Assembly: GCA_040877935.1 (NCBI GenBank)
Contig: JBBDNB010000019.1
Location: 1 to 64,000 of the forward strand
Length of the DNA: 64,000 nt
Source of the DNA: Chitinophagales bacterium
GTDB lineage: Bacteria; Bacteroidota; Bacteroidia; Chitinophagales; CAIOSU01
Direction: 5' to 3'
This document shows, piece after piece, positions 1-64,000 of this stretch (position 1 is its first letter; the number at the start of each line of letters is the position of its first letter). Made by a program: the position numbers and the translations under genes. Under the pieces are notes generated by a model, which was not told the DNA's origin, searched no databases, and saw nothing but the letters and a program-made list of their open reading frames with translations.

Positions 1-43
1 TTTCTTTCAAAGGTACAAAATAAATACGTCATATTATACTTAA

Positions 44-3000
44 CTTAACACTAGTTCAACAGTAGAATATTCAGTTGATGCTGGCAGTAACTGGAACAAT
101 GCACCTTCAAATTTCAGCATACCTTTGAGCTGGGAAACCAGGGCTATTGATTTCTCGTCTATTCCAGCTGTCAATGACAATCCCGATTTTCAAATACGGA
201 TTACTTTAGATGATGCTTCATCCCCAGGTACTGGAAACAACAAGTATGATAATATCAAATTAAATGGCGACCTAATTGTGGCCTGTCCTTCAAGTGATGA
301 CTTTTCAATGTCCACTGCAACAGGCACATATGATTCCAGCAGTTTTGTTGGTGTAAGCGGGGTAGAGTGGATTTACAATGATGCACGGGACGAAGGTACT
401 TATGGTATTGATGCTGAAGGCTTAATTCTAAGAAGGGCAGGCAGCAGTTCTATTGAAGCATTTATTCCGGGTGGAATGGGGGTGTTTTCATTTGAGTACC
501 GCAAAGCATTTACCAACAGCAATGAGCGCCAATTGGAGTTATTGGTGGATGGCCAGCAAGTGGCTGTTTCTCCTGAATTTGGGGCTTTTTCTGGTGCTGA
601 TGCTACCGTTTATACTTTTTCACATCCCGTAAATACACTGGAAGATGTAAACATAACAATCAAAAATGTTGGGACAACTGCTACTAACAGGCATGTTACC
701 ATTGACAACATCAGTTGGGATTGCCCTGTGGTCTATCACTGGCTGCCAACAAGCGGCACACACGATTATAATATTGCTTCCAATTGGGATCCGCCCAGAA
801 ATACGCCTGAAAACCACGATATCCTGATTTTTGACAGTGGCGGAAGTTCTGTTGCAAATAATGTAGCTACAGACACTGTAGGTCAGGTGATTGTGGAAAA
901 TACTGATATAAGTTTTATGCTTGTTTCCGGCTTTGGAGCACAGGAATATACCATACAGGGTGTTCCGGGGGCTGATGATTTTAAAGTAGATTTAAACAGT
1001 GCTTTTACATTCGATTCAGATGTAGATTTTGATTTGCTGATTGCCCAGGGCGCTACTGCCGAAATTTATGGAGACATAACGATGACTTCCTCTGGCAATT
1101 CTGCCAATCACCGCTTTTTAACAGAAGATATTGGATCAGTTGTTTTTAAAAACGGGGCCAGTTTTACCCAGGGTCCGCAAAGCGGGGGTAATGTATTCGG
1201 TACTTCAGGCGATAACAATGTGGTGGTATTTGAATCCGGATCGGTTTATATTGAGCGATCAGGAGGCAATCCTTTTGGAAAAACACAGCCCGATTCAAAA
1301 GTAGAGTTCCAGACAGGCTCAACATACAGGCATGAAAAAGGTGTTATTCCTTCTATTGCAGGCAGGGCTTATGCCAATATGGAATTCAATTTCAATGGTA
1401 CTTTAGGATTTTTAAGCGGTTCCGTATCGGGTGTTGATTTGACTTGTGATGATTTTACAATTTTACAGGGCGATCTGGATTTTAATTATTCTACAATCAA
1501 TGCGCCACTTAATCTGAACATCAACGGAGACCTTAGCATAGCTGCCGGCTCCAACCTTTATTTACAGCCCGATGATGTTGCGGCTTCCTCATCTATCAGG
1601 CTTATGGGTTCTGCTACCCAAAATATCAGCGGGGCAGGAAACATCCACATTGGCCAATACGGTAAACTGGAAATCGGCAATGACATTAATCTCAATTCAC
1701 CTTTAAACATTTATGGATTGCTTGAGCTGCAATCGGCTGTAATCAATACCAATAACAACCTGACCATTGCGTCAGACTCTGAATCTACCGGCATAATTGA
1801 TGATTTTTCTGCCGGATATACGGGTACATTAAATGGAGATGTAACGGTGGAGCGTTACGTAACCAACCCGAATAATGGTTTTCATTTTGTTGGCTCTCCA
1901 GTAGCTGCTGCAAATTTGAGCGATTGGGGAGGGGAGTTTAGTATTTCAGCAACAAATGGCGGCAGCAATAATGCCCAGGTAATTCCCGCAGCGGATTGCT
2001 CGGATACAGTAATTGCTGCCAATTCGCCCTATGGCGGCCTGTTTGATTATCGTGAAGACCAGGTTACAGATTGTCGTTTTTCAGGTTGGCATGTGCGTAC
2101 CTCTGGAACGGTACTTAACGCACAGGGTTTTGCCGGAATTATTCCCAGTGGCACAACAATAGATTTAAGCGGACTTGCCAATACAGGTAATATCACTTCT
2201 TATGATTTGACCCGGACCAATACAAATACAAGCACCCACCAGGGTTTCAATATGCTGGCGAATCCTTATCCTTCGCCCGTAGAATGGACAGATGTTGCGA
2301 CAGCCAATACGGGCATTGACGGTACGGCTTATTTATTTGAAACATCGGGGGCATACAATGGTACTTTTCAAACCATCAATGATATAACTGGAGGGACGAT
2401 TGGTTCTTCACAAGCTTTTCAAGTTGAAGTGCTGAATATTGGCAGCACCAATGTGGATTTTATCAACAATATGCGCAGAACAACCGGTAACAATGATTTT
2501 TTAAGGCAATCACAACCTTATGACAGTCGCCTGATCCTTGAATTGCAGGGCAATGGTTTTGCCGATAGAACCATTGTGGCTTATGCCGATGATTTTACTT
2601 CCGGCTACGACCGCAGTTTTGATGCTAAAAAATTAAAAAGCAATCACGGACAACCGACCATTTACACCTTTTCAAACCCCGATATTGAAAAACAAAGCAT
2701 CAATGCCATTGCCAACAGTGATAAGTTTCAGGTATTGCCAATAGGGTTTATTGCAGGTACTTCAGGAAATTATACTATTACAGCATCAGACCTGAATACC
2801 TTTGATCCGATGGAAATGCTTTTCATGGAAGACCTGAAGGAAGGTATTGTTCACAATCTGCGGGAAGGGGATTACAATTTTAACGCCAATAAAAATGAGG
2901 CTCATCATCGTTTTAATTTGCACTTAATGCCTGCTCCGGAAATTGTTGGTCAAAAAGTGAACTGTGATCTTGAACCCGGAAGTATCCATGTGGATTTTTC

Positions 3001-3703
3001 AGGTTTTCAAATCAATGGCCAAAATTTTGACTGGGACAAATTGCAATTAAAAGATTCGCTGGGAAATCCGCTTCAGGAAGTTCAAAATCCTGCCAATCTT
3101 GTTCAATTCCCGAATTTACAGGCAGGTGAATATGAGTTGTATCTGGAAATGGGCAATTACAATGCGAATAAAATTATAGAAATTGAAGCACTGGCTTTTG
3201 TAGAAGCAGATTACAATATGGACAAAACAGTTGCTGAACCCGGAGAAACTGTAGCTTTTACCAATTTAAGTTTCGGGGCGGCTGATTATGAGTGGGATAT
3301 GGGAGATGGCACTGTGCTTTATAATTCTCTGAATCCTACGCATACTTATTTGGATGAGGGCATTTATACAGTGACTTTAAGTGCAAACTCTGATGATTGT
3401 ACGGATCAATTCAGTAGTAATATTGAGATCAGGAGTAAAGCAACTTTCATTGCCGACCTGGAAGGAAATGCTGTGCATATTTACAGTTATGCATCTACAA
3501 TTGTTGTGGAAGGCGAGAACCTGGCTGAAAAGGACATCAGGGTATTCAATATGCTGGGACTGGAAATGAATATCGACTACAATCAGCGGACAGCCAACAG
3601 GGCAGAAATACAGATGCCTATGGCTGCAAGTGGTGTGTATTTTGTAAAGGTGCAGGGTAATAGTAAAGTATATTCCTCACAGGTATTTATTGAATCTAAT
3701 TAA
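44..3703 (+). CDS. Large T9SS-secreted protein, N-terminally incomplete
   Basis: Secreted or cell-surface protein of about 1,200 residues with no recognised enzyme domain. The reading frame is open from base 44, just after an in-frame TAA at 41-43, and has no ATG or signal peptide. The first residues already match the middle of a secreted beta-sandwich repeat (TVEYSVDAGSNW), so the true N-terminus is missing. The only nearby alternative start is a TTG at 125. Around residue 205 is a W-NW motif typical of Bacteroidota surface proteins. A PKD domain lies near residues 1027-1100 (numbered from base 125; W-D-GDG and HTY motifs). The last 80 or so residues form a type A T9SS sorting domain ending in GVYFVKVQ then SSQVFIE. 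The stop overlaps the ATG of the next gene by one base. It is either truncated by rearrangement or cut by a contig end. Confidence 0.8.
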   Translation, partial: LNTSSTVEYSVDAGSNWNNAPSNFSIPLSWETRAIDFSSIPAVNDNPDFQIRITLDDASSPGTGNNKYDNIKLNGDLIVACPSSDDFSMSTATGTYDSSSFVGVSGVEWIYNDARDEGTYGIDAEGLILRRAGSSSIEAFIPGGMGVFSFEYRKAFTNSNERQLELLVDGQQVAVSPEFGAFSGADATVYTFSHPVNTLEDVNITIKNVGTTATNRHVTIDNISWDCPVVYHWLPTSGTHDYNIASNWDPPRNTPENHDILIFDSGGSSVANNVATDTVGQVIVENTDISFMLVSGFGAQEYTIQGVPGADDFKVDLNSAFTFDSDVDFDLLIAQGATAEIYGDITMTSSGNSANHRFLTEDIGSVVFKNGASFTQGPQSGGNVFGTSGDNNVVVFESGSVYIERSGGNPFGKTQPDSKVEFQTGSTYRHEKGVIPSIAGRAYANMEFNFNGTLGFLSGSVSGVDLTCDDFTILQGDLDFNYSTINAPLNLNINGDLSIAAGSNLYLQPDDVAASSSIRLMGSATQNISGAGNIHIGQYGKLEIGNDINLNSPLNIYGLLELQSAVINTNNNLTIASDSESTGIIDDFSAGYTGTLNGDVTVERYVTNPNNGFHFVGSPVAAANLSDWGGEFSISATNGGSNNAQVIPAADCSDTVIAANSPYGGLFDYREDQVTDCRFSGWHVRTSGTVLNAQGFAGIIPSGTTIDLSGLANTGNITSYDLTRTNTNTSTHQGFNMLANPYPSPVEWTDVATANTGIDGTAYLFETSGAYNGTFQTINDITGGTIGSSQAFQVEVLNIGSTNVDFINNMRRTTGNNDFLRQSQPYDSRLILELQGNGFADRTIVAYADDFTSGYDRSFDAKKLKSNHGQPTIYTFSNPDIEKQSINAIANSDKFQVLPIGFIAGTSGNYTITASDLNTFDPMEMLFMEDLKEGIVHNLREGDYNFNANKNEAHHRFNLHLMPAPEIVGQKVNCDLEPGSIHVDFSGFQINGQNFDWDKLQLKDSLGNPLQEVQNPANLVQFPNLQAGEYELYLEMGNYNANKIIEIEALAFVEADYNMDKTVAEPGETVAFTNLSFGAADYEWDMGDGTVLYNSLNPTHTYLDEGIYTVTLSANSDDCTDQFSSNIEIRSKATFIADLEGNAVHIYSYASTIVVEGENLAEKDIRVFNMLGLEMNIDYNQRTANRAEIQMPMAASGVYFVKVQGNSKVYSSQVFIESN

Positions 3704-3909
3704 TGAAGCCCAAAACAAACAACTTGATGAAAAGCCTTATTATAATTGCCTTATTCTCATTGCTTTGTCCGGCTCTGCTGATGGCAGGTGGGGTAGGGCC
3801 ACCTCCAAACCCTATGGGCGTTCCGCTTGATGGGGGCGTAAGTGTTATTCTGCTTGCTGCCGGGGCTTATATCGGTTACCGGGCATTGAAGAAGGATGAT
3901 GAGAAGTGA
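3703..3909 (+). CDS. Small signal/tail-anchored protein with PLDGG motif (PID-CTERM-like)
   Basis: 68-residue protein: a hydrophobic signal segment (about residues 9-28), a Gly/Pro-rich linker (GGVGPPPNPMG), the motif VPLDGG, a second hydrophobic segment (VSVILLAAGAYIGY) and a lysine-rich end (RALKKDDEK). This motif, helix and basic-tail arrangement resembles the short class annotated as PID-CTERM sorting-signal proteins in Bacteroidota (recalled, not searched). Its function is unknown to me; membrane anchoring or proteolytic sorting is inferred from layout. The ATG at 3703 overlaps the TAA of the T9SS protein upstream, suggesting translational coupling. An ATG at 3727 would give a tidier signal peptide (MKSLIIIALF) and is an alternative start. 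Confidence 0.6.
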   Translation: MKPKTNNLMKSLIIIALFSLLCPALLMAGGVGPPPNPMGVPLDGGVSVILLAAGAYIGYRALKKDDEK

Positions 3910-4019
3910 GGGTTTTCACAATTCAAACAATTTTTAGACAGGCAACTTCTTTGTTTTTACTTCTGCATCTTTTATGAAGTATTAGCGCAATTCCCGATAT
4001 TGCCCCAAATTTTTGAAAA

Positions 4020-4757
4020 ATGAGCGAATTTACGGCTGAATTAATTGGAACCATGCTACTTGTGCTTTTGGGTTGTAGCGTTGTGGCCAATTGTGTACTT
4101 GAGAAGACCAAAGGAAACGGAGGTGGCTGGATTGTAATAACCACAGGCTGGGCATTGGGCGTATTTGTGGGTGTAACGGTAGCGGCCCCATATAGCGGAG
4201 CGCACATCAATCCGGCAGTAACGCTCGGCTTGGCTATGATAGGCTCCTTCCCCTGGGAAAGCGTTCCTTTATTTATTTTGGCCCAAATGTTGGGAGCTGC
4301 CCTTGGAGCATTTATTGTTTGGCTTTTTTATCAGCAGCATTTTGAAGTTACCGAAGATCATGATACCAAGTTGGCTGTTTTCAGCACTATTCCTGCCATT
4401 AGAAATCCAATCAAAAATTTGATAAGTGAAGTGGTAGGCACTTTTGTCTTGGTGTATGCTGTGTTGCACGTAGCAGAGCCTGAAATTAGTACTGAAGTGG
4501 GAAAGGTTTCCAAAGTGGGAATGGGTTCGTTGGGGGCTATCCCGGTAACATTGATCGTTTTGGGCATTGGGCTTTCCCTGGGAGGGACAACCGGATATGC
4601 CATAAATCCGGCAAGGGATTTAGGTCCGAGGATAATGCACAGCATTTTGCCCATATCGAACAAGGGCAGCAGCGACTGGGCCTACGCTTGGGTGCCGATT
4701 GTAGGGCCGCTTTTGGGAGCTGGTGTTGCCGTGGTTTTGACTTTGCTATGTGGGTGA
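4020..4757 (+). CDS. glpF: MIP-family channel, glycerol-facilitator (GlpF) type
   Basis: Inner-membrane channel of 245 residues, the usual length of the MIP/aquaporin family. Both half-helix signatures are present: HINPAVTLG near residue 63 and INPARDLGPR near residue 195. The Asp after NPAR is characteristic of aquaglyceroporins rather than strict water channels, so glycerol or another small polyol is the likely substrate. About six hydrophobic segments are visible. No glycerol kinase or glycerol-3-phosphate dehydrogenase gene lies nearby, so the physiological role is not fixed by context. It starts at ATG 4020, 110 bp after the previous gene, and converges with the polysaccharide gene that ends at 4844. 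Confidence 0.9.
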   Translation: MSEFTAELIGTMLLVLLGCSVVANCVLEKTKGNGGGWIVITTGWALGVFVGVTVAAPYSGAHINPAVTLGLAMIGSFPWESVPLFILAQMLGAALGAFIVWLFYQQHFEVTEDHDTKLAVFSTIPAIRNPIKNLISEVVGTFVLVYAVLHVAEPEISTEVGKVSKVGMGSLGAIPVTLIVLGIGLSLGGTTGYAINPARDLGPRIMHSILPISNKGSSDWAYAWVPIVGPLLGAGVAVVLTLLCG

Positions 4758-4843
4758 TGTTTTTGCAAGAGAAATTATTTATTGCTCAGTATTCCAGAAA
4801 ATATTGAGATTCGACTGGAAATTACCTGTAAGAAATAACAATT

Positions 4844-7213
4844 TCATTCAAGACTGTTTTGATTTGGGCCATTTATTGCCCCATTTTTCTTGGCAAATGA
4901 AGAAATAAACAATGCATTGAAAAAGGCAAATGCTACCATGCCCATTTGGGTTTCAAAAAGGGATTCTGCCATCATATAGAGTATGATTGTCGCTAAAAAG
5001 AGCAAGTATGTTTTGCTTTTATTCTTGAATGCTACATTAAAGCAATAAATGAAAATTAAAAGCAAGCTCAGAAAACCAAAAATTCCCGTTTGTAAAAAGT
5101 TTTCTAAAAATTGATTATGACAATTGTATCTGTTTTTAATACCTTTTTTATAATCAATGAGTTTGTAGCGCTTTTCTAATACATTCATTGAATTGCCAAC
5201 TCCCGTACCAAAAAGCCAATTTTCTTTGATCTGGACTATTGCTTCATGCCATATAATGCTTCTGGGCAGACGATTCTCTATGGATATATTTTCATGATTA
5301 GTGATTTGCCATATCAAATTATCAACTTTATTATTCAGGAATGGTACTTGATAATACCCAAACAGGGCATATATTGCTATAATAGACACAACGGTTAATC
5401 TTTGTAATTTGCTTTTACAGATAAAAAACACAGCTGTTGCCAAACTTAAGAATAATGCAACATAACCCAATTTGGAACCGAATAGAACCACCATTGATAT
5501 TAGGACAAAAAGTATAGCCAGGTGTATGTATTGCCAGATTTTGTTTTTGAGTTTATGAAAATTCACAGAAAGGAATATTATTGCCAGATTAAAATAGAGA
5601 GAATGTGTGATTGGATTTGCTTTGACATGACTCAGTAAATCACTGTAAAAAAATGCTTCCCAACCTAATTTATGAAATGAGAAAAATGCGTGGTATAGTA
5701 TATAAATGCTGAATCCAAAACATCCATAGACGTAAGACCGGAGTATAATTTCAGGTTTTATATTGATAATTTTTCTAAGCTCGAAAAACGGCAACCAAAA
5801 TATTAATATCAGAAATTTTAATGAAAGTGAATTGCCTCCTTTAGTTGGGAAAACTAAATAATGGATGGTGTAATAAATAACCACTAAAAGAACTAGTATC
5901 GAGTAAGGATGCTTTAAAAATTTAAGGCTTTCAGATTTAAAAATGATATGGAAATCCTGTCTTTTTCTTATGAAATTACTGATTATCAGCAGGACAAATG
6001 AAAACAGGATCAATATTGTAGGGATACTGGTAGATACTCGATGAAAAGGAATGGATATTGCCAGTATAAAGAATGAAAGTGCGAAAAAGAACTCATATAC
6101 CATTGGATTATTCAGTTCTTCTTTAATTTTTATGGCTTCATTAAATACGGTTTTTTTAGGGAGTTTTTTCCTGTATTGATTAAAAATGAAATAGTCCAGT
6201 GCTATGAGTAATGCAATATAGGTAAGGATAATAACAAATACGATTCCCGTATTTCCAATGTTTTGAACGCTAAGTGCAAAAATAATTAATAGTGCACTAA
6301 GGCCACTTAGCAATAAACTGATTTGAATATGGGATAAGCCAAGCCTTAGCAGCAAGTGGTGCAGATGGTTCCTGTCGGCCTTGAAAGGAGATTTTTGCAG
6401 GTAAAATATTCTTAGTGTGAAAAGCCTTAGAGTGTCCATTATTGGAATAGACATAGCTGCAATTGCTAACCCAAATGGTGAGATCAACTTCAGGGATGTT
6501 TCGCTGCCCAAATTTTGGTTGTATTGAATAAAAAGAATAGAAAAATAGGCTATAGAAAGCCCCATTAGCATTGAGCCATTGTCGCCCAAAAAAATCTTTG
6601 TGTTGAATAAATTGAACTTTAAAAAAACCAGTATTGAAGCACTCATGGCAAAGCAGATATAGGCATTGTTTTCAAATCCTGCAGCATAAAACCAAACCCC
6701 AAAACACATTATAGCTACCACAGAGAGCATTGCCGACAAGCCATTTATGCCATCTATAAGGTTGTAAGCATTGATTATAAAGACGATAAATACCAGGCTA
6801 ATAATTTTCACGATCTCATCACTAATGGCCAATTGGGTGAAATAAGAAGAGTGGTGTACATCTGCAAAATATACAAGTAATGCAGCAGAGAGTATTTGAA
6901 AGAAGAATTTTTTGGCAGCATTCAAGGGTTTGATATCATCGTACAGACCAGTAAGAAACAGCAATGAAAAGGCAAGCAGCACAAAAATTTGAGGTAGAGG
7001 ATTGCTAGGTTCCCAAAAAAATAAATTGCTTAGAATAAACACAATGTAAATCGGCACCCCCCCGAGCATTGAAATTTCTTTCTTGTGCCTTTTTCTTCCT
7101 CCGGCTTTCTCTTTTACATCGAATTTTTTTGAAAACTTTATTATTATTGGGATCAAAAGGAATGTTAAGCCTAATGACAACAGAGGTAGTAGTATATTTA
7201 TATTGAGATTCAA
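4844..7213 (-). CDS. Fusion: WecA/TagO-type phosphoglycosyl transferase + O-antigen ligase domain
   Basis: 789-residue polytopic membrane protein with two enzyme domains in one uninterrupted frame. Residues 1-345 are a polyprenyl-phosphate N-acetylhexosamine-1-phosphate transferase: GLYDDIKPLN at 89-98, NAYNLIDGINGLS at 148-160, FLGDNGSM at 208-215 and DRNHLHHLLLRLGLSH at 280-295. These are the Asp-rich and HxHH motifs of the WecA/TagO branch, which primes O-antigen or teichoic-acid synthesis. Residues 370-789 are a multi-helix O-antigen ligase/polymerase domain with RSIIWHEAIVQI (651-662), FGTGVGN (668-674) and NCHNQFLENFLQTGIFG (697-713). The usual SSRxG motif reads GSKLG (579-583), a Lys replacing the common Arg. 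Start is TTG 7213; an in-frame TAA lies just upstream. It sits 32 bp downstream of a stand-alone ligase gene. First and last membrane steps of one pathway would thus be joined. Confidence 0.88.
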   Translation of the reverse strand: MNLNINILLPLLSLGLTFLLIPIIIKFSKKFDVKEKAGGRKRHKKEISMLGGVPIYIVFILSNLFFWEPSNPLPQIFVLLAFSLLFLTGLYDDIKPLNAAKKFFFQILSAALLVYFADVHHSSYFTQLAISDEIVKIISLVFIVFIINAYNLIDGINGLSAMLSVVAIMCFGVWFYAAGFENNAYICFAMSASILVFLKFNLFNTKIFLGDNGSMLMGLSIAYFSILFIQYNQNLGSETSLKLISPFGLAIAAMSIPIMDTLRLFTLRIFYLQKSPFKADRNHLHHLLLRLGLSHIQISLLLSGLSALLIIFALSVQNIGNTGIVFVIILTYIALLIALDYFIFNQYRKKLPKKTVFNEAIKIKEELNNPMVYEFFFALSFFILAISIPFHRVSTSIPTILILFSFVLLIISNFIRKRQDFHIIFKSESLKFLKHPYSILVLLVVIYYTIHYLVFPTKGGNSLSLKFLILIFWLPFFELRKIINIKPEIILRSYVYGCFGFSIYILYHAFFSFHKLGWEAFFYSDLLSHVKANPITHSLYFNLAIIFLSVNFHKLKNKIWQYIHLAILFVLISMVVLFGSKLGYVALFLSLATAVFFICKSKLQRLTVVSIIAIYALFGYYQVPFLNNKVDNLIWQITNHENISIENRLPRSIIWHEAIVQIKENWLFGTGVGNSMNVLEKRYKLIDYKKGIKNRYNCHNQFLENFLQTGIFGFLSLLLIFIYCFNVAFKNKSKTYLLFLATIILYMMAESLFETQMGMVAFAFFNALFISSFAKKNGAINGPNQNSLE

Positions 7214-7245
7214 ATCAGTTTATAAAACAGGGGTTTGGAAAAGCA

Positions 7246-8466
7246 CTATTTACTAAAAAAGTATTTATTATATAATAAGACTGTGAAAAAACCGAGAAAC
7301 ATGTTTCCCGATTGAGATTGTAATATAGATTCAATTAATGAAAAAACAAGTGCCATAAGCATGAAGAAAACAAGTGTTTTGTTCTCTTTTTTTATGGCAA
7401 TAAAGAAATTAAAAACATAGAAAAGCAATAAGATGATAAAGCCTGAAATTCCTGTAGCCAGCCAATTTTCTAAAAACTGGTTGTGTGCATTGTAATGCAA
7501 GCGATACCCTTTTCCAAAACCTGACAGGTCGTGTTTGAGCCTTAAATGCACTTCTTTATAATCTCCAGTACCGTAGCCTGTCCAGGGCTTTTCCTTAATC
7601 AATGCAATACTGTTTTTCCAAATCATGGCCCTGTCATCAATTTCATATGTTTTAACAGCGGTGGCAGGCATGGTAAAAGATTTAATCATTTTATCAAACC
7701 GCTCATTAATAAAATCTACTTTCCATACAATTAGAAAAAGAACAAATGAAATGCCGAGTAAAAGGATCATTTTTTTTACCCCTTTAAAATAATTAAGTAC
7801 AATACCAACAAAGACTAAAAACAATAGGATTATACCCAGGCGCGATGATAAAAGTATAATGGAAATCGAAAATAAAAATATAATGCTTAGCAATAAATAC
7901 CATCTTTTACGAAAGATAGAATTGAATTTATTATTCAATAGCCAATAGGCTCCAAATACTATATATACACTTAAATACGTAGGATGGTGTATTGTAAACC
8001 ATAGCAATTCCTGATTCATTGCTAGAGTACTATTAGCAGCCAGATTATAAGTGAAAATTGCAAGTACAAAAGCAGAAATAATTGTGCAGGAAGCGATATA
8101 GGTAGTAAAAATCTTTTCAATTGATTTTTGTGGCAATTCCTGTTTTATACAAAAACAAAGGGGAAGTAATAGTAATGGCAGCTTAATCCTCATGTCATCT
8201 ATAGCATAGACCTTAAATTCAGATACAAAATATCCCGGGATTAAAATTATGTACATTATAAATACAATCGCTAATAAGTAAAGATATCTGCACGGAATAT
8301 TTGACAGTTTTCTCTTGCTACCGATTATCGTTCCCAGTAATATCAATGTCAAAGCTATTGTAGTAGCAATCTTATGTAGTGGAATTAAAACGGCCATTAG
8401 CAGACACCCTATTAGGAATAATTGGTCGCCTGCGTTGGATATTTTTTTGATTTTTTGGCCGGTCAT
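7246..8466 (-). CDS. O-antigen ligase / polymerase family membrane protein
   Basis: 406-residue membrane protein of the WaaL/Wzy_C family, which transfers polyprenyl-linked glycan to lipid A core or protein, or polymerises repeat units. Visible: about ten hydrophobic segments, LLSSRLGII (205-213, with the conserved Arg), the large periplasmic loop with DDRAMIWKNS (277-286) and GYGTGDY (297-303), and the HNQFLENWLATGISG signature with His328. ATG 8466. It shares its last 32 intergenic bases with the WecA-ligase fusion, so the two are probably cotranscribed. It resembles the ligase half of that fusion, suggesting duplication. It is divergent from the Wzz-like gene across 60 bp. Ligase versus polymerase cannot be settled by sequence alone. 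Confidence 0.85.
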   Translation of the reverse strand: MTGQKIKKISNAGDQLFLIGCLLMAVLIPLHKIATTIALTLILLGTIIGSKRKLSNIPCRYLYLLAIVFIMYIILIPGYFVSEFKVYAIDDMRIKLPLLLLPLCFCIKQELPQKSIEKIFTTYIASCTIISAFVLAIFTYNLAANSTLAMNQELLWFTIHHPTYLSVYIVFGAYWLLNNKFNSIFRKRWYLLLSIIFLFSISIILLSSRLGIILLFLVFVGIVLNYFKGVKKMILLLGISFVLFLIVWKVDFINERFDKMIKSFTMPATAVKTYEIDDRAMIWKNSIALIKEKPWTGYGTGDYKEVHLRLKHDLSGFGKGYRLHYNAHNQFLENWLATGISGFIILLLFYVFNFFIAIKKENKTLVFFMLMALVFSLIESILQSQSGNMFLGFFTVLLYNKYFFSK

Positions 8467-8497
8467 TAAAGAAGGAATCCAGAATTGAGATTAGTGT

Positions 8498-8505
8498 TAT
8501 ATTTG
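8498..8505 (+). promoter_or_regulatory. Candidate -7 box of the Wzz-like gene
   Basis: TATATTTG matches the Bacteroidota -7 consensus TAnnTTTG and lies 21 bases before the ATG at 8527. I found no good -33 TTTG at the expected spacing, so this rests on the -7 box alone. Confidence 0.4.
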
Positions 8506-8526
8506 CACAAAATTAACCTAAAGTTT

Positions 8527-9306
8527 ATGCAAGATAAAGAACTTGATTTAGGAGATGTAATTAAAATTTCTTCGAATTTTCTTAAAAGCAATATTTGGTA
8601 TTTTGTGTTTTTTATTGTCTGTGGTGTTGTTTTAGGGGGGGTGAAATACTCCTTTGAGAATGATGCTTATAAAACAGATATATATGCAAAATCAGAGTTC
8701 TTGCCTTTAGAGTTGATCAGTGGAGAAATAAGCAGTATCAATGATTTGATCAAAAGCAATGATTACGATAACCTATCGAGTATTTTTAATAATCCTTCTT
8801 TAGATAGTATTGAGATAGAAAGTATTTCTTTTAAGACTGTATATGATGAAGATAAGTTTTTCATGATTCAGGTTAAGTCGACTGGTAAGGAGAATTTGAA
8901 TGACGAAATTGTTTCTTCATTTAAAGAAATTTTAACCGAAAATCTATTCATTGCAGAATTTCTCCAAAACAAAAAAGATAAAACAGAAACACTTTTAGAA
9001 AATCACATTCAACAAAAAGAAAACCTCAATAAGATATATCAACAAATTGAAAATGACTTGAAAGTAAACAAACCGAACTCAATTATTATAGAGCCTGGAA
9101 GTATTGCCATAGATATTCTGGAAATAGAATCTGAAATTTTTGAATTATCAGCTAAATTAAAAAGAGAGGGAGCATTCAACATAGTGGATATTATTCACTC
9201 AATTCAAAAGCCGTCTTTACTAAAGGAAATGGCTTCATCAATTATTATTGTGCTTTTTGCTGGAACAGTTTTGCTCTTAGCTTATAAATTTATCAGACTC
9301 TCTTAG
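8527..9306 (+). CDS. Wzz-like polysaccharide co-polymerase (chain-length regulator)
   Basis: 259-residue protein with the topology of Wzz/PCP proteins: short cytoplasmic N-terminus, a membrane helix near residues 20-42 (IWYFVFFIVCGVVLGG), a long polar, partly coiled-coil periplasmic region (KKDKTETLLENHIQQKE and onward), and a second membrane helix at the end (MASSIIIVLFAGTVLLLAYKF). The role inferred from family and context is to set glycan chain length together with Wzy. There is no C-terminal tyrosine-kinase domain. Start chosen at ATG 8527, preceded by a TATATTTG box; an upstream in-frame TTG at 8485 lies before that box. It is the only cluster gene on this strand, and its last 30 bases overlap the end of the convergent glycosyltransferase. 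Confidence 0.7.
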   Translation: MQDKELDLGDVIKISSNFLKSNIWYFVFFIVCGVVLGGVKYSFENDAYKTDIYAKSEFLPLELISGEISSINDLIKSNDYDNLSSIFNNPSLDSIEIESISFKTVYDEDKFFMIQVKSTGKENLNDEIVSSFKEILTENLFIAEFLQNKKDKTETLLENHIQQKENLNKIYQQIENDLKVNKPNSIIIEPGSIAIDILEIESEIFELSAKLKREGAFNIVDIIHSIQKPSLLKEMASSIIIVLFAGTVLLLAYKFIRLS

Positions 9307-10398
9307 TACATCTTGGTATATTGAGTCCATCAATTCTACATTTCTTTTCCAGTCGTATTTTTCCAATACCCGTTTTCGGGCACTTTTCCCCATTTGTTTG
9401 GCCAAATTGGGATCTTCAATAATTTTCTCAATAGCTTCCAAAGCAGCAGTTGGGTTTTCAGCGGGTACTACAAAACCAGTGTTTCCCTGGTTAACAACCT
9501 CTGGTAAACCTCCTACATTGCTCACAACTACAGGCACTTCGCAAGCCATTGCTTCAATAATTGCGACACCAAAACTTTCTGACCTGCTCAATGCAAGATA
9601 AACATCAAATTGACTGATATACTCCGGTATTTTATGATTGGGGATATTCCCGGAAAAGACCACCTTGTCTACAATTTGCTTTTCTTTGGCCATTTTTTTA
9701 TAAACTTCAGATTTACTGCCATCTCCTGCTATGTAGAGTTTAAAATTAGATTCAGGTCTTTTTTTAATCAACAATTCAAAGGTTTCCAATAAAGTATCAA
9801 TACCATATTTGTATTCCAATGCTTTTACCGTACCAATTATGATTTCGTTTCCGGGAGGTTTCTCCCTTTTTTTAAAAACATCCGTATCAACACCAAAAGG
9901 CGTGATTTCCACTTTTTTATCAGTATATTTTTTGGTTTCAATACCCATTACTTCAGAAGTGGAAAGAATGCGGTCTGCTTTTTTTAAATTGTATTGGATT
10001 ATCTTTTTAAAGATAAAGTTGTGGTTGGGAAAATCATATATATCACTTCCCCATACGGACAGAATAAATGGGTGAAAACCACAAAGCGCACCTAAAATCC
10101 CATAGCTTGATGCATAATGGGCATGGAGTATATCTGGCTTGAAATCATTGATTATTTGTTTTATAGTTGGAAGCGCCTTGATGTATTTAAGCTTCACCAG
10201 GGCTCCTTCACCGCTCTTGAAAATTTTATCTTTTAGCTGCAATGTCTTAATACTCAGACTTTCGCTATTTGGATAATTTTCTTTATTGAAACTTTTAAGC
10301 GAAAAGACATTGATGGTATATCCCCTGTCCAATAATGCATTTACCCATTTAATGGTATGTACGGAAGAGGCATCTGCTAAAATCAGTAGTTTTTTCAT
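9277..10398 (-). CDS. GT-B glycosyltransferase, family 4 (GT4-like)
   Basis: Cytoplasmic or membrane-associated sugar transferase of about 373 residues in the surface-polysaccharide cluster. The N-terminal Rossmann half has ADASSVHTIKWVNALLDRG and HAHYASSYGILG. The C-terminal donor-binding half has IIIGTVKALEYKYGIDTLLE, IPEYISQFDVYLALSRSESFG and the EX7E-type block ESFGVAIIEAMACEVPVV with NVGGLPEVV. These are classic GT4 signatures; donor and acceptor cannot be read from sequence. Start placed at ATG 10398, 7 bp after the upstream glycosyltransferase stop; an in-frame GTG at 10413 would overlap it. The 3' end overlaps the oppositely transcribed Wzz-like gene by 30 bp. Confidence 0.88.
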   Translation of the reverse strand: MKKLLILADASSVHTIKWVNALLDRGYTINVFSLKSFNKENYPNSESLSIKTLQLKDKIFKSGEGALVKLKYIKALPTIKQIINDFKPDILHAHYASSYGILGALCGFHPFILSVWGSDIYDFPNHNFIFKKIIQYNLKKADRILSTSEVMGIETKKYTDKKVEITPFGVDTDVFKKREKPPGNEIIIGTVKALEYKYGIDTLLETFELLIKKRPESNFKLYIAGDGSKSEVYKKMAKEKQIVDKVVFSGNIPNHKIPEYISQFDVYLALSRSESFGVAIIEAMACEVPVVVSNVGGLPEVVNQGNTGFVVPAENPTAALEAIEKIIEDPNLAKQMGKSARKRVLEKYDWKRNVELMDSIYQDVLRESDKFIS

Positions 10399-10405
10399 AC
10401 CAGCC

Positions 10406-11503
10406 TTATTCACTTGTCAATGTTTTTATTATTGTGTTCACACGTGCTTCCCAGGTAATATCAGAATGTATTTTTTTAATATTGTTTTGTTTTTCTGCAA
10501 TGCTTTCGGGGTTATTAAGAATAGCATTGAAAGTGCTCTCTATAGCTTTTTCATTATAATCAACCACCCAGCCCACATTGTGTTCATCTACGAATTTTGC
10601 TGCACGTGTACCTTTTGAAGCTATAACAGGAATTTGAAAGGATAAATAATAAAAAAGTTTTAATGGTAAAACAAAACTCCAATAATCCGTGGGTTTTACA
10701 ATAATTGAAGCTAAATCATAATTCGGCATTTTTTTATCCAATTCATCTCCTGATTGGTGTATTAAATGTATATTTTTTGAAGGTTGTAGGATGCTTTCAT
10801 ATTCGCTTTTTACAGCATTCCAATCTTCCTTTCTAGTACAGATACTGAAGTCAATTTTACTAAACGATTGTGCAGCATTAATGAATTCATGTAATTGATA
10901 AAGCTTACCTAGTCCACCTACATAAATGATCTTAAGTTGATTCTTAGGATTTTCAAAACTCTTGTGTTCAAATACCTGATCTACTCCTGGCGGCAGCTCT
11001 ACTATTTTAATATTTTCATCAAGTCCGGGAATATACTTTTTCATCTCATAACTTTGCAAGAATAGAACATCCAATAGCTTATTGTATTTTTTAATGTCAA
11101 AATGATAGAAAAAATGGGAATAAGCTTTTTTAATGCCAGAAAGGGGATAGTGGGCAAAATTCCAATGAATGTCTCTATAATATAACCCTACCGGAATTCC
11201 ATAGCTTTTGCAAAAGCTGAAGAACTCAAAATCCATGAATGGAGCACTTGGCAAATGATGTTTCTCTGTCAATAAAGTAGGGAGTGTAGAACTCTCTGAG
11301 TATAGCAGATCATATTTTTTCCCATTTTTAATTTCCCTTTTAATTCTATCAATCTGACTTCTCCTTTCTTTGTTGCCCCCCTTTACTACTTCTACATCAT
11401 GTCCTAATCCAAGCATAGCATTCAGTATTTTTATTGGTCGAATATTCGTGCCTGAGGCAACATCTGTATTTATGGCAAATGGAATATGGAAAATTATTTT
11501 CAT
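10406..11503 (-). CDS. Glycosyltransferase, GT-B fold (GT1/GT4-like)
   Basis: 365-residue probable glycosyltransferase. The N-terminus (MKIIFHIPFAINTDVASGT, then RPIKILNAMLGLGHDVEVV) is typical of the acceptor half of GT-B enzymes. The C-terminal half contains LKIIYVGGLGKLYQLHEFI, DLASIIVKPTDYWSFVLPLK and LFYYLSFQIPVIASKGTRAAKFV, equivalent to the donor-binding region. It is more divergent than its downstream neighbour. The ATG at 11503 shares a base with the stop of the Wzy gene, so translation is probably coupled. Part of the polysaccharide operon running leftwards from 14117. Sugar specificity unknown. Confidence 0.8.
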   Translation of the reverse strand: MKIIFHIPFAINTDVASGTNIRPIKILNAMLGLGHDVEVVKGGNKERRSQIDRIKREIKNGKKYDLLYSESSTLPTLLTEKHHLPSAPFMDFEFFSFCKSYGIPVGLYYRDIHWNFAHYPLSGIKKAYSHFFYHFDIKKYNKLLDVLFLQSYEMKKYIPGLDENIKIVELPPGVDQVFEHKSFENPKNQLKIIYVGGLGKLYQLHEFINAAQSFSKIDFSICTRKEDWNAVKSEYESILQPSKNIHLIHQSGDELDKKMPNYDLASIIVKPTDYWSFVLPLKLFYYLSFQIPVIASKGTRAAKFVDEHNVGWVVDYNEKAIESTFNAILNNPESIAEKQNNIKKIHSDITWEARVNTIIKTLTSE

Positions 11504-12852
11504 TATGTAAGCTTATTGTTTAAATATTTTGAAATGTAAAGTAACGTAGAAAACAGAAAGAAAATAAACAAGAAGCCTATATTGTATATATAATCATTAA
11601 AACCACCCTCGACAGCAGAACTATAGCAAAAGTACACGTAAAGCCCTATAATCACAGGTGTTTTAGATGACCTTAGGAAAAAGTAAAAAAGTGTTCCTAT
11701 TAAAAAACCTATGTAGAATGGTGATAGAATTACTCCAAGTAATCCATAATTGGCCCAGGCTTCGCCTATAAAAAGTGAATTAATCACCCCTGCCGTTCCT
11801 GCTTCAACAGCTTGGGGATTTATTGTCTCCATTATTATTCTTGAAGACCTTTCAGAATGTTCAACAGAAAACAATTCCACAAAAGTTGATAAGCTTCTAT
11901 TACCTATAAATTCATGAATACTTCCAAAATATTCGAAGGAGAAAAATGTGCCGGCAATATTTGAAAAAACAGTTCTTCCTATTACCCCATGGTTGTATGT
12001 CAATATCGCCTGTTCAAAATTGATGTTTGTAGTTTCAGAATAAAACATGAGAATTACACTGAAAAATACAATGACCAATAGCATAAAGTATCTGAGCTTG
12101 ATTCTTCCATGCACATAAGTGAAGTAAAAAATAAAACCGATTAGAAAAAGTGCTGCCGGAGACTTTTGCAGATCATAGGACAAGATTAACAAAGAAGCGA
12201 TTAACATTATTACAAACCATGCCAGGTCAAGGCTGTTCCTGCTTTTATTGTAATATGCCCAGGAAATAAAGGCTAATATCGGAAGGAGATTGATTGCAAA
12301 AATGTTTTTTATATAAACATTTGCATCAAATTCCCTGCCTGCTTCTTGCCTCAGCCGTGCCAGGTTTTCACTGTCGTTTATCATTTCCAGCAGTGGTATG
12401 GTTCCAATATGATAAAAAGTATAAATTAGTGAAGCTATCCCGACAAAAGACAGCAAGTACAAAAGTGACTTTAAGATAATTTCATTCTTTGGTAAGTAGT
12501 TGACAATTGGCTTTTCAGCTATGTTTGCAAGTACTGATTTCACACTTTTTATTTGAAATAGCTTTTTTGAAAACAACATCCCCAAAGGAACCATAACCAT
12601 GGAATACATGATTGCCGCCCATCCTACATATCTTGTCTCATCATTTTGTATCTTATTTATAAGGTAATGGTTGTCCAATTCAAGTACTATCATAACAGAC
12701 CCAATAAAGGACATCAGCAGTAAAGGGACATAAAAAACATAAGTAAGCATATTCAGTCTGAGCAATGAGATATTGCCAGCAGCTTTTTTGAAAAGCAAAA
12801 AAGAGCATATTAATACTATAGCACTAATGATTAATATAACTAAACTGCCCAA
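11503..12852 (-). CDS. wzy: Wzy-type oligosaccharide repeat-unit polymerase
   Basis: 449-residue protein with roughly eleven hydrophobic segments and a large central extracytoplasmic loop (around residues 280-340, including NRSLSTFVELF and EHSERSSRI). This is the layout of O-antigen/repeat-unit polymerases, a family with little sequence conservation; the C-terminal SLFIGEAWANYGLLGVILSP is a typical local motif. Inferred role: polymerising polyprenyl-linked units flipped by the upstream Wzx. The start is TTG 12852 (MGSLVILIIS); no ATG is suitably placed. It follows wzx with almost no gap and overlaps the next glycosyltransferase start. Confidence 0.75.
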   Translation of the reverse strand: MGSLVILIISAIVLICSFLLFKKAAGNISLLRLNMLTYVFYVPLLLMSFIGSVMIVLELDNHYLINKIQNDETRYVGWAAIMYSMVMVPLGMLFSKKLFQIKSVKSVLANIAEKPIVNYLPKNEIILKSLLYLLSFVGIASLIYTFYHIGTIPLLEMINDSENLARLRQEAGREFDANVYIKNIFAINLLPILAFISWAYYNKSRNSLDLAWFVIMLIASLLILSYDLQKSPAALFLIGFIFYFTYVHGRIKLRYFMLLVIVFFSVILMFYSETTNINFEQAILTYNHGVIGRTVFSNIAGTFFSFEYFGSIHEFIGNRSLSTFVELFSVEHSERSSRIIMETINPQAVEAGTAGVINSLFIGEAWANYGLLGVILSPFYIGFLIGTLFYFFLRSSKTPVIIGLYVYFCYSSAVEGGFNDYIYNIGFLFIFFLFSTLLYISKYLNNKLT

Positions 12853-12854
12853 GT

Positions 12855-14117
12855 TTATTGTTTCACTGTTAATTTTGAGGTCATAAAAATTCCCAACAAA
12901 TAGGAAACTGACCTAGAAAGTGCAAATATAATTAAGGCACCGGTAATAGTTTTGAAAATATAATATCCTACAAAAATAGAAACAGTTGAACTGATAAAGA
13001 ACAGCACTTGCCAGAGAAGTTCCTGTTTCTGTTTCTCTCTAATCAAAAACATATTATTAAATGGAGCTGATACAAACTGAAATAGAAATAAAACAGCTAG
13101 GATTTGGGCGTAATTACCAGCTGTTTCCCACTCAGTGCCAAAAACCAGTTTGAACAACCAGGGCGAGAGAAAGAGTAGTATTAAAAAAGGTATAATACCT
13201 GCAATCAATAATCCCCAAAATGTTTGTTTATAGATTTTCTTGCAATTTCCATCTTTATTGAGGTCATCTACTGCTTTTTGTCGGAAAACATCACCTACTG
13301 ACCTAGAAACAATTGATACAGGCAGCATAATAGCCCTTTGGGTAAGACCGAAAAAACCAATTTCAGTTTCATTAAAATAAAAGGCCAAAATAATTGGAGG
13401 ACTATTGAGCGCAATGGAATTGAGTAAATGCGCTGACATCAAATACTTAGGAAAAAGAATGTATCTTTTGGCCACACTTTTTATTTCATTCAATTTATAG
13501 CTTAAAAAATCTGATAGCTTAAAAGTGGAAATTAGAATTATATAGGATACAAACAGGCCGGTAAGTTTTGCAGCTATTAGTCCCAAAGCTTCAAGTTTAA
13601 AAAAGCCCAATACAATTTGAAGTGTACCGGAACTTAGGTTACTAGCCACTTTAGAAAAAGACATTCGCTTGTATTTTTCAATTTTATTGGCCCAGTGGTA
13701 GGCTGATTGATCAGAGGCCATAAGCAAAACTCCAATGGGTATCAGATAAACGAATGGAATTAAACCCTCAATATTTAAGATTGAAAGTACAGGAGCACCA
13801 AAAAAATGAACAATAACAAAGAGGAAAGCAGTGAATAATATAATCAGCGATTGGCTTAAAACGGTAAGTCTTTTGCTGGTTTCTATTTCACTGGGGATGA
13901 CTATGGCCTTTTCATACCTGCCTGTTGAGATAGTAAGTAATATGGTAATAACGCTGATGTAAATAGCAAAAACACCAAAACTTGCAGGATCATAGAGTCT
14001 TGTAATTACCGGGCTAATTAACAGAGGGATGGACTGAGACAGTGCAGTGCCTGAAATCAATATTCCGGCATTTCTGAAAAAAACAGATTTTTTTAAAGAA
14101 TTTATTCGTTCTTTCAA
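12855..14117 (-). CDS. wzx: Wzx-type oligosaccharide flippase (MOP superfamily)
   Basis: 420-residue polytopic inner-membrane protein. The N-terminus FFRNAGILISGTALSQSIPLLISPVITRLYDP is characteristic of polysaccharide flippases, and about twelve to fourteen hydrophobic segments follow. Predicted to flip polyprenyl-pyrophosphate-linked repeat units. First gene of the leftward polysaccharide operon (wzx, wzy, two glycosyltransferases). The start must be TTG 14117 because an in-frame TAA directly precedes it. The 168 bp upstream to 14285 hold no gene I can identify. Confidence 0.85.
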   Translation of the reverse strand: MKERINSLKKSVFFRNAGILISGTALSQSIPLLISPVITRLYDPASFGVFAIYISVITILLTISTGRYEKAIVIPSEIETSKRLTVLSQSLIILFTAFLFVIVHFFGAPVLSILNIEGLIPFVYLIPIGVLLMASDQSAYHWANKIEKYKRMSFSKVASNLSSGTLQIVLGFFKLEALGLIAAKLTGLFVSYIILISTFKLSDFLSYKLNEIKSVAKRYILFPKYLMSAHLLNSIALNSPPIILAFYFNETEIGFFGLTQRAIMLPVSIVSRSVGDVFRQKAVDDLNKDGNCKKIYKQTFWGLLIAGIIPFLILLFLSPWLFKLVFGTEWETAGNYAQILAVLFLFQFVSAPFNNMFLIREKQKQELLWQVLFFISSTVSIFVGYYIFKTITGALIIFALSRSVSYLLGIFMTSKLTVKQ

Positions 14118-14285
14118 TTAATTGAAATTATTCTAGCAGATAGAAGTTTAAATTTAGAAAGTAAAAATCCGAAAAAATAATTTAGTGTTTTGGGTGAAAT
14201 ATCTTGATGAATTTTTTCAATGTAAATGTAATCTGCAGAACCAAGGTATAGGGCAAAATATTATGTTCTTAAGCTATTTTTAAAC

Positions 14286-14858
14286 TCACCCCAAAGCCTT
14301 AATAATCAAGTGATCTACGACTGTGTATAAATGCAGGGGCTTTAATTTACGCCATTTCAGGTCATTCAGGTGCTCATTAAAATTCAGGTGAAAATGAAGT
14401 TGATCTTCCTGCATAGCCTCAATTACATGTTTTCGGAAATTAACCATAGCTATCCAGCCACCTTCATCAACGATGTCCTGAAACCATTCTTCATAGTAGC
14501 AATCGTCTGAAGCGTGAAAATTCAGTACATTTTCACCTATAAGAATAAAGCGTTGAATGCCTTGCTTTATCATAGGGTCAATAATGTCTCGTTTAAGAAA
14601 CATAATATCATTGTTCAGGCAGTCATTCCACTCCCCAATCAGCTCTATAATACAAAACTGCTCTTCGTAATTGGCATACAGGATTTTCAAATAAAGGGTA
14701 TTGGAACCGAAATAATCCCATTGCGGATGAATGTAGAAATTGTAGATCGTATTGGAAAATTCAAATTCACTGTAGGTTCTGCCGTATAGCGGAGAACGAT
14801 CATCATCTTTAGATTCGTAGTAGTCCAACCATCTGTAATATGGCTCTAATTCGTGCAT
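14286..14858 (-). CDS. Conserved hypothetical protein coupled to murQ
   Basis: 190-residue soluble acidic protein, rich in Tyr, Trp and Asp, without signal peptide or membrane segment. Distinct stretches: HELEPYYRWLDYYESKDDDRS, SPLYGRTYSEFEF, FYIHPQWDYFGSNTLYLKIL, IIELIGEWNDCLNNDIMFLKR and RFILIGENVLNFHASDDCYY. I recall similar unnamed proteins in other Bacteroidota but know no assigned function. It starts 3 bp after the murQ stop, so it is almost certainly cotranscribed and perhaps linked to cell-wall sugar recycling; this is inference from position. No catalytic motif is recognised. Confidence 0.75.
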   Translation of the reverse strand: MHELEPYYRWLDYYESKDDDRSPLYGRTYSEFEFSNTIYNFYIHPQWDYFGSNTLYLKILYANYEEQFCIIELIGEWNDCLNNDIMFLKRDIIDPMIKQGIQRFILIGENVLNFHASDDCYYEEWFQDIVDEGGWIAMVNFRKHVIEAMQEDQLHFHLNFNEHLNDLKWRKLKPLHLYTVVDHLIIKALG

Positions 14859-14861
14859 AAA

Positions 14862-15671
14862 TCATTTATTCTTGTAAGCTGCAATGGCATTGCGTACGCT
14901 TTTGTTTTTCAGCAACAAAGCCTTTGCTTCATCATAATGAAGTTTTAAGGATTCAGCCACCATTTTTGTTCCACGATCTACCAATTTTTCATTGCTCAAT
15001 TGCATATCCACCATTTTATTATCTTCCACGCGTCCCAGCTTAATCATCACGGAAGTGGATATCATGTTCAAGATCAGTTTTTGGGCCGTGCCGGCTTTCA
15101 TGCGCGTACTGCCAGTAACAAATTCAGGGCCTGTAACGGCCACAACTGGAAAATCAGCATATTGGATGACCTTTGCATTTTCATTGCAGGTAATACATCC
15201 CGTTGCAATTCCATTTTTTTGGGCAATTTCCAAAGCCCCAACTACATAGGGCGTAGCGCCAGAAGCTGCAATTCCAATCAAAGAGTCCTTTTCCGAAATA
15301 TTGTATTCCTGTAAATCTTTCCAGCCTTGGTTTTTGTCATCTTCGGCAAATTCCACGGCCTTTCTAATGGCAGTATCGCCACCGGCCATCAGCCCAATTA
15401 CAAGTCCGTGATCTACACCAAAAGTAGGTGGGCATTCAGAAGCATCCACTATGCCCAATCTGCCGCTCGTGCCAGCTCCAATATAAAACAGGCGACCACC
15501 TGCAAGCATTTTATCACTTATAGCTTCTACTAATGGCTTAATCTCCGGGATACAATTTTTTATAATTTTTGCTACCTTTTGATCTTCTTTATTGATGTTT
15601 TTTAGCAATTCCCCTGTATCCATTTTTTCCAGGTGACGATAATTTGAGCTACTCTCAGTTGTTTTGTCCAT
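14862..15671 (-). CDS. murQ: N-acetylmuramic acid 6-phosphate etherase
   Basis: Cytoplasmic SIS-domain enzyme that cleaves the lactyl ether of MurNAc-6-phosphate to give GlcNAc-6-phosphate in peptidoglycan recycling. 269 residues, somewhat shorter than the E. coli protein (about 300). Diagnostic motifs: LFYIGAGTSGRLGIVDASECPPTFG (residues 61-85), GLMAGGDTAIRKAVEFAEDD, and GPEFVTGSTRMKAGTAQKLILN. ATG 15671. It lies upstream of, and 3 bp from, a conserved partner gene. Divergent from the ctp protease across 132 bp. Confidence 0.95.
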   Translation of the reverse strand: MDKTTESSSNYRHLEKMDTGELLKNINKEDQKVAKIIKNCIPEIKPLVEAISDKMLAGGRLFYIGAGTSGRLGIVDASECPPTFGVDHGLVIGLMAGGDTAIRKAVEFAEDDKNQGWKDLQEYNISEKDSLIGIAASGATPYVVGALEIAQKNGIATGCITCNENAKVIQYADFPVVAVTGPEFVTGSTRMKAGTAQKLILNMISTSVMIKLGRVEDNKMVDMQLSNEKLVDRGTKMVAESLKLHYDEAKALLLKNKSVRNAIAAYKNK

Positions 15672-15758
15672 TTACTGCATCTTTTTAGGAAAAGAAATTG
15701 TTATCAAATCAAAAATATTGTTTCATTTTGAGAATTATCCCGGCTTTGTAGAATCATT

Positions 15759-15766
15759 TATCTTTG
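15759..15766 (+). promoter_or_regulatory. Candidate -7 box of the ctp protease gene
   Basis: TATCTTTG matches TAnnTTTG exactly, 37 bases upstream of the ATG at 15804. No clear -33 element at 19-base spacing was found. Confidence 0.4.
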
Positions 15767-15803
15767 CCTGTGAATTTTTAAACTCTATTTCTACCGCTTT
15801 CAT

Positions 15804-17480
15804 ATGAGTAATAAAAAATACAGCTATTTACTTCCTTTAATTTTCGCGATTATTTTGATTGCGGGAATGCAACTTGGCTATAAGATACGGGGCAAAACCG
15901 AAAATAAAATGCCGCTCTTTAATATCAATAAGCAATTCAATAAAATTGATGAAATACTTGATTTTATTGAGGTTAAATATGTTGATTCTGTAGCGCTTAA
16001 TGATATTGAAGATCAAGTATCAAGAGATTTAATGCGCGAGCTTGATCCCCATTCATTTTATATTTCCCAAAAAGAATTGCAAAGTGTAAATGAAAACCTT
16101 GAAGGCAATTTTGATGGTATTGGTATTGAATTCTATATCCTAAAGGATACTATAATTGTAGTTTCTCCAATTACCGGAGGACCATCGGAAACATTGGGTA
16201 TACAAAGTGGCGATAAAATAATTACCATAGAAGATTCAATTGTTGCAGGAGTAGGTATAAGTAATCGTGAGGTGATACATTTGCTCAGAGGAGAAAAAGG
16301 CACAACTGTAAAAGTGGGTTTTATGCGTGGTAGAAATAGCGAAATCATAGAATACGACATTACCCGTGACAAAATTCCTATCACTAGTATTGAGGTGGCT
16401 TATATGGTAGATGATGAAGTGGGCTATATTAAAATCACCCGCTTTTCTGCGAATACCTACAAAGAATTTAAGAAAGCCCTTTCAATGCTTAAAGGACAGG
16501 GCATGAATGCATTGATCCTAGACCTTAGAAATAATCCCGGAGGCTACCTCAATGCAGCTACAATGATTTCCGATGAGTTTATAGATGGACGGAAATTATT
16601 GGTATATACAGAAGGAAAAGCTTATGAACGACAAGAATACACTGCAAGAGTGAGTGGTTTATTTGAAAGTGAAGATCTTGTTATACTTATAGATGAAGGC
16701 TCTGCTTCTGCAAGTGAAATTCTGGCAGGAGCTGTTCAGGACTGGGATCGTGGTTTAATTATTGGTAGGCGATCTTTTGGAAAAGGATTGGTACAGGAGC
16801 AATATGAACTGGCAGATGGTTCTGCATTGCGGCTTACCGTTGCGCGCTATTACACACCATCCGGTAGAAGTATTCAAAAACCCTATAATGTTGATGACAA
16901 GGCCAGCTATCACAGAGAAATAAGCAAGCGATATGAAAATGGAGAAGTTTTTGAAATGACTGATTCGCTTGCTATACAAGCTCAGGATACGGTTAGGTTC
17001 TACACATCCAATGGCCGTCCTGTATATAGTGGTGGGGGGATTATGCCGGATATTATTGTGCCAATAGATACAGCAGATTATCTCATTTACTTTTCGGAGA
17101 TAAGGGGCTATATACCGCAGTTTGTCTATGATTTTTATTCTGACAACCAGGACAGATTTTTGCCATACAGGGACTTAGATTATTTCAATAATAACTTTAT
17201 GGTTTCTGAAATCATGTATGATCAGTTTATTAATTTTATAGAGAAAGAAGGGCACAGAATCAAAGAAGATGAACTTGAAGTACTCAAGCCCCAGGTCAAT
17301 ATTCTGATTAAGGCACACCTTGCAAGGCAGTTGTGGAAAAATGATGGTTTTTATCCACTATACAATTCTATTGATAATGTTTTTATTAAAGCTTATGAAA
17401 TTATCAAAGGTGGATTGCAAAGAGAATATTTTATTTCTGAGCTTGGGAATGATAAGGAATCTAAAAACAGTAAGAGATAG
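15804..17480 (+). CDS. C-terminal processing peptidase, S41 family (Ctp/Tsp)
   Basis: Periplasmic serine protease of 558 residues with an N-terminal signal anchor (residues 7-27), a PDZ domain (about 90-170, QSGDKIITIEDS), and the S41 catalytic domain. LDLRNNPGGYLN lies near 240. The Ser in GSASASEILAG is probably Ser302, and the Lys in RRSFGKGLVQ is Lys327. Spacing between the two fits the family's Ser-Lys dyad. The region after about residue 400 extends beyond the minimal protease. Such proteases degrade or trim envelope proteins. It precedes ftcD by 42 bp on the same strand. Confidence 0.93.
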   Translation: MSNKKYSYLLPLIFAIILIAGMQLGYKIRGKTENKMPLFNINKQFNKIDEILDFIEVKYVDSVALNDIEDQVSRDLMRELDPHSFYISQKELQSVNENLEGNFDGIGIEFYILKDTIIVVSPITGGPSETLGIQSGDKIITIEDSIVAGVGISNREVIHLLRGEKGTTVKVGFMRGRNSEIIEYDITRDKIPITSIEVAYMVDDEVGYIKITRFSANTYKEFKKALSMLKGQGMNALILDLRNNPGGYLNAATMISDEFIDGRKLLVYTEGKAYERQEYTARVSGLFESEDLVILIDEGSASASEILAGAVQDWDRGLIIGRRSFGKGLVQEQYELADGSALRLTVARYYTPSGRSIQKPYNVDDKASYHREISKRYENGEVFEMTDSLAIQAQDTVRFYTSNGRPVYSGGGIMPDIIVPIDTADYLIYFSEIRGYIPQFVYDFYSDNQDRFLPYRDLDYFNNNFMVSEIMYDQFINFIEKEGHRIKEDELEVLKPQVNILIKAHLARQLWKNDGFYPLYNSIDNVFIKAYEIIKGGLQREYFISELGNDKESKNSKR

Positions 17481-17522
17481 AATAATTCAAAGGGATTTGC
17501 AGATTTACTTTGAGATAAAAAC

Positions 17523-18563
17523 ATGCCACCTAATAACAAGCAACCTTTAATAGAATGCGTCCCCAATTTTAGTGAAGGACGTAATCCCGAAACTATACAA
17601 GCCATTGCCACTTCTATCGAACAGGTTCATGGAGTAAAGCTTTTGCATATAGACAGCGGCATAGCTACCAATCGCACCGTAATTACCTTTGCCGGAAGTC
17701 CTGAAGCAGTTATTGAAGCAGCATTTCAATCGATCAAGTGTGCTGCGCGGCATATTGATATGAGAGAACAAAAAGGTGTACATCCCCGCTTTGGAGCTAC
17801 AGATGTATGTCCTTTGATCCCTGTTGCCAATATCAGTATGGAAGAAGTAGTTAAATATTCATTGAAACTGGCTAAAAGGGTGGGCGATGAATTAAAAATT
17901 CCAGTGTATTTATACGAAAGGTCTGCAAGTTCCCCTGAAAGAAGTAACCTTGCTAATTTGAGAAAAGACAATTATGAGGCGATCGTCAAAAAAATACATT
18001 TACCCGAATGGAAACCTGATTTTGGTCCGCAAAAACTCAATGCGCGCAGTGGAAATATTGCTATCGGTGCACGCTCATTTCTTATTGCCTGTAATATAAA
18101 TCTCAAGTCAGAAGATATTGCCATTGCAAAAGCAATTGCTCGTGAAATTCGAAGCTCGGGATATATTGATAAAAGCGGAATAGTCCCTGAAAAATGGAAA
18201 AGAATGCCCGGTAAATGTACAGCACTCAAGGCCATAGGCTGGTATATACCTGAATATAATTGTGTTCAGGTTTCTATGAATATTACAGATTATACTAAAA
18301 CAGGAATTCACCATGCATATGAAGCAGTAAAAGCTGCAGCAAAAAAACGAGGGGTGATTGTGAGCGGTACAGAATTAATTGGTTTAGTACCAAAGACAGC
18401 TATTTTAGATGCAGGAAAATATTATGCTTCTGCGCAAAAGCATTCTGTTCTTTCAGAACAAGAGTTGATAGAAATTGCAGTTTACAATTTGAGACTGGAT
18501 ATACTGCGCGAATTCAAACCTGAGGAGCGGATATTAGAGTATGTTTTGCAAGGTATGGAATAA
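17523..18563 (+). CDS. ftcD: Glutamate formimidoyltransferase
   Basis: 346-residue cytoplasmic enzyme transferring the formimino group between formiminoglutamate and tetrahydrofolate, in histidine catabolism and one-carbon metabolism. Motifs: IECVPNFSEGRNPE (10-23), DSGIATNRTVITFAG and GVHPRFGATDVCPLIP (85-100). The histidine in VHPRFG, His87 here, corresponds to the catalytic His of the mammalian enzyme. It is a stand-alone transferase without the cyclodeaminase domain found in animals. No hut genes lie in the window. Followed by a bidirectional-looking terminator. Confidence 0.95.
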   Translation: MPPNNKQPLIECVPNFSEGRNPETIQAIATSIEQVHGVKLLHIDSGIATNRTVITFAGSPEAVIEAAFQSIKCAARHIDMREQKGVHPRFGATDVCPLIPVANISMEEVVKYSLKLAKRVGDELKIPVYLYERSASSPERSNLANLRKDNYEAIVKKIHLPEWKPDFGPQKLNARSGNIAIGARSFLIACNINLKSEDIAIAKAIAREIRSSGYIDKSGIVPEKWKRMPGKCTALKAIGWYIPEYNCVQVSMNITDYTKTGIHHAYEAVKAAAKKRGVIVSGTELIGLVPKTAILDAGKYYASAQKHSVLSEQELIEIAVYNLRLDILREFKPEERILEYVLQGME

Positions 18564-18564
18564 T

Positions 18565-18599
18565 AAAAAACCCCAAACTAAAGTTCGGGGTCTTTTTTA
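18565..18599. terminator. Intrinsic terminator between ftcD and arsR-type gene
   Basis: CCCCAAAC (18571-18578), loop, then GTTCGGGG (18583-18590): an eight-base stem with one mismatch. It is flanked by six A on the left and TCTTTTTT on the right, so it can terminate both the rightward ftcD transcript and the leftward regulator transcript. Confidence 0.75.
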
Positions 18600-18621
18600 A
18601 CGGTCACATTAAAATTAAGAA

Positions 18622-18918
18622 TTAAACATTCTCACACTGACTTACAGTATCTTTAATGGTATCGTTGTTAACGCTGTACCAGATGGTTTTTCCTTCACGA
18701 GTAGTGTTTACAAAACCTTCTTTTCGCAAGATAGCCAAATGTTGAGATGCAACACTTTGCTCAATACGCAGTTTTACATAAATTTCAGTAACATTCATGC
18801 GGTTACCGTTTTCTTTGATTTTGGTTAAAATATCCTGTCTTAAAGGATGTAGCAAAGCTCTGATTTTTGCTTTTGCTTGTTTTAACACTTCATTTTCTTT
18901 TGTTGTTAAGTAGTTCAT
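18622..18918 (-). CDS. ArsR-family winged-helix transcriptional regulator
   Basis: 98-residue cytoplasmic DNA-binding protein. It has the ArsR core: ALLHPLRQDILTKI, a recognition helix in EQSVASQHLAILRKEGFV, and a wing with REGKTIWYSVN. The Cys-rich ELCVCDL motif of metal sensors is absent; the only Cys is near the C-terminus (SQCENV), so the signal is unknown. Start ATG 18918. Monocistronic, with a symmetric sequence over its own -7 box (18953-18976) that suggests autoregulation. Confidence 0.88.
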   Translation of the reverse strand: MNYLTTKENEVLKQAKAKIRALLHPLRQDILTKIKENGNRMNVTEIYVKLRIEQSVASQHLAILRKEGFVNTTREGKTIWYSVNNDTIKDTVSQCENV

Positions 18919-18952
18919 AACTAAATGGTTTTAATGATTTGTTTTATTACTA

Positions 18953-18976
18953 ACGCAAATGTACGCATTTAGTTTA
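18953..18976 (-). promoter_or_regulatory. Promoter/operator of the ArsR-type gene
   Basis: On the minus strand a TACATTTG -7 box (18956-18963) lies inside an imperfect dyad (AAATG-TACG-CATTT with partly symmetric flanks). A regulator binding here would block its own promoter; the dyad is imperfect and the binding is inferred. Confidence 0.45.
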
Positions 18977-19505
18977 AGAAAAAACATAATAATCGATGAA
19001 CGGCCTTTTTTCAGGGTTAAAAATAGCCATATGTAAGATGTAAAATTTTATGATAATTTGTTAAAGTCTTGTTTACAATATATTATAGGTGATTAAACCT
19101 ATGTTTGTTTCTGTAAGTAGGTGTTTTCCGTTATGTGCTTTTTACAGGGTGTCCAACTATTTTTATAGTGATTTCACATTCTGAATAATTATTCTTTTTC
19201 AACTACAAATGATTAAACAATAGCTTGTTCATAAATTTATTTCATTATCTATTGTGTTGCTTATCAGTATCTTATTATTTTTTAAATGTAAATAGGAAGA
19301 TAACATTAGTGAGAATGTTCATAATAATGAAGAAAATCCGGTAAAAAAAGATAGCTCAGTACTCTTGTTTTATATACAGGTATACTTTTAAAGGGAATAC
19401 AATAATAATGCAGTTCTTTGATATAGACTCGGCAGATACTTGTGGATTTCAAGGATTTTAAAAAAATCACACACCTGGTTATGATCAAAATATTTTATTT
19501 GTGAG

Positions 19506-19638
19506 TACCCTGCTCAGCAATTATCGTTTTAAAGAAAAATGTGTTAAGGCTATTCGGTAGACACGATTTTCAAATTGCTTTACAGAGATGTTCTGTGCCT
19601 TTTGCATGAAAGCTCTTTGTAAACCGAGAATGGCTGTA
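19506..19638. repeat. Imperfect direct repeat, copy A
   Basis: The core, 19516-19638, matches 19989-20111 at roughly 80% by eye, sharing CTTTGTAAACCGAGAATGGC-like and GATGTTCTGTGCCTTTTGCA blocks. TACCCTGCTC stands directly before this copy (19506-19515), while the same ten bases directly follow copy B, as if the units were once tandem. The minus strand of both copies can be read as a peptide ending THFSLKR then stop, but this copy has a frame break. Confidence 0.75.
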
Positions 19639-19689
19639 GTTAAAATGGTATTAGAAGCAAAAAGTATTAGCAGTACTTTTGAAGAACTC

Positions 19690-19709
19690 CAATGGGTCAT
19701 GACCCATTG
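19690..19709. repeat. 20-bp perfect palindrome, copy 1
   Basis: CAATGGGTCATGACCCATTG is its own reverse complement and occurs again at 55810-55829 in another intergenic region. Could be a regulator or nucleoid-protein site, or the tip of a dispersed repeat. Confidence 0.85.
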
Positions 19710-19815
19710 AAAAAGCAGAACGAAAGCCCAAGCAGAGATGTCATCTTTATTGGAAAGATGTCGTCTCTTGCGCTAAACCGGTTCAATTTTAAACCTTGGT
19801 TTTGTGTATAATATG

Positions 19816-19872
19816 CGATCCCTCCGGGATCGGGCGGTGGTGGGGATCCTTTTTTATAAACATCCGATCCCC
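19816..19872. repeat. Pair of GATCCC hairpins
   Basis: CGATCCC (19816-19822) pairs with GGGATCG (19826-19832) across a three-base loop. GGGGATC (19842-19848) pairs with GATCCCC (19866-19872) across 17 bases. Looks like REP-type intergenic structure; no coding function. Confidence 0.6.
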
Positions 19873-19988
19873 CTAGGATCAATTGGCTTTGGTTGAAGAG
19901 TTGTCCATTGATTTTTTAATGTTTTCCTTGCCCTATACCGAATTGGATATGCAGCGATGGCAATGCCCCAGCGGGGTCTTACTTTTTG

Positions 19989-20120
19989 CAGCAATCATCG
20001 CTTTAAAGAAAAATGCGTTACAGCCCTGCGGCAAGCAAGATCTTTAAATTGCTTTACGAGATGTTCTGTGCCTTTTGCATAAAAATTCCTTGTAAACCGA
20101 GAATGGCTGTACCCTGCTCG
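19989..20120. repeat. Imperfect direct repeat, copy B
   Basis: The 19989-20111 core matches copy A. On the minus strand this copy reads without interruption as a peptide containing YSHSRFTRNFYAKGTEHL and ending AVTHFSLKR before a stop. The ten bases TACCCTGCTC end it at 20111-20120, the same ten bases that precede copy A. Confidence 0.75.
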
Positions 20121-20163
20121 TAAAGTCAGCTGCACCAAATTGTAAAGTTTCAGGTTTTGTTTA

Positions 20164-20949
20164 TCAATGCTTATTGAGCAATTGGAGCAAAGATTTTTCG
20201 CTGCAATTAAATTCGGGAATACCTCCAATCAACTCGCTTATGGTTGGCATAATACGTTCAGAACTGATAGAGACATCTAATTTTGTACCTGCTTCGATTA
20301 TTCCATCGGCCTGGATCAGCAGTAAACCATTGTTATTGTCACTAATATTGCTTGAAGAACTGATGACAATAGCTGCAGAATTGTAAAGTCGCGATTCGAT
20401 TAAACCTTTGAAAAGGCCTGAAAGCATTACGTCCAATTCTTCTACGGCAAATTGATAGGCCTCTGATTTTACATTACCTTCTTTTTTAAAGGCATTTTGC
20501 ACACCTGAGTAATTTATAAAAAGAAAATTTGGTCTTTCATCGCGCAAGTATTCATAAGCCAATTCAGTAATTTCTACATCGCTGCTTCCTTTTTTTACAA
20601 AATCAAGACCAGATAACTGCTTGATTAATTTTTTGTCGCTGCTGAATGCTGCTGTTTTTGCATCTGGATTGTTTTTCTCCAGTGCCTGCATAATGTTTTC
20701 ACCGTTGCAGGAAAACAACATTGCCTGGTAGTGATCTTTGTTTTCCGGGTTTATTACCTGATAATTTACCAAGCCTTTAGATGCTGTGAATTTTATATTC
20801 GGGCAATTGGCGTCAAGCAATCCCTCGTTTGAAAGATCAGGAATATTAATCCAAAGGATATGATTGACAAACTTTTGTTTCTGCTTATCTTCCTGTGCTG
20901 TGAGCAAGAAATAAAAAACCGATAATAAAAAGAATAAGAATAAGCGCAT
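20164..20949 (-). CDS. Degenerate alkaline-phosphatase-superfamily protein (probable pseudoenzyme)
   Basis: 261-residue exported protein: signal peptide (MRLFLFFLLSVFYFLLTA) then a shortened domain with the sequence rhythm of type I phosphodiesterase/alkaline phosphatase proteins. Matching blocks are SDVEITELAYEYLRDERPNFLFINYSG, AYQFAVEELDVMLSGLFKGL, YNSAAIVISSSS and RIMPTISELIGGIP. In active family members these positions carry metal ligands (D-x2-GH, TSDHGG, DVMPT); here they read GVQNAFKKEG, ISSSSN and ERIMPT. Every ligand I can align is replaced, so catalysis is unlikely. It may be a structural or binding protein. Fold assignment is inference from motif order. Divergent from aat. Confidence 0.6.
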   Translation of the reverse strand: MRLFLFFLLSVFYFLLTAQEDKQKQKFVNHILWINIPDLSNEGLLDANCPNIKFTASKGLVNYQVINPENKDHYQAMLFSCNGENIMQALEKNNPDAKTAAFSSDKKLIKQLSGLDFVKKGSSDVEITELAYEYLRDERPNFLFINYSGVQNAFKKEGNVKSEAYQFAVEELDVMLSGLFKGLIESRLYNSAAIVISSSSNISDNNNGLLLIQADGIIEAGTKLDVSISSERIMPTISELIGGIPEFNCSEKSLLQLLNKH

Positions 20950-20963
20950 TAATTATTTTTTTG

Positions 20964-20971
20964 CAAAAGTA
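20964..20971 (-). promoter_or_regulatory. Candidate -7 box of the phosphatase-fold gene
   Basis: Reads TACTTTTG on the minus strand, matching TAnnTTTG, 15 bases upstream of the start at 20949. No convincing -33 element. Confidence 0.4.
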
Positions 20972-21045
20972 CTCATTGCTGCTTATAATGCGTGCTTAAT
21001 TCGAGTTATTGTATTTCTAATGCAATAATTGAAATTTTACTGTAA

Positions 21046-21741
21046 ATGAAAAAGATCAAATTGCCTCAATTTCCCCACCCTGATAATGCCAATGAGTATG
21101 GGCTATTGGCTATTGGAGGTGATTTGAGTATGGAGCGTTTGTTGGCAGCATACAGCCAGGGGATTTTCCCCTGGTATAGTCCCGGTGAACCTATTTTATG
21201 GCACTCTCCCGATCCGAGAATGTTGCTTTTTCCTGAAAATTTGAATGTTTCAAAAAGCATGAGGCGGGTATTTAACCAAAATAAATTTACTTTTACCAGC
21301 GATAAGGCATTTGAAGCAGTGATAAAAGCTTGTAGTGAAATCCCCAGGTCGGGGCAGGAGGGGACCTGGATTACACAAGAAATGATGGAAGCCTATATTT
21401 CGCTTCACAAAGCAGGTTTTGCCCACTCAGTAGAAGTTTGGTCAGCGGAAAATAAATTGGTAGGTGGTATATATGGGGTTTCAATTGGAAAAGCATTTTT
21501 TGGAGAGTCTATGTTTAGTAAAGTTTCAAATGCTTCCAAAGCAGCACTTATAAAATTGACACAAGCCCTCCAAGTACAGGGCTTTGATTTTGTCGATTGC
21601 CAAGTGTATACCGAACATCTTGAAAGTATGGGGGCACAATTATATCCAAGGACATTTTTTTTAGAAAAATTAAGTGATTCTATCAAGAAACCCGGTTTGA
21701 ATGTAGAGAAGTGGGCAGATTTGTTTGCTGAAAATCAATAA
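21046..21741 (+). CDS. aat: Leucyl/phenylalanyl-tRNA--protein transferase
   Basis: 231-residue cytoplasmic enzyme of the N-end rule pathway: it adds Leu or Phe from aminoacyl-tRNA to proteins with N-terminal Arg or Lys, marking them for ClpAP. Family blocks are all present: FPHPDNANEYGLLAIGGDLS, LLAAYSQGIFPWYSPGEPILWHSPDPR, GTWITQEMMEAY, VGGIYGVSIGKAFFGESMFS and DCQVYTEHLESMGA. Usual length for the family. ATG 21046; divergent from the gene ending at 20164. Confidence 0.96.
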   Translation: MKKIKLPQFPHPDNANEYGLLAIGGDLSMERLLAAYSQGIFPWYSPGEPILWHSPDPRMLLFPENLNVSKSMRRVFNQNKFTFTSDKAFEAVIKACSEIPRSGQEGTWITQEMMEAYISLHKAGFAHSVEVWSAENKLVGGIYGVSIGKAFFGESMFSKVSNASKAALIKLTQALQVQGFDFVDCQVYTEHLESMGAQLYPRTFFLEKLSDSIKKPGLNVEKWADLFAENQ

Positions 21742-21848
21742 ATTTTTATTTAAAATTTATTGTAAAATTTAAAAAACTATTCCTTTGAAAGCTTAAAAAT
21801 GTGTATTTTAAACAGAGAATAAGTAGCTTAATCAACTGATTTGAAATT

Positions 21849-22064
21849 ATGGAAACTGTACTCTTACAAATAAATAGTATAAAGGCATACAAGCTTCTGA
21901 AGAATTTGGAAGACCTTCAATTAATTAAGGTGTTGAAAAAAAGTAATCAGTCCGGGAAGAAATTGTCTGATAAATATGCTGGGAAATTACCTTCTGATAT
22001 AGCAGATGAGCTTCAAAATCATGTAACTAAAAGTCGTGAAGAATGGGGCAAACCAGGTACTTAG
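21849..22064 (+). CDS. Probable VapB-type antitoxin
   Basis: 71-residue protein, positively and negatively charged, directly upstream of a PIN-domain toxin and overlapping it by 22 bases. The N-terminus (ETVLLQINSIKAYKLLKNLEDL) is probably helical; the tail DELQNHVTKSREEWGKPGT is the flexible part that usually wraps the toxin. I do not see a clear AbrB or RHH motif, so it is identified mainly by position. Likely represses its own operon with the toxin. Confidence 0.65.
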   Translation: METVLLQINSIKAYKLLKNLEDLQLIKVLKKSNQSGKKLSDKYAGKLPSDIADELQNHVTKSREEWGKPGT

Positions 22065-22432
22065 TTGATTCTAATGCAGTTATTGATTATTTAGGCAAGA
22101 AATTATCAGCTTCGGGTATGGATTTTATGGACAGTATTATTAATGCTGTGCCAAATGTATCTGTGATTTCAAAAATTGAAGTACTTGGTTATAATGCGCC
22201 AAGAGAACATTATAAATTGCTTTCAGAGTTTATGGCTGACTCAACTGTAATGGATTTGACTGATAATATAGTTGATAAAACCATTGAGATTCGTAAACAG
22301 CATAAGACAAAATTACCTGATGCTATTATTGCTTCAACTGCAATTGTCTATGGTTTAGATTTAATTTCTCGAAATACTTCTGATTTTAAAGACATCAAAG
22401 AGTTAACAATAATTGATCCACACAGTTTATAA
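22043..22432 (+). CDS. vapC: PIN-domain toxin, VapC family
   Basis: 129-residue PIN ribonuclease. The four acidic residues are present: Asp9 (YLVDSNAVIDYL), Glu46 (SKIEVLGY), Asp93 (KLPDAIIASTA) and Asp114 (SRNTSDF). Typical VapC targets are initiator or other tRNAs or rRNA; the target here is unknown. Overlaps the antitoxin gene. Together they form a small TA module between aat and a DUF2147 gene. Confidence 0.9.
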   Translation: MGQTRYLVDSNAVIDYLGKKLSASGMDFMDSIINAVPNVSVISKIEVLGYNAPREHYKLLSEFMADSTVMDLTDNIVDKTIEIRKQHKTKLPDAIIASTAIVYGLDLISRNTSDFKDIKELTIIDPHSL

Positions 22433-22512
22433 TGAAGATTACGCTTATTTCCCTGCAAAGCATTGTATATGCAAATAAATATTTTTTACAAAAAAACAAC
22501 TAAATAATAACT

Positions 22513-22953
22513 ATGTATTTGAAACATTTAATTATACTATCTATTGCCTTTATATCAACTATTTCTGTTTTTGCTCAAAATGAATCTGTAAAAGGAGAGT
22601 GGTACACTGCTGATAAAGAAGCTAAAATCAAAATATACGAATGCGATAATGATGAAATCTGCGGCAAGGTAGTTTGGTTGAAAGAACCCAATGAAGAAGA
22701 CGGTTCACCCAAAAAAGATGTTAATAATCCAGATGAAGATAAGCATGACAATCCTATTTTGGGCATGGATTTGCTGAAAGGATTTGAAAAAACTGATGAT
22801 AAACTTTGGGAAAACGGAACCATTTACGACCCCAACAATGGCAAGACCTACAAATGCAAACTAACACTTGTAGAAGAAGATTTACTTGAAGTAAGAGGCT
22901 TTATTGGTTTTTCGTTTTTGGGTAGAACTGAAGAGTGGACCAGGGCAGAATAA
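22513..22953 (+). CDS. Exported DUF2147 family protein
   Basis: 146 residues with a signal peptide (MYLKHLIILSIAFISTISVFA) and one DUF2147 domain: GEWYTADKEAKIKIYECD, EICGKVVWLKEPN, NPILGMDLLKGF, WENGTIYDPNNGKTYKCKL and EVRGFIGFSFLGRTEEWTR. Family members are small periplasmic or outer-membrane beta-barrel-like lipid or ligand binders of unsettled function. Converges with the polyprenyl synthase gene (7 bp apart). Confidence 0.9.
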   Translation: MYLKHLIILSIAFISTISVFAQNESVKGEWYTADKEAKIKIYECDNDEICGKVVWLKEPNEEDGSPKKDVNNPDEDKHDNPILGMDLLKGFEKTDDKLWENGTIYDPNNGKTYKCKLTLVEEDLLEVRGFIGFSFLGRTEEWTRAE

Positions 22954-22960
22954 TTTCAGA

Positions 22961-23926
22961 TCAAATCACCCTTTTAATCAACAACTGATTCAGTGATTCC
23001 AGGAAATTTTTCTTGGAGTCTGTACTTTTGATTGCTGAAAGGATTTCCCCTGATTTTGTAAAATAATTGTCTTTCAAAGACTGAGCATAGCTCCGGGCTC
23101 CGTATTTTTCAAAAAGATTTTTAATGGCTTTGATTTTTGCCTTGCTTTCTTTTTTATTTCCAGACAGGCTCAACAATTGTGCTTTATCTTCAGCAGATGC
23201 ATTTTTAAGGGTATGGATAAACAAGATGGTTTTTTTATCATTTAAAATATCACCGCCAATTGTTTTGCCGAAGTTGTCCTTGCCAAAACTGTCCAGCAAA
23301 TCATCTTGTATTTGAAAAGCCATGCCCATATTGATTCCCAGTTCATAAAGTAATTTTTGTTGTTCAGTGCTTGCCTGGGCGCATATACCGCCCAATTTAA
23401 GGCTGCAACCCATCAGTACAGCAGTTTTTAACTCAATCATTTCCAGGTAATCATTCTCCTCAACATCATTGTTGTTTTCAAAACTCATATCCAGCATTTG
23501 CCCTTCACAAACTTCCACTGCTGTCTTATTAAAGAGCCTAAAAGCTTTTACCATATTCTTTTCCGGTAGTTTTTCTATCTCTTGATACGCTTTAATTAAC
23601 ATAGTGTCACCGGAAAGAATGGCAAGATTTGAACCATACTTTTTAGGTACAGAATCTTTTCCTCTGCGCAGTGGTGCTGCATCCATAATATCATCATGCA
23701 TGAGTGTGAAATTGTGAAACACCTCTACGGCATGGGCTGCGGGACAAGCCGCTGTTATATCACCATCAAAAAGATCGCAGGCCGCAAGTACCAATACCGG
23801 ACGAATTCTTTTACCCCCTAAGCCCAGGATGTATTCTATTGGCTGATATAGCTTTTCGGGCTTTTTCAAAAATGAACTCGCTCCGAGGTAGGATTGATAG
23901 TATTCAAAATAATCCTGGTATTCCAT
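22961..23926 (-). CDS. Polyprenyl (farnesyl/geranylgeranyl) diphosphate synthase
   Basis: Cytoplasmic trans-isoprenyl diphosphate synthase of 321 residues making prenyl chains for quinones, carotenoids or lipid carriers. Has GGKRIRPVL, the first Asp-rich motif DDIMD (78-82), the following RRG, and the second motif QIQDDLLD with FGKTIGGDI and KKT. Product length is not decided by inspection. Start put at ATG 23926; an in-frame GTG at 23977 would add 17 residues of low similarity. Confidence 0.92.
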   Translation of the reverse strand: MEYQDYFEYYQSYLGASSFLKKPEKLYQPIEYILGLGGKRIRPVLVLAACDLFDGDITAACPAAHAVEVFHNFTLMHDDIMDAAPLRRGKDSVPKKYGSNLAILSGDTMLIKAYQEIEKLPEKNMVKAFRLFNKTAVEVCEGQMLDMSFENNNDVEENDYLEMIELKTAVLMGCSLKLGGICAQASTEQQKLLYELGINMGMAFQIQDDLLDSFGKDNFGKTIGGDILNDKKTILFIHTLKNASAEDKAQLLSLSGNKKESKAKIKAIKNLFEKYGARSYAQSLKDNYFTKSGEILSAIKSTDSKKNFLESLNQLLIKRVI

Positions 23927-24182
23927 GTAATTAATTTTCAGCGAATTTAAAGGATTGTTATTAATCAGCTCCGACACAAGATGATGATTTGAAAGTTTTT
24001 TGAGTTTTATAGCTCAAATGAATTAAAAATTGGGTAATAATTGCTGCTTGTAATCAGTTTTTATTTTTAAAATTTTTCAAGGAGCGCCTAAATTAACAAT
24101 ACCAATGATGTTTTACAATGTTGAATTGGCGCAAATTGCAGATGTCGGAATAATCAAAAATTCGAAATGAAAATTAATTGCC

Positions 24183-24190
24183 TACATTTG
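24183..24190 (+). promoter_or_regulatory. Candidate -7 box of the receiver-protein gene
   Basis: TACATTTG matches TAnnTTTG, 32 bases before the ATG at 24223. Supports that start rather than an upstream in-frame alternative. Confidence 0.4.
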
Positions 24191-24222
24191 ATTATCGCAT
24201 TTTATTCAAAATAAAGAAAAGT

Positions 24223-24669
24223 ATGTTGGGAAAAGGGCTTTTGGATATATTGATAATTGAAGACAATTCAGGGGATATTGTATTGACCAGGGAAGCTTTT
24301 GAAGAAGTGGGTTTGTCTGAACGGGTACATATTGCCAAAGATGGTGAAGATGCCCTGCGTTTTTTGTATCATCAGCCGCCATTTGAGAATGCTCCTGTAC
24401 CCGATATTATTTTGCTGGATTTGAATTTGCCGAAAAAAGATGGCAGGGAAATTCTTCATGAAATTAAGAATGATGAAAAACTAAAGGTTATTCCGGTTAT
24501 AATTTTAACGACATCAAAATCCGAAAAGGATATTTTGAGCTGTTATCGCAGCCATGCCAATTGTTATATTGAAAAACCTGTTGACTTTGATGAGTACATA
24601 AAAATCATCGAAATGATCAAAGACTTTTGGTTAAATCTGGTGAGGTTGCCGGGTGAAAAAAAGAATTAG
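24223..24669 (+). CDS. Single-domain response regulator (Rcp1/CheY-like)
   Basis: 148-residue stand-alone receiver domain without output domain. Acidic pair EDN near residues 13-15, phosphoacceptor Asp66 in DIILLDLNLPKKDG, Thr96/97 in VIILTTSKS, and Lys118 in IEKPVDFDEY. The NxPxKDGxE stretch is typical of the Rcp1 branch, which partners phytochrome-like or hybrid histidine kinases. No kinase gene is adjacent. Its last four bases overlap the end of the convergent RNase R gene. Confidence 0.9.
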   Translation: MLGKGLLDILIIEDNSGDIVLTREAFEEVGLSERVHIAKDGEDALRFLYHQPPFENAPVPDIILLDLNLPKKDGREILHEIKNDEKLKVIPVIILTTSKSEKDILSCYRSHANCYIEKPVDFDEYIKIIEMIKDFWLNLVRLPGEKKN

Positions 24670-26855
24670 TGCTCAATTTCATCTTCCGGCACTGTCTCTA
24701 AATCAATTTGTCTTTTCTCAATATTTGTTCCAACTACTCTAACTTTCAGGTCTTCCCCGATTTGATATTTATCACCGGTTCTTGTGTCTGTAAGGCAAAC
24801 TTTTGATTCATCATATTCCATATCTGAATCACTGAGATCGCGGGCAGATATAAAACCTTCGCATTTGTTTTCCACCAGTTCTACAAATATCCCTCTTTGA
24901 ATCACACCGGAAATTATACCCTCAAAAGATTCGCCAATACGTTCACTGATATATTCTACCTGTTTGTACTTCACTGAATCTCTTTCTGCTTCCATTGCAA
25001 AACGCTCCATCATAGAGCTTTTTTTGCAGAGTTCTTCCAGCTCAATTTTGTCGTATGCCGCTTTCTTTTTTTCTAAAACATTAGTAATGATTCGATGTGC
25101 CAGTACATCGGGATAGCGCCTGATAGGCGAGGTGAAGTGCGAATAATAATCAAAAGCAAGCCCGTAGTGTCCAATATTATTGGTGCTGTATGCAGCTTTT
25201 GACATGGTACGGATGCCAAGTGTTTCGAGTACGTGCTGCTCCTTTTTGCCTTTTATTTTGGCATAAAGTCCGTTCAGCGTGTGGGCTGTTTGTTTTGGAT
25301 CGTCAAATTTCAGATCATAACCGAATTTCTTGGCAAATACCGCAAAATTTTCAAGCTTGGTACTATCGGGCGTGTCGTGAATACGATAAATCATTGGTAC
25401 AGGGTTTTTACCTTTTTCGGGTTTTCCAGCAAATAAGGATACATATTTATTGGTCAGCAGCATAAAATCTTCTATCATGCGGTTGGCATCGCGCATAATT
25501 TTTATTTCTATGCCAATTGGTTTTTTGTTCTCGTCCAGTTTGAATTTTACTTCCTCGCTTGAAAAATCAATGGAACCATTTTCAAAGCGTTTCTTCCTCA
25601 GAATTTTCGCCAGTTGATTGATGGTTTTCACTTCATAGGCAAATCTCTCTTTTTTGTTATTGGTTTCAATTAGCTTTTGCGCATCATCATAAGTAAAGCG
25701 CTGGTCGGAGTAAATAATGGTTCGGCCATACCACACATTTTTCACTTCTGCACGGTCGTTCATTTCAAAAACTACTGAATAGCACAGCTTCTCCTCATTG
25801 GGGCGCAGCGAGCACAGTTCATTGGAAATTTTCTCGGGGAGCATAGGTAAGACCCTGTCAACAAGATATACACTGGTGCAGCGCTCTTGTGCTTCAATGT
25901 CTAAAGGGGTTCCGGGGCGTACATAAAAACTTACATCGGCAATATGCACCCCGATTTTATAATGGCCATTGTCCATTTTCTCAAAAGACAGTGCATCATC
26001 AAAGTCCTGGGCATCATCCGGGTCTATTGTGAAAGTGGTGATATTTCTGAAATCTTCCCGTTTTTCATATTCCTCGGCTGGTATTTTAGTGGGTAGTTTT
26101 TTCAACTGGTCCATTACCGAAGCAGGAAACTCAAGGTTGAACCCGTTTTCAATCAATATAGACTGCATTTCCACTTCATTGTCACCCGCTTTTCCCAGTC
26201 GATTAATTACTTCACCGAGCGGGCTTTTTGTAGGATCATCCCATGAGATCAACTGTACAATTACTTTTTCCCCATCTTTGGCATTCATGATTTTATTCAG
26301 CGGCACAAAGAAATCAGACTGAATTTCTTCTTTATCGGGCACTACAAAAGCAAAACTTTTTGAAAGGTGAATAGTCCCGATAAACTGGTCGGTATGCCGT
26401 TTTACCACTTCCAGGATTTCACCGTCATTTTTTCCGCTTTTGCGCACATTGGTCAGTAGTACTTTCACAATATCCCTGTGAAAAGCCTTGCCGGTCTTTT
26501 GTGGACGCACATAAATATCTTTGTTCAGATCGTCACAAATAATATAAGCTGCTCCACTTCTGGTCATGTCAACCTGCCCAGTATATACATTGGGGTTGTT
26601 CTCGTCTATTTCAGACTTGTCAATTTTTTGCAGGCTTTTATATACATTTTCAGTTTTGATGATTTTCCCGCGTGAGGTCAGAAAATCCAGGCTGGAAAAT
26701 ATTTCCTGAGAACTGTTTTCTCTCAAAAACTGCTTAAGGACCTTGTTTTTATCACGGCCTTTGTCGCCAGATTTCTCGATGAATTTTTGAATTTCTTTAT
26801 TGAGTGCTTTTCTTTTTTCTCCTTTTCCGGAGGATTTCTTTTTATTTTTCGACAT
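24666..26855 (-). CDS. rnr: RNase R, 3'-5' exoribonuclease
   Basis: 729-residue RNase II/VacB family enzyme degrading structured RNA. Order: basic N-terminal region and helix-turn-helix-like part (1-80), cold-shock/OB domains (about 85-225), RNB catalytic domain with TIDPDDAQDFDDALS (276-290, the metal-binding Asp cluster), and C-terminal S1 domain (ISGVIQRGIFVELVEN onward) ending VGTNIEKRQIDLE. ATG 26855. Length agrees with bacterial RNase R. Confidence 0.95.
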   Translation of the reverse strand: MSKNKKKSSGKGEKRKALNKEIQKFIEKSGDKGRDKNKVLKQFLRENSSQEIFSSLDFLTSRGKIIKTENVYKSLQKIDKSEIDENNPNVYTGQVDMTRSGAAYIICDDLNKDIYVRPQKTGKAFHRDIVKVLLTNVRKSGKNDGEILEVVKRHTDQFIGTIHLSKSFAFVVPDKEEIQSDFFVPLNKIMNAKDGEKVIVQLISWDDPTKSPLGEVINRLGKAGDNEVEMQSILIENGFNLEFPASVMDQLKKLPTKIPAEEYEKREDFRNITTFTIDPDDAQDFDDALSFEKMDNGHYKIGVHIADVSFYVRPGTPLDIEAQERCTSVYLVDRVLPMLPEKISNELCSLRPNEEKLCYSVVFEMNDRAEVKNVWYGRTIIYSDQRFTYDDAQKLIETNNKKERFAYEVKTINQLAKILRKKRFENGSIDFSSEEVKFKLDENKKPIGIEIKIMRDANRMIEDFMLLTNKYVSLFAGKPEKGKNPVPMIYRIHDTPDSTKLENFAVFAKKFGYDLKFDDPKQTAHTLNGLYAKIKGKKEQHVLETLGIRTMSKAAYSTNNIGHYGLAFDYYSHFTSPIRRYPDVLAHRIITNVLEKKKAAYDKIELEELCKKSSMMERFAMEAERDSVKYKQVEYISERIGESFEGIISGVIQRGIFVELVENKCEGFISARDLSDSDMEYDESKVCLTDTRTGDKYQIGEDLKVRVVGTNIEKRQIDLETVPEDEIEH

Positions 26856-26912
26856 ATTGTTTTATTAATTCAGTCCTTAAACATGCATTTTTCACCTTCA
26901 TTATATGGTTTT

Positions 26913-28781
26913 TTAATCAAAGAGTGAAGGCCTTCTCTTAAATTTTCTGTTAATATTATAGCTTGGTCTGGCTCCTTTTGATTTTAGTAGATACTTCTTT
27001 TTGGTTAGGTTGCTGATAATACTTCTGATTTTTCTTTTATAATCGTTGTATTTTTTAACGTCCTCAATTTTTTGGTTTTTTCTGAAATAAAGGAAATCCC
27101 CAACTTGAGCTGCATTTATATCCTTAAGGTTTTTTCCATATTTATTAAAATGTAAAATAGTATTGAGTGTATCTTTATAATGAGAACCAAGCTCATCAAA
27201 TGCTCCTCCAAAAATATTTCTCAATTCATCTGTAAAATCAAACTTATTAAGTGTTTGATCAACTATATAGGTAGGGTATAGTTCAGGACTGTCAGGATGT
27301 TTTTTTATTAAACCCCACTTTTCAAGTTCTGCTATCACAAAGAAATGATTATTGTCAGGGGTTAAAGCAATACAATATCGCTCTTGGTAACCCATTCTTT
27401 CTGATTTGAAAAAATAAGCCAAGACAGTTGCTTGTTCTTTTGTGAGTTCTCTTCCGTTTGTTTTTCTAAAAATATATCCACCAAAGCTTTTAAGCCACCA
27501 ATCAATTTCGTCATCCAATATTTTACCTTTTGGGATAAATAATCCTACATCTTGTTCTGCATAAAGAATATAATAGGGGATGTCAATCTTGTTTTCAAGG
27601 GCCATATTTGTTAATGAAGACATTCCCCATCCTTTGCCTTCCCAGCGGTCAAATGATTTTAATACATCAGCAAGACGTGGGTTTTGCGCTTTTGGTATAG
27701 GAATGATTCGTCTTATAGGTTGTTGTCCATTAATTCGTAAAATTTGTTCTTGCCTGAACTTTCCGGGATTTCTGATTTCTAAATTTTTACCTGGATTGAT
27801 TGTTATATTGACAAATTTATCTACGCTGTAATCTCTGTGCGCTAAGGCGTTGTTGACAGTTTCTCGGATCAACCTTTCTGGATATTCGAAACTTGTAGTA
27901 CCTCCTTTGTCTGTATCAATTCCTGTTGAAATGTTGGCATGAATAAACCCAATACTGCTTTCTAAAAGCGGTATAATATTGTCTTTAAAAATCTTTTTAT
28001 TCCCTGCAATCTGCACAGGGCTTTCTACAAAACCATCTACCTGCGCTCTTCCACCAAGAAAATCATAGGTGTTTTTTCCACAGACCAACATGCCAAGTAG
28101 AGTAGGTTGTTTGTTAATAACAAACTTTTTTCTTTCGAGAAAAGATTGAGCTGATTGAATATCTGCTTTTAATGTTTCAACTTTCATTCCTTGGTTAAGA
28201 CGCTGTATGTATTCATTTAGCTTATCTATATCAATATCTTCAATGTTTGAGCCATTTACCTGCCGAAGTTCTCTTGCAAGTTCCAGTTCGGCACGTAGTT
28301 CTTTTTGCTTGGCAACTTCTTCTTGCGATATTTTATGATCACCGGTTAATTTTCTTTCCCAGGCTGTGCCATTAAAAAGCACATATTTTTTGTCTTCGGG
28401 AAGTTTTTCAATATACAAAACACAAACTTTCCCATTTAAAAAGTCACGAATTTCGAACAAATCAGGACGAATAAATTCACTAAGATCAATTGATTGCTTG
28501 CTATCAGTTGTATATTGTTTAGGAAGTTCTTTTAATTTATCCTCATTGTTGATATTAAAACCAGTGAATTTATATTCTTTTTTTTTCGTGTTTTCATTAA
28601 CACCAATTATAACTATCCCACCTTGCGTATTTAAGAATGCGCACACAGATTTGTAGAGCTCTTTCCAGTCACTTCCTGATGAGAGATCTTTTAACTCAAT
28701 TTTATCTGTTTCAATGCTGCTATATGAGCCAGATTCAATAGAAAATTCTAAATTCGATAATATTTTATCAACTACTTTCAT
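26913..28781 (-). CDS. AlbA_2 (Schlafen-type) domain protein with GHKL-like ATPase region
   Basis: 622-residue protein often mislabelled as a RecG-like helicase. The N-terminal AlbA_2 domain shows LKDLSSGSDWKELYKSVCAFLN and NTQGGIVIIGVNEN (51-64). The middle has the divergent ATPase signature ERLIRETVNNALAHRDYS (302-319) with LEIRNPG and WEGKGWGMSSL (380-390). The C-terminal part contains probable winged-helix segments (LIKKHPDSPELYPTYIVD; KIRSIISNLTKKKYLLKSKG). Proteins of this architecture act as regulators or in phage defence in some cases; the role here is unknown. It stands alone between rnr and the ABC gene, consistent with an accessory insertion. Confidence 0.75.
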   Translation of the reverse strand: MKVVDKILSNLEFSIESGSYSSIETDKIELKDLSSGSDWKELYKSVCAFLNTQGGIVIIGVNENTKKKEYKFTGFNINNEDKLKELPKQYTTDSKQSIDLSEFIRPDLFEIRDFLNGKVCVLYIEKLPEDKKYVLFNGTAWERKLTGDHKISQEEVAKQKELRAELELARELRQVNGSNIEDIDIDKLNEYIQRLNQGMKVETLKADIQSAQSFLERKKFVINKQPTLLGMLVCGKNTYDFLGGRAQVDGFVESPVQIAGNKKIFKDNIIPLLESSIGFIHANISTGIDTDKGGTTSFEYPERLIRETVNNALAHRDYSVDKFVNITINPGKNLEIRNPGKFRQEQILRINGQQPIRRIIPIPKAQNPRLADVLKSFDRWEGKGWGMSSLTNMALENKIDIPYYILYAEQDVGLFIPKGKILDDEIDWWLKSFGGYIFRKTNGRELTKEQATVLAYFFKSERMGYQERYCIALTPDNNHFFVIAELEKWGLIKKHPDSPELYPTYIVDQTLNKFDFTDELRNIFGGAFDELGSHYKDTLNTILHFNKYGKNLKDINAAQVGDFLYFRKNQKIEDVKKYNDYKRKIRSIISNLTKKKYLLKSKGARPSYNINRKFKRRPSLFD

Positions 28782-28817
28782 TCAAGAGTAATAGTTTTAT
28801 AGAAAGTTTGAGGGTAC

Positions 28818-30614
28818 TTAAATCTGAATCCCTCTCTCAGTCATTCTGCGCTCAATATCTTCTAAGCGCCCTTTTGGAATGGCATCGATCAGTTTTTTCG
28901 TGTATTCACGCTGCGGATTATTGTAAATATCATCTGCATAGCCCAATTCTTCAATTTTTCCCTGGTTCATCACTACCATTCTGTCTGACATAAATTTAAC
29001 CACTGAAAGGTCATGAGAGATAAAAATATAAGTAAAATCAAATTGTTCCCGCAATTCAATCAACAAATTGAGCACTTGCGCCTGTACCGAAACATCAAGC
29101 GCAGAAACTGATTCATCGCAAATGATAAAACTCGGATTCAGCCCAAGAGCACGCGCAATACAAATACGTTGTCGCTGACCACCGGAAAACTCATGTGGAT
29201 AGCGGTTGTAGTGATCTCCGCTCAGACTTACAGTTTCCAACAACTCTATTACTTTCTCTTTGCGCTGTTTCTCATTCGCTAGAATGCCATGCACATTCAT
29301 GGGCTCGATAATGGCAGCACCAATGGTCATTCTCGGATTAAGCGAGGAATATGGATCCTGGAAAATAATCTGCATTTCCTTGCGCAGTTCTTTCATATCA
29401 GCAGCGGGAAGATCCAATACATTTCTGCCTTTGTAAATCACTTCTCCGTCACGGGCATCAGTCAGGCGTAAAACAGTACGACCCAATGTGGTTTTTCCAC
29501 AGCCGGACTCGCCCACGAGCCCCATGGTTTCTCCCGGGTAAACATCAAAGCTGACATCATTGACAGCTTTTACATATTCTGTTGTTTTGCCAAAAATGTT
29601 CTTTTTTGAAGGAAACCAGGTATGCAGGTTTTTTAATTGCAGTACCGGTTCTTTGGCCTCAAGTTTGGCCATTCTTTCTTTGGTTTGGGTATCGCTTACT
29701 TTCACGTTCTCAATCACTTCCTGTACTGAAGTGTCGATTTCTATCAGCTCCCCATTTTCTTCCCGCATAAAATCAGAAACGATGGGCAGTTTGCTGAGCC
29801 GGTAATCCAATGGCGGACGACAAGCCAAAAGCCCTTTTGTGTATGGATGTTGGGGATTGGAGAATATTTCGTAAATACTGCCCTGTTCCACGATACTGCC
29901 TTTATACATGACCAATACGCGATCTGCAATTTCGGCAATCACACCCAAATCGTGGGTGATGAAGATTACGGACATACCGATTTCATCGCGCAGCTCACGC
30001 ATAAGGTCCAAAATGGTATCCTGAACCGTTACATCAAGGGCAGTTGTAGGCTCATCTGCAATCAAAATACCGGGATTGCAGGACATGGCCATGGCAATCA
30101 TTACGCGCTGTTTCTGTCCGCCAGAAATTTGATGCGGATAGGCATCTAAAATACGCTCAGGTGTGGGCAGTTGCACTTTTTTGAACAGTTCAAGTGTTCG
30201 TTCACGAGCCTCTTTTTTAGATACTTTCTGATGCAGCATAATGGCTTCTGAAACCTGTGCACCGCATCTGAAAACGGGATTAAGCGAAGTCATGGGCTCC
30301 TGGAAGATCATGGAAATTTCATTGCCACGGTATTTGCGCATCTCTTTGTCGCTGAGCTTCAGCAAGTCAATCGAGCCTTTTTCCTTGTGGTGGTAGATAA
30401 TTTCCCCGCTTACAATTTCACCGGGAGGGTTGGGGATCAGGCGCATTACGGACAATGAACTTACTGATTTACCCGAACCCGATTCTCCTACAATTCCTAT
30501 GGTTTCACCTCTGTTCAGCGTAAAGCTGATATTATTGACTGCTTTTACAATTCCCGCTTCAGTCTTGAATTGTGTGACCAGGTTTTTTACTTCCAATAGT
30601 TTATTTCCGCTCAT
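28818..30614 (-). CDS. Peptide-type ABC transporter ATPase with two fused cassettes
   Basis: 598-residue cytoplasmic protein with two complete ABC modules of the oligopeptide/dipeptide importer class (DppD-DppF or YejF type). Walker A GESGSGKS (43-50) and GESGCGKTT in the second half; signatures ISGGQKQRVMIAMAM and FSGGQRQRICIARALG; Walker B LIADEPTTALDVT and ICDESVSALDVS. The linker around residue 260-320 carries the peptide-importer C-terminal element (NPQHPYTKGLLACRPP). No permease or binding protein gene is adjacent. ATG 30614. Confidence 0.93.
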   Translation of the reverse strand: MSGNKLLEVKNLVTQFKTEAGIVKAVNNISFTLNRGETIGIVGESGSGKSVSSLSVMRLIPNPPGEIVSGEIIYHHKEKGSIDLLKLSDKEMRKYRGNEISMIFQEPMTSLNPVFRCGAQVSEAIMLHQKVSKKEARERTLELFKKVQLPTPERILDAYPHQISGGQKQRVMIAMAMSCNPGILIADEPTTALDVTVQDTILDLMRELRDEIGMSVIFITHDLGVIAEIADRVLVMYKGSIVEQGSIYEIFSNPQHPYTKGLLACRPPLDYRLSKLPIVSDFMREENGELIEIDTSVQEVIENVKVSDTQTKERMAKLEAKEPVLQLKNLHTWFPSKKNIFGKTTEYVKAVNDVSFDVYPGETMGLVGESGCGKTTLGRTVLRLTDARDGEVIYKGRNVLDLPAADMKELRKEMQIIFQDPYSSLNPRMTIGAAIIEPMNVHGILANEKQRKEKVIELLETVSLSGDHYNRYPHEFSGGQRQRICIARALGLNPSFIICDESVSALDVSVQAQVLNLLIELREQFDFTYIFISHDLSVVKFMSDRMVVMNQGKIEELGYADDIYNNPQREYTKKLIDAIPKGRLEDIERRMTERGIQI

Positions 30615-30738
30615 TGACTTGATTTCAAATTTTCCCTAAAATTACTTTTAAATATGCGAATGTCAAAGGGAAGGAGGAACGACTGCGGTAATCCCAATCC
30701 ATTTTACACATTTGACAGCGCACATACCACATCAAATA

Positions 30739-30769
30739 TTTGACATTCTTATGGATGACCCTAGCTTTG
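30739..30769 (+). promoter_or_regulatory. Textbook Bacteroidota promoter for the S4 gene
   Basis: TTTG at 30739-30742, a 19-base spacer, then TAGCTTTG at 30762-30769. This fits the -33 TTTG / -7 TAnnTTTG consensus exactly. The transcript would have a leader of only about ten bases before ATG 30786. Confidence 0.8.
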
Positions 30770-30785
30770 TCACAAATTAAAAACT

Positions 30786-30995
30786 ATGGAATTTAAGCTT
30801 AATGGAAACGATTTTATTCCGCTAAATGCCCTATTGAAAATCGTCAATATTGCGGAAAGTGGGGGACAAGCCAATATGTTTATTACAGAAGGCGAAGTAT
30901 CCATTGATGGTAAGCTAGAAAGCGCCAAACGTAAAAAAGTACGCGCAGGTCAAGTTGTTACTGTTTTTGATAAAACGGTGAAGGTTGTTGATTAG
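30786..30995 (+). CDS. Small S4-domain RNA-binding protein (YbcJ type)
   Basis: 69-residue protein that is entirely an S4 RNA-binding domain: FIPLNALLKIVNIAESGGQANMFI, then EGEVSIDGKLESAKRKKVRAG and QVVTVFDKTVKVV. Similar small proteins (YbcJ/YaaA-like) are thought to bind rRNA or tRNA. The last 101 bases recur at 33134-33234 with only silent differences, so this gene is the likely insertion site of the accessory island that follows. Has its own strong promoter. Confidence 0.88.
   Translation: MEFKLNGNDFIPLNALLKIVNIAESGGQANMFITEGEVSIDGKLESAKRKKVRAGQVVTVFDKTVKVVD
30895..30995. repeat. Direct repeat, left copy: 3' end of the S4 gene
   Basis: 101 bp, aligned to 33134-33234 with six differences (GGT/GGC, CTA/TTA, AGC/AGT, CAA/CAG, ACG/ACT, TAG/TAA), all synonymous. 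The match ends exactly at the stop codon. Arrangement resembles an attachment-type duplication of a gene's 3' end. Confidence 0.9.
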
Positions 30996-31082
30996 TAAAT
31001 GAGTTTATAAGGCATTAGGCAATAGTTGTTGAGTGATGGTTAACTATGAACAATGCCTAATCAGAATTTTTTTCTAAGAGGG

Positions 31083-31151
31083 CTATTTTAGAATCAATTC
31101 ATAAAACTCTTGCCACTCTTGCTGTAAAAACTGAAAGTTGGTTTTTATCAT
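31083..31151 (-). pseudogene. Truncated start of a type I restriction HsdR gene
   Basis: 22 codons from ATG 31151 to a stop: MIKTNFQFLQQEWQEFYELI then LK. The NF-FLQ-EW-xxY pattern is how many type I restriction R subunits begin. It directly follows abiEii on the same strand, as expected for hsdR downstream of an embedded TA pair, then ends. The assignment rests on a short match. Confidence 0.5.
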
Positions 31152-31154
31152 GAT

Positions 31155-32060
31155 TTAACAGCTTAGTTCTTCAAATTTTTGTTTCAAATTAATAATTCCT
31201 GCTTGATGTTTCTCAGGATTTTTTTCTTTGAGTATCTCAATATTTTTTAGCTTCCATTGCACAGCCGGGAAATCAGAGAAGTTATAAACCGACCAATCGG
31301 GTGTAGCGGATTCAAAATTCACCAAAAATTCTTTATCGGATTCGCTTAAATTTTGATGGATGGTTTTGACCAATTTTTCCCGTGTGGCACAAAAGTCTTC
31401 ATAGGTAAAGTCTTCTAGTGTCATGCCTTTAAATTGGTTGTTATAGGCTTGTTCTTGATTGAGATAATGCGGAAACAACATTTCTAAAAGCGGGCGCTTA
31501 CTGCATATGAGGCAAAACATAAACCCTGTTTTTATCTCTTTGGTAGATACTTCATTTTCTAGTAAATACTTGATATCAAAAATATCCCTGGGGTGCTGCC
31601 TGTCTAAAGCGGCACATATTTTACCACCATAAAGCTGATGAAAAGGCACGCAAGGCATAATGCAAAAGGCATCAAATTCTTCCTGAGCTTTTTCGCAAAG
31701 TTCTCGATTCTCAGTTTCTCCTATTAAGCCCCGCATGCCTTGGTTTACTTCTATTTTTATAGATGCGCCAGAGTTTTGTATCTGCAACTTTAATAGATGC
31801 GCTTGCACCACCACTTTTATACTCGGGTCTAATTTTTTAAGGCGATGTTCTATGTTTTTTAGACTTTGCTCAATGTTGGCAAATGTGCTGCTTCGGTCTT
31901 CTTTAGGGATGTAGGTTAAATCTATATCTACAGACAATCTGGGCATATTGCGCACAAACAAGTTGATGGCTGTACCACCGTGCAGGGCAAAACATTTTTC
32001 TTTAGCTATTTCTGGCAACACCTGTAGCAATAAGGCCGCTTGTTCTTGATAGTTAGCCAT
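31155..32060 (-). CDS. abiEii: AbiEii-type nucleotidyltransferase toxin
   Basis: 301-residue toxin of the type IV toxin-antitoxin/abortive infection system AbiE. It has the nucleotidyltransferase core: ALHGGTAINLFVRN (Gly28-Gly29) and SVDIDLTYIP (Asp45, Asp47). It also has the family block YGGKICAALDRQHPRDIFDIKYLLEN. AbiEii enzymes transfer nucleotides to RNA and stop growth during phage infection. It overlaps the end of the antitoxin gene by 8 bases. The frame is intact and the catalytic residues remain, although the surrounding restriction genes are broken. Confidence 0.9.
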   Translation of the reverse strand: MANYQEQAALLLQVLPEIAKEKCFALHGGTAINLFVRNMPRLSVDIDLTYIPKEDRSSTFANIEQSLKNIEHRLKKLDPSIKVVVQAHLLKLQIQNSGASIKIEVNQGMRGLIGETENRELCEKAQEEFDAFCIMPCVPFHQLYGGKICAALDRQHPRDIFDIKYLLENEVSTKEIKTGFMFCLICSKRPLLEMLFPHYLNQEQAYNNQFKGMTLEDFTYEDFCATREKLVKTIHQNLSESDKEFLVNFESATPDWSVYNFSDFPAVQWKLKNIEILKEKNPEKHQAGIINLKQKFEELSC

Positions 32061-32814
32061 GTGCTAATGATTTAGGTACGGTTATTTTAAACTCGGGTAT
32101 GTACGCCCCATTGTCAACAATTTTTCTTTTGCCCTTTCCCAGATATATATTTTCTAAGTTTAAAAAAGCTAACCATTGATGCCCTGCTTTTTTTGCCAGG
32201 TATAAAAACAAGCGTTTTACTTTTATGGAAGTGCATTGTTCTAGTAGCTGTTGCACCACCTTTGGACGCAAATTATTAAGCCCTTCCATTATTTCGTAGC
32301 ATTCTTGCAGGTCTTGATATTGAGGTGCTAAGTACAAACATTCCATCAGGGCCCGTGCAGCACCTGATATTTTGATGGGCAAGCCCATTATTTGCTGCTC
32401 TACCATACCTATGCCTGCCGGTAAAAAAGCGCTTTTCACATACTTTAGTTCTTCTTGCCAAGGGTGTTTTTTCACCCAGGCGGGCAAGGTTTCTTTTGAG
32501 TTGCCAAACAGGATGTAGCTTTGTTGACCCATTGCCAGATAATGGGCTTTACCTGCCAATTGCAGGGCTGTCTTTGCCGCAGGGTGTACCGATAAACCTG
32601 CCTGCTGCTGCAAAGCGAATAGGGCACCGGCTATGGTGGGCTTATCTCCAGCCTTTAACATGGCACCATTGCCTAAAGCCACAATCCACTGGCTTTTTTT
32701 GTAGCGGTTGAGCAACTGGGTAGAGTAGCCCTGCTGTTTGAGCCAGGCCGTTAAATACACGGCATTAGGAGGCCATGATTGTAGCAATTGGTTTATTTTA
32801 TTGTTCTTTTCCAA
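32053..32814 (-). CDS. abiEi: AbiEi-type antitoxin / repressor
   Basis: 253-residue protein immediately upstream of abiEii. The N-terminal part (INQLLQSWPPNAVYLTAWLKQQGYS) is the winged-helix region; the middle (PTIAGALFALQQQAGLSVHPAAKTALQLAG) and the ARALMECLYLAPQYQDLQECYEI block are typical of the AbiEi C-terminal domain. AbiEi neutralises the toxin and represses the operon. No ATG fits; the start is probably TTG 32814. Two similar dyads at 32812-32826 and 32884-32898 are likely its operators. Confidence 0.85.
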   Translation of the reverse strand: MEKNNKINQLLQSWPPNAVYLTAWLKQQGYSTQLLNRYKKSQWIVALGNGAMLKAGDKPTIAGALFALQQQAGLSVHPAAKTALQLAGKAHYLAMGQQSYILFGNSKETLPAWVKKHPWQEELKYVKSAFLPAGIGMVEQQIMGLPIKISGAARALMECLYLAPQYQDLQECYEIMEGLNNLRPKVVQQLLEQCTSIKVKRLFLYLAKKAGHQWLAFLNLENIYLGKGKRKIVDNGAYIPEFKITVPKSLAHG

Positions 32815-32898
32815 ACTATTCGTTTGCTTTTAGGTAGAAATGTAAACCTAATATACGGCAAGGTTTATTAAAATACAAATAAACAAACTAATAGTTTG
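32812..32898 (-). promoter_or_regulatory. Two dyad operators upstream of abiEi
   Basis: CAAACTATTCGTTTG (32812-32826) and CAAACTAATAGTTTG (32884-32898); the second is a perfect 7-base-arm dyad. Both continue with CTTTTA, giving 21-base direct repeats 72 bp apart with 18 identities. AbiEi proteins are known to bind paired inverted repeats in their promoters, so autoregulation is likely. The first site covers the TTG start. Confidence 0.65.
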
Positions 32899-32913
32899 CT
32901 TTTATAACTTAAT

Positions 32914-33135
32914 TTAAACCAACTCCCCCTTAAAAGCCTTTTGCAATAAGCAGTTAAATAAATCTTCACTTTCTTTTAGCTCTTGTTTGGCTAGTTCTTT
33001 TTGTTGTTCGATTAGGGTTATTTTGGATGCTAATTCTTTCTGGATACTAAGAGTAGGTATTGGTAACTTAAGTGAGCCCAGCATTTGTTGGTTCAAGTTT
33101 TGAATATAAGCCTCACGACCTCCGTTTCTTAGAAA
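32914..33135 (-). pseudogene. hsdS: C-terminal fragment of type I restriction specificity subunit (HsdS)
   Basis: About 73 codons reading FLRNGGREAYIQNLNQQMLG, SLKLPIPTLSIQKELASKI, then the coiled-coil ESEDLFNCLLQKAFKGELV. This is the standard end of an HsdS protein after the second target-recognition domain. The frame has no start and runs straight into the S4-gene repeat at about 33133, so the 5' part was lost at that junction. Upstream of abiEi on the same strand. Confidence 0.85.
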
Positions 33136-33234
33136 GTATCCATTGATGGCAAGTTAGAAAGTGCCAAACGTAAAAAAGTACGCGCAGGTCAGGTTGTTAC
33201 TGTTTTTGATAAAACTGTGAAGGTTGTTGATTAA
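33136..33234 (+). pseudogene. 3' fragment of an S4-domain gene (right copy of the direct repeat)
   Basis: Encodes VSIDGKLESAKRKKVRAG, QVVTVFDKTVKVVD and a stop in frame, identical in protein sequence to the end of the intact S4 gene at 30786-30995 and differing only at silent sites. It lacks promoter, start and first half, and abuts an HsdS fragment on its left. Full nucleotide repeat 33134-33234. Confidence 0.92.
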
Positions 33235-33641
33235 CAAGCCCCCAATCAAAACCGTCATTCCCACTCAGGTGGGAATCTCCATGGATTCAGACGATTTCTC
33301 ATAGCCACCGCTCGCGTCTCGCGAGTGGATTATTGGACAGCCTCCGGCTGTATGTTGAAATATTTTGCGGGACGCAATTCAAATTCTCACTCGCTAAGTT
33401 TATCCCGCCACATTAAGGTCGGGAAAGCGGATCAAGGGCATAAGTAAAAAATTAAGAAAAATCCCTCAAGGGAAATTTGATGTACACCTATTTTATCTGA
33501 CTTTTGATAAGTCAATTTCTCCATTTTATACTACCTTAGTTAGCCCATGAAGGGTTGTTTTAAAATTTAGTAAACTACCTTTTTGAAACTATTTTTGAAT
33601 ACGAAAGGATTTTATATCTATCTCTTCAAAATTCACTTTTA
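33235..33641. other. Non-coding stretch with REP-like hairpins
   Basis: No gene seen. Contains ATTCCCAC/GTGGGAAT (33257-33276, four-base loop), a CTCGCG/CGCGAG hairpin near 33311-33325, and CAGCC-TCC-GGCTG (33338-33350) whose sequence and GTTGAAATA continuation recur near 34454-34475. It also holds the left 32-bp direct repeat (33508-33539). These look like remnants of the bioB leader and dispersed repeats. Confidence 0.6.
33508..33539. repeat. 32-bp direct repeat, left copy
   Basis: Perfectly identical to 34551-34582, offset 1,043 bp. The right copy lies 25 bases before bioB, so this is probably a duplicated piece of the bioB leader marking the left edge of an inserted block. Includes TACTACCTTAG, close to a -7 box. 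Confidence 0.92.
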
Positions 33642-33875
33642 ATGAAACATGTCTCAATTTTCCTAGATGATAATGATTTTGAAAAACTGGCCAAGTTTAT
33701 AAAATCATTGGGTTCAGCGCATGTCAAAGCAAGCCGTGTGGTAGAGCATGAAGATGAAGGCTTTTTTATACCTCAATGGCAGCAGGATTTGGTTAAGCAC
33801 AGGATTAAAAATTCCAAACCGGAAGACTACAGTTCTATAGAGGGTTTAGACAAGGAAATTAATTTACAGAAATGA
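33642..33875 (+). CDS. Small antitoxin-like protein
   Basis: 77 residues: SIFLDDNDFEKLAKFIKSLG, then VVEHEDEGFFIPQWQQDLVKH and a charged tail DYSSIEGLDKEINLQK. The size, acidity and tail resemble antitoxins that precede RelE/ParE-type toxins in Bacteroidota, but no toxin follows; the next frame starts at an ATGA overlap and looks like an HsdS tail. Probably a survivor of a broken module. Function not assigned. Confidence 0.5.
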   Translation: MKHVSIFLDDNDFEKLAKFIKSLGSAHVKASRVVEHEDEGFFIPQWQQDLVKHRIKNSKPEDYSSIEGLDKEINLQK

Positions 33876-34027
33876 GTAAGCGTAACTTTATGGTTACCAA
33901 ACTCAATGAAGTAAAGTTGCACGTTTTGGCTGTGGATGAGTTCATCACCGCACAGGCAGAAAAAACAGAGCAATTGCAGCAGTATAAAAAGGGATTGATA
34001 CAGGGTTTGTTTCCGGAAATTGTCTGA
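33872..34027 (+). pseudogene. Short ORF ending in an HsdS-like C-terminal coiled coil
   Basis: 51 codons: MSKRNFMVTKLNEVKLHVLA followed by VDEFITAQAEKTEQLQQYKK and GLIQGLFPEIV. The second half is the common end of type I specificity subunits. The first 17 residues do not fit HsdS, so it may be a chimera of another gene's start and an hsdS end. ATG overlaps the upstream stop (ATGA). Confidence 0.5.
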
Positions 34028-34077
34028 ACATGATGGGTAAGATGATTAAGATAGGCAGGATAAAATTGGGTTGGTCA

Positions 34078-34101
34078 AAAGTGGTGGAATCTGACCACTT
34101 T
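34078..34101. promoter_or_regulatory. Inverted repeat upstream of the KilA-N remnant
   Basis: AAAGTGGT (34078-34085) and ACCACTTT (34094-34101), eight-base perfect arms around eight bases, 36 bp before ATG 34137. Could be an operator or a transcript hairpin. Confidence 0.45.
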
Positions 34102-34136
34102 AAATGTGGCAAATTCGCCATAATAAGATTGTAAGC

Positions 34137-34363
34137 ATGGCAAAAACAAAACAAATACAGGTAAAAGAAGTGGCCGTTCGTACGCTTCTTGTGAACGGTG
34201 AAGATTATATCAGTATAACAGACATTGCGCGACAAAAAAATGCTGTTGAGCCTAAGGATGTGGTGAAAAATTGGATGCGGCTCAAAAATACCCTCGAATA
34301 CCTAGGCTTTGGGAGCGACTCAACAACCCTCATTTTAAAGGGGTCGAATTCGACCCTTATTGA
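34137..34363 (+). pseudogene. KilA-N domain gene, frameshifted and truncated
   Basis: The frame from ATG 34137 gives MAKTKQIQVKEVAV, NGEDYISITDIARQKN and KDVVKNWMRLKNTLEYLG, the start of a KilA-N DNA-binding domain protein often found with restriction loci. At about 34307 one base appears to be missing: the next frame continues the family sequence LWERLNNPHFKGVEFDPY and then stops at 34361-34363. Intact relatives are several times longer. The gene is therefore dead or reduced to its N-terminal domain. Confidence 0.85.
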
Positions 34364-34393
34364 GAATTGAAGGAGTTAAGCAACCCCAATTTT

Positions 34394-34417
34394 AATTACC
34401 CCGAATTCGGGGTAATT
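34394..34417. repeat. 24-bp perfect palindrome upstream of bioB
   Basis: Symmetric about GAA|TTC with 12-base arms (AATTACCCCGAA and its complement). A second GAATTC-centred palindrome of 16 bp lies at 34341-34356, but there it is part of the KilA-N coding sequence. Position about 190 bp before bioB allows a regulatory role, but none is shown. Confidence 0.7.
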
Positions 34418-34550
34418 GAACAGGAATCAGGAGTAAAACGATTCATTTTGTCGCCAGCCTCTGGCTGTTGAAATAGCCAAAATGAGGACTAATATTGTTC
34501 ACCAACTTAAAGCTTCTGTACGCTTAATTCTTCCATTCTGCCTAAATTAT

Positions 34551-34582
34551 TAAGTCAATTTCTCCATTTTATACTACCTTAG
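34551..34582. repeat. 32-bp direct repeat, right copy (bioB leader)
   Basis: Identical to 33508-33539. Ends 25 bases before the bioB ATG and contains TACCTTAG, one base off a TAnnTTTG -7 box, so it probably carries the bioB promoter. Confidence 0.9.
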
Positions 34583-34607
34583 ATTTTGGTTTAAAATTTT
34601 TACAACA

Positions 34608-35630
34608 ATGGAGATTAGAAACGATTGGACATTAGCCGAAATCAAGGAAATATACAATAGCCCTGTGCTGGAAATGATGTACAGAGCTGCAACAGTTCAC
34701 CGCGAATATCAAAATACGGGCGAAGTGCAGGTTTGTACCTTGCTTTCCGTAAAAACCGGTGGTTGCCCCGAAGATTGCGCTTATTGCCCACAGGCAGCGC
34801 GATATCAAACGGATGTAAATGTGCACCGCCTTTTGGATACCGATGAAGTATTGGAAAAAGCACAACGTGCCAAAGATGGTGGCTCTACCCGCTTTTGTAT
34901 GGGTGCGGCTTGGCGCGAAGTACGCGACAATCGCGATTTTGATCGTGTGTTGGATATGGTAAAAGGCGTGAACAAGCTCGGATTGGAGGTTTGCTGTACG
35001 CTGGGCATGTTGACCGAAGAACAGGCCAAAAAGCTCAAGGAAGCTGGTTTGTACGCCTACAATCACAATCTGGATACTTCCGAAGAACATTATGACGACA
35101 TCATTTCCACCCGCACTTATGACGATCGTTTGGATACGATTAAAAATGTCAATAAGGCAAATATCAGTGTTTGTAGTGGAGGAATTATTGGTCTGGGAGA
35201 AACAGATGAAGACCGCATGAAAATGTTGCATACTTTGGCTACCATGCCTTTTCACCCGGAAAGTGTTCCGGTGAATGCGCTGGTTCCCGTAAAAGGCACG
35301 CCACTTGAAGATCAGGAATTGGTATCAGTTTGGGAAATGGTGCGCATGATTGCCACTGCCCGAATTTTGATGCCCAAGGCTATGGTACGCCTTTCTGCAG
35401 GAAGGGAGCGCATGAATACGGAAGAACAGGCACTCTGCTTTATGGCGGGCGCCAATTCCATATTTACGGGAGAAAAACTACTGACCACACCCAACCCGGA
35501 TTTTGATGCCGATAAAAAGATGTTTGAATTGCTTGGGCTCAAGCCCCGTCAGGCATTTAAGGCAGAAGGCACGGAACAGACCATTGAGTGCAAAACCTTC
35601 AAGGGCAAAGCGGAAAGCGTGGCTGAGTAA
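34608..35630 (+). CDS. bioB: Biotin synthase
   Basis: 340-residue radical SAM enzyme inserting sulfur into dethiobiotin. The SAM-cluster cysteines are Cys53, Cys57 and Cys60 in [18 protein letters not shown]. Further family blocks: [73 protein letters not shown] and [38 protein letters not shown] 34608 lies just after the leader repeat. Its stop overlaps the bioF ATG by one base, so translation is coupled. First gene of the biotin operon. Confidence 0.98.
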
Positions 35631-36778
35631 TGGAAAGCAATGCCAATCGACAGCTTGAAACTTTGCTGCAAAAGCGCAAGGACAAGTTGCTGTTCAGAAG
35701 CTTGAAAGACAGTTCTGGATTAATTGATTTTTGCTCCAATGATTATTTGGGCTTTTCCACACTGGGTATTTTAAAAAATGCCTTGGGCAAACAAGAGGAC
35801 ATTAATTCCGAAAGCAAATTTTACGGAGCCACCGGCAGTCGCCTGATCAGCGGAAATTCAAGGGAGCACGAAGCTTTGGAAGTCTATTTGGCGGAATTTT
35901 ACCAAAGGGAAGCTGCACTGCTTTTCAATTCGGGCTACGATGCCAATTTGGGACTTTATTCCGCCTTGCCACAAAAAAACGACTTGGTACTTTTTGACGA
36001 GCTCTGTCACGCAAGCATTCGCGATGGCTTGAAAATGTGCAGGGGAAAAAGTCTCTCATTTCCTCACAATGACCTGGAAGCATTGGAAACTCATTTGCAA
36101 TACAACAGTGATAAATACGCGCAAATTTACGTAGCCACCGAAAGTGTTTTTTCCATGGATGGAGATTTTGCGCCACTGAAAGAACTGGTCAAACTCAAAG
36201 AAAAATATGCTTTCGAATTGCTTTTGGATGAAGCACATGCCACTGGGATTTTTGGAAAAAACGGAGAGGGTAGGGCAGTGGAACTGAATTTGCATAATGA
36301 AATATTTGCAAGCGTTCACACCTTTGGAAAAGCACTTGGCGCACACGGGGCTGTGGTGCTTGGAGGCCAAATTTTAAAACAGTTTTTGATCAATTTTTCT
36401 CGCCCCTTTATTTTCACGACCGCATTGCCTTTGAGCAGTGTGAAAGCCATCAAAACAGCCCATGACATTTTGTCAAATGAGGATTGTAAATTAAATGAAA
36501 TCAGTACTTTAAGAAATTTACTTAAAGTAGAAATAGAAGCTATCCCCAACGCTGAATTGATTCTCTCAGAAAGTCAGATTCAAAGTCTTTTGATCCCCGG
36601 AAATGAGCGGGCAAAAGCAGTTGCTTCCGCATTGGAAGAAACGGGAATTTATGCCAAAGCCATTTTATACCCAACGGTGCCAAAAGGCAAAGAACGGATT
36701 AGAATATGTTTGCATGAATTCAATACCATTGCAGAAATAAATTTGCTGTGCAAGACATTAAAGGAGGCATTAAAATGA
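35630..36778 (+). CDS. bioF: 8-amino-7-oxononanoate synthase
   Basis: 382-residue PLP enzyme condensing pimeloyl thioester with alanine, first committed step of biotin ring assembly. Motifs: SNDYLGFST, YGATGSRLISGNSREHEALE, FDELCHASIRDG, LLLDEAHATGIFGKNGEG, and HTFGKALGAHGAVVLG with the PLP lysine at Lys234. Residue layout and length agree with the family. Coupled to bioB upstream (TAATG) and to bioD downstream (ATGA). Confidence 0.96.
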   Translation: MESNANRQLETLLQKRKDKLLFRSLKDSSGLIDFCSNDYLGFSTLGILKNALGKQEDINSESKFYGATGSRLISGNSREHEALEVYLAEFYQREAALLFNSGYDANLGLYSALPQKNDLVLFDELCHASIRDGLKMCRGKSLSFPHNDLEALETHLQYNSDKYAQIYVATESVFSMDGDFAPLKELVKLKEKYAFELLLDEAHATGIFGKNGEGRAVELNLHNEIFASVHTFGKALGAHGAVVLGGQILKQFLINFSRPFIFTTALPLSSVKAIKTAHDILSNEDCKLNEISTLRNLLKVEIEAIPNAELILSESQIQSLLIPGNERAKAVASALEETGIYAKAILYPTVPKGKERIRICLHEFNTIAEINLLCKTLKEALK

Positions 36779-37401
36779 ACTTCATCGTAAGCGGAATCGG
36801 CACCGAAGTGGGCAAGACAATTGCCTCTGCCATCCTGTGCGAAATTTTGGATGCAGCCTATTGGAAACCCGTTCAAAGTGGTGCAGAAACGGACAGCGAC
36901 AAAGGGGCGATTAAGTCATTGGTGCCGGGAATTAAAACTTATGAAGAATCTTATGTTTTGCAGGAGCCGGCTTCACCGCATTATGCCGCAGCATTGGAAA
37001 ACACCACCATTGATTTAGAGCGGATAAAAGCACCAAAACACCAAGGTCACTTGATTATTGAAGGTGCTGGAGGCTTGCTCGTCCCGCTGTCCTTGAAATT
37101 TCACTATGCCGATTGGTTTAAGAAAATGCAATGGCCGATTATATTGGTAAGTCGGCACTATTTAGGTTCCATCAACCATACGCTTTTATCGGTCGAGTAC
37201 TTGAAAAACCACAATATTCCTCTGGCAGGCATTTTGTTTAATGGACCAGAAAACAAATCGACTGAAACAGCCATCAGCAGTTTTTCCAAAGTGCCTATTT
37301 TAGGACGTATAAATGAAGCAGATAAGCTAAATGCTGATTTTGTAAAAGCAGAAGCAGAGCGATTGAGAAGTGCTGTAATTAAAGGTCTTGGATTGATTTG
37401 A
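36775..37401 (+). CDS. bioD: Dethiobiotin synthetase
   Basis: 208-residue ATP-dependent carboxylase closing the ureido ring of dethiobiotin. P-loop-like GIGTEVGKTIAS at residues 7-18, YWKPVQSG, EGAGGLLVPLS and the PIILVSRHYLGSINHTLLSVEYL block. ATG 36775 overlaps the bioF stop, with an AAGGAGG Shine-Dalgarno sequence at 36761-36767, uncommon in Bacteroidota and supporting this start. A strong hairpin follows at 37455-37484. Confidence 0.95.
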   Translation: MNFIVSGIGTEVGKTIASAILCEILDAAYWKPVQSGAETDSDKGAIKSLVPGIKTYEESYVLQEPASPHYAAALENTTIDLERIKAPKHQGHLIIEGAGGLLVPLSLKFHYADWFKKMQWPIILVSRHYLGSINHTLLSVEYLKNHNIPLAGILFNGPENKSTETAISSFSKVPILGRINEADKLNADFVKAEAERLRSAVIKGLGLI

Positions 37402-37454
37402 TTGTTTAAAAATGTAGATTCGTATTGTTAAATGAATAATAAAGCGTTTTGAAG

Positions 37455-37484
37455 AGTAGGGGCGCACGGCGGTGCGCCCCTACT
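37455..37484. terminator. Strong GC-rich hairpin after bioD (REP-like or terminator)
   Basis: AGTAGGGGCGCAC (37455-37467) and GTGCGCCCCTACT (37472-37484) form a perfect 13-base stem with a GGCG loop, followed by TTTTG. I recall near-identical GGGGCGCAC hairpins as dispersed repeats in unrelated genomes, so it may be a mobile hairpin acting as terminator. Confidence 0.7.
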
Positions 37485-37545
37485 TTTGAAAATCAAACTT
37501 GCTTGCTACTTATTATTTTGGAATTGCCCTTGATGCTAAAAAACG

Positions 37546-37583
37546 AAAAGTTATCATAATGGTAACTTTTTTGGCTATATTTG
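37546..37583 (+). promoter_or_regulatory. Promoter and operator of higBA
   Basis: An AAAAGTTA/TAACTTTT dyad (37546-37553 and 37563-37570) lies just upstream of a TATATTTG -7 box (37576-37583), covering the -33 area. Suits autorepression by the HigA antitoxin; the binding is inferred. Confidence 0.6.
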
Positions 37584-37599
37584 CATTAAATAATTTGAA

Positions 37600-37893
37600 T
37601 TGAAGATATTTTCGAGAGGGACTTTACGAGATTTTTGGATTAAGCACGCTGACTGTGAACTTCAATTAAGATCATGGTATCGCGAAACTGAAAAATCAAA
37701 TTGGAAAACGATAAACGAACTTAAATCTGAATATCCAAATGCGAGTATTTTAAAGGATAACCGAATAGTTTTCAACATAAAAGGTAATGATTATCGATTG
37801 ATTGTAAAATTCAACTTTGAGTATCAACTCGCTTGGATCCGATTTATTGGAACTCACGCTGAATACGATAAAATAAACGCAAACGAAATTTAA
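37600..37893 (+). CDS. higB: HigB-family mRNA interferase toxin
   Basis: 97-residue RelE-superfamily toxin that cuts mRNA on the ribosome. Typical sequence: RGTLRDFWIKHADCELQLRSWYRE, NWKTINELKSEYPNASIL, NRIVFNIKGNDYRLIVKFNFEYQLAWIRFIGTHAEYDKI. Start is TTG 37600: an in-frame TAA lies three codons upstream and no ATG is near, which may keep toxin expression low. Precedes its antitoxin by one base, the toxin-first order usual for HigBA. Confidence 0.93.
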   Translation: MKIFSRGTLRDFWIKHADCELQLRSWYRETEKSNWKTINELKSEYPNASILKDNRIVFNIKGNDYRLIVKFNFEYQLAWIRFIGTHAEYDKINANEI

Positions 37894-37894
37894 A

Positions 37895-38251
37895 ATGGAA
37901 ATAAGACCAATAAGAAACGAGGCTGATTACAAAAAAGCTCTTGAACGCTTAGAATTGATTTTCGATGCAAAAAGAGGAACCGAAGAGGGCGATGAACTTG
38001 AAATTTTATCGATTTTAATTGATAAATACGAAAGTGAAAAATTCCCAATCGAAATGCCAGACCCAATTTCTGCGATTAATTTCAGAATGGAACAAATGGG
38101 ATTGAAACAAAAAGATTTGGTGGAAATGATTGGATTTAAAAGTCGTGTAAGCGAAATAATGAATAAAAAACGCAAACTGACTTTAGATATGATTCGCAAG
38201 CTAAATACCAGTTTAAAAATCCCAACAGAAGTTTTAATACAAGATTATTGA
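37895..38251 (+). CDS. higA: HigA-family antitoxin (HTH, XRE type)
   Basis: 118-residue antitoxin. The N-terminal helical part (EADYKKALERLELIFDAKRGTEEGDELEIL) contacts the toxin; the C-terminal helix-turn-helix is MGLKQKDLVEMIGFKSRVSEIMNKKRKLTLDMIRKL. Neutralises HigB and probably represses the dyad at 37546-37570. The pair sits inside the biotin operon between bioD and bioA. The frame stays open for 33 codons after its TGA, but I assign nothing to that. Confidence 0.93.
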   Translation: MEIRPIRNEADYKKALERLELIFDAKRGTEEGDELEILSILIDKYESEKFPIEMPDPISAINFRMEQMGLKQKDLVEMIGFKSRVSEIMNKKRKLTLDMIRKLNTSLKIPTEVLIQDY

Positions 38252-38396
38252 AAACAAAAAGCGGAAAGCACTAAGGGCAATATCGGTTTCAAGCAATTGG
38301 TGTTTAAATATTTAAATGAAAAGAAAGAGCGAGAAATTCCCAACTGCACATAGCCGGAAATCGATCCAAGCAAGTACAGGAAAATTTAAAGACACC

Positions 38397-39677
38397 ATGG
38401 GAAAAAGCCTAAAAGCAAAAGACCAGGCCATGATCTGGCATCCTTTTACGCAGATGAAAACGCATGGCGATGCAGTGCCTATCGTGAAAGCCAAAGGTGC
38501 GTGGCTTTATGATGAGTCCGGCAATAAAATCCTGGATGCAGTGGCTTCCTGGTGGGTGAATACGCATGGGCACAGCCATCCCTATATTGCAGAGCGATTG
38601 GCCAAACAAGCCAATGAACTGGAGCATGTGATTTTTGCAGGATTTACACATCCTCCCGCAGTGGAATTGGCTGAAAAATTACTGCCCAAATTACCCGAAA
38701 AACACCAAAAATTATTTTTCTCCGACAATGGCTCCACAGCAGTGGAAGTGGCGCTGAAAATGTCCTTTCAATATTGGTTCAATCAAGAAAAGCCGCGCTA
38801 CAAAGTACTTGCGCTTAAGGATTCCTATCACGGTGATACTTTTGGAGCTATGTCGGTAAGCGGTCGGACTTCTTACAGCAATCCTTTCGAACCCAATTTG
38901 TTTGATGCGCTGTATATCTCTAGCCCTGGCAATACGTCCGAGGCTGAAGTTGTACAGCAAATGGAAAAGATTCTAAAGCAGGAGAAAATTGCAGCATTTA
39001 TTATAGAACCGTTGGTGCAGGGCGCTGAGGGGATGTTGATGTATTCGCCAGAAACCCTGGACAAATTGATTGCAATGGCTCGAAAAAATGGGGCATTGAT
39101 CATAGCCGATGAAGTGATGACGGGATTTGGGCGTACGGGTACTTTTTTCGCTTCCGATCAATTGCAAAACAAACCCGACATCATTTGCATGTCCAAAGGC
39201 TTGACGGGCGGAACAATGGCTCTGGGATTGACCTCTTGTACCAATGAAATTTACGAGGTGTTTTACAGCAATGACCAATTGAAAACTTTCTTTCACGGGC
39301 ATTCTTTCACAGCCAATCCACTGGCCTGTACTGCGGCCCTGGCTTCATTGGAATTGTTTGAACGAGAAAACACCATGGAAAAAGTCGCAGGGATTGCTGA
39401 ATTGCACAGCATATTCGCAGCAGAATTGAAAAAACATCCATCAGTGGAAAATGTGCGCCAATGCGGCAGTATTCTGGCTTTTGATATTTACAAAGCAGGA
39501 GAGGAGCGCAATTATTTCCACTCCATGCGCGATACCATTTACAATTATTTTCTCCAAAAAGGCATTTTGCTGCGCCCGCTGGGCAATACGCTCTATATTT
39601 TACCGCCTTATTGCATTGCTAAGGAAGAACTGCAATGGCTGTATGGAGAAGTTTTGGAGTTTTTGGATGGGATTTAA
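38397..39677 (+). CDS. bioA: Adenosylmethionine-8-amino-7-oxononanoate aminotransferase
   Basis: 426-residue class III PLP aminotransferase making 7,8-diaminopelargonate. Motifs: MIWHPFTQMKTHGD, DAVASWWVNTHGHSHPYI, FFSDNGSTAVEVALKMSFQYW, LKDSYHGDTFGAMSVSGR, IADEVMTGFGRTGTFFA, and the lysine block MSKGLTGGTMALGLT (Lys267). Length matches E. coli BioA. Start put at ATG 38397; an in-frame ATG at 38316 would add 27 residues without similarity. Separated from bioD by the HigBA module. Confidence 0.95.
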   Translation: MGKSLKAKDQAMIWHPFTQMKTHGDAVPIVKAKGAWLYDESGNKILDAVASWWVNTHGHSHPYIAERLAKQANELEHVIFAGFTHPPAVELAEKLLPKLPEKHQKLFFSDNGSTAVEVALKMSFQYWFNQEKPRYKVLALKDSYHGDTFGAMSVSGRTSYSNPFEPNLFDALYISSPGNTSEAEVVQQMEKILKQEKIAAFIIEPLVQGAEGMLMYSPETLDKLIAMARKNGALIIADEVMTGFGRTGTFFASDQLQNKPDIICMSKGLTGGTMALGLTSCTNEIYEVFYSNDQLKTFFHGHSFTANPLACTAALASLELFERENTMEKVAGIAELHSIFAAELKKHPSVENVRQCGSILAFDIYKAGEERNYFHSMRDTIYNYFLQKGILLRPLGNTLYILPPYCIAKEELQWLYGEVLEFLDGI

Positions 39678-39806
39678 GTTAAACCATTTCTTATAAAGAC
39701 ATGTTTTTAAAAATATTTTACTCGATAATCGAGATTTAAACCTGCCCGACTAAGCAGGCGGGTGCTCCGAGGCTTGCCCCGAGGTTGTTTACTCAAAACA
39801 GAATAA

Positions 39807-40412
39807 ATGCAAACTGATAAATCTAAAGAAGCGGTAAGGCTCGATGCAGCTTTTTGGAATGAACGCTATGAAAAGAATGAAACGGGTTGGGATTTGAAGC
39901 AAGTCTCTCCACCTATAAAGGCATATATAGATCAATTAGAAAACAAAAATATAAGCATCCTGATAGCGGGTTGCGGCAATGCTTATGAAGCAGAATATTT
40001 GAATAATTTGGGTTTTGAAAATATTACCCTGATTGATATAGCGCCTTTGTTGGTAGCAGAATTAAAAGAAAAGTTTAAGCAGAGTAGCATCAAAGTATTG
40101 GAGCAAAATATATTCGATCACACAGGCAAATATGATTTGATTTTGGAGCAAACACTTTTTTGCGCAATAGATCCTTCGGACAGATCTCGATATGTAGAGA
40201 AAATACACAGCTTACTTGCTGAAAAGGGCAAATTTGTTGGTGTTTTATTCAATAAAATATTTGAGCATCAAGGCCCTCCCTTTGGAGGAACAAAAGCAGC
40301 GTATGAAAAACTATTCTCTGATTATTTTCAATTCAATACCATAGCACCTTGTTACAATTCAATTGCTCCAAGAATGGGTAATGAATTGTTTATCAATTTT
40401 TCTAAAAAATGA
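39807..40412 (+). CDS. SAM-dependent methyltransferase, TPMT family
   Basis: 201-residue class I methyltransferase. FWNERYEKNETGWDLKQVSPP is the family's N-terminal signature, ILIAGCGNAYEAEYL (51-65) is motif I, and LILEQTLFCAIDPSDRSRYV and GVLFNKIFEHQGPPFGG are the diagnostic TPMT blocks. Members methylate thiol, thiocyanate or halide substrates. It lies 129 bp after bioA on the same strand, where some operons carry bioC, but it is not BioC-like in sequence. Converges with the Smr gene two bases away. Confidence 0.88.
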   Translation: MQTDKSKEAVRLDAAFWNERYEKNETGWDLKQVSPPIKAYIDQLENKNISILIAGCGNAYEAEYLNNLGFENITLIDIAPLLVAELKEKFKQSSIKVLEQNIFDHTGKYDLILEQTLFCAIDPSDRSRYVEKIHSLLAEKGKFVGVLFNKIFEHQGPPFGGTKAAYEKLFSDYFQFNTIAPCYNSIAPRMGNELFINFSKK

Positions 40413-40414
40413 TT

Positions 40415-40669
40415 TTAATGTTTAAAACGCACGAACAATCTCCCGTGGTTTTTGCTGTCCTTATCAATGCGGTGATAGCGGGCTTTGATTTCAGGTTTTT
40501 GTAAAAAACGCAGTACTCGTTTTTTTAATTGCCCGCTGCCTTTGCCGGGAATGATCTCTACCAGCTTAATGCGTTTTTCCTCTGCTTCCTCAATTATATC
40601 CGTTAAAGCACGGTCAATCTCGATGTTTCGATTGTAAATATCGTGCAGATCAAGACTGAGTTTACCCAT
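40415..40669 (-). CDS. Small Smr-domain protein
   Basis: 84-residue stand-alone Smr domain, as at the C-terminus of MutS2; family members nick branched DNA or cleave RNA near stalled ribosomes. Motifs LSLDLHDI (LDLH, with Asp in place of the usual Gly), VEIIPGKGSGQLKKRVLRFL, and NHGRLFVRF. Follows the lipoprotein gene by 4 bp. Confidence 0.85.
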   Translation of the reverse strand: MGKLSLDLHDIYNRNIEIDRALTDIIEEAEEKRIKLVEIIPGKGSGQLKKRVLRFLQKPEIKARYHRIDKDSKNHGRLFVRFKH

Positions 40670-40673
40670 ATAT

Positions 40674-41570
40674 TTACTTGATTATTATTACAATGGAATT
40701 ACCATTATAATTCAGGTTGGCATTGAAATCACAGGTTCCATCTCCATAATCCAGTGTGGCGAGTTCCTGGTTGTTGACGGTGTATTTAATACTGCCTTTA
40801 TTCACCCATAGGCAACAGACATCTTTCTGCAGAGGATCAACCACATCCAGACGATAATCCTGCCCATCGCTGGTTACGCCTTCTCCCCAGCCGGTGATCA
40901 GGTAAATATCATCGCAAACACCATCTTCCCAACCATGTGTCCAGAATGTAGTGCCTTCGCCTTCTGTCCATTCATTGGTACGCTCCGACTCCCAGGTGAT
41001 TACTCCTCCACCGGGTTTGATAAAACGCACGTTGTTGTCCTCTACACTGAATGTCAAATTATTATTGCCATTTCGTCCGTTGTTGGTAATGGTTTTGGTG
41101 CCTTCAATTTTGTAATCGTTTACATAGTAATCTTCCACACTTACATTTACTTTGGCACCGGCATTTCTGTAATTATCAGTAAATTCTGCAATCACTTTTC
41201 CTTTCCGCTCAACCCCATAATAATCAGTACATCCACTTCCAAAATCGATGGTCAATGTCATGGGAAAATTTCCTCCATTGGTATTTATTGTAACTATGGC
41301 GCAAGAGTCCTGAACGGATTTGTATTGAACTACGCCCAGGTCGGTTTTGCCAACTTCATCACTGTATTTACCATTTTTAGACTCCTCATCTACCACTTTA
41401 AAAAGGTCTTCTGAAAGTTTTTCACTTATTGCCGCATCTTCAGCAAGTGTTTCGTAATTGATATTTTCATTCTTGTCTTTGTCTTTATCGTCTATTTTGT
41501 CTTTTTGACAACTACCCAGGCTTAAAGTAAGAATGGCCATAAGCAGAATGCTGGAAATTGAAGTTTTCAT
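40674..41570 (-). CDS. Hypothetical lipoprotein
   Basis: 298-residue lipoprotein: signal peptide with lipobox LGSC (Cys21), then an Asp/Lys-rich linker (QKDKIDDKDKDKNEN) and a beta-rich domain (TLTIDFGSGCTDYYGVERKGK; NVSVEDYYVNDYKIEGTK; SIKYTVNNQELATLDYGDG). Paired cysteines in the mature part may form disulfides. I recall similar lipoproteins in Bacteroidota without assigned function. Upstream of the Smr gene by 4 bp. Confidence 0.8.
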   Translation of the reverse strand: MKTSISSILLMAILTLSLGSCQKDKIDDKDKDKNENINYETLAEDAAISEKLSEDLFKVVDEESKNGKYSDEVGKTDLGVVQYKSVQDSCAIVTINTNGGNFPMTLTIDFGSGCTDYYGVERKGKVIAEFTDNYRNAGAKVNVSVEDYYVNDYKIEGTKTITNNGRNGNNNLTFSVEDNNVRFIKPGGGVITWESERTNEWTEGEGTTFWTHGWEDGVCDDIYLITGWGEGVTSDGQDYRLDVVDPLQKDVCCLWVNKGSIKYTVNNQELATLDYGDGTCDFNANLNYNGNSIVIIIK

Positions 41571-41623
41571 GATATTAGGTTTTGGTTGATGTGCAATACA
41601 ACTGTAAAAGTGCAGATTATATT

Positions 41624-42415
41624 TTATCTCACCGAAGCCTTGTTTAGAATTTTCGAAAAAAGTCCCGGAAAAAAACGCTTAATATAAACGGCATAGGTTT
41701 CTTTTCCCCCCACATAAAACTCTTCTTTCTTTTTGTTCAGGCCTTTAATGATCTTTTGAGCGCAAATATCCGGATGAAGTCCCTTTGCTGTAGCTTCGTC
41801 CATAGTCCCAAGTGGGCTGCCGTCACCAGTAAGGGCATTTACTGATACATTGGTAGCAATGTAACCGGGACAGATCAGTGAAACATCGATGTTGAATTCA
41901 TGCAATTCTGCCCTGAGGCTGTCGAAAAAGCCGTGTAGTGCATGTTTTGAAGCGGAATATCCTGTTCTGTATGGGCTTCCGAATTTCCCGACCAAACTTG
42001 TAACCACTGCTATGTGCCCTTTTTTTCTTTCCATAAAATAGGGGAGCAATGCTTTGCTTAAAGCTACCGTACCCAGATAGTTGATTTCCATTAATTTTCG
42101 ATCCACGTCAATTCCTGTATCGATTGCCAATGAGCGTTGACTGATCCCGGCATTGTTGATAATCAGGTCTATGCCATCGTTCAATTCCCAGGCTTTTTTC
42201 ACAAGCTCTTCAAAAGTATGGGGCTTAGCAAGGTCAAGCGGAAGTATGGTAACATCTTCAGAATCTGAGCAACTTTCCTTAATTTCCAAAAGCTTTTCTT
42301 CCGATCGGGCTGAAATAATGAGTTGTGCACCCGTTTTACAATAGGCTTTTGCGAGTGCGGCTCCAATTCCGGAAGAAGCACCAGTTATCCAGATAACTTT
42401 TTTTTGTTCTGACAT
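41624..42415 (-). CDS. Short-chain dehydrogenase/reductase
   Basis: 263-residue classical SDR. Cofactor motif TGASSGIG (11-18), structural NNAG, catalytic Ser in VVTSLVGKFG and the YxxxK pair in YSASKHALHGFFDSLRAEL, then CPGYIATNV. Similar to the DHRS7/short-chain oxidoreductase branch with a C-terminal membrane-associating stretch (YAVYIKRFFPGLFSKIL). Substrate unknown. Divergent from plsC across 43 bp. Confidence 0.9.
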   Translation of the reverse strand: MSEQKKVIWITGASSGIGAALAKAYCKTGAQLIISARSEEKLLEIKESCSDSEDVTILPLDLAKPHTFEELVKKAWELNDGIDLIINNAGISQRSLAIDTGIDVDRKLMEINYLGTVALSKALLPYFMERKKGHIAVVTSLVGKFGSPYRTGYSASKHALHGFFDSLRAELHEFNIDVSLICPGYIATNVSVNALTGDGSPLGTMDEATAKGLHPDICAQKIIKGLNKKKEEFYVGGKETYAVYIKRFFPGLFSKILNKASVR

Positions 42416-42458
42416 GTTGCTATTTCTTGATGCTTCTAAGTTAATTTTATTTCTGTAA

Positions 42459-43199
42459 ATGAAAGGATTGTTGTTGATCTTCTATAATCTTTGGGCATAC
42501 ATCAGCTTTTTCCTGTTTGCTGCATTGGGCGTTCCCTGGTATGCTTTTGTTTTGATATTCAAGTTGCCTGAAAAATACTTTTACCTATACAGTAGAATAT
42601 GGGCAAAAATATGGACCCGCCTGGTTTTCATTCGCTGCAAAATTTATGGAAAGGAAAATATTGAGAAAGGCCAACCCTATATCATTGTTTGCAATCACCA
42701 GTCTGTGGCTGATATTTTTATTGTGCCCTATGCGCTTGAAATGGATTATCGCCCCTTGGGCAAAGTAGAATTAAAAAAGATCCCGATCTTGGGATGGCTT
42801 TTTGCCAGGGCATTGATTTTTGTGGATCGTTCTGATGAACGAAGTCGCAGGAAGAGCAATGGCCTCTTGAAAGCGGTTTTAAAACAGGGGATTTCCGTAT
42901 TCATTTTTCCTGAAGGTACGCGCAACAGGACGGGTAAGCCACTGAAGGATTTTTATTCAGGAGCTTTTAGAATTGCTGCAGAAACGGGTGTTCCCATACT
43001 GCCAATGGTGATTACCGGGATTTTAAAGTTGACTCCTCAGCATACTTTACTGGGACAACCGGGCAGTATTGATTGTCGCTTTTTTCCACCTATCTCTACC
43101 AAGGACAAAAATTTTCAGGAACTTCAAGATGAAGTTTATAAACTAATGTGGGAGTGCGTGGCTGAAAACGATCCGGTTTTGGGGAAATCTCTTGATTAA
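42459..43199 (+). CDS. plsC: 1-acyl-sn-glycerol-3-phosphate acyltransferase
   Basis: 246-residue membrane acyltransferase making phosphatidic acid. N-terminal hydrophobic segment, catalytic HX4D in CNHQSVADIFI (His80, Asp85), GKVELKKIPILGWLF, FPEGTRNRTG (150-159) and VPILPMVITG. Usual family length. ATG 42459. Some paralogs acylate other lysolipids, so the exact substrate is inferred. Confidence 0.92.
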   Translation: MKGLLLIFYNLWAYISFFLFAALGVPWYAFVLIFKLPEKYFYLYSRIWAKIWTRLVFIRCKIYGKENIEKGQPYIIVCNHQSVADIFIVPYALEMDYRPLGKVELKKIPILGWLFARALIFVDRSDERSRRKSNGLLKAVLKQGISVFIFPEGTRNRTGKPLKDFYSGAFRIAAETGVPILPMVITGILKLTPQHTLLGQPGSIDCRFFPPISTKDKNFQELQDEVYKLMWECVAENDPVLGKSLD

Positions 43200-43307
43200 T
43201 ATAGGGGCTTATCGCTTTTGACTATGCAGATCAATCAAAAAACAGACAACAGTAATTAGAGCTAAATAATCTTCCTTAACTTTACCCAAAACCTAAAAGC
43301 ACACTTT

Positions 43308-43964
43308 ATGAAATTCTTTATTGATACTGCAAACTTAGATGAAATCAAAGAAGCCCAAGACCTCGGAATATTAGATGGTGTAACTACCAATCCCTCTCTG
43401 ATGGCCAAAGAAGGTATTTCAGGTGATAACAATATTTTAGGGCATTATGTCAAAATCTGCGAACTGGTAGATGGAGATGTCAGTGCAGAGGTGATTTCAA
43501 CCGATTACGAAGGTATCATTAAAGAAGGGGAGAGATTGGCCGACTTGCATCCTAATATTGTGGTTAAAGTGCCGATGATTAAGGAAGGAATTAAAGCTAT
43601 TTCTACTTTTAGCGCTAATGGTATTAAAACCAATTGTACCTTGATATTTTCTGCCGGACAGGCAATATTGGCAGCAAAGGCCGGAGCCACTTATTTGTCT
43701 CCTTTTATCGGCAGGATTGACGATATGAACTGGGATGGTTTGGATCTGATTGAGCAAGTTGCCCGTATTTACGACAATTATGGATTTGAAACAGAAATCC
43801 TTGCGGCTTCTATTCGCAATCCATTGCATATTGTAAAATGTGCTGAAATTGGTGCCGATGTGGTAACTTGTCCCCTTAAATCCATTACCGGGTTATTTAA
43901 TCACCCACTTACGGATATCGGGTTGGAGAAATTTCTTTCCGATCACAAAAAGTCCAATGCCTGA
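43308..43964 (+). CDS. Transaldolase / fructose-6-phosphate aldolase (TalC type)
   Basis: 218-residue cytoplasmic class I aldolase of the short transaldolase subfamily. FFIDTANLDEIKEA, GVTTNPSLMAKEG, NIVVKVPM with Schiff-base Lys87, TNCTLIFSAGQAILAAKAGATYLSPFIGRIDD, EILAASIRNPLHI and PLTDIGLEKFLSD. Moves dihydroxyacetone units in the pentose phosphate pathway; rpe of the same pathway lies 2 kb away. Confidence 0.94.
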   Translation: MKFFIDTANLDEIKEAQDLGILDGVTTNPSLMAKEGISGDNNILGHYVKICELVDGDVSAEVISTDYEGIIKEGERLADLHPNIVVKVPMIKEGIKAISTFSANGIKTNCTLIFSAGQAILAAKAGATYLSPFIGRIDDMNWDGLDLIEQVARIYDNYGFETEILAASIRNPLHIVKCAEIGADVVTCPLKSITGLFNHPLTDIGLEKFLSDHKKSNA

Positions 43965-44007
43965 TTATTCTTTCTAATGAATATTACAGGTTAAAATAGG
44001 TAAGTAT

Positions 44008-45804
44008 TTAATCATTTAACTTCAGTACAGCCAGAAATGCAGATTGTGGCACTTCCACTTTTCCGATTTGGCGCATTTTCTTCTTGCCTTTTTTCTGTTT
44101 TTCAAGCAATTTTCTTTTACGGGTAATATCACCACCGTAACATTTAGCTGTCACATCTTTTCTTAATGCAGAGATGGTTTCTCTTGCAATAATTTTTGCG
44201 CCAACTGCTGCTTGAATAGCAATCATAAATTGCTGACGGGGCAAAAGCTCTTTGAGTTTTGCACATATTTTTTTGCCAAATTCATATGCTTTGTCTTTGT
44301 GAATCAGAGAAGAAAGTGCATCTACATTTTCACCATTGAGTTTAATGTCCATTTTCACCAATTCACTGCGCACATATTCAGTTGGGTAATAGTCGAAGGA
44401 AGCATAGCCTTTTGAAATGGATTTCAAACGATCGTAAAAATCAAAAACAATTTCTGCCAAAGGCATATGGAAAGTAAGCTCTACACGTGTTTCTGAAAGA
44501 TAGACCTGGTTTTGTATTTCACCTCTTTTTTCAATACAAAGATTCATAATTGGACCTACATAATCTGGCAGGGTTATGATTTGAGCTTTAATAAAGGGCT
44601 CTTCTACATAATTGAGTTCAGAAGCATCGGGCAGATCGCTCGGGTTATTTACGAGTAATTTTTCATCGGGGGTTTTGTTGGTGTAGGCAAAATAGGAAAC
44701 ATTGGGAACTGTAGTGATTACCGACATATCGAACTCGCGCTCCAGTCGTTCTTGTACAATTTCAAGGTGCAGCATGCCCAGGAAACCACAGCGAAACCCA
44801 AATCCCAATGCAGCAGAGCTCTCTGGTTCAAAAACCAGTGAAGCATCATTGAGTTGTAATTTTTCCAAAGATTCTCTCAATGCCTCATAATCATCGGATT
44901 CTAAAGGATAAATACCCGAAAATACCATTGGTTTCACATCTTCAAACCCTTCAATAGGTTTGGGGCAGGGTGCTGATTTCCTGGTAAGTGTATCGCCCAC
45001 TTTTATTTCTTTGGAATCTTTGATCCCGGTAATAATGTAGCCTACATTTCCGGCAGACAATTCCTTTTTGGGTACCATTTCTATTTTTAATACACCGATT
45101 TCGTCTGCTTCGTATTCTTTTTCGGTGTTGTAAAACTTAACCAGATCACCTTTTTTGATAGTACCATTGAATATGCGGAAATAGGCAATCACGCCTCGAT
45201 AGGAATTAAATACTGAATCGAAAACCAGTGCCTGCAATGGAGCATCAGGATCTCCTTTGGGCGGAGGAACCCTATTCACAATAGCTGTTAATATTTCTGG
45301 TACGCCAATACCTGTTTTTCCACTAGCAGAAATAATATCTTCGCGCTTACAACCCACTAAATCAATGATTTGATCTGCCACTTCTTCAACCATTGCCCCA
45401 TCCATATCTATTTTATTGATTATGGGGATAATTTCTAAATCTTGTTCAATAGCAAGATACAGGTTGGAAATAGTCTGCGCCTGAATTCCCTGAGTTGCAT
45501 CAACTAAAAGCAGGGCTCCTTCACAGGCGGCAATTGAGCGGGAAACTTCATAGGAAAAATCCACATGTCCCGGTGTGTCTATCAAGTTGAGTGTGTACTC
45601 CTGTCCATCTTGTATATGCAGCATTTGAATAGCGTGGCTTTTAATGGTAATACCACGTTCTCTTTCCAGGTCCATACTGTCGAGAATCTGTTCTTTCATT
45701 TCGCGGTCGGCAACAGTATGTGTGCTGCTCAAAAGGCGGTCGGCAAGTGTGCTTTTCCCATGATCGATATGGGCTATTATGCAGAAATTTCTATAGTGTT
45801 TCAT
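44008..45804 (-). CDS. lepA: Elongation factor 4 (LepA)
   Basis: 598-residue ribosomal GTPase that remodels stalled or mistranslocated ribosomes. G1 [15 protein letters not shown] (11-25), G3 [16 protein letters not shown]4 NKID, the elongation domains, and the LepA-specific C-terminus with [16 protein letters not shown] and [16 protein letters not shown]. The start ATG 45804 gives [19 protein letters not shown] as in other LepA proteins. A TATCTTTG box lies only seven bases upstream. Divergent from rpe. Confidence 0.97.
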
Positions 45805-45810
45805 CTGCGG

Positions 45811-45818
45811 CAAAGATA
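45811..45818 (-). promoter_or_regulatory. Candidate -7 box of lepA
   Basis: Reads TATCTTTG on the minus strand and ends seven bases before ATG 45804. If used, the mRNA would start at or within a few bases of the start codon. No clear -33 element. Confidence 0.4.
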
Positions 45819-45908
45819 ATTGAATTTAGTACTTGTTACGAAATATGCTTTTTATTTTCCTGAAAGGAGATAAGATATCCATTTTACTGAATATCCGCAC
45901 CGAAATGC

Positions 45909-45916
45909 TAATTTTG
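45909..45916 (+). promoter_or_regulatory. Candidate -7 box of rpe
   Basis: TAATTTTG matches TAnnTTTG, 22 bases before ATG 45939. The -33 position is only weakly matched. Confidence 0.4.
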
Positions 45917-45938
45917 CAGCACACTAATTCTCAGGCTT

Positions 45939-46595
45939 ATGAACCACTTAATTGCTCCTTCTATTCTTTCCGCTGATTTTGCAAATTTGGGCAGGGACAT
46001 TGAATTGATCAATAAAAGCGAGGCAGATTGGATTCACGTAGATGTTATGGACGGTCGCTTTGTACCCAATATTTCTTTTGGACTCCCGGTAATACAGGCA
46101 ATCAGACCCATTGCAGAGAAGCTGCTGGATGTGCACCTTATGATTGTTGAGCCCGATCATTTATTGACAGATTTTGCCAAAGCAGGCGCTGATTCTATTA
46201 CGGTTCATTTTGAAGCCTGTACGCATTTACACCGCAGCATTCAGCAAATTAAGTCGCTGGGATGCGAGGCCGGAGTGGCTTTGAATCCGCATATGCCCAT
46301 ACATATGCTCAATGATATAATTGTCGACCTGGATGTAGTTTGCCTGATGTCGGTCAACCCCGGTTTTGGGGGACAGTCATTTATAGAAAATACACTGAAC
46401 AGAATTGCAGAACTCAAAGAACTTATTCTGCGCAAAAATTCCAAGGCACTGATAGAAATTGATGGGGGGGTAAAACCAGGAAATGCATCGGAACTGGTAG
46501 AGAAAGGAGCCAATGTGCTGGTGGCCGGGAGCAGTGTATTTAAAGCCGAAGATCCTTTGCAGGCCATTCATTCATTAAAACATTTGAAGCCATAA
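45939..46595 (+). CDS. rpe: Ribulose-phosphate 3-epimerase
   Basis: 218-residue TIM-barrel enzyme interconverting ribulose-5-phosphate and xylulose-5-phosphate. Metal ligands His33 and Asp35 (WIHVDVMDGRFVPN), His66 (DVHLMIVEP) and Asp175 (LIEIDGGV); phosphate-binding MSVNPGFGGQSF. ATG 45939, divergent from lepA; followed 34 bp later by the TonB receptor gene. Confidence 0.97.
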   Translation: MNHLIAPSILSADFANLGRDIELINKSEADWIHVDVMDGRFVPNISFGLPVIQAIRPIAEKLLDVHLMIVEPDHLLTDFAKAGADSITVHFEACTHLHRSIQQIKSLGCEAGVALNPHMPIHMLNDIIVDLDVVCLMSVNPGFGGQSFIENTLNRIAELKELILRKNSKALIEIDGGVKPGNASELVEKGANVLVAGSSVFKAEDPLQAIHSLKHLKP

Positions 46596-46629
46596 AATTT
46601 TCACTTTTTTTAACCGTTTCTTTGTCTTA

Positions 46630-49086
46630 ATGCCGCATTCAAAAAAAATTTTTCTCTTATTTATTCTAAGCATTGCCTTTAATACTTTGAGGGCACAGGA
46701 AACCGGCAGGGTCAGTGGTATTGTAAAAGATGAATCCGGGTTTGCTGTACCGGGAGTGAGTGTATATCCTATTGAGCTAAAAGGCAGTGGGGTAAGTACT
46801 GATGAAAGAGGAAGCTACAGCCTGCCAATCAATGCAGGTGAATTGACGGAAATTGTGTATTCCTCGCTTGGTTATGAAAGCGATACCTTCTCGGTATATG
46901 TGGCACCCGAACAAGATTATCAGCTCAATGTAGAATTGAAATCCTCCACTTATGAATTGGATCTGATAGAAATTGAAGACAAACAAAAGCGTGAAACTGC
47001 AAGTGTTGTAAAGCTCAATGTGGAAGATGTGGAGAATATCCCCACGCCAATGGGCGGTATTGAAGGGGCTATAGTTACACAGGGATTGGGAGTGAGCAGT
47101 ACAAGTGAGCTGAGCTCCAATTATTCGGTGCGGGGCGGAAATTACGATGAGAACCTGGTTTATGTCAATGATTTTGAGGTTTATCGTCCCTTTTTGATCC
47201 GTTCCGGTCAGCAGGAAGGATTGAGCTTTATTAATCCTGAACTGGTGAGTTCGGTGGAATTTTCCTCTGGAGGCTTTCAGCCGCGCTATGGTGATAAAAT
47301 GGCTTCGGTGCTGGATGTGACTTATAAAAAGCCCAAAAAATTTGGAGGCTCTGCTTCTGGCAGTTTTCTTGGGGGCACTTTACATCTGGAGGCGGCCGAT
47401 AAAAACCAACGCTTTACTTTCCTGGGCGGCATTCGCTACAAATCCAATCAGTATTTGCTCAATAGTCTTGAAACCACAGGTGATTACAGCCCTACATTTC
47501 TGGATATCCAGTCTTTTATGACCTATAAGATTAATGATAAGTTGGAGCTTGAGTGGATCAACAACTATGCCCGCAATCGCTTTGAGTTTGTGCCCAATGA
47601 CCGAGAAAGCACTTTTGGTGTGGTCAACCAGGTCTTGCGCCTCACCATGTATTTTGAAGGGCAGGAAAACGACCAGTATGACAGCTACATGAGTGGATTG
47701 GCTTTGGTACAAAAGATCAAGCCCAATTTTCAACTGAAATGGATGGCCTCTTATTACCGCACCCGAGAGCAGGAGGCCTTTGATATACTTGGGGAATATT
47801 TTATTGGAGAGGTAGAAACTGATTTCTCTGATGATGATTTTGGGCAGGTGCGTTATTCGCTGGGTGCCGGTGCATTGCATCACTATGCCCGAAATGATCT
47901 GACGGCAAATATTTACAATGGTGGTTTTAAAGGCAATTGGCAAAAAGGTAAACACTATATACAGTTTGGTGCCCGCTACCAGCGGGAGATGATTCAGGAT
48001 CGCGTGAATGAATGGGAAAAAACAGACTCTGCTGGTTTTACCATACCTTATTATGAGGATCGGATAGAATTGTCCAGGGTTTTAAAATCCGAGGTAGATT
48101 TGAACTCACACCGCATAAACGGCTATTTCCAGGACTCTTGGAATGTAAACGAAAGCAAGCGAATGACTTTTACCTATGGGGCGCGATTCACCTACTGGGA
48201 TGTGAACCATGAATTTGTGGTGAGTCCCAGGGCGCAGTTTTCCTATAAGCCCGGAACCCGTAGGGATGTGGTTTTCAAATTTGCATCAGGACTCTATGCT
48301 CAGCCACCTTTTTACCGCGAATTGAGAAATCTGGATGCAGTGGTTAATAAAAATGTAAAATCGCAGAAATCGGTGCATGTGGTGGCCGGAACCGATTTGA
48401 ATTTTACCGTTTGGGATCGTCCATTTACTTTTGTTACCGAGGTTTATTACAAATACCTCTACGACCTGGTGCCTTATGAATTTGACAATGTTTTGATCCG
48501 TTATTTTGGGGAAAACAAAGCCACCGGGTATGTGGCAGGAGTGGATTTCCGGCTCAATGGCCAGTTTGTAAAAGGGGAGGAGTCCTACATCAGTATGTCG
48601 ATAATGCAGGCGCAGGAAAACATCGAGGATGAAACCTATATTGATTCAGAGGGCAACGAAGTGGATCCCGGATTTATCCCGCGTCCTACTGATCAGCGTT
48701 TTCGATTTAGCATGTTTTTCCAGGATTATTTTCCAAAGAGCAATACCTTTAAAGTACACCTGAATTTTATCTATGCAACAGGACTGCCTTTTGGCCCGCC
48801 CGATAATGTGCGCTACAATGATGACCTCCGAATTCCGGCATATCGTAGAGTAGATATTGGCTTTTCAGCAGGAATATACGATAGGAGTAAAGGCAATAAA
48901 TTGTCTAAAACTAAGCTTTTTGGCAAATTGAAATCCATTTGGGCCACGCTTGAAGTTTACAACTTATTTGGAGTGGAAAACACCATTTCCTACCTCTGGA
49001 TAAAAGACATTACCAACAGGGTGTATGCCGTGCCCAATACGCTTACCGCCCGCAGGATCAATTTGAGGTTGATTGTGAAGTTTTAG
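46630..49086 (+). CDS. TonB-dependent outer-membrane receptor
   Basis: 818-residue receptor: signal peptide (KKIFLLFILSIAFNTLRAQ), a CarboxypepD_reg-like domain (VSGIVKDESGFAVPGVSVYP to about residue 115), the plug (NIPTPMGGIEGAIVTQGLGVSS, YSVRGGNYDENLVYVNDFEVYRP, GFQPRYGDKMASVLDVTY) and a 22-strand-type barrel ending in an aromatic residue (RLIVKF). Smaller than typical SusC, with no SusD-like neighbour, so substrate is open; metal chelates, vitamins or oligomers are possible. The next gene is a convergent T9SS cargo. Confidence 0.92.
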   Translation: MPHSKKIFLLFILSIAFNTLRAQETGRVSGIVKDESGFAVPGVSVYPIELKGSGVSTDERGSYSLPINAGELTEIVYSSLGYESDTFSVYVAPEQDYQLNVELKSSTYELDLIEIEDKQKRETASVVKLNVEDVENIPTPMGGIEGAIVTQGLGVSSTSELSSNYSVRGGNYDENLVYVNDFEVYRPFLIRSGQQEGLSFINPELVSSVEFSSGGFQPRYGDKMASVLDVTYKKPKKFGGSASGSFLGGTLHLEAADKNQRFTFLGGIRYKSNQYLLNSLETTGDYSPTFLDIQSFMTYKINDKLELEWINNYARNRFEFVPNDRESTFGVVNQVLRLTMYFEGQENDQYDSYMSGLALVQKIKPNFQLKWMASYYRTREQEAFDILGEYFIGEVETDFSDDDFGQVRYSLGAGALHHYARNDLTANIYNGGFKGNWQKGKHYIQFGARYQREMIQDRVNEWEKTDSAGFTIPYYEDRIELSRVLKSEVDLNSHRINGYFQDSWNVNESKRMTFTYGARFTYWDVNHEFVVSPRAQFSYKPGTRRDVVFKFASGLYAQPPFYRELRNLDAVVNKNVKSQKSVHVVAGTDLNFTVWDRPFTFVTEVYYKYLYDLVPYEFDNVLIRYFGENKATGYVAGVDFRLNGQFVKGEESYISMSIMQAQENIEDETYIDSEGNEVDPGFIPRPTDQRFRFSMFFQDYFPKSNTFKVHLNFIYATGLPFGPPDNVRYNDDLRIPAYRRVDIGFSAGIYDRSKGNKLSKTKLFGKLKSIWATLEVYNLFGVENTISYLWIKDITNRVYAVPNTLTARRINLRLIVKF

Positions 49087-49183
49087 AGTTATGACTTACT
49101 CTCGCCCAGCTCAAGGATGCGCTAAAACATATCCTTGTATATATTTCGCTTTTATATAGAGTAGACCACTCCATAAAAAATAA

Positions 49184-49212
49184 TTCCAAAAGCCCATATC
49201 GGACTTTTGGAA
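49184..49212 (-). terminator. Terminator of the T9SS gene ending at 49246
   Basis: TTCCAAAAG (49184-49192) and CTTTTGGAA (49204-49212) make a perfect nine-base stem. On the minus strand it is followed by TTATTTTTT, as in intrinsic terminators. Confidence 0.75.
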
Positions 49213-49245
49213 TCACATTCAACCCACACAAAATAAAAGATACTT

Positions 49246-52011
49246 TTACAATTTGATCAACTTCCCATTGGCAATCACTTTCTCGCTGTTACTCACACGA
49301 ATCAGGTACATGCCCTTGTCCAGTGAATGAGCCGGAACACTGATTACATCTCCTGTATAATTCCTGTTCAATACCTGTTTGCCTGAAAGGTCAAAAATTT
49401 CAATTTGAAATTCCTCACCGTTTGTTGCTCCTTTCAGGTCGATAAAAACCTGGTTATTTGTGGGGTTGGGATAAACATTTATTTGCAGCGATTCATAGAT
49501 TTCTTCTTCTGCACTCAACCAAACCAAATAATCTTTACCCAGCTCTCCAACTGTATGAAAAGTGGTATTGGTAATTATTGGCGCATTGAAATCAAAGTAA
49601 ATGGCAGCATTGTTCTCAATGATTGTTCCATTGGGCAGATTGGGTTTTAAATCTACTCTGAACTCCACAAAACCATGACTCTTAGGTTCGTTGACATTAC
49701 TGTCTGGTAAAAGAATATTTTTAAATCTCCATTCCAATACGCCTTGTCCAAACACCTCAAACTCATAATCGTGACTGGAGGCACCGGAAACCACCGAGCT
49801 CACTTTCAAATGTTCTGAAAGTGTATCACGGATTGATACATAAAAGGCCGTATCGTTGCCTGTATTCTGAAAGCGGATTTTGTAGTTCAATGGATCGCTG
49901 TTGCTGATGTAGTTTTGATTTCCTACGCCATAAGGAAAACCCTTTTTGTCATTGGGGTCATAGGCACCAATGATCTCATCACAATAAGTATTAACAAACG
50001 GGTTTCGGTAGTTCAGTGGCATAATATTGACAAAACCTGTAGAGGTATTTCCATTGCCACAGCCCTCCACCACTTTGGCTACTTTTTGCATAAAGGGATG
50101 GAAAGTGTCCTGCTCGGCTTCCAGGCGCCAAGTAGCACCATTGGCCGGCACATTTTTAGTCAGTTGAGCACCACTACCCAATTGATAATTGAAGTTTTGA
50201 TACATCACATTGTCCTCCACTATGATTATCCCTCTTTGATTGTTCATGTTCCCTGAACCATCATTGATAATGCGAAACTGAACAGAATCAGGAGACTGGC
50301 AATCGGCTTCTATCTCAATATTGCTCATGTCCCAAAGTGTAGTGCTGTCAACACAAAAAGTATCGGGGTAGATTTCTGCTGTAGCGCATAGTGCTGTTCC
50401 TATGGGAAGTCCACATTTATTGAATACATCCACACTAAAGCTGCCACATTCAGCAATGTTGAGATTTCCAATATCGAAGCGGTAAAGATTGGTATCCTGT
50501 GGGCTTTGTTGCCAGGGAATGGAGGAGTTTAAGAAGTTTTGTGCCGGACTTAAGCTTAGCTCAATATAGGCACTGTCAAGTGGAGCGGTGCCATTGTTGC
50601 AATAATAAATGTGATAAGTGGAGCTTACGCAAGATCTAAGCAGACTATTGCTATTGATAAACACACTAGGCCCGGCACAGATGTCCTTTGGGGTAAGCGG
50701 GATATCAATATTTACAGTAGTGTCAGTACCCAGTAAAAAATCAATGGGATTGGAAAGACAGTTTATATAGTAATTGTCTGAACTGTCCAATTCAATATTC
50801 AATTGACTATAACCTTCGTTCACAGGAATAGAATAAAATCCATCGGAATTGCTGCTTAGGTTTCTTGAATTTAGACTATCTGTGAAAGTAGCATGGATAT
50901 TAGGCAGCAAAACATCATTTGAATCTTTTACGCAGTTGTTGTTAAGGTCTAAGAATACTGTGGCATTGATTTGGTTGTGATAGACATTTCCGTTTGAGTC
51001 AGCAGCAAAAAGTGCTGGGTTTTGAGAGGAATTATTTAAATACCCACACCAATAAATCAAGTTGTTTCTGGTTAATATGTCATAAGCATACAAATTAATA
51101 GAAGTATCGGGCGTAAAATATGAATAATCCTTTTCCCATAAGATATTCCCCTGCTGATTAATTTTTGTCAAACGTACTGGGATGTTTTCACAAATAAGGA
51201 TATTGTTATTCTCAGTGCCTGTCACTAAATCAATATTCCTGCCTGGTAAACTAATACTTGATAGTGAGTCACCTGTTTTATCCAATAGAGTAATAAAGTT
51301 ATTTGAACTTAAAACATAAAAAGAATCAGTATGGGTCATTGAATTACTATATTGTCTGGAAAATGTTTTCGTCCAGATTGTATCCATATTTTGATCTAAC
51401 TTTAACAATACACCCCTTTGGGTATTGGAGCCACTAGGGATGTATAGTCCATTTGTGAAAAAATTAGATGAGTCGGATTCAATTATCTCATAAAGCCAGC
51501 CGCTCGTATTTAAATAATTTATAGAAGAAAGTAGGTTTCCAACAGAATCAATAATTATATTGTTAAAACGTGAAGAGCCTTGAGTAAAATTTCCAACAGT
51601 AGAAAATCTATTTCCAGGTAATTCTATTATATCATTTGGGCTAGCATTATCAAAAAAATGGTTTTTTGACCATGATAGATTTCCTAAAGCATCAAGCTTG
51701 AAGATTGTTAAATGCCTTTGAGATAAAGACTGGACATAAAACCCAATTCCTAAATATTCATTATCTTTAGTCTGTAATAATTTGGTAAATAATAACAATT
51801 CAGGAAAAATATATTCCCACTGTTTATTACCTCTATCGTCATATTTAATGATTTTTGAACCAGTTATAATCGCCTCCCCTCCATCAACTGTTGTAATTAC
51901 ATCTGTCGCAGGTGATGTGCTAGTGTCAACAACATGCCACCCCTGTCCGGCAGCATTAAAGGAGATTAATAATAAGATTTGTAGGCTTAGAATAATTTTT
52001 AAAAGTTTCAT
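49246..52011 (-). CDS. T9SS-secreted protein with propeller-like N-terminus and DUF7619 region
   Basis: 921-residue exported protein. Signal peptide (MKLLKIILSLQILLLISFNAAGQ). Residues 25-340 are repeats of W/G-rich propeller type (ITTVDGGEAIITGSKI; LDALGNLSWSKNHF; GNILWEKDY). A Cna-B/SdrD-like domain follows (TVFLDLNNNCVKDSNDVLLPNI, DGFYSIPVNEG). Around residues 685-830 is the AYDPNDK-type domain (RFQNTGNDTAFYVSIRDTL; NNAAIYFDFNAPIITNTT). The last 80 residues are a T9SS type A sorting domain (VYPNPTNNQVFIDL to GMYLIRVSN). No enzyme motif; probably a surface or adhesive protein. Confidence 0.88.
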   Translation of the reverse strand: MKLLKIILSLQILLLISFNAAGQGWHVVDTSTSPATDVITTVDGGEAIITGSKIIKYDDRGNKQWEYIFPELLLFTKLLQTKDNEYLGIGFYVQSLSQRHLTIFKLDALGNLSWSKNHFFDNASPNDIIELPGNRFSTVGNFTQGSSRFNNIIIDSVGNLLSSINYLNTSGWLYEIIESDSSNFFTNGLYIPSGSNTQRGVLLKLDQNMDTIWTKTFSRQYSNSMTHTDSFYVLSSNNFITLLDKTGDSLSSISLPGRNIDLVTGTENNNILICENIPVRLTKINQQGNILWEKDYSYFTPDTSINLYAYDILTRNNLIYWCGYLNNSSQNPALFAADSNGNVYHNQINATVFLDLNNNCVKDSNDVLLPNIHATFTDSLNSRNLSSNSDGFYSIPVNEGYSQLNIELDSSDNYYINCLSNPIDFLLGTDTTVNIDIPLTPKDICAGPSVFINSNSLLRSCVSSTYHIYYCNNGTAPLDSAYIELSLSPAQNFLNSSIPWQQSPQDTNLYRFDIGNLNIAECGSFSVDVFNKCGLPIGTALCATAEIYPDTFCVDSTTLWDMSNIEIEADCQSPDSVQFRIINDGSGNMNNQRGIIIVEDNVMYQNFNYQLGSGAQLTKNVPANGATWRLEAEQDTFHPFMQKVAKVVEGCGNGNTSTGFVNIMPLNYRNPFVNTYCDEIIGAYDPNDKKGFPYGVGNQNYISNSDPLNYKIRFQNTGNDTAFYVSIRDTLSEHLKVSSVVSGASSHDYEFEVFGQGVLEWRFKNILLPDSNVNEPKSHGFVEFRVDLKPNLPNGTIIENNAAIYFDFNAPIITNTTFHTVGELGKDYLVWLSAEEEIYESLQINVYPNPTNNQVFIDLKGATNGEEFQIEIFDLSGKQVLNRNYTGDVISVPAHSLDKGMYLIRVSNSEKVIANGKLIKL

Positions 52012-52168
52012 GGCTTTAGGTTTTAATAGTTTAATTCAAGAAGCAATATTCGGCAAAGCCATTCTAACAATAAAATACATTATTTTTTGATTGTCCAAAA
52101 TATTATGTTTAACTATGAAAATGAATGATTGATATTATTGGGTTATAAATAAAAATTTGTCCAAAATA

Positions 52169-53563
52169 ATGCTGGAAACAAAGCTTGTAAAACTTTTAAA
52201 ATCATTCAATAAGCAGGATTTGCGACAGGCAAAGGATTTTGTTTATGCGCCTTTTTTCAATAAAAATGAAAATGTACGGCTTTTATTTGATATTGTTAAA
52301 AAACACCATCCCAACTATACTATCTCCAAAGCAAAAGTCTATTCTAAGCTCTTTCCCAGGAAAAAATACGATGACCTGAAACTGAGGCACCTAATGAGTA
52401 TGCTCTATAAAGTATTGGAAGATTTCCTGGCGGTTAGACATTTTTATGAAGATGGAAAACAGAAAAATCTATCGTTATTGGAAAGCCTGTACAATCTAAA
52501 ACTCCCATCTCAATTCAAAAAAACAGAGAAGAGAGTCGGCCCTGCACTTAAACAAAATACCCCTGCTGATTCAGGGAATCATTATTATGCCTTTCGCTAT
52601 GCTTTGTTAAAGGAAGATTTTGAGCAAATCCACCGGGAGCGCAGAAAAACGACCCGTCTTCAGGATGTGGGGCAGCATTTGGATGATTTTTACATTATCA
52701 ACAAGTTGAAAAATGCCTGTGCCATGCTCAGCTATCAAAATGTTTACCAGCAGGAATACGATTACACTTTATTGGATACTTTATTGCAGTACCTGGAAAA
52801 GCATCCTCCAAAAAACAAACTGATTCAACTATACCTGGCGGGTTTGTTTTGCATTAAGGAAAGTGAAAACCTAAAGCATTTTGTACAATTGAAAAAACTG
52901 CTGCAATCTTCCAAAGATATTGCCCTGGACGAACTGCAGCAATTGCACGCCATTGCCAGAAATTACTGTATCAAACAGGTAAACACCGGAAACACTGCTT
53001 TTTTCAGGGATTTGTTCGAACTGTACCAATTGGGATTGAAAGATAAAATTCTGCTCGATGCAGAGGGGTATATGTCCCCGGCAGCATTTAAAAACATCCT
53101 GACTGTTGCGCTAAAGGTAGAAGCATTTGACTGGACCTACCAGTTTATAAAAGAGGAAATGCATTTGCTGAAAGTAGCTGAAAGGGAAAGTTTATATCAC
53201 TATGGCCTGGGCAAACTCTATTTTCAGAAAAAGGAATACGACAAAGTAGTGCAAGCATTGATGCAGGTAGAATATACTGATGTTTTTGTAATGCTGGATT
53301 CCAAGACCTTGTTGCTCAAAACTTTTTACGAGCTGGATGAAATGGAATCTTTAGCTGCATTACTTCACAGCTTCAAGCAATTGCTACAGCGCAAAACTAT
53401 CTTGGCCTATCACCAAGAGAACTATAAAAACCTGGTGCGCTTTACCAAGCAGATGATCAATTTGCCACCTTACAATAAAAAAAGAAGAGAGGCACTGATC
53501 CAAAAAGTAAAAGCGGCAAAAATACTGACGGAAAGGGAGTGGCTATTAGAGAATTTAGAGTAG
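52169..53563 (+). CDS. Orphan helical protein, Bacteroidota-specific
   Basis: 464-residue cytoplasmic protein, Lys/Leu/Glu-rich and almost all helical (LLKSFNKQDLRQAKDFVYAPFFNKNENV; YLEKHPPKNKLIQLYLAGLF; HYGLGKLYFQKKEYDKVVQALMQVEYTD). The last stretch looks like a TPR. I recall similar unnamed proteins in Saprospirales-type genomes; no function known. Start at ATG 52169; an in-frame TTG lies at 52157. Monocistronic by spacing. Confidence 0.75.
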   Translation: MLETKLVKLLKSFNKQDLRQAKDFVYAPFFNKNENVRLLFDIVKKHHPNYTISKAKVYSKLFPRKKYDDLKLRHLMSMLYKVLEDFLAVRHFYEDGKQKNLSLLESLYNLKLPSQFKKTEKRVGPALKQNTPADSGNHYYAFRYALLKEDFEQIHRERRKTTRLQDVGQHLDDFYIINKLKNACAMLSYQNVYQQEYDYTLLDTLLQYLEKHPPKNKLIQLYLAGLFCIKESENLKHFVQLKKLLQSSKDIALDELQQLHAIARNYCIKQVNTGNTAFFRDLFELYQLGLKDKILLDAEGYMSPAAFKNILTVALKVEAFDWTYQFIKEEMHLLKVAERESLYHYGLGKLYFQKKEYDKVVQALMQVEYTDVFVMLDSKTLLLKTFYELDEMESLAALLHSFKQLLQRKTILAYHQENYKNLVRFTKQMINLPPYNKKRREALIQKVKAAKILTEREWLLENLE

Positions 53564-53620
53564 GCTGGAAAATGTTTTTATCAATTTTTGTACCTTTAAT
53601 AAAAGCCAATATCAGATATC

Positions 53621-54037
53621 ATGAGCGAGCTAAAAACCAAAGTCAATGATGCGGATGTCTCTGCTTTTATAGATAAAGTGGCTGATGAGCAAAAGCGAAA
53701 GGACAGCTACCAATTAATTGAATTGATGAGTAAGGTCAGCGGGGCTCCGCCAAAAATGTGGGGAGAGAGTATTGTGGGTTTTGGTTCCTATCACTACAAA
53801 TACAAAAGTGGGAGAGAGGGCGACTGGATGCTCTGTGGTTTTTCGCCCCGAAAAGCCAATATCAGTGTCTATACCATGTGCGATATCGAAAAGAACAAGG
53901 ACTTGCTCTCGAAACTCGGCAAATACAAAAGCGGAAAATCCTGTCTTTACATCAAGCGACTTTCAGATATTGACGAAAAAGTACTGGAACAATTGGTGAG
54001 GGATTCCATTGAGCAGACGAAGGAAATGTATTCCTAA
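53621..54037 (+). CDS. DUF1801 domain protein
   Basis: 138-residue small protein of the DUF1801/YdhG-like fold: AFIDKVADEQKRKDSYQLIELMSKVSGAPPKMWGESIVGFGSYHYKY, then WMLCGFSPRKANISVY and GKSCLYIKRLSDID. Biochemical function of the family is not established. Starts at ATG 53621 and converges with the HAD-like gene. Confidence 0.9.
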   Translation: MSELKTKVNDADVSAFIDKVADEQKRKDSYQLIELMSKVSGAPPKMWGESIVGFGSYHYKYKSGREGDWMLCGFSPRKANISVYTMCDIEKNKDLLSKLGKYKSGKSCLYIKRLSDIDEKVLEQLVRDSIEQTKEMYS

Positions 54038-54040
54038 AAA

Positions 54041-54415
54041 CTATCCTTTCTTCTCTTCAATCCAGGTTTTGAATTTTAATGCCTGATCTAAAGTTTCATT
54101 CCAATCTCCTTTAAAACAAATGGCACGATCATCTATAAATAGATCGGCCATGGGCTTGCCAAAAGTCCAGATTTTATCATAGGGGATTTCGTGTTTTTCC
54201 AACCAGGCTTTCATGGCTTTGTCCTGGTCTACTTTGTCTTTTTTATGGAAAATTTTATTGCTGCGCGTGCTAAAGATGTAAATTTTATGTCCCGCTTCTT
54301 TCATGGCTTCTATTGCTTCTTTGGTGCCGCTTACTGGAGGATCATAAATGTCACCACCGTTCCAGCCTTTGGAATAGCCGTGTATTACTCCGTCAAAATC
54401 AATTGCTATGGTCAT
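54041..54415 (-). CDS. HAD-like small hydrolase
   Basis: 124-residue protein with HAD motif [14 protein letters not shown] (DxDG), motif II as IYIFSTRSN, Lys in KIWTFGKP, and motif III as [11 protein letters not shown]. Minimal HAD domain without cap; a phosphatase on a small metabolite or nucleotide is plausible. ATG 54415 overlaps the yidD end by 17 bases, so the two are cotranscribed. Confidence 0.8.
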
Positions 54416-54641
54416 TTTGTTTTGTTTTTTTAGGTACAGGATCATGTCCGTGTCCGCCCCATGGGTGACAGGACAAAATTCGTTTTACAGCCAAATAACT
54501 CCCCTTAATGCTGCCCCATTCGCCAATGGCCTCTACGGCATATTGCGAACAAGTGGGCGTATATCTGCAACTAGCTGGAAATATGGGGGAGATTATCAAC
54601 TGATACAAACGAATGACAAAGATAAAAAGCTTGGAAATCAA
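54399..54641 (-). CDS. yidD: Membrane protein insertion efficiency factor YidD
   Basis: 80-residue YidD family protein that assists YidC-dependent membrane insertion. [32 protein letters not shown] and [21 protein letters not shown], with the conserved cysteines, are unmistakable. Not beside rnpA/yidC as in many bacteria. Upstream of the HAD gene with a 17-base overlap. Confidence 0.95.
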
Positions 54642-54651
54642 AACACCTTAT

Positions 54652-55659
54652 TTATATGAATTGATTGCGGTCTAATTTGAGCCAATCCATTGTATTTTGG
54701 CAAAATATTTTTTCTTGAGTACTGCTGCTCAAATCCATTTTTTCTATAAAAGCACCAATTTCCAAATCGCCCAGTGGAAAAGGATAATCAGAGCCCAAGG
54801 TAACTTTATCAATACCCACATGCTCAATAATATATTTCAAAAGTGCGGGATCGTGCGTAATGCAATCCACCCAAAATTTCCCGAGATATTCCCTGGGGGT
54901 CACATTATTGTTGATGGCTACCAAATCAGGACGACAATTGTAACCGTGTTCTATCCTGCCAATGGTGGGAATAAAACTTCCTCCTGCATGGGCGAAATTT
55001 ACTCGTAAGTCAGGTAAGCGTTCAAACACGCCACCGAAAATCATGGAACAAATGGCACGTGCCGTTTCAGCAGGCATTCCAACCAACCAAGGTAGCCAGT
55101 ATTTTTCCATTTTTGCTTTGCCCATCATATTCCAGGGATGGACGAATACGGCCATGTCCAAAGCTTCACAGGCTTCAAAAATGGGAAACAACCCAGGGTC
55201 GTCCAGGTTTTTATCATTTATGTTTGAGCCAATTTGTACTCCTGGAAAACCAATGCTTTTCAAATATTCCAATTCTTTAATAGCCAAATCGGAATCTTGC
55301 ATGGGAAGTGAGCCCAATGCAACATAGTTTTTGGGGAAATCTGCCAGTCTTTTCGCCAAATCATTATTTAAAAAGCGGGCTACTTTTGCCCCGTGCTCTG
55401 GTTTTGCAAAATAGGCGAAAAGCACGGGAATGGTACAAACTACTTGAACCTGCGTATTATGTGTTTCGTAATCTTTAATCCGAACAGCCGGATCCCAGCA
55501 GTTTTCGGCAATTTCTCGGAAAAAAGTCTCGCCCTGCATCATTCTGGCAAAACCTTTACGATGGTGCTCTAAGTGGATAAAACCCTCGTAACCAAACTCT
55601 TTGGCAAATGGCGGCATTTCCCGGGGCATAATATGCGTGTGCATATCAATTCTCAACAT
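54652..55659 (-). CDS. Aminocarboxymuconate-semialdehyde decarboxylase family amidohydrolase
   Basis: 335-residue metal-dependent decarboxylase. His7 and His9 in MHTHIMP bind Zn; RMMQGETFFREIAENCWDP, VFVHPWNMMG, INFAHAGGSF-type block (RVNFAHAGGSFIPTIGR) and LGSDYPFPLG (Asp near the end) match ACMSD, which acts in the kynurenine branch of tryptophan breakdown. Size equals the family's. No other kynurenine-pathway gene lies in the window. Starts 10 bp upstream of yidD. Confidence 0.9.
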   Translation of the reverse strand: MLRIDMHTHIMPREMPPFAKEFGYEGFIHLEHHRKGFARMMQGETFFREIAENCWDPAVRIKDYETHNTQVQVVCTIPVLFAYFAKPEHGAKVARFLNNDLAKRLADFPKNYVALGSLPMQDSDLAIKELEYLKSIGFPGVQIGSNINDKNLDDPGLFPIFEACEALDMAVFVHPWNMMGKAKMEKYWLPWLVGMPAETARAICSMIFGGVFERLPDLRVNFAHAGGSFIPTIGRIEHGYNCRPDLVAINNNVTPREYLGKFWVDCITHDPALLKYIIEHVGIDKVTLGSDYPFPLGDLEIGAFIEKMDLSSSTQEKIFCQNTMDWLKLDRNQFI

Positions 55660-55809
55660 AGACTATTATTTTTTCCAAAGTTGCGAAAAAATTAAATACT
55701 GTTATTGTTTACTGGAGAAATCAAACGCAATTATTAACGACAATAATGGATGAGTTAAAATAGTCAAATCATTGCGGTGTGGGCATTCAAAAAACAAATG
55801 CCGGACATC

Positions 55810-55829
55810 CAATGGGTCATGACCCATTG
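55810..55829. repeat. 20-bp perfect palindrome, copy 2
   Basis: CAATGGGTCATGACCCATTG, identical to 19690-19709, in the 269-bp gap between the ACMSD gene and the next minus-strand gene. A GGCATT/AATGCC dyad lies just before it. Confidence 0.85.
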
Positions 55830-55928
55830 TGTTAAAATTTGTCGTTTGTTGTGTACACTTTCAAATTCCAGTACATTATAAAACTAAAATTTTATTAAGC
55901 ATTATTCATGCTAAAAAAGAGCTAATCT

Positions 55929-56273
55929 CTAAGCATTTATTTGTTTAAAATCCGCTTCCTCCATTTCCAATTCCAAGCCCAATAAATGGCTGGAAAAATT
56001 TTTGCCCAAAGTGTCCATCCTCAAAGACCGGGATGCTCCGCCATCCAGGGCTTCATGACAAACAAAATTCAGTCCTTCTATGGCATCCCATTCAAAGCGC
56101 TCCACTTTTCCTTTGATCAGTCCTTTGAAATATTTCTTAACCATATCAGCGTGTAGGTATTTTTTTAACAGTGGATAGTGTTCTGGTTTGCGTGCAAGTA
56201 CACCAATATTGCAGATGTCGTTTTTATCGCCCGAGCGGGCGGAGGCTATGTTGATCAGTTTTATTTTTTCCAT
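55929..56273 (-). CDS. AtuA-type ferredoxin-fold protein
   Basis: 114-residue protein corresponding to the C-terminal domain of AtuA/DUF1446 proteins: IASARSGDKNDICNIGVLARKPEHYPLLKKYL, KVERFEWDAIEGLNFVCHEALDGGASRSLR and DTLGKNFSSHLLGLELE. In acyclic terpene and related catabolism this domain occurs fused to or beside the large DUF1446 domain; no such gene is seen here. Start at ATG 56273 (MEKIKLINIA); an upstream in-frame start at 56309 adds 12 residues. Confidence 0.85.
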   Translation of the reverse strand: MEKIKLINIASARSGDKNDICNIGVLARKPEHYPLLKKYLHADMVKKYFKGLIKGKVERFEWDAIEGLNFVCHEALDGGASRSLRMDTLGKNFSSHLLGLELEMEEADFKQINA

Positions 56274-56392
56274 GGAATAAAAGTAACCAAAATCCTCTAC
56301 AACCTTCACTTTTTCAAAATGCCATTAATCATTTTACCGTAACTATTTAAGTGATAATACGTAACACAAGCTGCAAACCAAACCGCATATCA

Positions 56393-59300
56393 ATGAATAA
56401 TACTGGTAAAAATCCATTACACAATAGTGGCTATCGTCCAAACAATAGGGTTTCCATTGCAGCTACAGTACTCTTTTTTGCAGTGGTTTCATTTTTCTTT
56501 TTCAATTTTGGCCCGCGATCGGGAGATCACCCTTCAGGTTATACTTATTACAGGGGGATTACCATTGATCATACCAAAGTTTCGGGCAGTACTGATTTAG
56601 AGGGATTTCCTGTTTTAATCAGTATCCAGGACAATGATTACAGCTCGATTTCCAATGGTGGTAATGTTGAAAGTGAGAACGGCTACGATATCATTTTCAC
56701 GGATGATGGGGGCAATCAGCTTGCACATCAGATAGAGCGTTATGATGCCTCGTCTGGAGAAATTTTGGCCTGGGTAAGAGTAACAAATTTAAGTGCTTCG
56801 GAAAACACTATTCTCAGGATTTATTATGGCAATAAAAATATAAATTCAGAGCAATCCACTTCAATCACCTGGAAATCTGATTATAAAACAGCTTTTCATT
56901 TTGAAAACAACCCTCTTATATCTGCTCCGCAATTGACAGATGGCACATCAAATGCTGTTAGTGCCACTAAATTCGGAACTACTGACAGTTTAAACTTTGT
57001 GGATGGTATAGTAGGAAATGCCTGGTATTTTGACGGCAACGATGATTATTTGAATTGTTCACAGGATTTGGGCATTTGGTTGGGAAAAACTGCTACTTTC
57101 TCAGCATGGATAAAAACAAATAACCAACCTGAACAAAGCAATTATAAGTCAATGCCGGGAATAACGGGAGTTTCAGCCTTACTGCTTAGTACTAATGAAA
57201 TCTTTTATGGCATAATTGACGATAATGGAAAAATTGGAGGGCAAGCCGGCAATACTTCAGGTGCCTTCTCTTCACAATCGGTAGTGGACGACAACTGGCA
57301 CCATGTTGTTATAACCCGTGAATCAGCAGATGGTAAAATTCGTGTGTATATAGATGGAAGTCTTTCTGATAGCGCATCATCATCAAGTGGAAGTATAAGT
57401 AATGCCTTTTATGACATAGGAAGGGTTATAGGCAACCTCAGTTCTTCAAATTATTTTAAAGGAACAATTGACGAGTTGAGAATTTATGATGGCATCCTGA
57501 ACGAACACTGGATAGCAACAGAATACAACAATATCCAAAACCCCTTTGCCTTTTACGAAGTTTCTCAGCGCTACAGCGTGATTGATACTACAATAGAAGA
57601 ATCAGTTGACAACAGCAATATTGAATTTCTTCCAAATTATTGCAAACGAATTCATATCAGAATTAAAGGCAGTGAAGTTTGTGGTTCAGCTGATTTTGTA
57701 AGCTTTCCATTGTTTGTAAATGTAGAAAGGGAAGCACTCAAATCAATTTCAAATGGAGGCAGTGTTGCCGATAGCAATGGGTATGACATTGTATTCACAT
57801 CGAAAGATGGCAAAACTTTGCTTAGCTTTCAAACAGAAGATTACGATCCCCTTTTAGGAAAATTTTCAGCATGGGTGATGCTTCCTGAATTGTCGGCCAC
57901 TGAGAATACAGATATTTTCATGTATTACGGCAACAGTGATGCAAATACGAACCTTTCTTCAAACATATGGGACTCTGATTATAAAGCAGTGTGGCATATG
58001 AGCAGTAATCCTGCTTCTTCAGATTTGCTTGATAACGGTTATTACAGCCATAATGGTACATTTGAGGGGGGGATGAGCAGCTCTAACCTGGTAGATGGAA
58101 TCCTTGGAAAAGCAATTCAGTTTGATGGAATTGATGATTATGTAAACATAGGTATGCCGGCACAGTTGAAATTTGTGGGTAATAAAAGGCTTACAATTTC
58201 AGGTTGGGCAAAAATTGACAATTCTATAAATGTAGGGGATGCAAGTGCAGACATAGCCCTTTTGGCAAAATCAAAAGATGTAAATGAGGAAAAATACCTG
58301 CTGGGTTTGGATAAGGGAGAAAAACTCAAGGTGGGTATTGGTACAAATAGAGTAAGTCATACCACAGTCAATCAGGGAAATGTTGCACTTGATGAATGGC
58401 AATATCTGGCCATGACTTTTAATAATGCTAAATTAAGAGGATTTGTAAATGGGGTTGAAGTTTTCTCAGAGGATGTTGAGGGAAATATGATCAATCACGG
58501 ACAGGATATTTTCTTTATCGCAAAGCGTCATGACAACAGGTACTTTAAAGGTTTGATAGATGAGTTGCGTGTATTACAAGCAGTTCGCTCTGAAGAATGG
58601 ATATGTACCGAATATAAAAATCAATCTGCACCCCTCGAATTTTATACCTTGGGAGACGAGGAAAATTGCAACTCATGGGCGGACAATAAACATATATCCC
58701 CCAACAGGTGGAAAGGAACTGAAAGTATTGATTGGTTTGATACATTAAACTGGACCATGCACTATGTTCCCACAGAAAATGATTCTGCCGTAATTCCCGG
58801 CAATACGCCTTTTGACCCACTGGTGGAAAGTGGAAAAACAGCAAAAGCTAAAACCTTGATATTGCATGATGAAAACACATTGACCATAGAAAACAATGCA
58901 TTGTTCAGATTGTATGGCGATGCGCATATTATGGGTGATATTGTGAATACTGCCGGTAAATTTGTTTTCAGTGGCAGTAGCACACAAAACCTTTATGGCC
59001 CGCATGATGTAGAGGTTTATAATGCTGCAATGGAAAATAGCAGCGGCTTGCAATTGCATACAAATTTTGGTATTGCAAACAACCTTAACTTCCAAAGTGG
59101 TATGATTTTTACCAATAGTGATACTGTAAAAATATTATCAGATTCGGAAGAAGCCATAAGCGGATACAATAAAAACAATTATGTAGCGGGGTACCTGAAC
59201 CGAAAAATCAATGATGGTTATACAGATTATATGTTCCCGGTAGGAAAAGGGAATGAAAATAATTACCATTGGGTACTTATTGAAGCCAAAAAACTGAAAG

Positions 59301-60250
59301 GCACCTCCAATATTACCATTCATCTTACTGATATTTTTAATCATGATGATAGTGATGTATTTATACTTGATCTGGGCATGTCAATCAGAAGCCTGAATAA
59401 AGCCTGTATATGGGTGATTGAGCCTGATGTACAGCCAACAAGTGGCTCCTATAATATCAGGCTTTGCACTGAAAACATGAGTGGATTGGAAGACAATAGT
59501 TTTTCAGTGGTTAAAAGACCTCATGGCAGTGATGCAACTAATTGGAGTACGGGAGGCGGAACATTGAATTTGTTGCTTAGCCTCGGAAGGAAAGTGTCTG
59601 ATGGATTTTCATTGCTGAACAACCTTACAAGCTTTTCAGATTTTGGAGTAGGACAGGAAGGAGAAGGCGATGCCTTGCCTATTAAACTGAGCTATTTCAG
59701 GGCAGAGCTCTGGGATGACAAAAGTGTAATGCTCACCTGGGAAACCTATACAGAAATCAACAATGATTATTTCACTATTGAGCACAGCACTGACGGATCA
59801 GCATTTGCTCCAATTGGAAAAGTACAGGGCGCAGGCAATAGCACCGATATTCTCAGCTATGAATTTTTACATGAAAATGCTGAGCAGGGAGAAAACTATT
59901 ATCGCCTGAAACAAACTGATTATGACGGGCAATTTGAGTATTTTGATATCAAAAGCGTGTATTTAGAAGCAGGAGGCGGTATTGACGATATTTATGTAGA
60001 TAGGGTAGGCCCCAATCCTTTTAATTCTGAATTGGCATTGCGCTATTTCAGCTCCGGAGTCAGAATAATGTCTGTTAAAATGTACAACCTGTCGGGAGCT
60101 ATAGTGCTTGCTGAAGAACATTCTGCACATGTGGGCAGCAATAAAATTCAATTGAGTGGTCTTTCATCATTAAGCCAGGGGACTTATTTGCTTGAAATTA
60201 CAGACAACAACACTTACAGTGAGACGGTTAAGGTGATCAAATCATATTGA
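56393..60250 (+). CDS. T9SS-secreted protein with two DUF2341-LamG modules
   Basis: 1,285-residue surface protein. N-terminal membrane/signal segment at about 21-40 (VSIAATVLFFAVVSFFFFNF). Module 1: DUF2341-like (YYRGITIDHTKVSGSTDLEGFPVLISIQDNDY) plus LamG (TATFSAWIKTNN to GTIDELRIYDG). Module 2 starts near residue 416 (RIKGSEVCGSADFVSFPLFVNV) and ends with LIDELRVLQAV. Then a G8-like stretch, an FN3-like part (VMLTWETYTEINNDYFTIEHSTDG) and a T9SS type A sorting domain (VGPNPFNSELALRYF to GTYLLEITDN). Glycan or protein binding at the cell surface is likely. ATG 56393 chosen over GTG 56351. Confidence 0.85.
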   Translation: MNNTGKNPLHNSGYRPNNRVSIAATVLFFAVVSFFFFNFGPRSGDHPSGYTYYRGITIDHTKVSGSTDLEGFPVLISIQDNDYSSISNGGNVESENGYDIIFTDDGGNQLAHQIERYDASSGEILAWVRVTNLSASENTILRIYYGNKNINSEQSTSITWKSDYKTAFHFENNPLISAPQLTDGTSNAVSATKFGTTDSLNFVDGIVGNAWYFDGNDDYLNCSQDLGIWLGKTATFSAWIKTNNQPEQSNYKSMPGITGVSALLLSTNEIFYGIIDDNGKIGGQAGNTSGAFSSQSVVDDNWHHVVITRESADGKIRVYIDGSLSDSASSSSGSISNAFYDIGRVIGNLSSSNYFKGTIDELRIYDGILNEHWIATEYNNIQNPFAFYEVSQRYSVIDTTIEESVDNSNIEFLPNYCKRIHIRIKGSEVCGSADFVSFPLFVNVEREALKSISNGGSVADSNGYDIVFTSKDGKTLLSFQTEDYDPLLGKFSAWVMLPELSATENTDIFMYYGNSDANTNLSSNIWDSDYKAVWHMSSNPASSDLLDNGYYSHNGTFEGGMSSSNLVDGILGKAIQFDGIDDYVNIGMPAQLKFVGNKRLTISGWAKIDNSINVGDASADIALLAKSKDVNEEKYLLGLDKGEKLKVGIGTNRVSHTTVNQGNVALDEWQYLAMTFNNAKLRGFVNGVEVFSEDVEGNMINHGQDIFFIAKRHDNRYFKGLIDELRVLQAVRSEEWICTEYKNQSAPLEFYTLGDEENCNSWADNKHISPNRWKGTESIDWFDTLNWTMHYVPTENDSAVIPGNTPFDPLVESGKTAKAKTLILHDENTLTIENNALFRLYGDAHIMGDIVNTAGKFVFSGSSTQNLYGPHDVEVYNAAMENSSGLQLHTNFGIANNLNFQSGMIFTNSDTVKILSDSEEAISGYNKNNYVAGYLNRKINDGYTDYMFPVGKGNENNYHWVLIEAKKLKGTSNITIHLTDIFNHDDSDVFILDLGMSIRSLNKACIWVIEPDVQPTSGSYNIRLCTENMSGLEDNSFSVVKRPHGSDATNWSTGGGTLNLLLSLGRKVSDGFSLLNNLTSFSDFGVGQEGEGDALPIKLSYFRAELWDDKSVMLTWETYTEINNDYFTIEHSTDGSAFAPIGKVQGAGNSTDILSYEFLHENAEQGENYYRLKQTDYDGQFEYFDIKSVYLEAGGGIDDIYVDRVGPNPFNSELALRYFSSGVRIMSVKMYNLSGAIVLAEEHSAHVGSNKIQLSGLSSLSQGTYLLEITDNNTYSETVKVIKSY

Positions 60251-60307
60251 TAAATAATGGGGTTTTTAAACCTGAATTGAAATATTGAATAAAAATAATA
60301 GAGGCGA

Positions 60308-60730
60308 ATGAATAGGTGTAGAATGGAAATGCTTGGGGATAAATTTAATATAAATGAGATACTGCCTCTTAATCCGGACATTTCAGCTTTAGAAAAACTG
60401 AGTGCCGGTGACACAGCATTTGTAAATGAAATAATTACAGTTTTTGTAGCCGAAACACCAGCATTGCTATTTGAAATGGATTTGGCTCTTCAGAATGACA
60501 ATTTCAAATTGCTTGCTGCGCTACTGCACAAGTATAAATCCTCTGTGAGTTTGGTAGGTAAAAAACAACTCTATTTGCTTGCAGGTAATCTTGAGCTAAA
60601 AATTATCCAACTTAAAGTTTCAAATGATGCTGAATCTTTACAGCAAGATTTAAATCAATTGATCTTAATAAGTCTGGGGATAATCAAGTATCTCAAATTC
60701 AGGATGTTAAAGCTCAACAATATTTACTGA
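60308..60730 (+). CDS. Stand-alone histidine phosphotransfer (Hpt) domain protein
   Basis: 140-residue helical protein with DTAFVNEIITVFVAETPALLFEMDLAL and the phospho-His motif LLHKYKSSVSLVGKKQLYLLAGNLE (HKxKSS; His near residue 79). It should relay phosphate between a hybrid kinase and a receiver, but no such gene is beside it; the receiver at 24223 is a distant candidate. The ATG at 60308 follows GAGGCGA. The 3' end overlaps the convergent T9SS gene by seven bases. Confidence 0.8.
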   Translation: MNRCRMEMLGDKFNINEILPLNPDISALEKLSAGDTAFVNEIITVFVAETPALLFEMDLALQNDNFKLLAALLHKYKSSVSLVGKKQLYLLAGNLELKIIQLKVSNDAESLQQDLNQLILISLGIIKYLKFRMLKLNNIY

Positions 60731-63057
60731 TCAATCACCACTTTACGGTAATAAGTACTGCTTTTTTCACCATCGGAAACAGTTATTTGAACAAAGTGCA
60801 TTCCAGAAGAAAACTGCTTTAAAACGTCCCGGCTTATTATGTGTTGGTGTTTACCAGCCTGTTGTTTTGATATGTTTTTCATATAAAGCTCTTGGCCACT
60901 CATATCAAAAATGCGTAAATCTAAACGGGCATAGCTTTTTAGATTATAACTAATAAATAATTGTTCTTTAGCAGGATTAGGAAATACTTCTAAATCAATA
61001 TTGTCATTTATTCGCCCTTCTATATTATTAATGGTTCCATTACTGTCAATTGGTGGATTGTTGGGTTGAAAAATATTAAGCGAATCTGATGTAAACGGAC
61101 GACAGGAAAATGCAAGCGCATCAATATTGGGGATAAAAGCCTGGGCAGCCGTATCATCTACAGCCATATAAGAAACGGGGTCGCTTAAACTGAAAAAACT
61201 GCCATCTAAAAATGAGGCATATAAAACGGCAGGGTTTAATGTGTCTTGTTGCGTCTCACTGCTATAGAAATCTTCATTGTCCACGCTAAAGACCAGGGCA
61301 AGTTTTAATGCACCACCATCTGAGAGGTCGGGTAACCAGGCAAATTCAAAAGCATTGATATCAATTTCGGGGTGAATTCCCAGGTTTAATTGAGGATCAA
61401 TTACAGGATCAATACTGCCAAAATCATTTACCTGATAAATTACACCTGGTCTTAAAACCACTCCATTATCGGTAAATCTTGCTTCATGATCAACAGATAT
61501 ATATTGGTAAAGACAGTCGCTGGATTTATAAGCATCAAGCGCATCAATATCATTGTTGAATGCTTTTCCTGAAGGCGTGAAATCAGGATCGGGGCTAAGA
61601 TCCGTGTGGATTTCACTTTCTCTGTAAAGCGGTGCGGGGGTGACCATCCATCGGTTTGTTACGGAATCTATATTGACAATAGAATTCAATACTTCATCTT
61701 TCCCAAGTGCTGAACCCATCACTGCATCAGGATCTATAGGGTTTACGCATAAATTTGAATTTGCATTACCTATAAATGCATAAGCATAATCCTCATCAAA
61801 AGAAAGGAGCATATACTTAGGGGGGTGAATACATGATCCTGCTACGTAATTTACCCTTTGCCCGGGGCCGAATGTAGTATTGTTCAAATCGATATGAATG
61901 CGGTCATTTCCATCAATATCAAAATAATGTTGTGCCACTGAATCAACAGTTCCTGGATCAAAAATGGACAAAGCGGGATTGCATAAAGGAGCAGAGGCTG
62001 TGGCATTTGGTGCCGGGTCAGAACCAAAAATACTGGCATCATTATAAACCATACCGGAGGCCGCTGTATTGGTTCTCCACTGATAAATATCTCCAGGATC
62101 AAAAACTTCATTTCCGCTATTGTTGGGATCACTCCATTCGGCATCACTGCCAATGTCAACAGAAAAATACAGTGCTTCATTTGAACAGTTGAACAAACCT
62201 CCTACAAAAGGCGGCAATGGGCCATTCGGATTGTAAACATAGCCTGTATCCACCAATTCTATGGCAATATCCATAGTGCCGAAATATTCTGCCCAGGCAA
62301 TGTCATATCTTTCATAGTTCGGTGTTCTGCCCGGTGGATTGATAGCCGCATAGGCCATTGCAGTAATGTTTATTGTGAATGTATCGCCATTTTCCACGAG
62401 CATACTTCCAATTTGATCGCCAATATAATTTCCCCTGTAGCGTCCTTGTATATTTGGAGGAAGGTCAAAATTTCCGGGCAAAAGATTGTTTCCGTCAATA
62501 TTAAGCCCTACGCCAGTTGTATAGGCCGTATCTTCATTAAATGCTTCCGGTCTGTTGTTTAAATGTGTGATTACACTGTAATTGTATGCTACAACCGCAC
62601 TTCTGCCTGGGGGGATATTTTGAGCTACCAAAGTCAATGATGCATTTAAATTGGAAGAACCATTTGCATACCAGGGACAAAGGTTGTCATCACAACTGAA
62701 TTGGGCACGGGCTATATTGTCCCACACTATTCGCAAGCGATTGGAGTCAGAACCGGCTATGCTTACAAAGCCACTTCCATTGCCCGTAGTAGGGCAGGTA
62801 AACATAAGGTTGGTAACCGTAGAAAAATTGCCAAAAACAGTAGCCTCATTTGCATTTACAAAACTACCTACAATTGAATCTGCAATGGACCTAGGTGGAG
62901 GACATGGCATAAATGGTGCAGCGCCTTGTACGAATGCTGATGTATTCCCATTGATTTGTGAAGAGTTGTTGTTGAAGCTCAGATTTGCCTGACCTGAAAC
63001 CATATAACTTAAAGTAGTAAAAATTGCAATACAAATAACGAATAATGAATTTTTCAT
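60724..63057 (-). CDS. T9SS-secreted protein of unknown role
   Basis: 777-residue exported protein. Signal peptide (MKNSLFVICIAIFTTLSYMVSGQ), a long Asn/Asp/Pro-rich body with NLMFTCPTTGNGSG, AFNEDTAYTTGVGLNIDG, WAEYFGTMDIAIELVDTG and IDPQLNLGIHPEIDINAFEFAW, and a T9SS type A sorting domain from about residue 690 (DLEVFPNPAKEQLFISY to GMHFVQITVSDGE). Scattered cysteines may form disulfides. No enzymatic signature recognised. ATG 63057. Confidence 0.82.
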   Translation of the reverse strand: MKNSLFVICIAIFTTLSYMVSGQANLSFNNNSSQINGNTSAFVQGAAPFMPCPPPRSIADSIVGSFVNANEATVFGNFSTVTNLMFTCPTTGNGSGFVSIAGSDSNRLRIVWDNIARAQFSCDDNLCPWYANGSSNLNASLTLVAQNIPPGRSAVVAYNYSVITHLNNRPEAFNEDTAYTTGVGLNIDGNNLLPGNFDLPPNIQGRYRGNYIGDQIGSMLVENGDTFTINITAMAYAAINPPGRTPNYERYDIAWAEYFGTMDIAIELVDTGYVYNPNGPLPPFVGGLFNCSNEALYFSVDIGSDAEWSDPNNSGNEVFDPGDIYQWRTNTAASGMVYNDASIFGSDPAPNATASAPLCNPALSIFDPGTVDSVAQHYFDIDGNDRIHIDLNNTTFGPGQRVNYVAGSCIHPPKYMLLSFDEDYAYAFIGNANSNLCVNPIDPDAVMGSALGKDEVLNSIVNIDSVTNRWMVTPAPLYRESEIHTDLSPDPDFTPSGKAFNNDIDALDAYKSSDCLYQYISVDHEARFTDNGVVLRPGVIYQVNDFGSIDPVIDPQLNLGIHPEIDINAFEFAWLPDLSDGGALKLALVFSVDNEDFYSSETQQDTLNPAVLYASFLDGSFFSLSDPVSYMAVDDTAAQAFIPNIDALAFSCRPFTSDSLNIFQPNNPPIDSNGTINNIEGRINDNIDLEVFPNPAKEQLFISYNLKSYARLDLRIFDMSGQELYMKNISKQQAGKHQHIISRDVLKQFSSGMHFVQITVSDGEKSSTYYRKVVIDQ

Positions 63058-63467
63058 GACCTTAGAGTTTTAGTTGGTTGTAATTTACAAAAACAAATTA
63101 ATCGAAATAGGTAATTTCATAAAAAATATTTCAATAAATTATTTGACGATGCCCCCCGTGTTATTTATTTAAATTAAATAAAAAACTATAACTACTAACA
63201 GTATTGTGTTCTAACATTTTCAATAAAATTCTGAGAAGGATAAGCCCTTTGTTTATAAGTTGCTGATTTTTATTTATCAAATTTTCAATTCCTTAATGAG
63301 GGTTAGACAACTAAAGAAGTTGAAAATATACAATATGATGGCTTGAGTAATAAAGAAAAAAGACCCGCTAACGGAATTCATTTTCCGGTAGCGGGCAATC
63401 TGTTTAAAGCTATTGGTTGATTGGCTTTAATAGTTTTAAGCTCAAATAAAAAGGTGGCAACTGATAA
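63058..63467. other. Intergenic region with the terminator of the right-hand gene
   Basis: 410 bp, AT-rich, without a credible gene. The only structure I see is the hairpin at 63364-63395. Confidence 0.6.
63354..63395 (-). terminator. Intrinsic terminator of the P5C dehydrogenase gene
   Basis: CCCGCTAACGGAA (63364-63376) and TTCCGGTAGCGGG (63383-63395), a 13-base stem with one mismatch, followed on the minus strand by TCTTTTTTC. Confidence 0.8.
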
Positions 63468-64000
63468 CTATGATTCACTCATAAAAGGATACCTGTAATC
63501 GGTAGCAGGTACGAATGTTTCCTTAATGGAACGTGCAGAAACCCATCTCAATAAATTTAAGAGTGAGCCTGCTTTGTCGTTTGTTCCTGATGCTCGTGCC
63601 CCTCCGAAAGGCTGTTGCCCCACAACTGCTCCGGTTGGTTTGTCATTGATGTAAAAATTGCCGGCTGCTTGCTTTAATCTTTCTGTAGCTTGTTCGATGG
63701 CCACACGATCCTGTGCCAAAATAGCCCCGGTAAGTGCATAGGGCGAAGTGGAATCAACAAGGTCCAATACTGTTTCAAAATCTTCTTCATAAACATATAT
63801 GGTAAGTACAGGCCCGAAAATCTCTTCTTGCATAGTGGTGTATTTGGGATCATTTGCGACAATCACTGTAGGTTCAATGAAGTAGCCTCTGCTTTTGTCA
63901 TAATTCCCGCCAGCAATGATTTCCTGTCCGTCTTCTTTTGCCTGGTCGATATAGCCTGCAATCTTATCGAATGATTTTTCATCGATTACTGCATTTATAA
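63468..64000 (-). CDS. pruA: Delta-1-pyrroline-5-carboxylate dehydrogenase, C-terminal part
   Basis: C-terminal 177 residues of an aldehyde dehydrogenase that oxidises P5C (glutamate semialdehyde) to glutamate in proline catabolism. The reading frame continues off the right edge. Visible: EIFGPVLTIYVYEEDFETVLDLVD (the EIFGP block), SPYALTGAILAQDR, GNFYINDKPTGAVVGQQPFGGARASGTNDKAGS and LLRWVSARSIKETF. The GQQPFGGxxxSGTNDKAG block is specific to P5C dehydrogenases. The catalytic Cys lies outside the window. Confidence 0.92.
   Translation of the reverse strand, partial: INAVIDEKSFDKIAGYIDQAKEDGQEIIAGGNYDKSRGYFIEPTVIVANDPKYTTMQEEIFGPVLTIYVYEEDFETVLDLVDSTSPYALTGAILAQDRVAIEQATERLKQAAGNFYINDKPTGAVVGQQPFGGARASGTNDKAGSLLNLLRWVSARSIKETFVPATDYRYPFMSES

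Follow-up and report, generated by a model that had tools for sequence, protein, structure and literature searches.

A predicted toxin–antitoxin cassette between two diverged copies of an S4 gene end, and similar scars at gene 3′ ends in related bacteria

In the 64-kb window (the whole stretch of DNA analysed here), an intact gene for a small S4_2-domain protein is followed by a second, diverged copy of its own 3′ end, and the segment between the two copies holds a predicted AbiE toxin–antitoxin pair together with the stump of a type I restriction specificity gene. Similar scars are found at defence cassettes elsewhere in this genome and in related bacteria, suggesting that such cassettes spread by integrase-free recombination into gene ends. 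The means by which short toxin–antitoxin and defence pairs, lacking mobility genes, pass from one chromosome to another are largely an open question, and scars at gene 3′ ends offer a footprint of this movement: they mark the boundaries of insertions, their silent divergence dates the events, and they can be counted genome-wide.

Results

Two copies of the S4 gene end flank an AbiE pair

The repeat at the S4 gene (Table 1) begins inside the coding sequence at 30895 and extends through the second nucleotide of the stop codon; the copy at 33134–33233 matches S4 positions 30895–30994 at 95 of 100 sites and lies 2,138 bp downstream of the gene. The stop codons themselves differ, the S4 gene having TAG and the copy TAA. 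None of the five substitutions changes an amino acid (GGT/GGC, CTA/TTA, AGC/AGT, CAA/CAG and ACG/ACT), and the chance of five silent changes out of five under random substitution, given these codons, is 0.0008–0.002. An earlier note on this DNA had described a 101-bp copy of the S4 end on the far side of a foreign segment, spanning 30895–33234, with six differences that were all synonymous, and had taken both copies to have evolved as working coding sequence until recently. Our comparison confirms this description, with a repeat of 100 bp at 95% identity plus the TAG/TAA pair; the five silent substitutions and the stop variant make up the six differences, and the 5:0 ratio (p = 0.0008–0.002) indicates coding constraint on both ends.

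Silent-site divergence between the copies is ~0.25 (Jukes–Cantor, 23 sites), and the two S4 ends therefore look like alleles of separate lineages. When the S4 segment was searched against the DNA of the whole genome, the only strong match was its partner copy (E = 6e-40), which indicates that the repeat is not due to chance. At its left edge the repeat has 16 bp without a mismatch, its interior holds an identical tract of 29 bp, and the DNA that follows the two stop codons gave no alignment between them.

Within the intervening segment, AbiEi and AbiEii are adjacent and each has a family-level match in Pfam and PADLOC, and this pair (31155–32814) is predicted from its sequence to be an intact AbiE type IV toxin–antitoxin system. 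The neighboring hsdS stump covers positions 335–392 of the 392 in the PADLOC Specificity_I profile, i.e., the last 58, and in comparison with full-length homologs (L156/L157) the HsdS homology extends just as far as the start of the S4 copy. The right junction thus consists of a broken hsdS joined to S4 at codon ~37, and it is non-homologous. A search for the tyrosine-recombinase box II motif in six frames of the 64-kb window found none, which agrees, for integrases of the tyrosine type, with the earlier statement that no integrase is present. The segment that the note described as foreign consists of AbiEii and AbiEi with the hsdS stump, and it is better regarded as a predicted addictive toxin–antitoxin cassette than as an island with mobility genes.

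Downstream, the interval between S4 and bioB is a patchwork of defence remnants. A second direct repeat, identical at 32 of 32 positions, encloses ~1 kb of defence-gene scraps, and its location by bioB is possibly the mirror case at the 5′ flank of a gene. We considered both a single event, in which an empty S4–bioB fragment entered an older island and produced both repeats, and two separate insertions; these scenarios are indistinguishable here.

Several other features of the window and their relatives deserve mention in their own right. One copy of the dispersed hairpin-rich repeat (L049, among copies L049–L055) is located directly behind a small ORF pair that resembles a toxin–antitoxin module. 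A 124-bp direct repeat of short ORF ends (85% identity) occurs at 19515–19638 and 19989–20111, with a third occurrence at another site of the genome, and a Schlafen AlbA_2-domain protein (26913–28781) adjoins oppDF near the S4 locus.

Table 1 Features of the S4 locus and 3′-end copies of other genes in the same genome. Positions refer to the window; for genes outside it, the length of the copy is given.
Feature	Position or length	Strand	Evidence or remark
S4_2-domain gene, intact, 69 aa	30786..30995	+	Pfam S4_2, E=1.9e-21
Left direct-repeat copy, last 100 bp of S4 gene	30895..30994	+	sequence match
Predicted AbiEii nucleotidyltransferase toxin (type IV toxin–antitoxin), intact	31155..32060	-	PF08843, E=8.9e-32; PADLOC AbiEii, E=1.7e-114
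Predicted AbiEi antitoxin/regulator, intact	32053..32814	-	PF11459, E=2.3e-55; PF17194; PADLOC AbiEi
hsdS 3′ stump, about 73 codons, type I specificity subunit	32914..33135	-	PADLOC Specificity_I
Right copy, truncated S4 3′ end with stop TAA	33134..33234	+	sequence match
Dispersed hairpin-rich repeat, about 75 bp, at least 7 further copies in the genome	33320..33396	+	
Second direct repeat, copy 1, identical to sequence upstream of bioB	33508..33539	+	sequence match
Antitoxin-like ORF (by eye), then short ORF with hsdS C-terminus; degraded	33642..34027	+	
KilA-N / PDC-S22 protein, N-terminal fragment	34104..34370	+	Pfam and PADLOC profiles
Second direct repeat, copy 2, just upstream of bioB	34551..34582	+	sequence match
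glpK 3′-end copy	395 bp		exact stop; 17 silent vs 5 non-silent
purN 3′-end copy	202 bp		1.9 kb downstream (L164:2419-5090)
M3-family peptidase 3′-end copy	79 bp		
Biotin-carrier protein gene 3′-end copy	98 bp		
EamA transporter 3′-end copy	54 bp		

The same layout recurs at other genes of the genome

We scanned 1.53 of 4.03 Mb (38%) of the genome, a draft assembly of 63 contigs, for local truncated gene copies. Six core genes were found to have a diverged, direct, downstream copy of their 3′ end that terminates near the stop, namely S4, glpK, purN and the genes for an M3-family peptidase, a biotin-carrier protein and an EamA transporter. Paralog arrays and the matches at a T9SS-type gene (147 bp) and a restriction-like gene (110 bp, with a gap of 65 bp) were judged weaker and left out of this list.

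Four of the five inserts at genes other than S4 contain AbiE, HipA or a candidate defence pair, with AbiE appearing twice. AbiEi/AbiEii lie behind the M3 peptidase gene and, accompanied by further genes, behind the biotin-carrier gene; the N- and C-parts of HipA lie behind EamA; and the candidate defence pair PDC-M04A/PDC-M04B lies behind glpK, where a GNAT gene is located past the second glpK end. The purN insert is an exception, consisting of a lipoprotein-like ORF with no Pfam match, and not every insert is therefore a defence cassette. A flanking repeat was missing at two of the five checkable AbiE loci of this genome.

The glpK locus carries a third 3′ end of 38 bp, in frame, beyond the next cassette. 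The whole array (L232:9647-14379; contig C39:199647-204379) comprises two defence-type cassettes whose far sides are marked by ever shorter glpK ends (395 and then 38 bp), and looks like the result of serial accretion. At purN, about 140 bp in the middle of the copies are identical and the edges have strongly diverged, as after homologous exchange. The identical interior tracts, which measure 29 bp at S4, 77 bp at glpK and about 140 bp at purN, are long enough for such exchange. Inspection of the left edges by eye revealed no motif shared among the copies, and no clean core at glpK, purN, the biotin-carrier gene or a dnaE-like gene in another genome (described below).

Copies of gene ends are strongly skewed toward the 3′ side. 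Truncated copies of at least 45 bp, with paralogs excluded, represent 3′ ends in seven cases (S4, glpK, purN, peptidase, biotin carrier, EamA and the restriction-like gene) and 5′ ends in none across the 1.53 Mb (p = 0.016), a count that reflects our own reading of the scan and a 3′-end class defined after the first cases had been noticed. The three 5′ entries were only 32–34 bp long, and as gene starts were called mechanically, 5′ cases may be undercounted; such cases would then surface as internal matches, and the scan gave a single match of that type.

AbiE loci in other genomes are flanked by copies of gene ends

Flanking direct repeats (E < 1e-5) were present at 6 of 52 AbiE loci of the class, compared with 2 of 172 control windows, which were S4-bearing regions of other genomes unmatched in gene content (Fisher p = 0.0023). 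In five of these six loci the repeat corresponds to the 3′ end of a gene or of a tRNA or tRNA-like sequence. One of them (L257) has a repeat of 361 bp at 92.8% identity that includes the 3′ end of the upstream gene, with eight silent and four non-silent differences, and at another locus (L255) the repeat is the final 48 bp of the upstream gene. A third AbiE pair (L279:1301-3417) lies between 124-bp repeats of 97.6% identity that span two convergent gene ends, and this insertion is seemingly recent. At one further locus (L243) the repeat extends over the end of a tRNA-Val gene on its 3′ side and, by eye, reads like a tRNA 3′ end at another (L284); the sixth (L298) has an intergenic repeat. A literature search restricted to open-access sources and directed at AbiE with direct repeats found no account of such a pattern.

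A comparable arrangement was observed at the dnaE-like gene (L115:9516-12075), where a 69-bp diverged 3′-end copy with an exact stop lies behind an ORF that resembles a metallo-hydrolase, the family having been assigned by eye.

S4 loci in relatives and in mobile elements

The genus is represented by this one genome in the collection, and a search for an empty site in the family recovered S4, oppDF and bioB at separate loci, with no synteny. In two S4-bearing relatives (L024 and L025) the neighborhood is a different one, in which S4 is followed by another small gene. A second S4 3′ end within 12 kb was found at 0 of 60 S4_2 loci of the class, and within this sample S4_2 is thus not a target that integrating elements use repeatedly. 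The tyrosine-recombinase motif occurred near these 60 loci in two genes, one at locus L114 and one at L099 (~5 kb away); we considered the L114 integrase as part of an element at the S4 end and rejected it, as it is a separate gene that is not positioned there. The earlier note had pictured S4 itself as a specific integration target and had proposed looking for integrases or islands right behind it in relatives. The results do not support that view: no duplicated end was seen among the 60 loci, the inspected recombinase lies elsewhere, and the left edges showed no common core by eye.

No mobile elements with this S4 gene were found in IMG/VR. Plasmid and phage S4 matches, evaluated as possible carriers, look like ordinary chromosomal S4/ybcJ relatives, and the Streptococcus suis phage phiJH1301-3 was dismissed as a parallel given that its putative att site directly precedes an S4 gene rather than lying at the 3′ end of that gene.

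Discussion

Origin of the duplicated gene ends

One explanation for these observations, which we consider somewhat probable, is that the 2.1-kb AbiE cassette and its hsdS relic entered the genome through recombination at the end of the S4 coding sequence. Donor DNA from a diverged relative, bearing that relative's S4 3′ end with the cassette behind it, would have recombined within the S4 coding end, with the homologous crossover falling somewhere inside the repeat, and the gene would have been restored with donor or hybrid 3′ sequence. The displaced S4 3′ end, cut at an arbitrary codon, would have been left on the far side and joined non-homologously to hsdS. Direct repeats of this kind would normally recombine and the cassette would be dropped; the structure may persist because loss of the toxin–antitoxin pair is penalized. 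We infer RecA-type homologous recombination, a diverged relative as the donor, the assignment of the native copy and stabilization by addiction. The earlier proposal that incoming DNA carried its own S4 end and restored the gene fits the exclusively silent differences, the abrupt end of similarity at the stop, the foreign cassette and the cut hsdS, and the layout recurs at other genes; its notion of a specific target is not supported.

Patterns of divergence bear directly on this interpretation. Differences are mostly silent at S4 (5:0), glpK (17:5) and the AbiE locus L257 (8:4), with p = 0.002, 4e-6 and 0.008, respectively, and this indicates that each end had a history as functional coding sequence in a lineage of its own before the two were joined. 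Silent changes are in little or no excess in the copies at purN, the M3 peptidase, the biotin carrier, the restriction-like gene and EamA, and these copies could be decayed duplications that arose within the same host.

One may postulate an alternative scenario, doubtful in our view yet deserving serious attention, in which a tyrosine integrase that has since been lost acted site-specifically at the S4 3′ end and left a CIME-like relic, in which attL would be the gene end that the element brought along and attR the displaced native end. The layout indeed matches that of prophage e14 in icd and of CIMEs at the 3′ ends of rpsI, rpmG, fda and others, and the 16-bp identical tract at the left edge, the termination of copies near the stop at several genes and the two AbiE loci at tRNA or tRNA-like 3′ ends are consistent with it. 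A preference for 3′ ends is natural for integrases and is not clearly predicted by homologous recombination; this counts against the reading we favor, and a lost integrase better accounts for both the 3′-end preference and the tRNA cases. The window is nevertheless devoid of a tyrosine-recombinase motif, S4_2 3′ ends are not repeated in 60 relatives, and glpK, purN, the biotin carrier and the dnaE-like case have no clean core at the left edge; furthermore, the S4 segment ends in a truncated gene, and several inserts consist of a two-gene toxin–antitoxin pair alone.

A further possibility, that the insertion duplicated a long stretch of the host's own target sequence and the copies then diverged in situ, appears improbable. 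Such duplication is reported for restriction-modification systems (Nobusato 2000 and Furuta 2010, as cited in PMC3874152 and PMC3031569), and the L279 locus, with its 124-bp repeat at 97.6% identity, is what would be expected of a young case, but the mostly silent divergence at S4, glpK and L257 would be unexpected if one copy had decayed freely. Misassembly of this contig is very unlikely: in a draft of 63 contigs, a serial bubble joining island-bearing and island-free versions of the S4–bioB region from two strains would yield two diverged gene ends in tandem, but there is no N in the 1.53 Mb, 5′ ends should then be as frequent as 3′ ends, and the same pattern surrounds AbiE in independent assemblies, so that misassembly would leave the cases in other genomes unaccounted for. 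Least credible of all is an ancient tandem duplication of S4 with a later insertion, which the earlier note had named as a competing account. Both copies are indeed direct and on one strand, but the 3′ part alone is present, its left edge abuts hsdS, every difference is silent, and tandem S4 copies were seen in none of the relatives.

Returning to recombination at the S4 end, a broader formulation would be that small toxin–antitoxin and defence cassettes of Bacteroidota move in an integrase-free manner by homologous recombination at gene 3′ ends, restore the gene and are retained as copies through addiction. We offer this generalization as a tentative and rather speculative one, and with it the equally tentative suggestion that the excised or donor unit would be a "gene 3′ end plus toxin–antitoxin pair".

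Comparison with known systems

Prophage e14 in the icd gene of E. coli has a duplicated 3′ end of 165 bp with 12 differences (PMC11148124). As at S4, the element restores the gene end, and the displaced end lies on the far side with mostly silent differences; unlike the S4 case, e14 has an integrase gene, and none was found in the window with the tyrosine motif. CIMEs are known at the 3′ ends of rpsI, rpmG and fda (PMC7563491, PMC5704250). These relics of ICEs resemble the S4 case in presenting an integrase-less segment between two gene 3′ ends, and genes for small RNA-binding proteins are among their known targets, but for S4 no related integrase-bearing element and no shared att core were found, and S4 is not a recurrent target in the relatives examined.

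Homology-facilitated illegitimate recombination (PMC3240628) involves one homologous and one non-homologous junction, as the S4 and hsdS/S4 junctions suggest here. Its classical products replace recipient DNA, whereas the change at S4 is additive and includes a duplication, as in many of the products described in that study.

Insertion of restriction-modification systems with long target duplication has been described in Helicobacter and others (Nobusato 2000 and Furuta 2010, as cited in PMC3874152 and PMC3031569). As the citing papers describe it, this process likewise involves a small addictive unit that is flanked by direct repeats, some tens to some hundreds of bases long, and needs no transposase or integrase, and the repeats in the present genome measure 100 bp at S4 and 54–395 bp at the other loci. 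Our cases differ in three respects: the cargo consists of a type IV toxin–antitoxin system (AbiE) and other toxin–antitoxin or defence pairs, the repeats are strongly biased toward gene 3′ ends, and the copies at S4 and glpK have diverged under coding constraint, which argues, as it does at L257, for two alleles. If gene ends do serve as landing pads and addiction as the glue, the phenomenon known from restriction-modification systems would extend to toxin–antitoxin systems.
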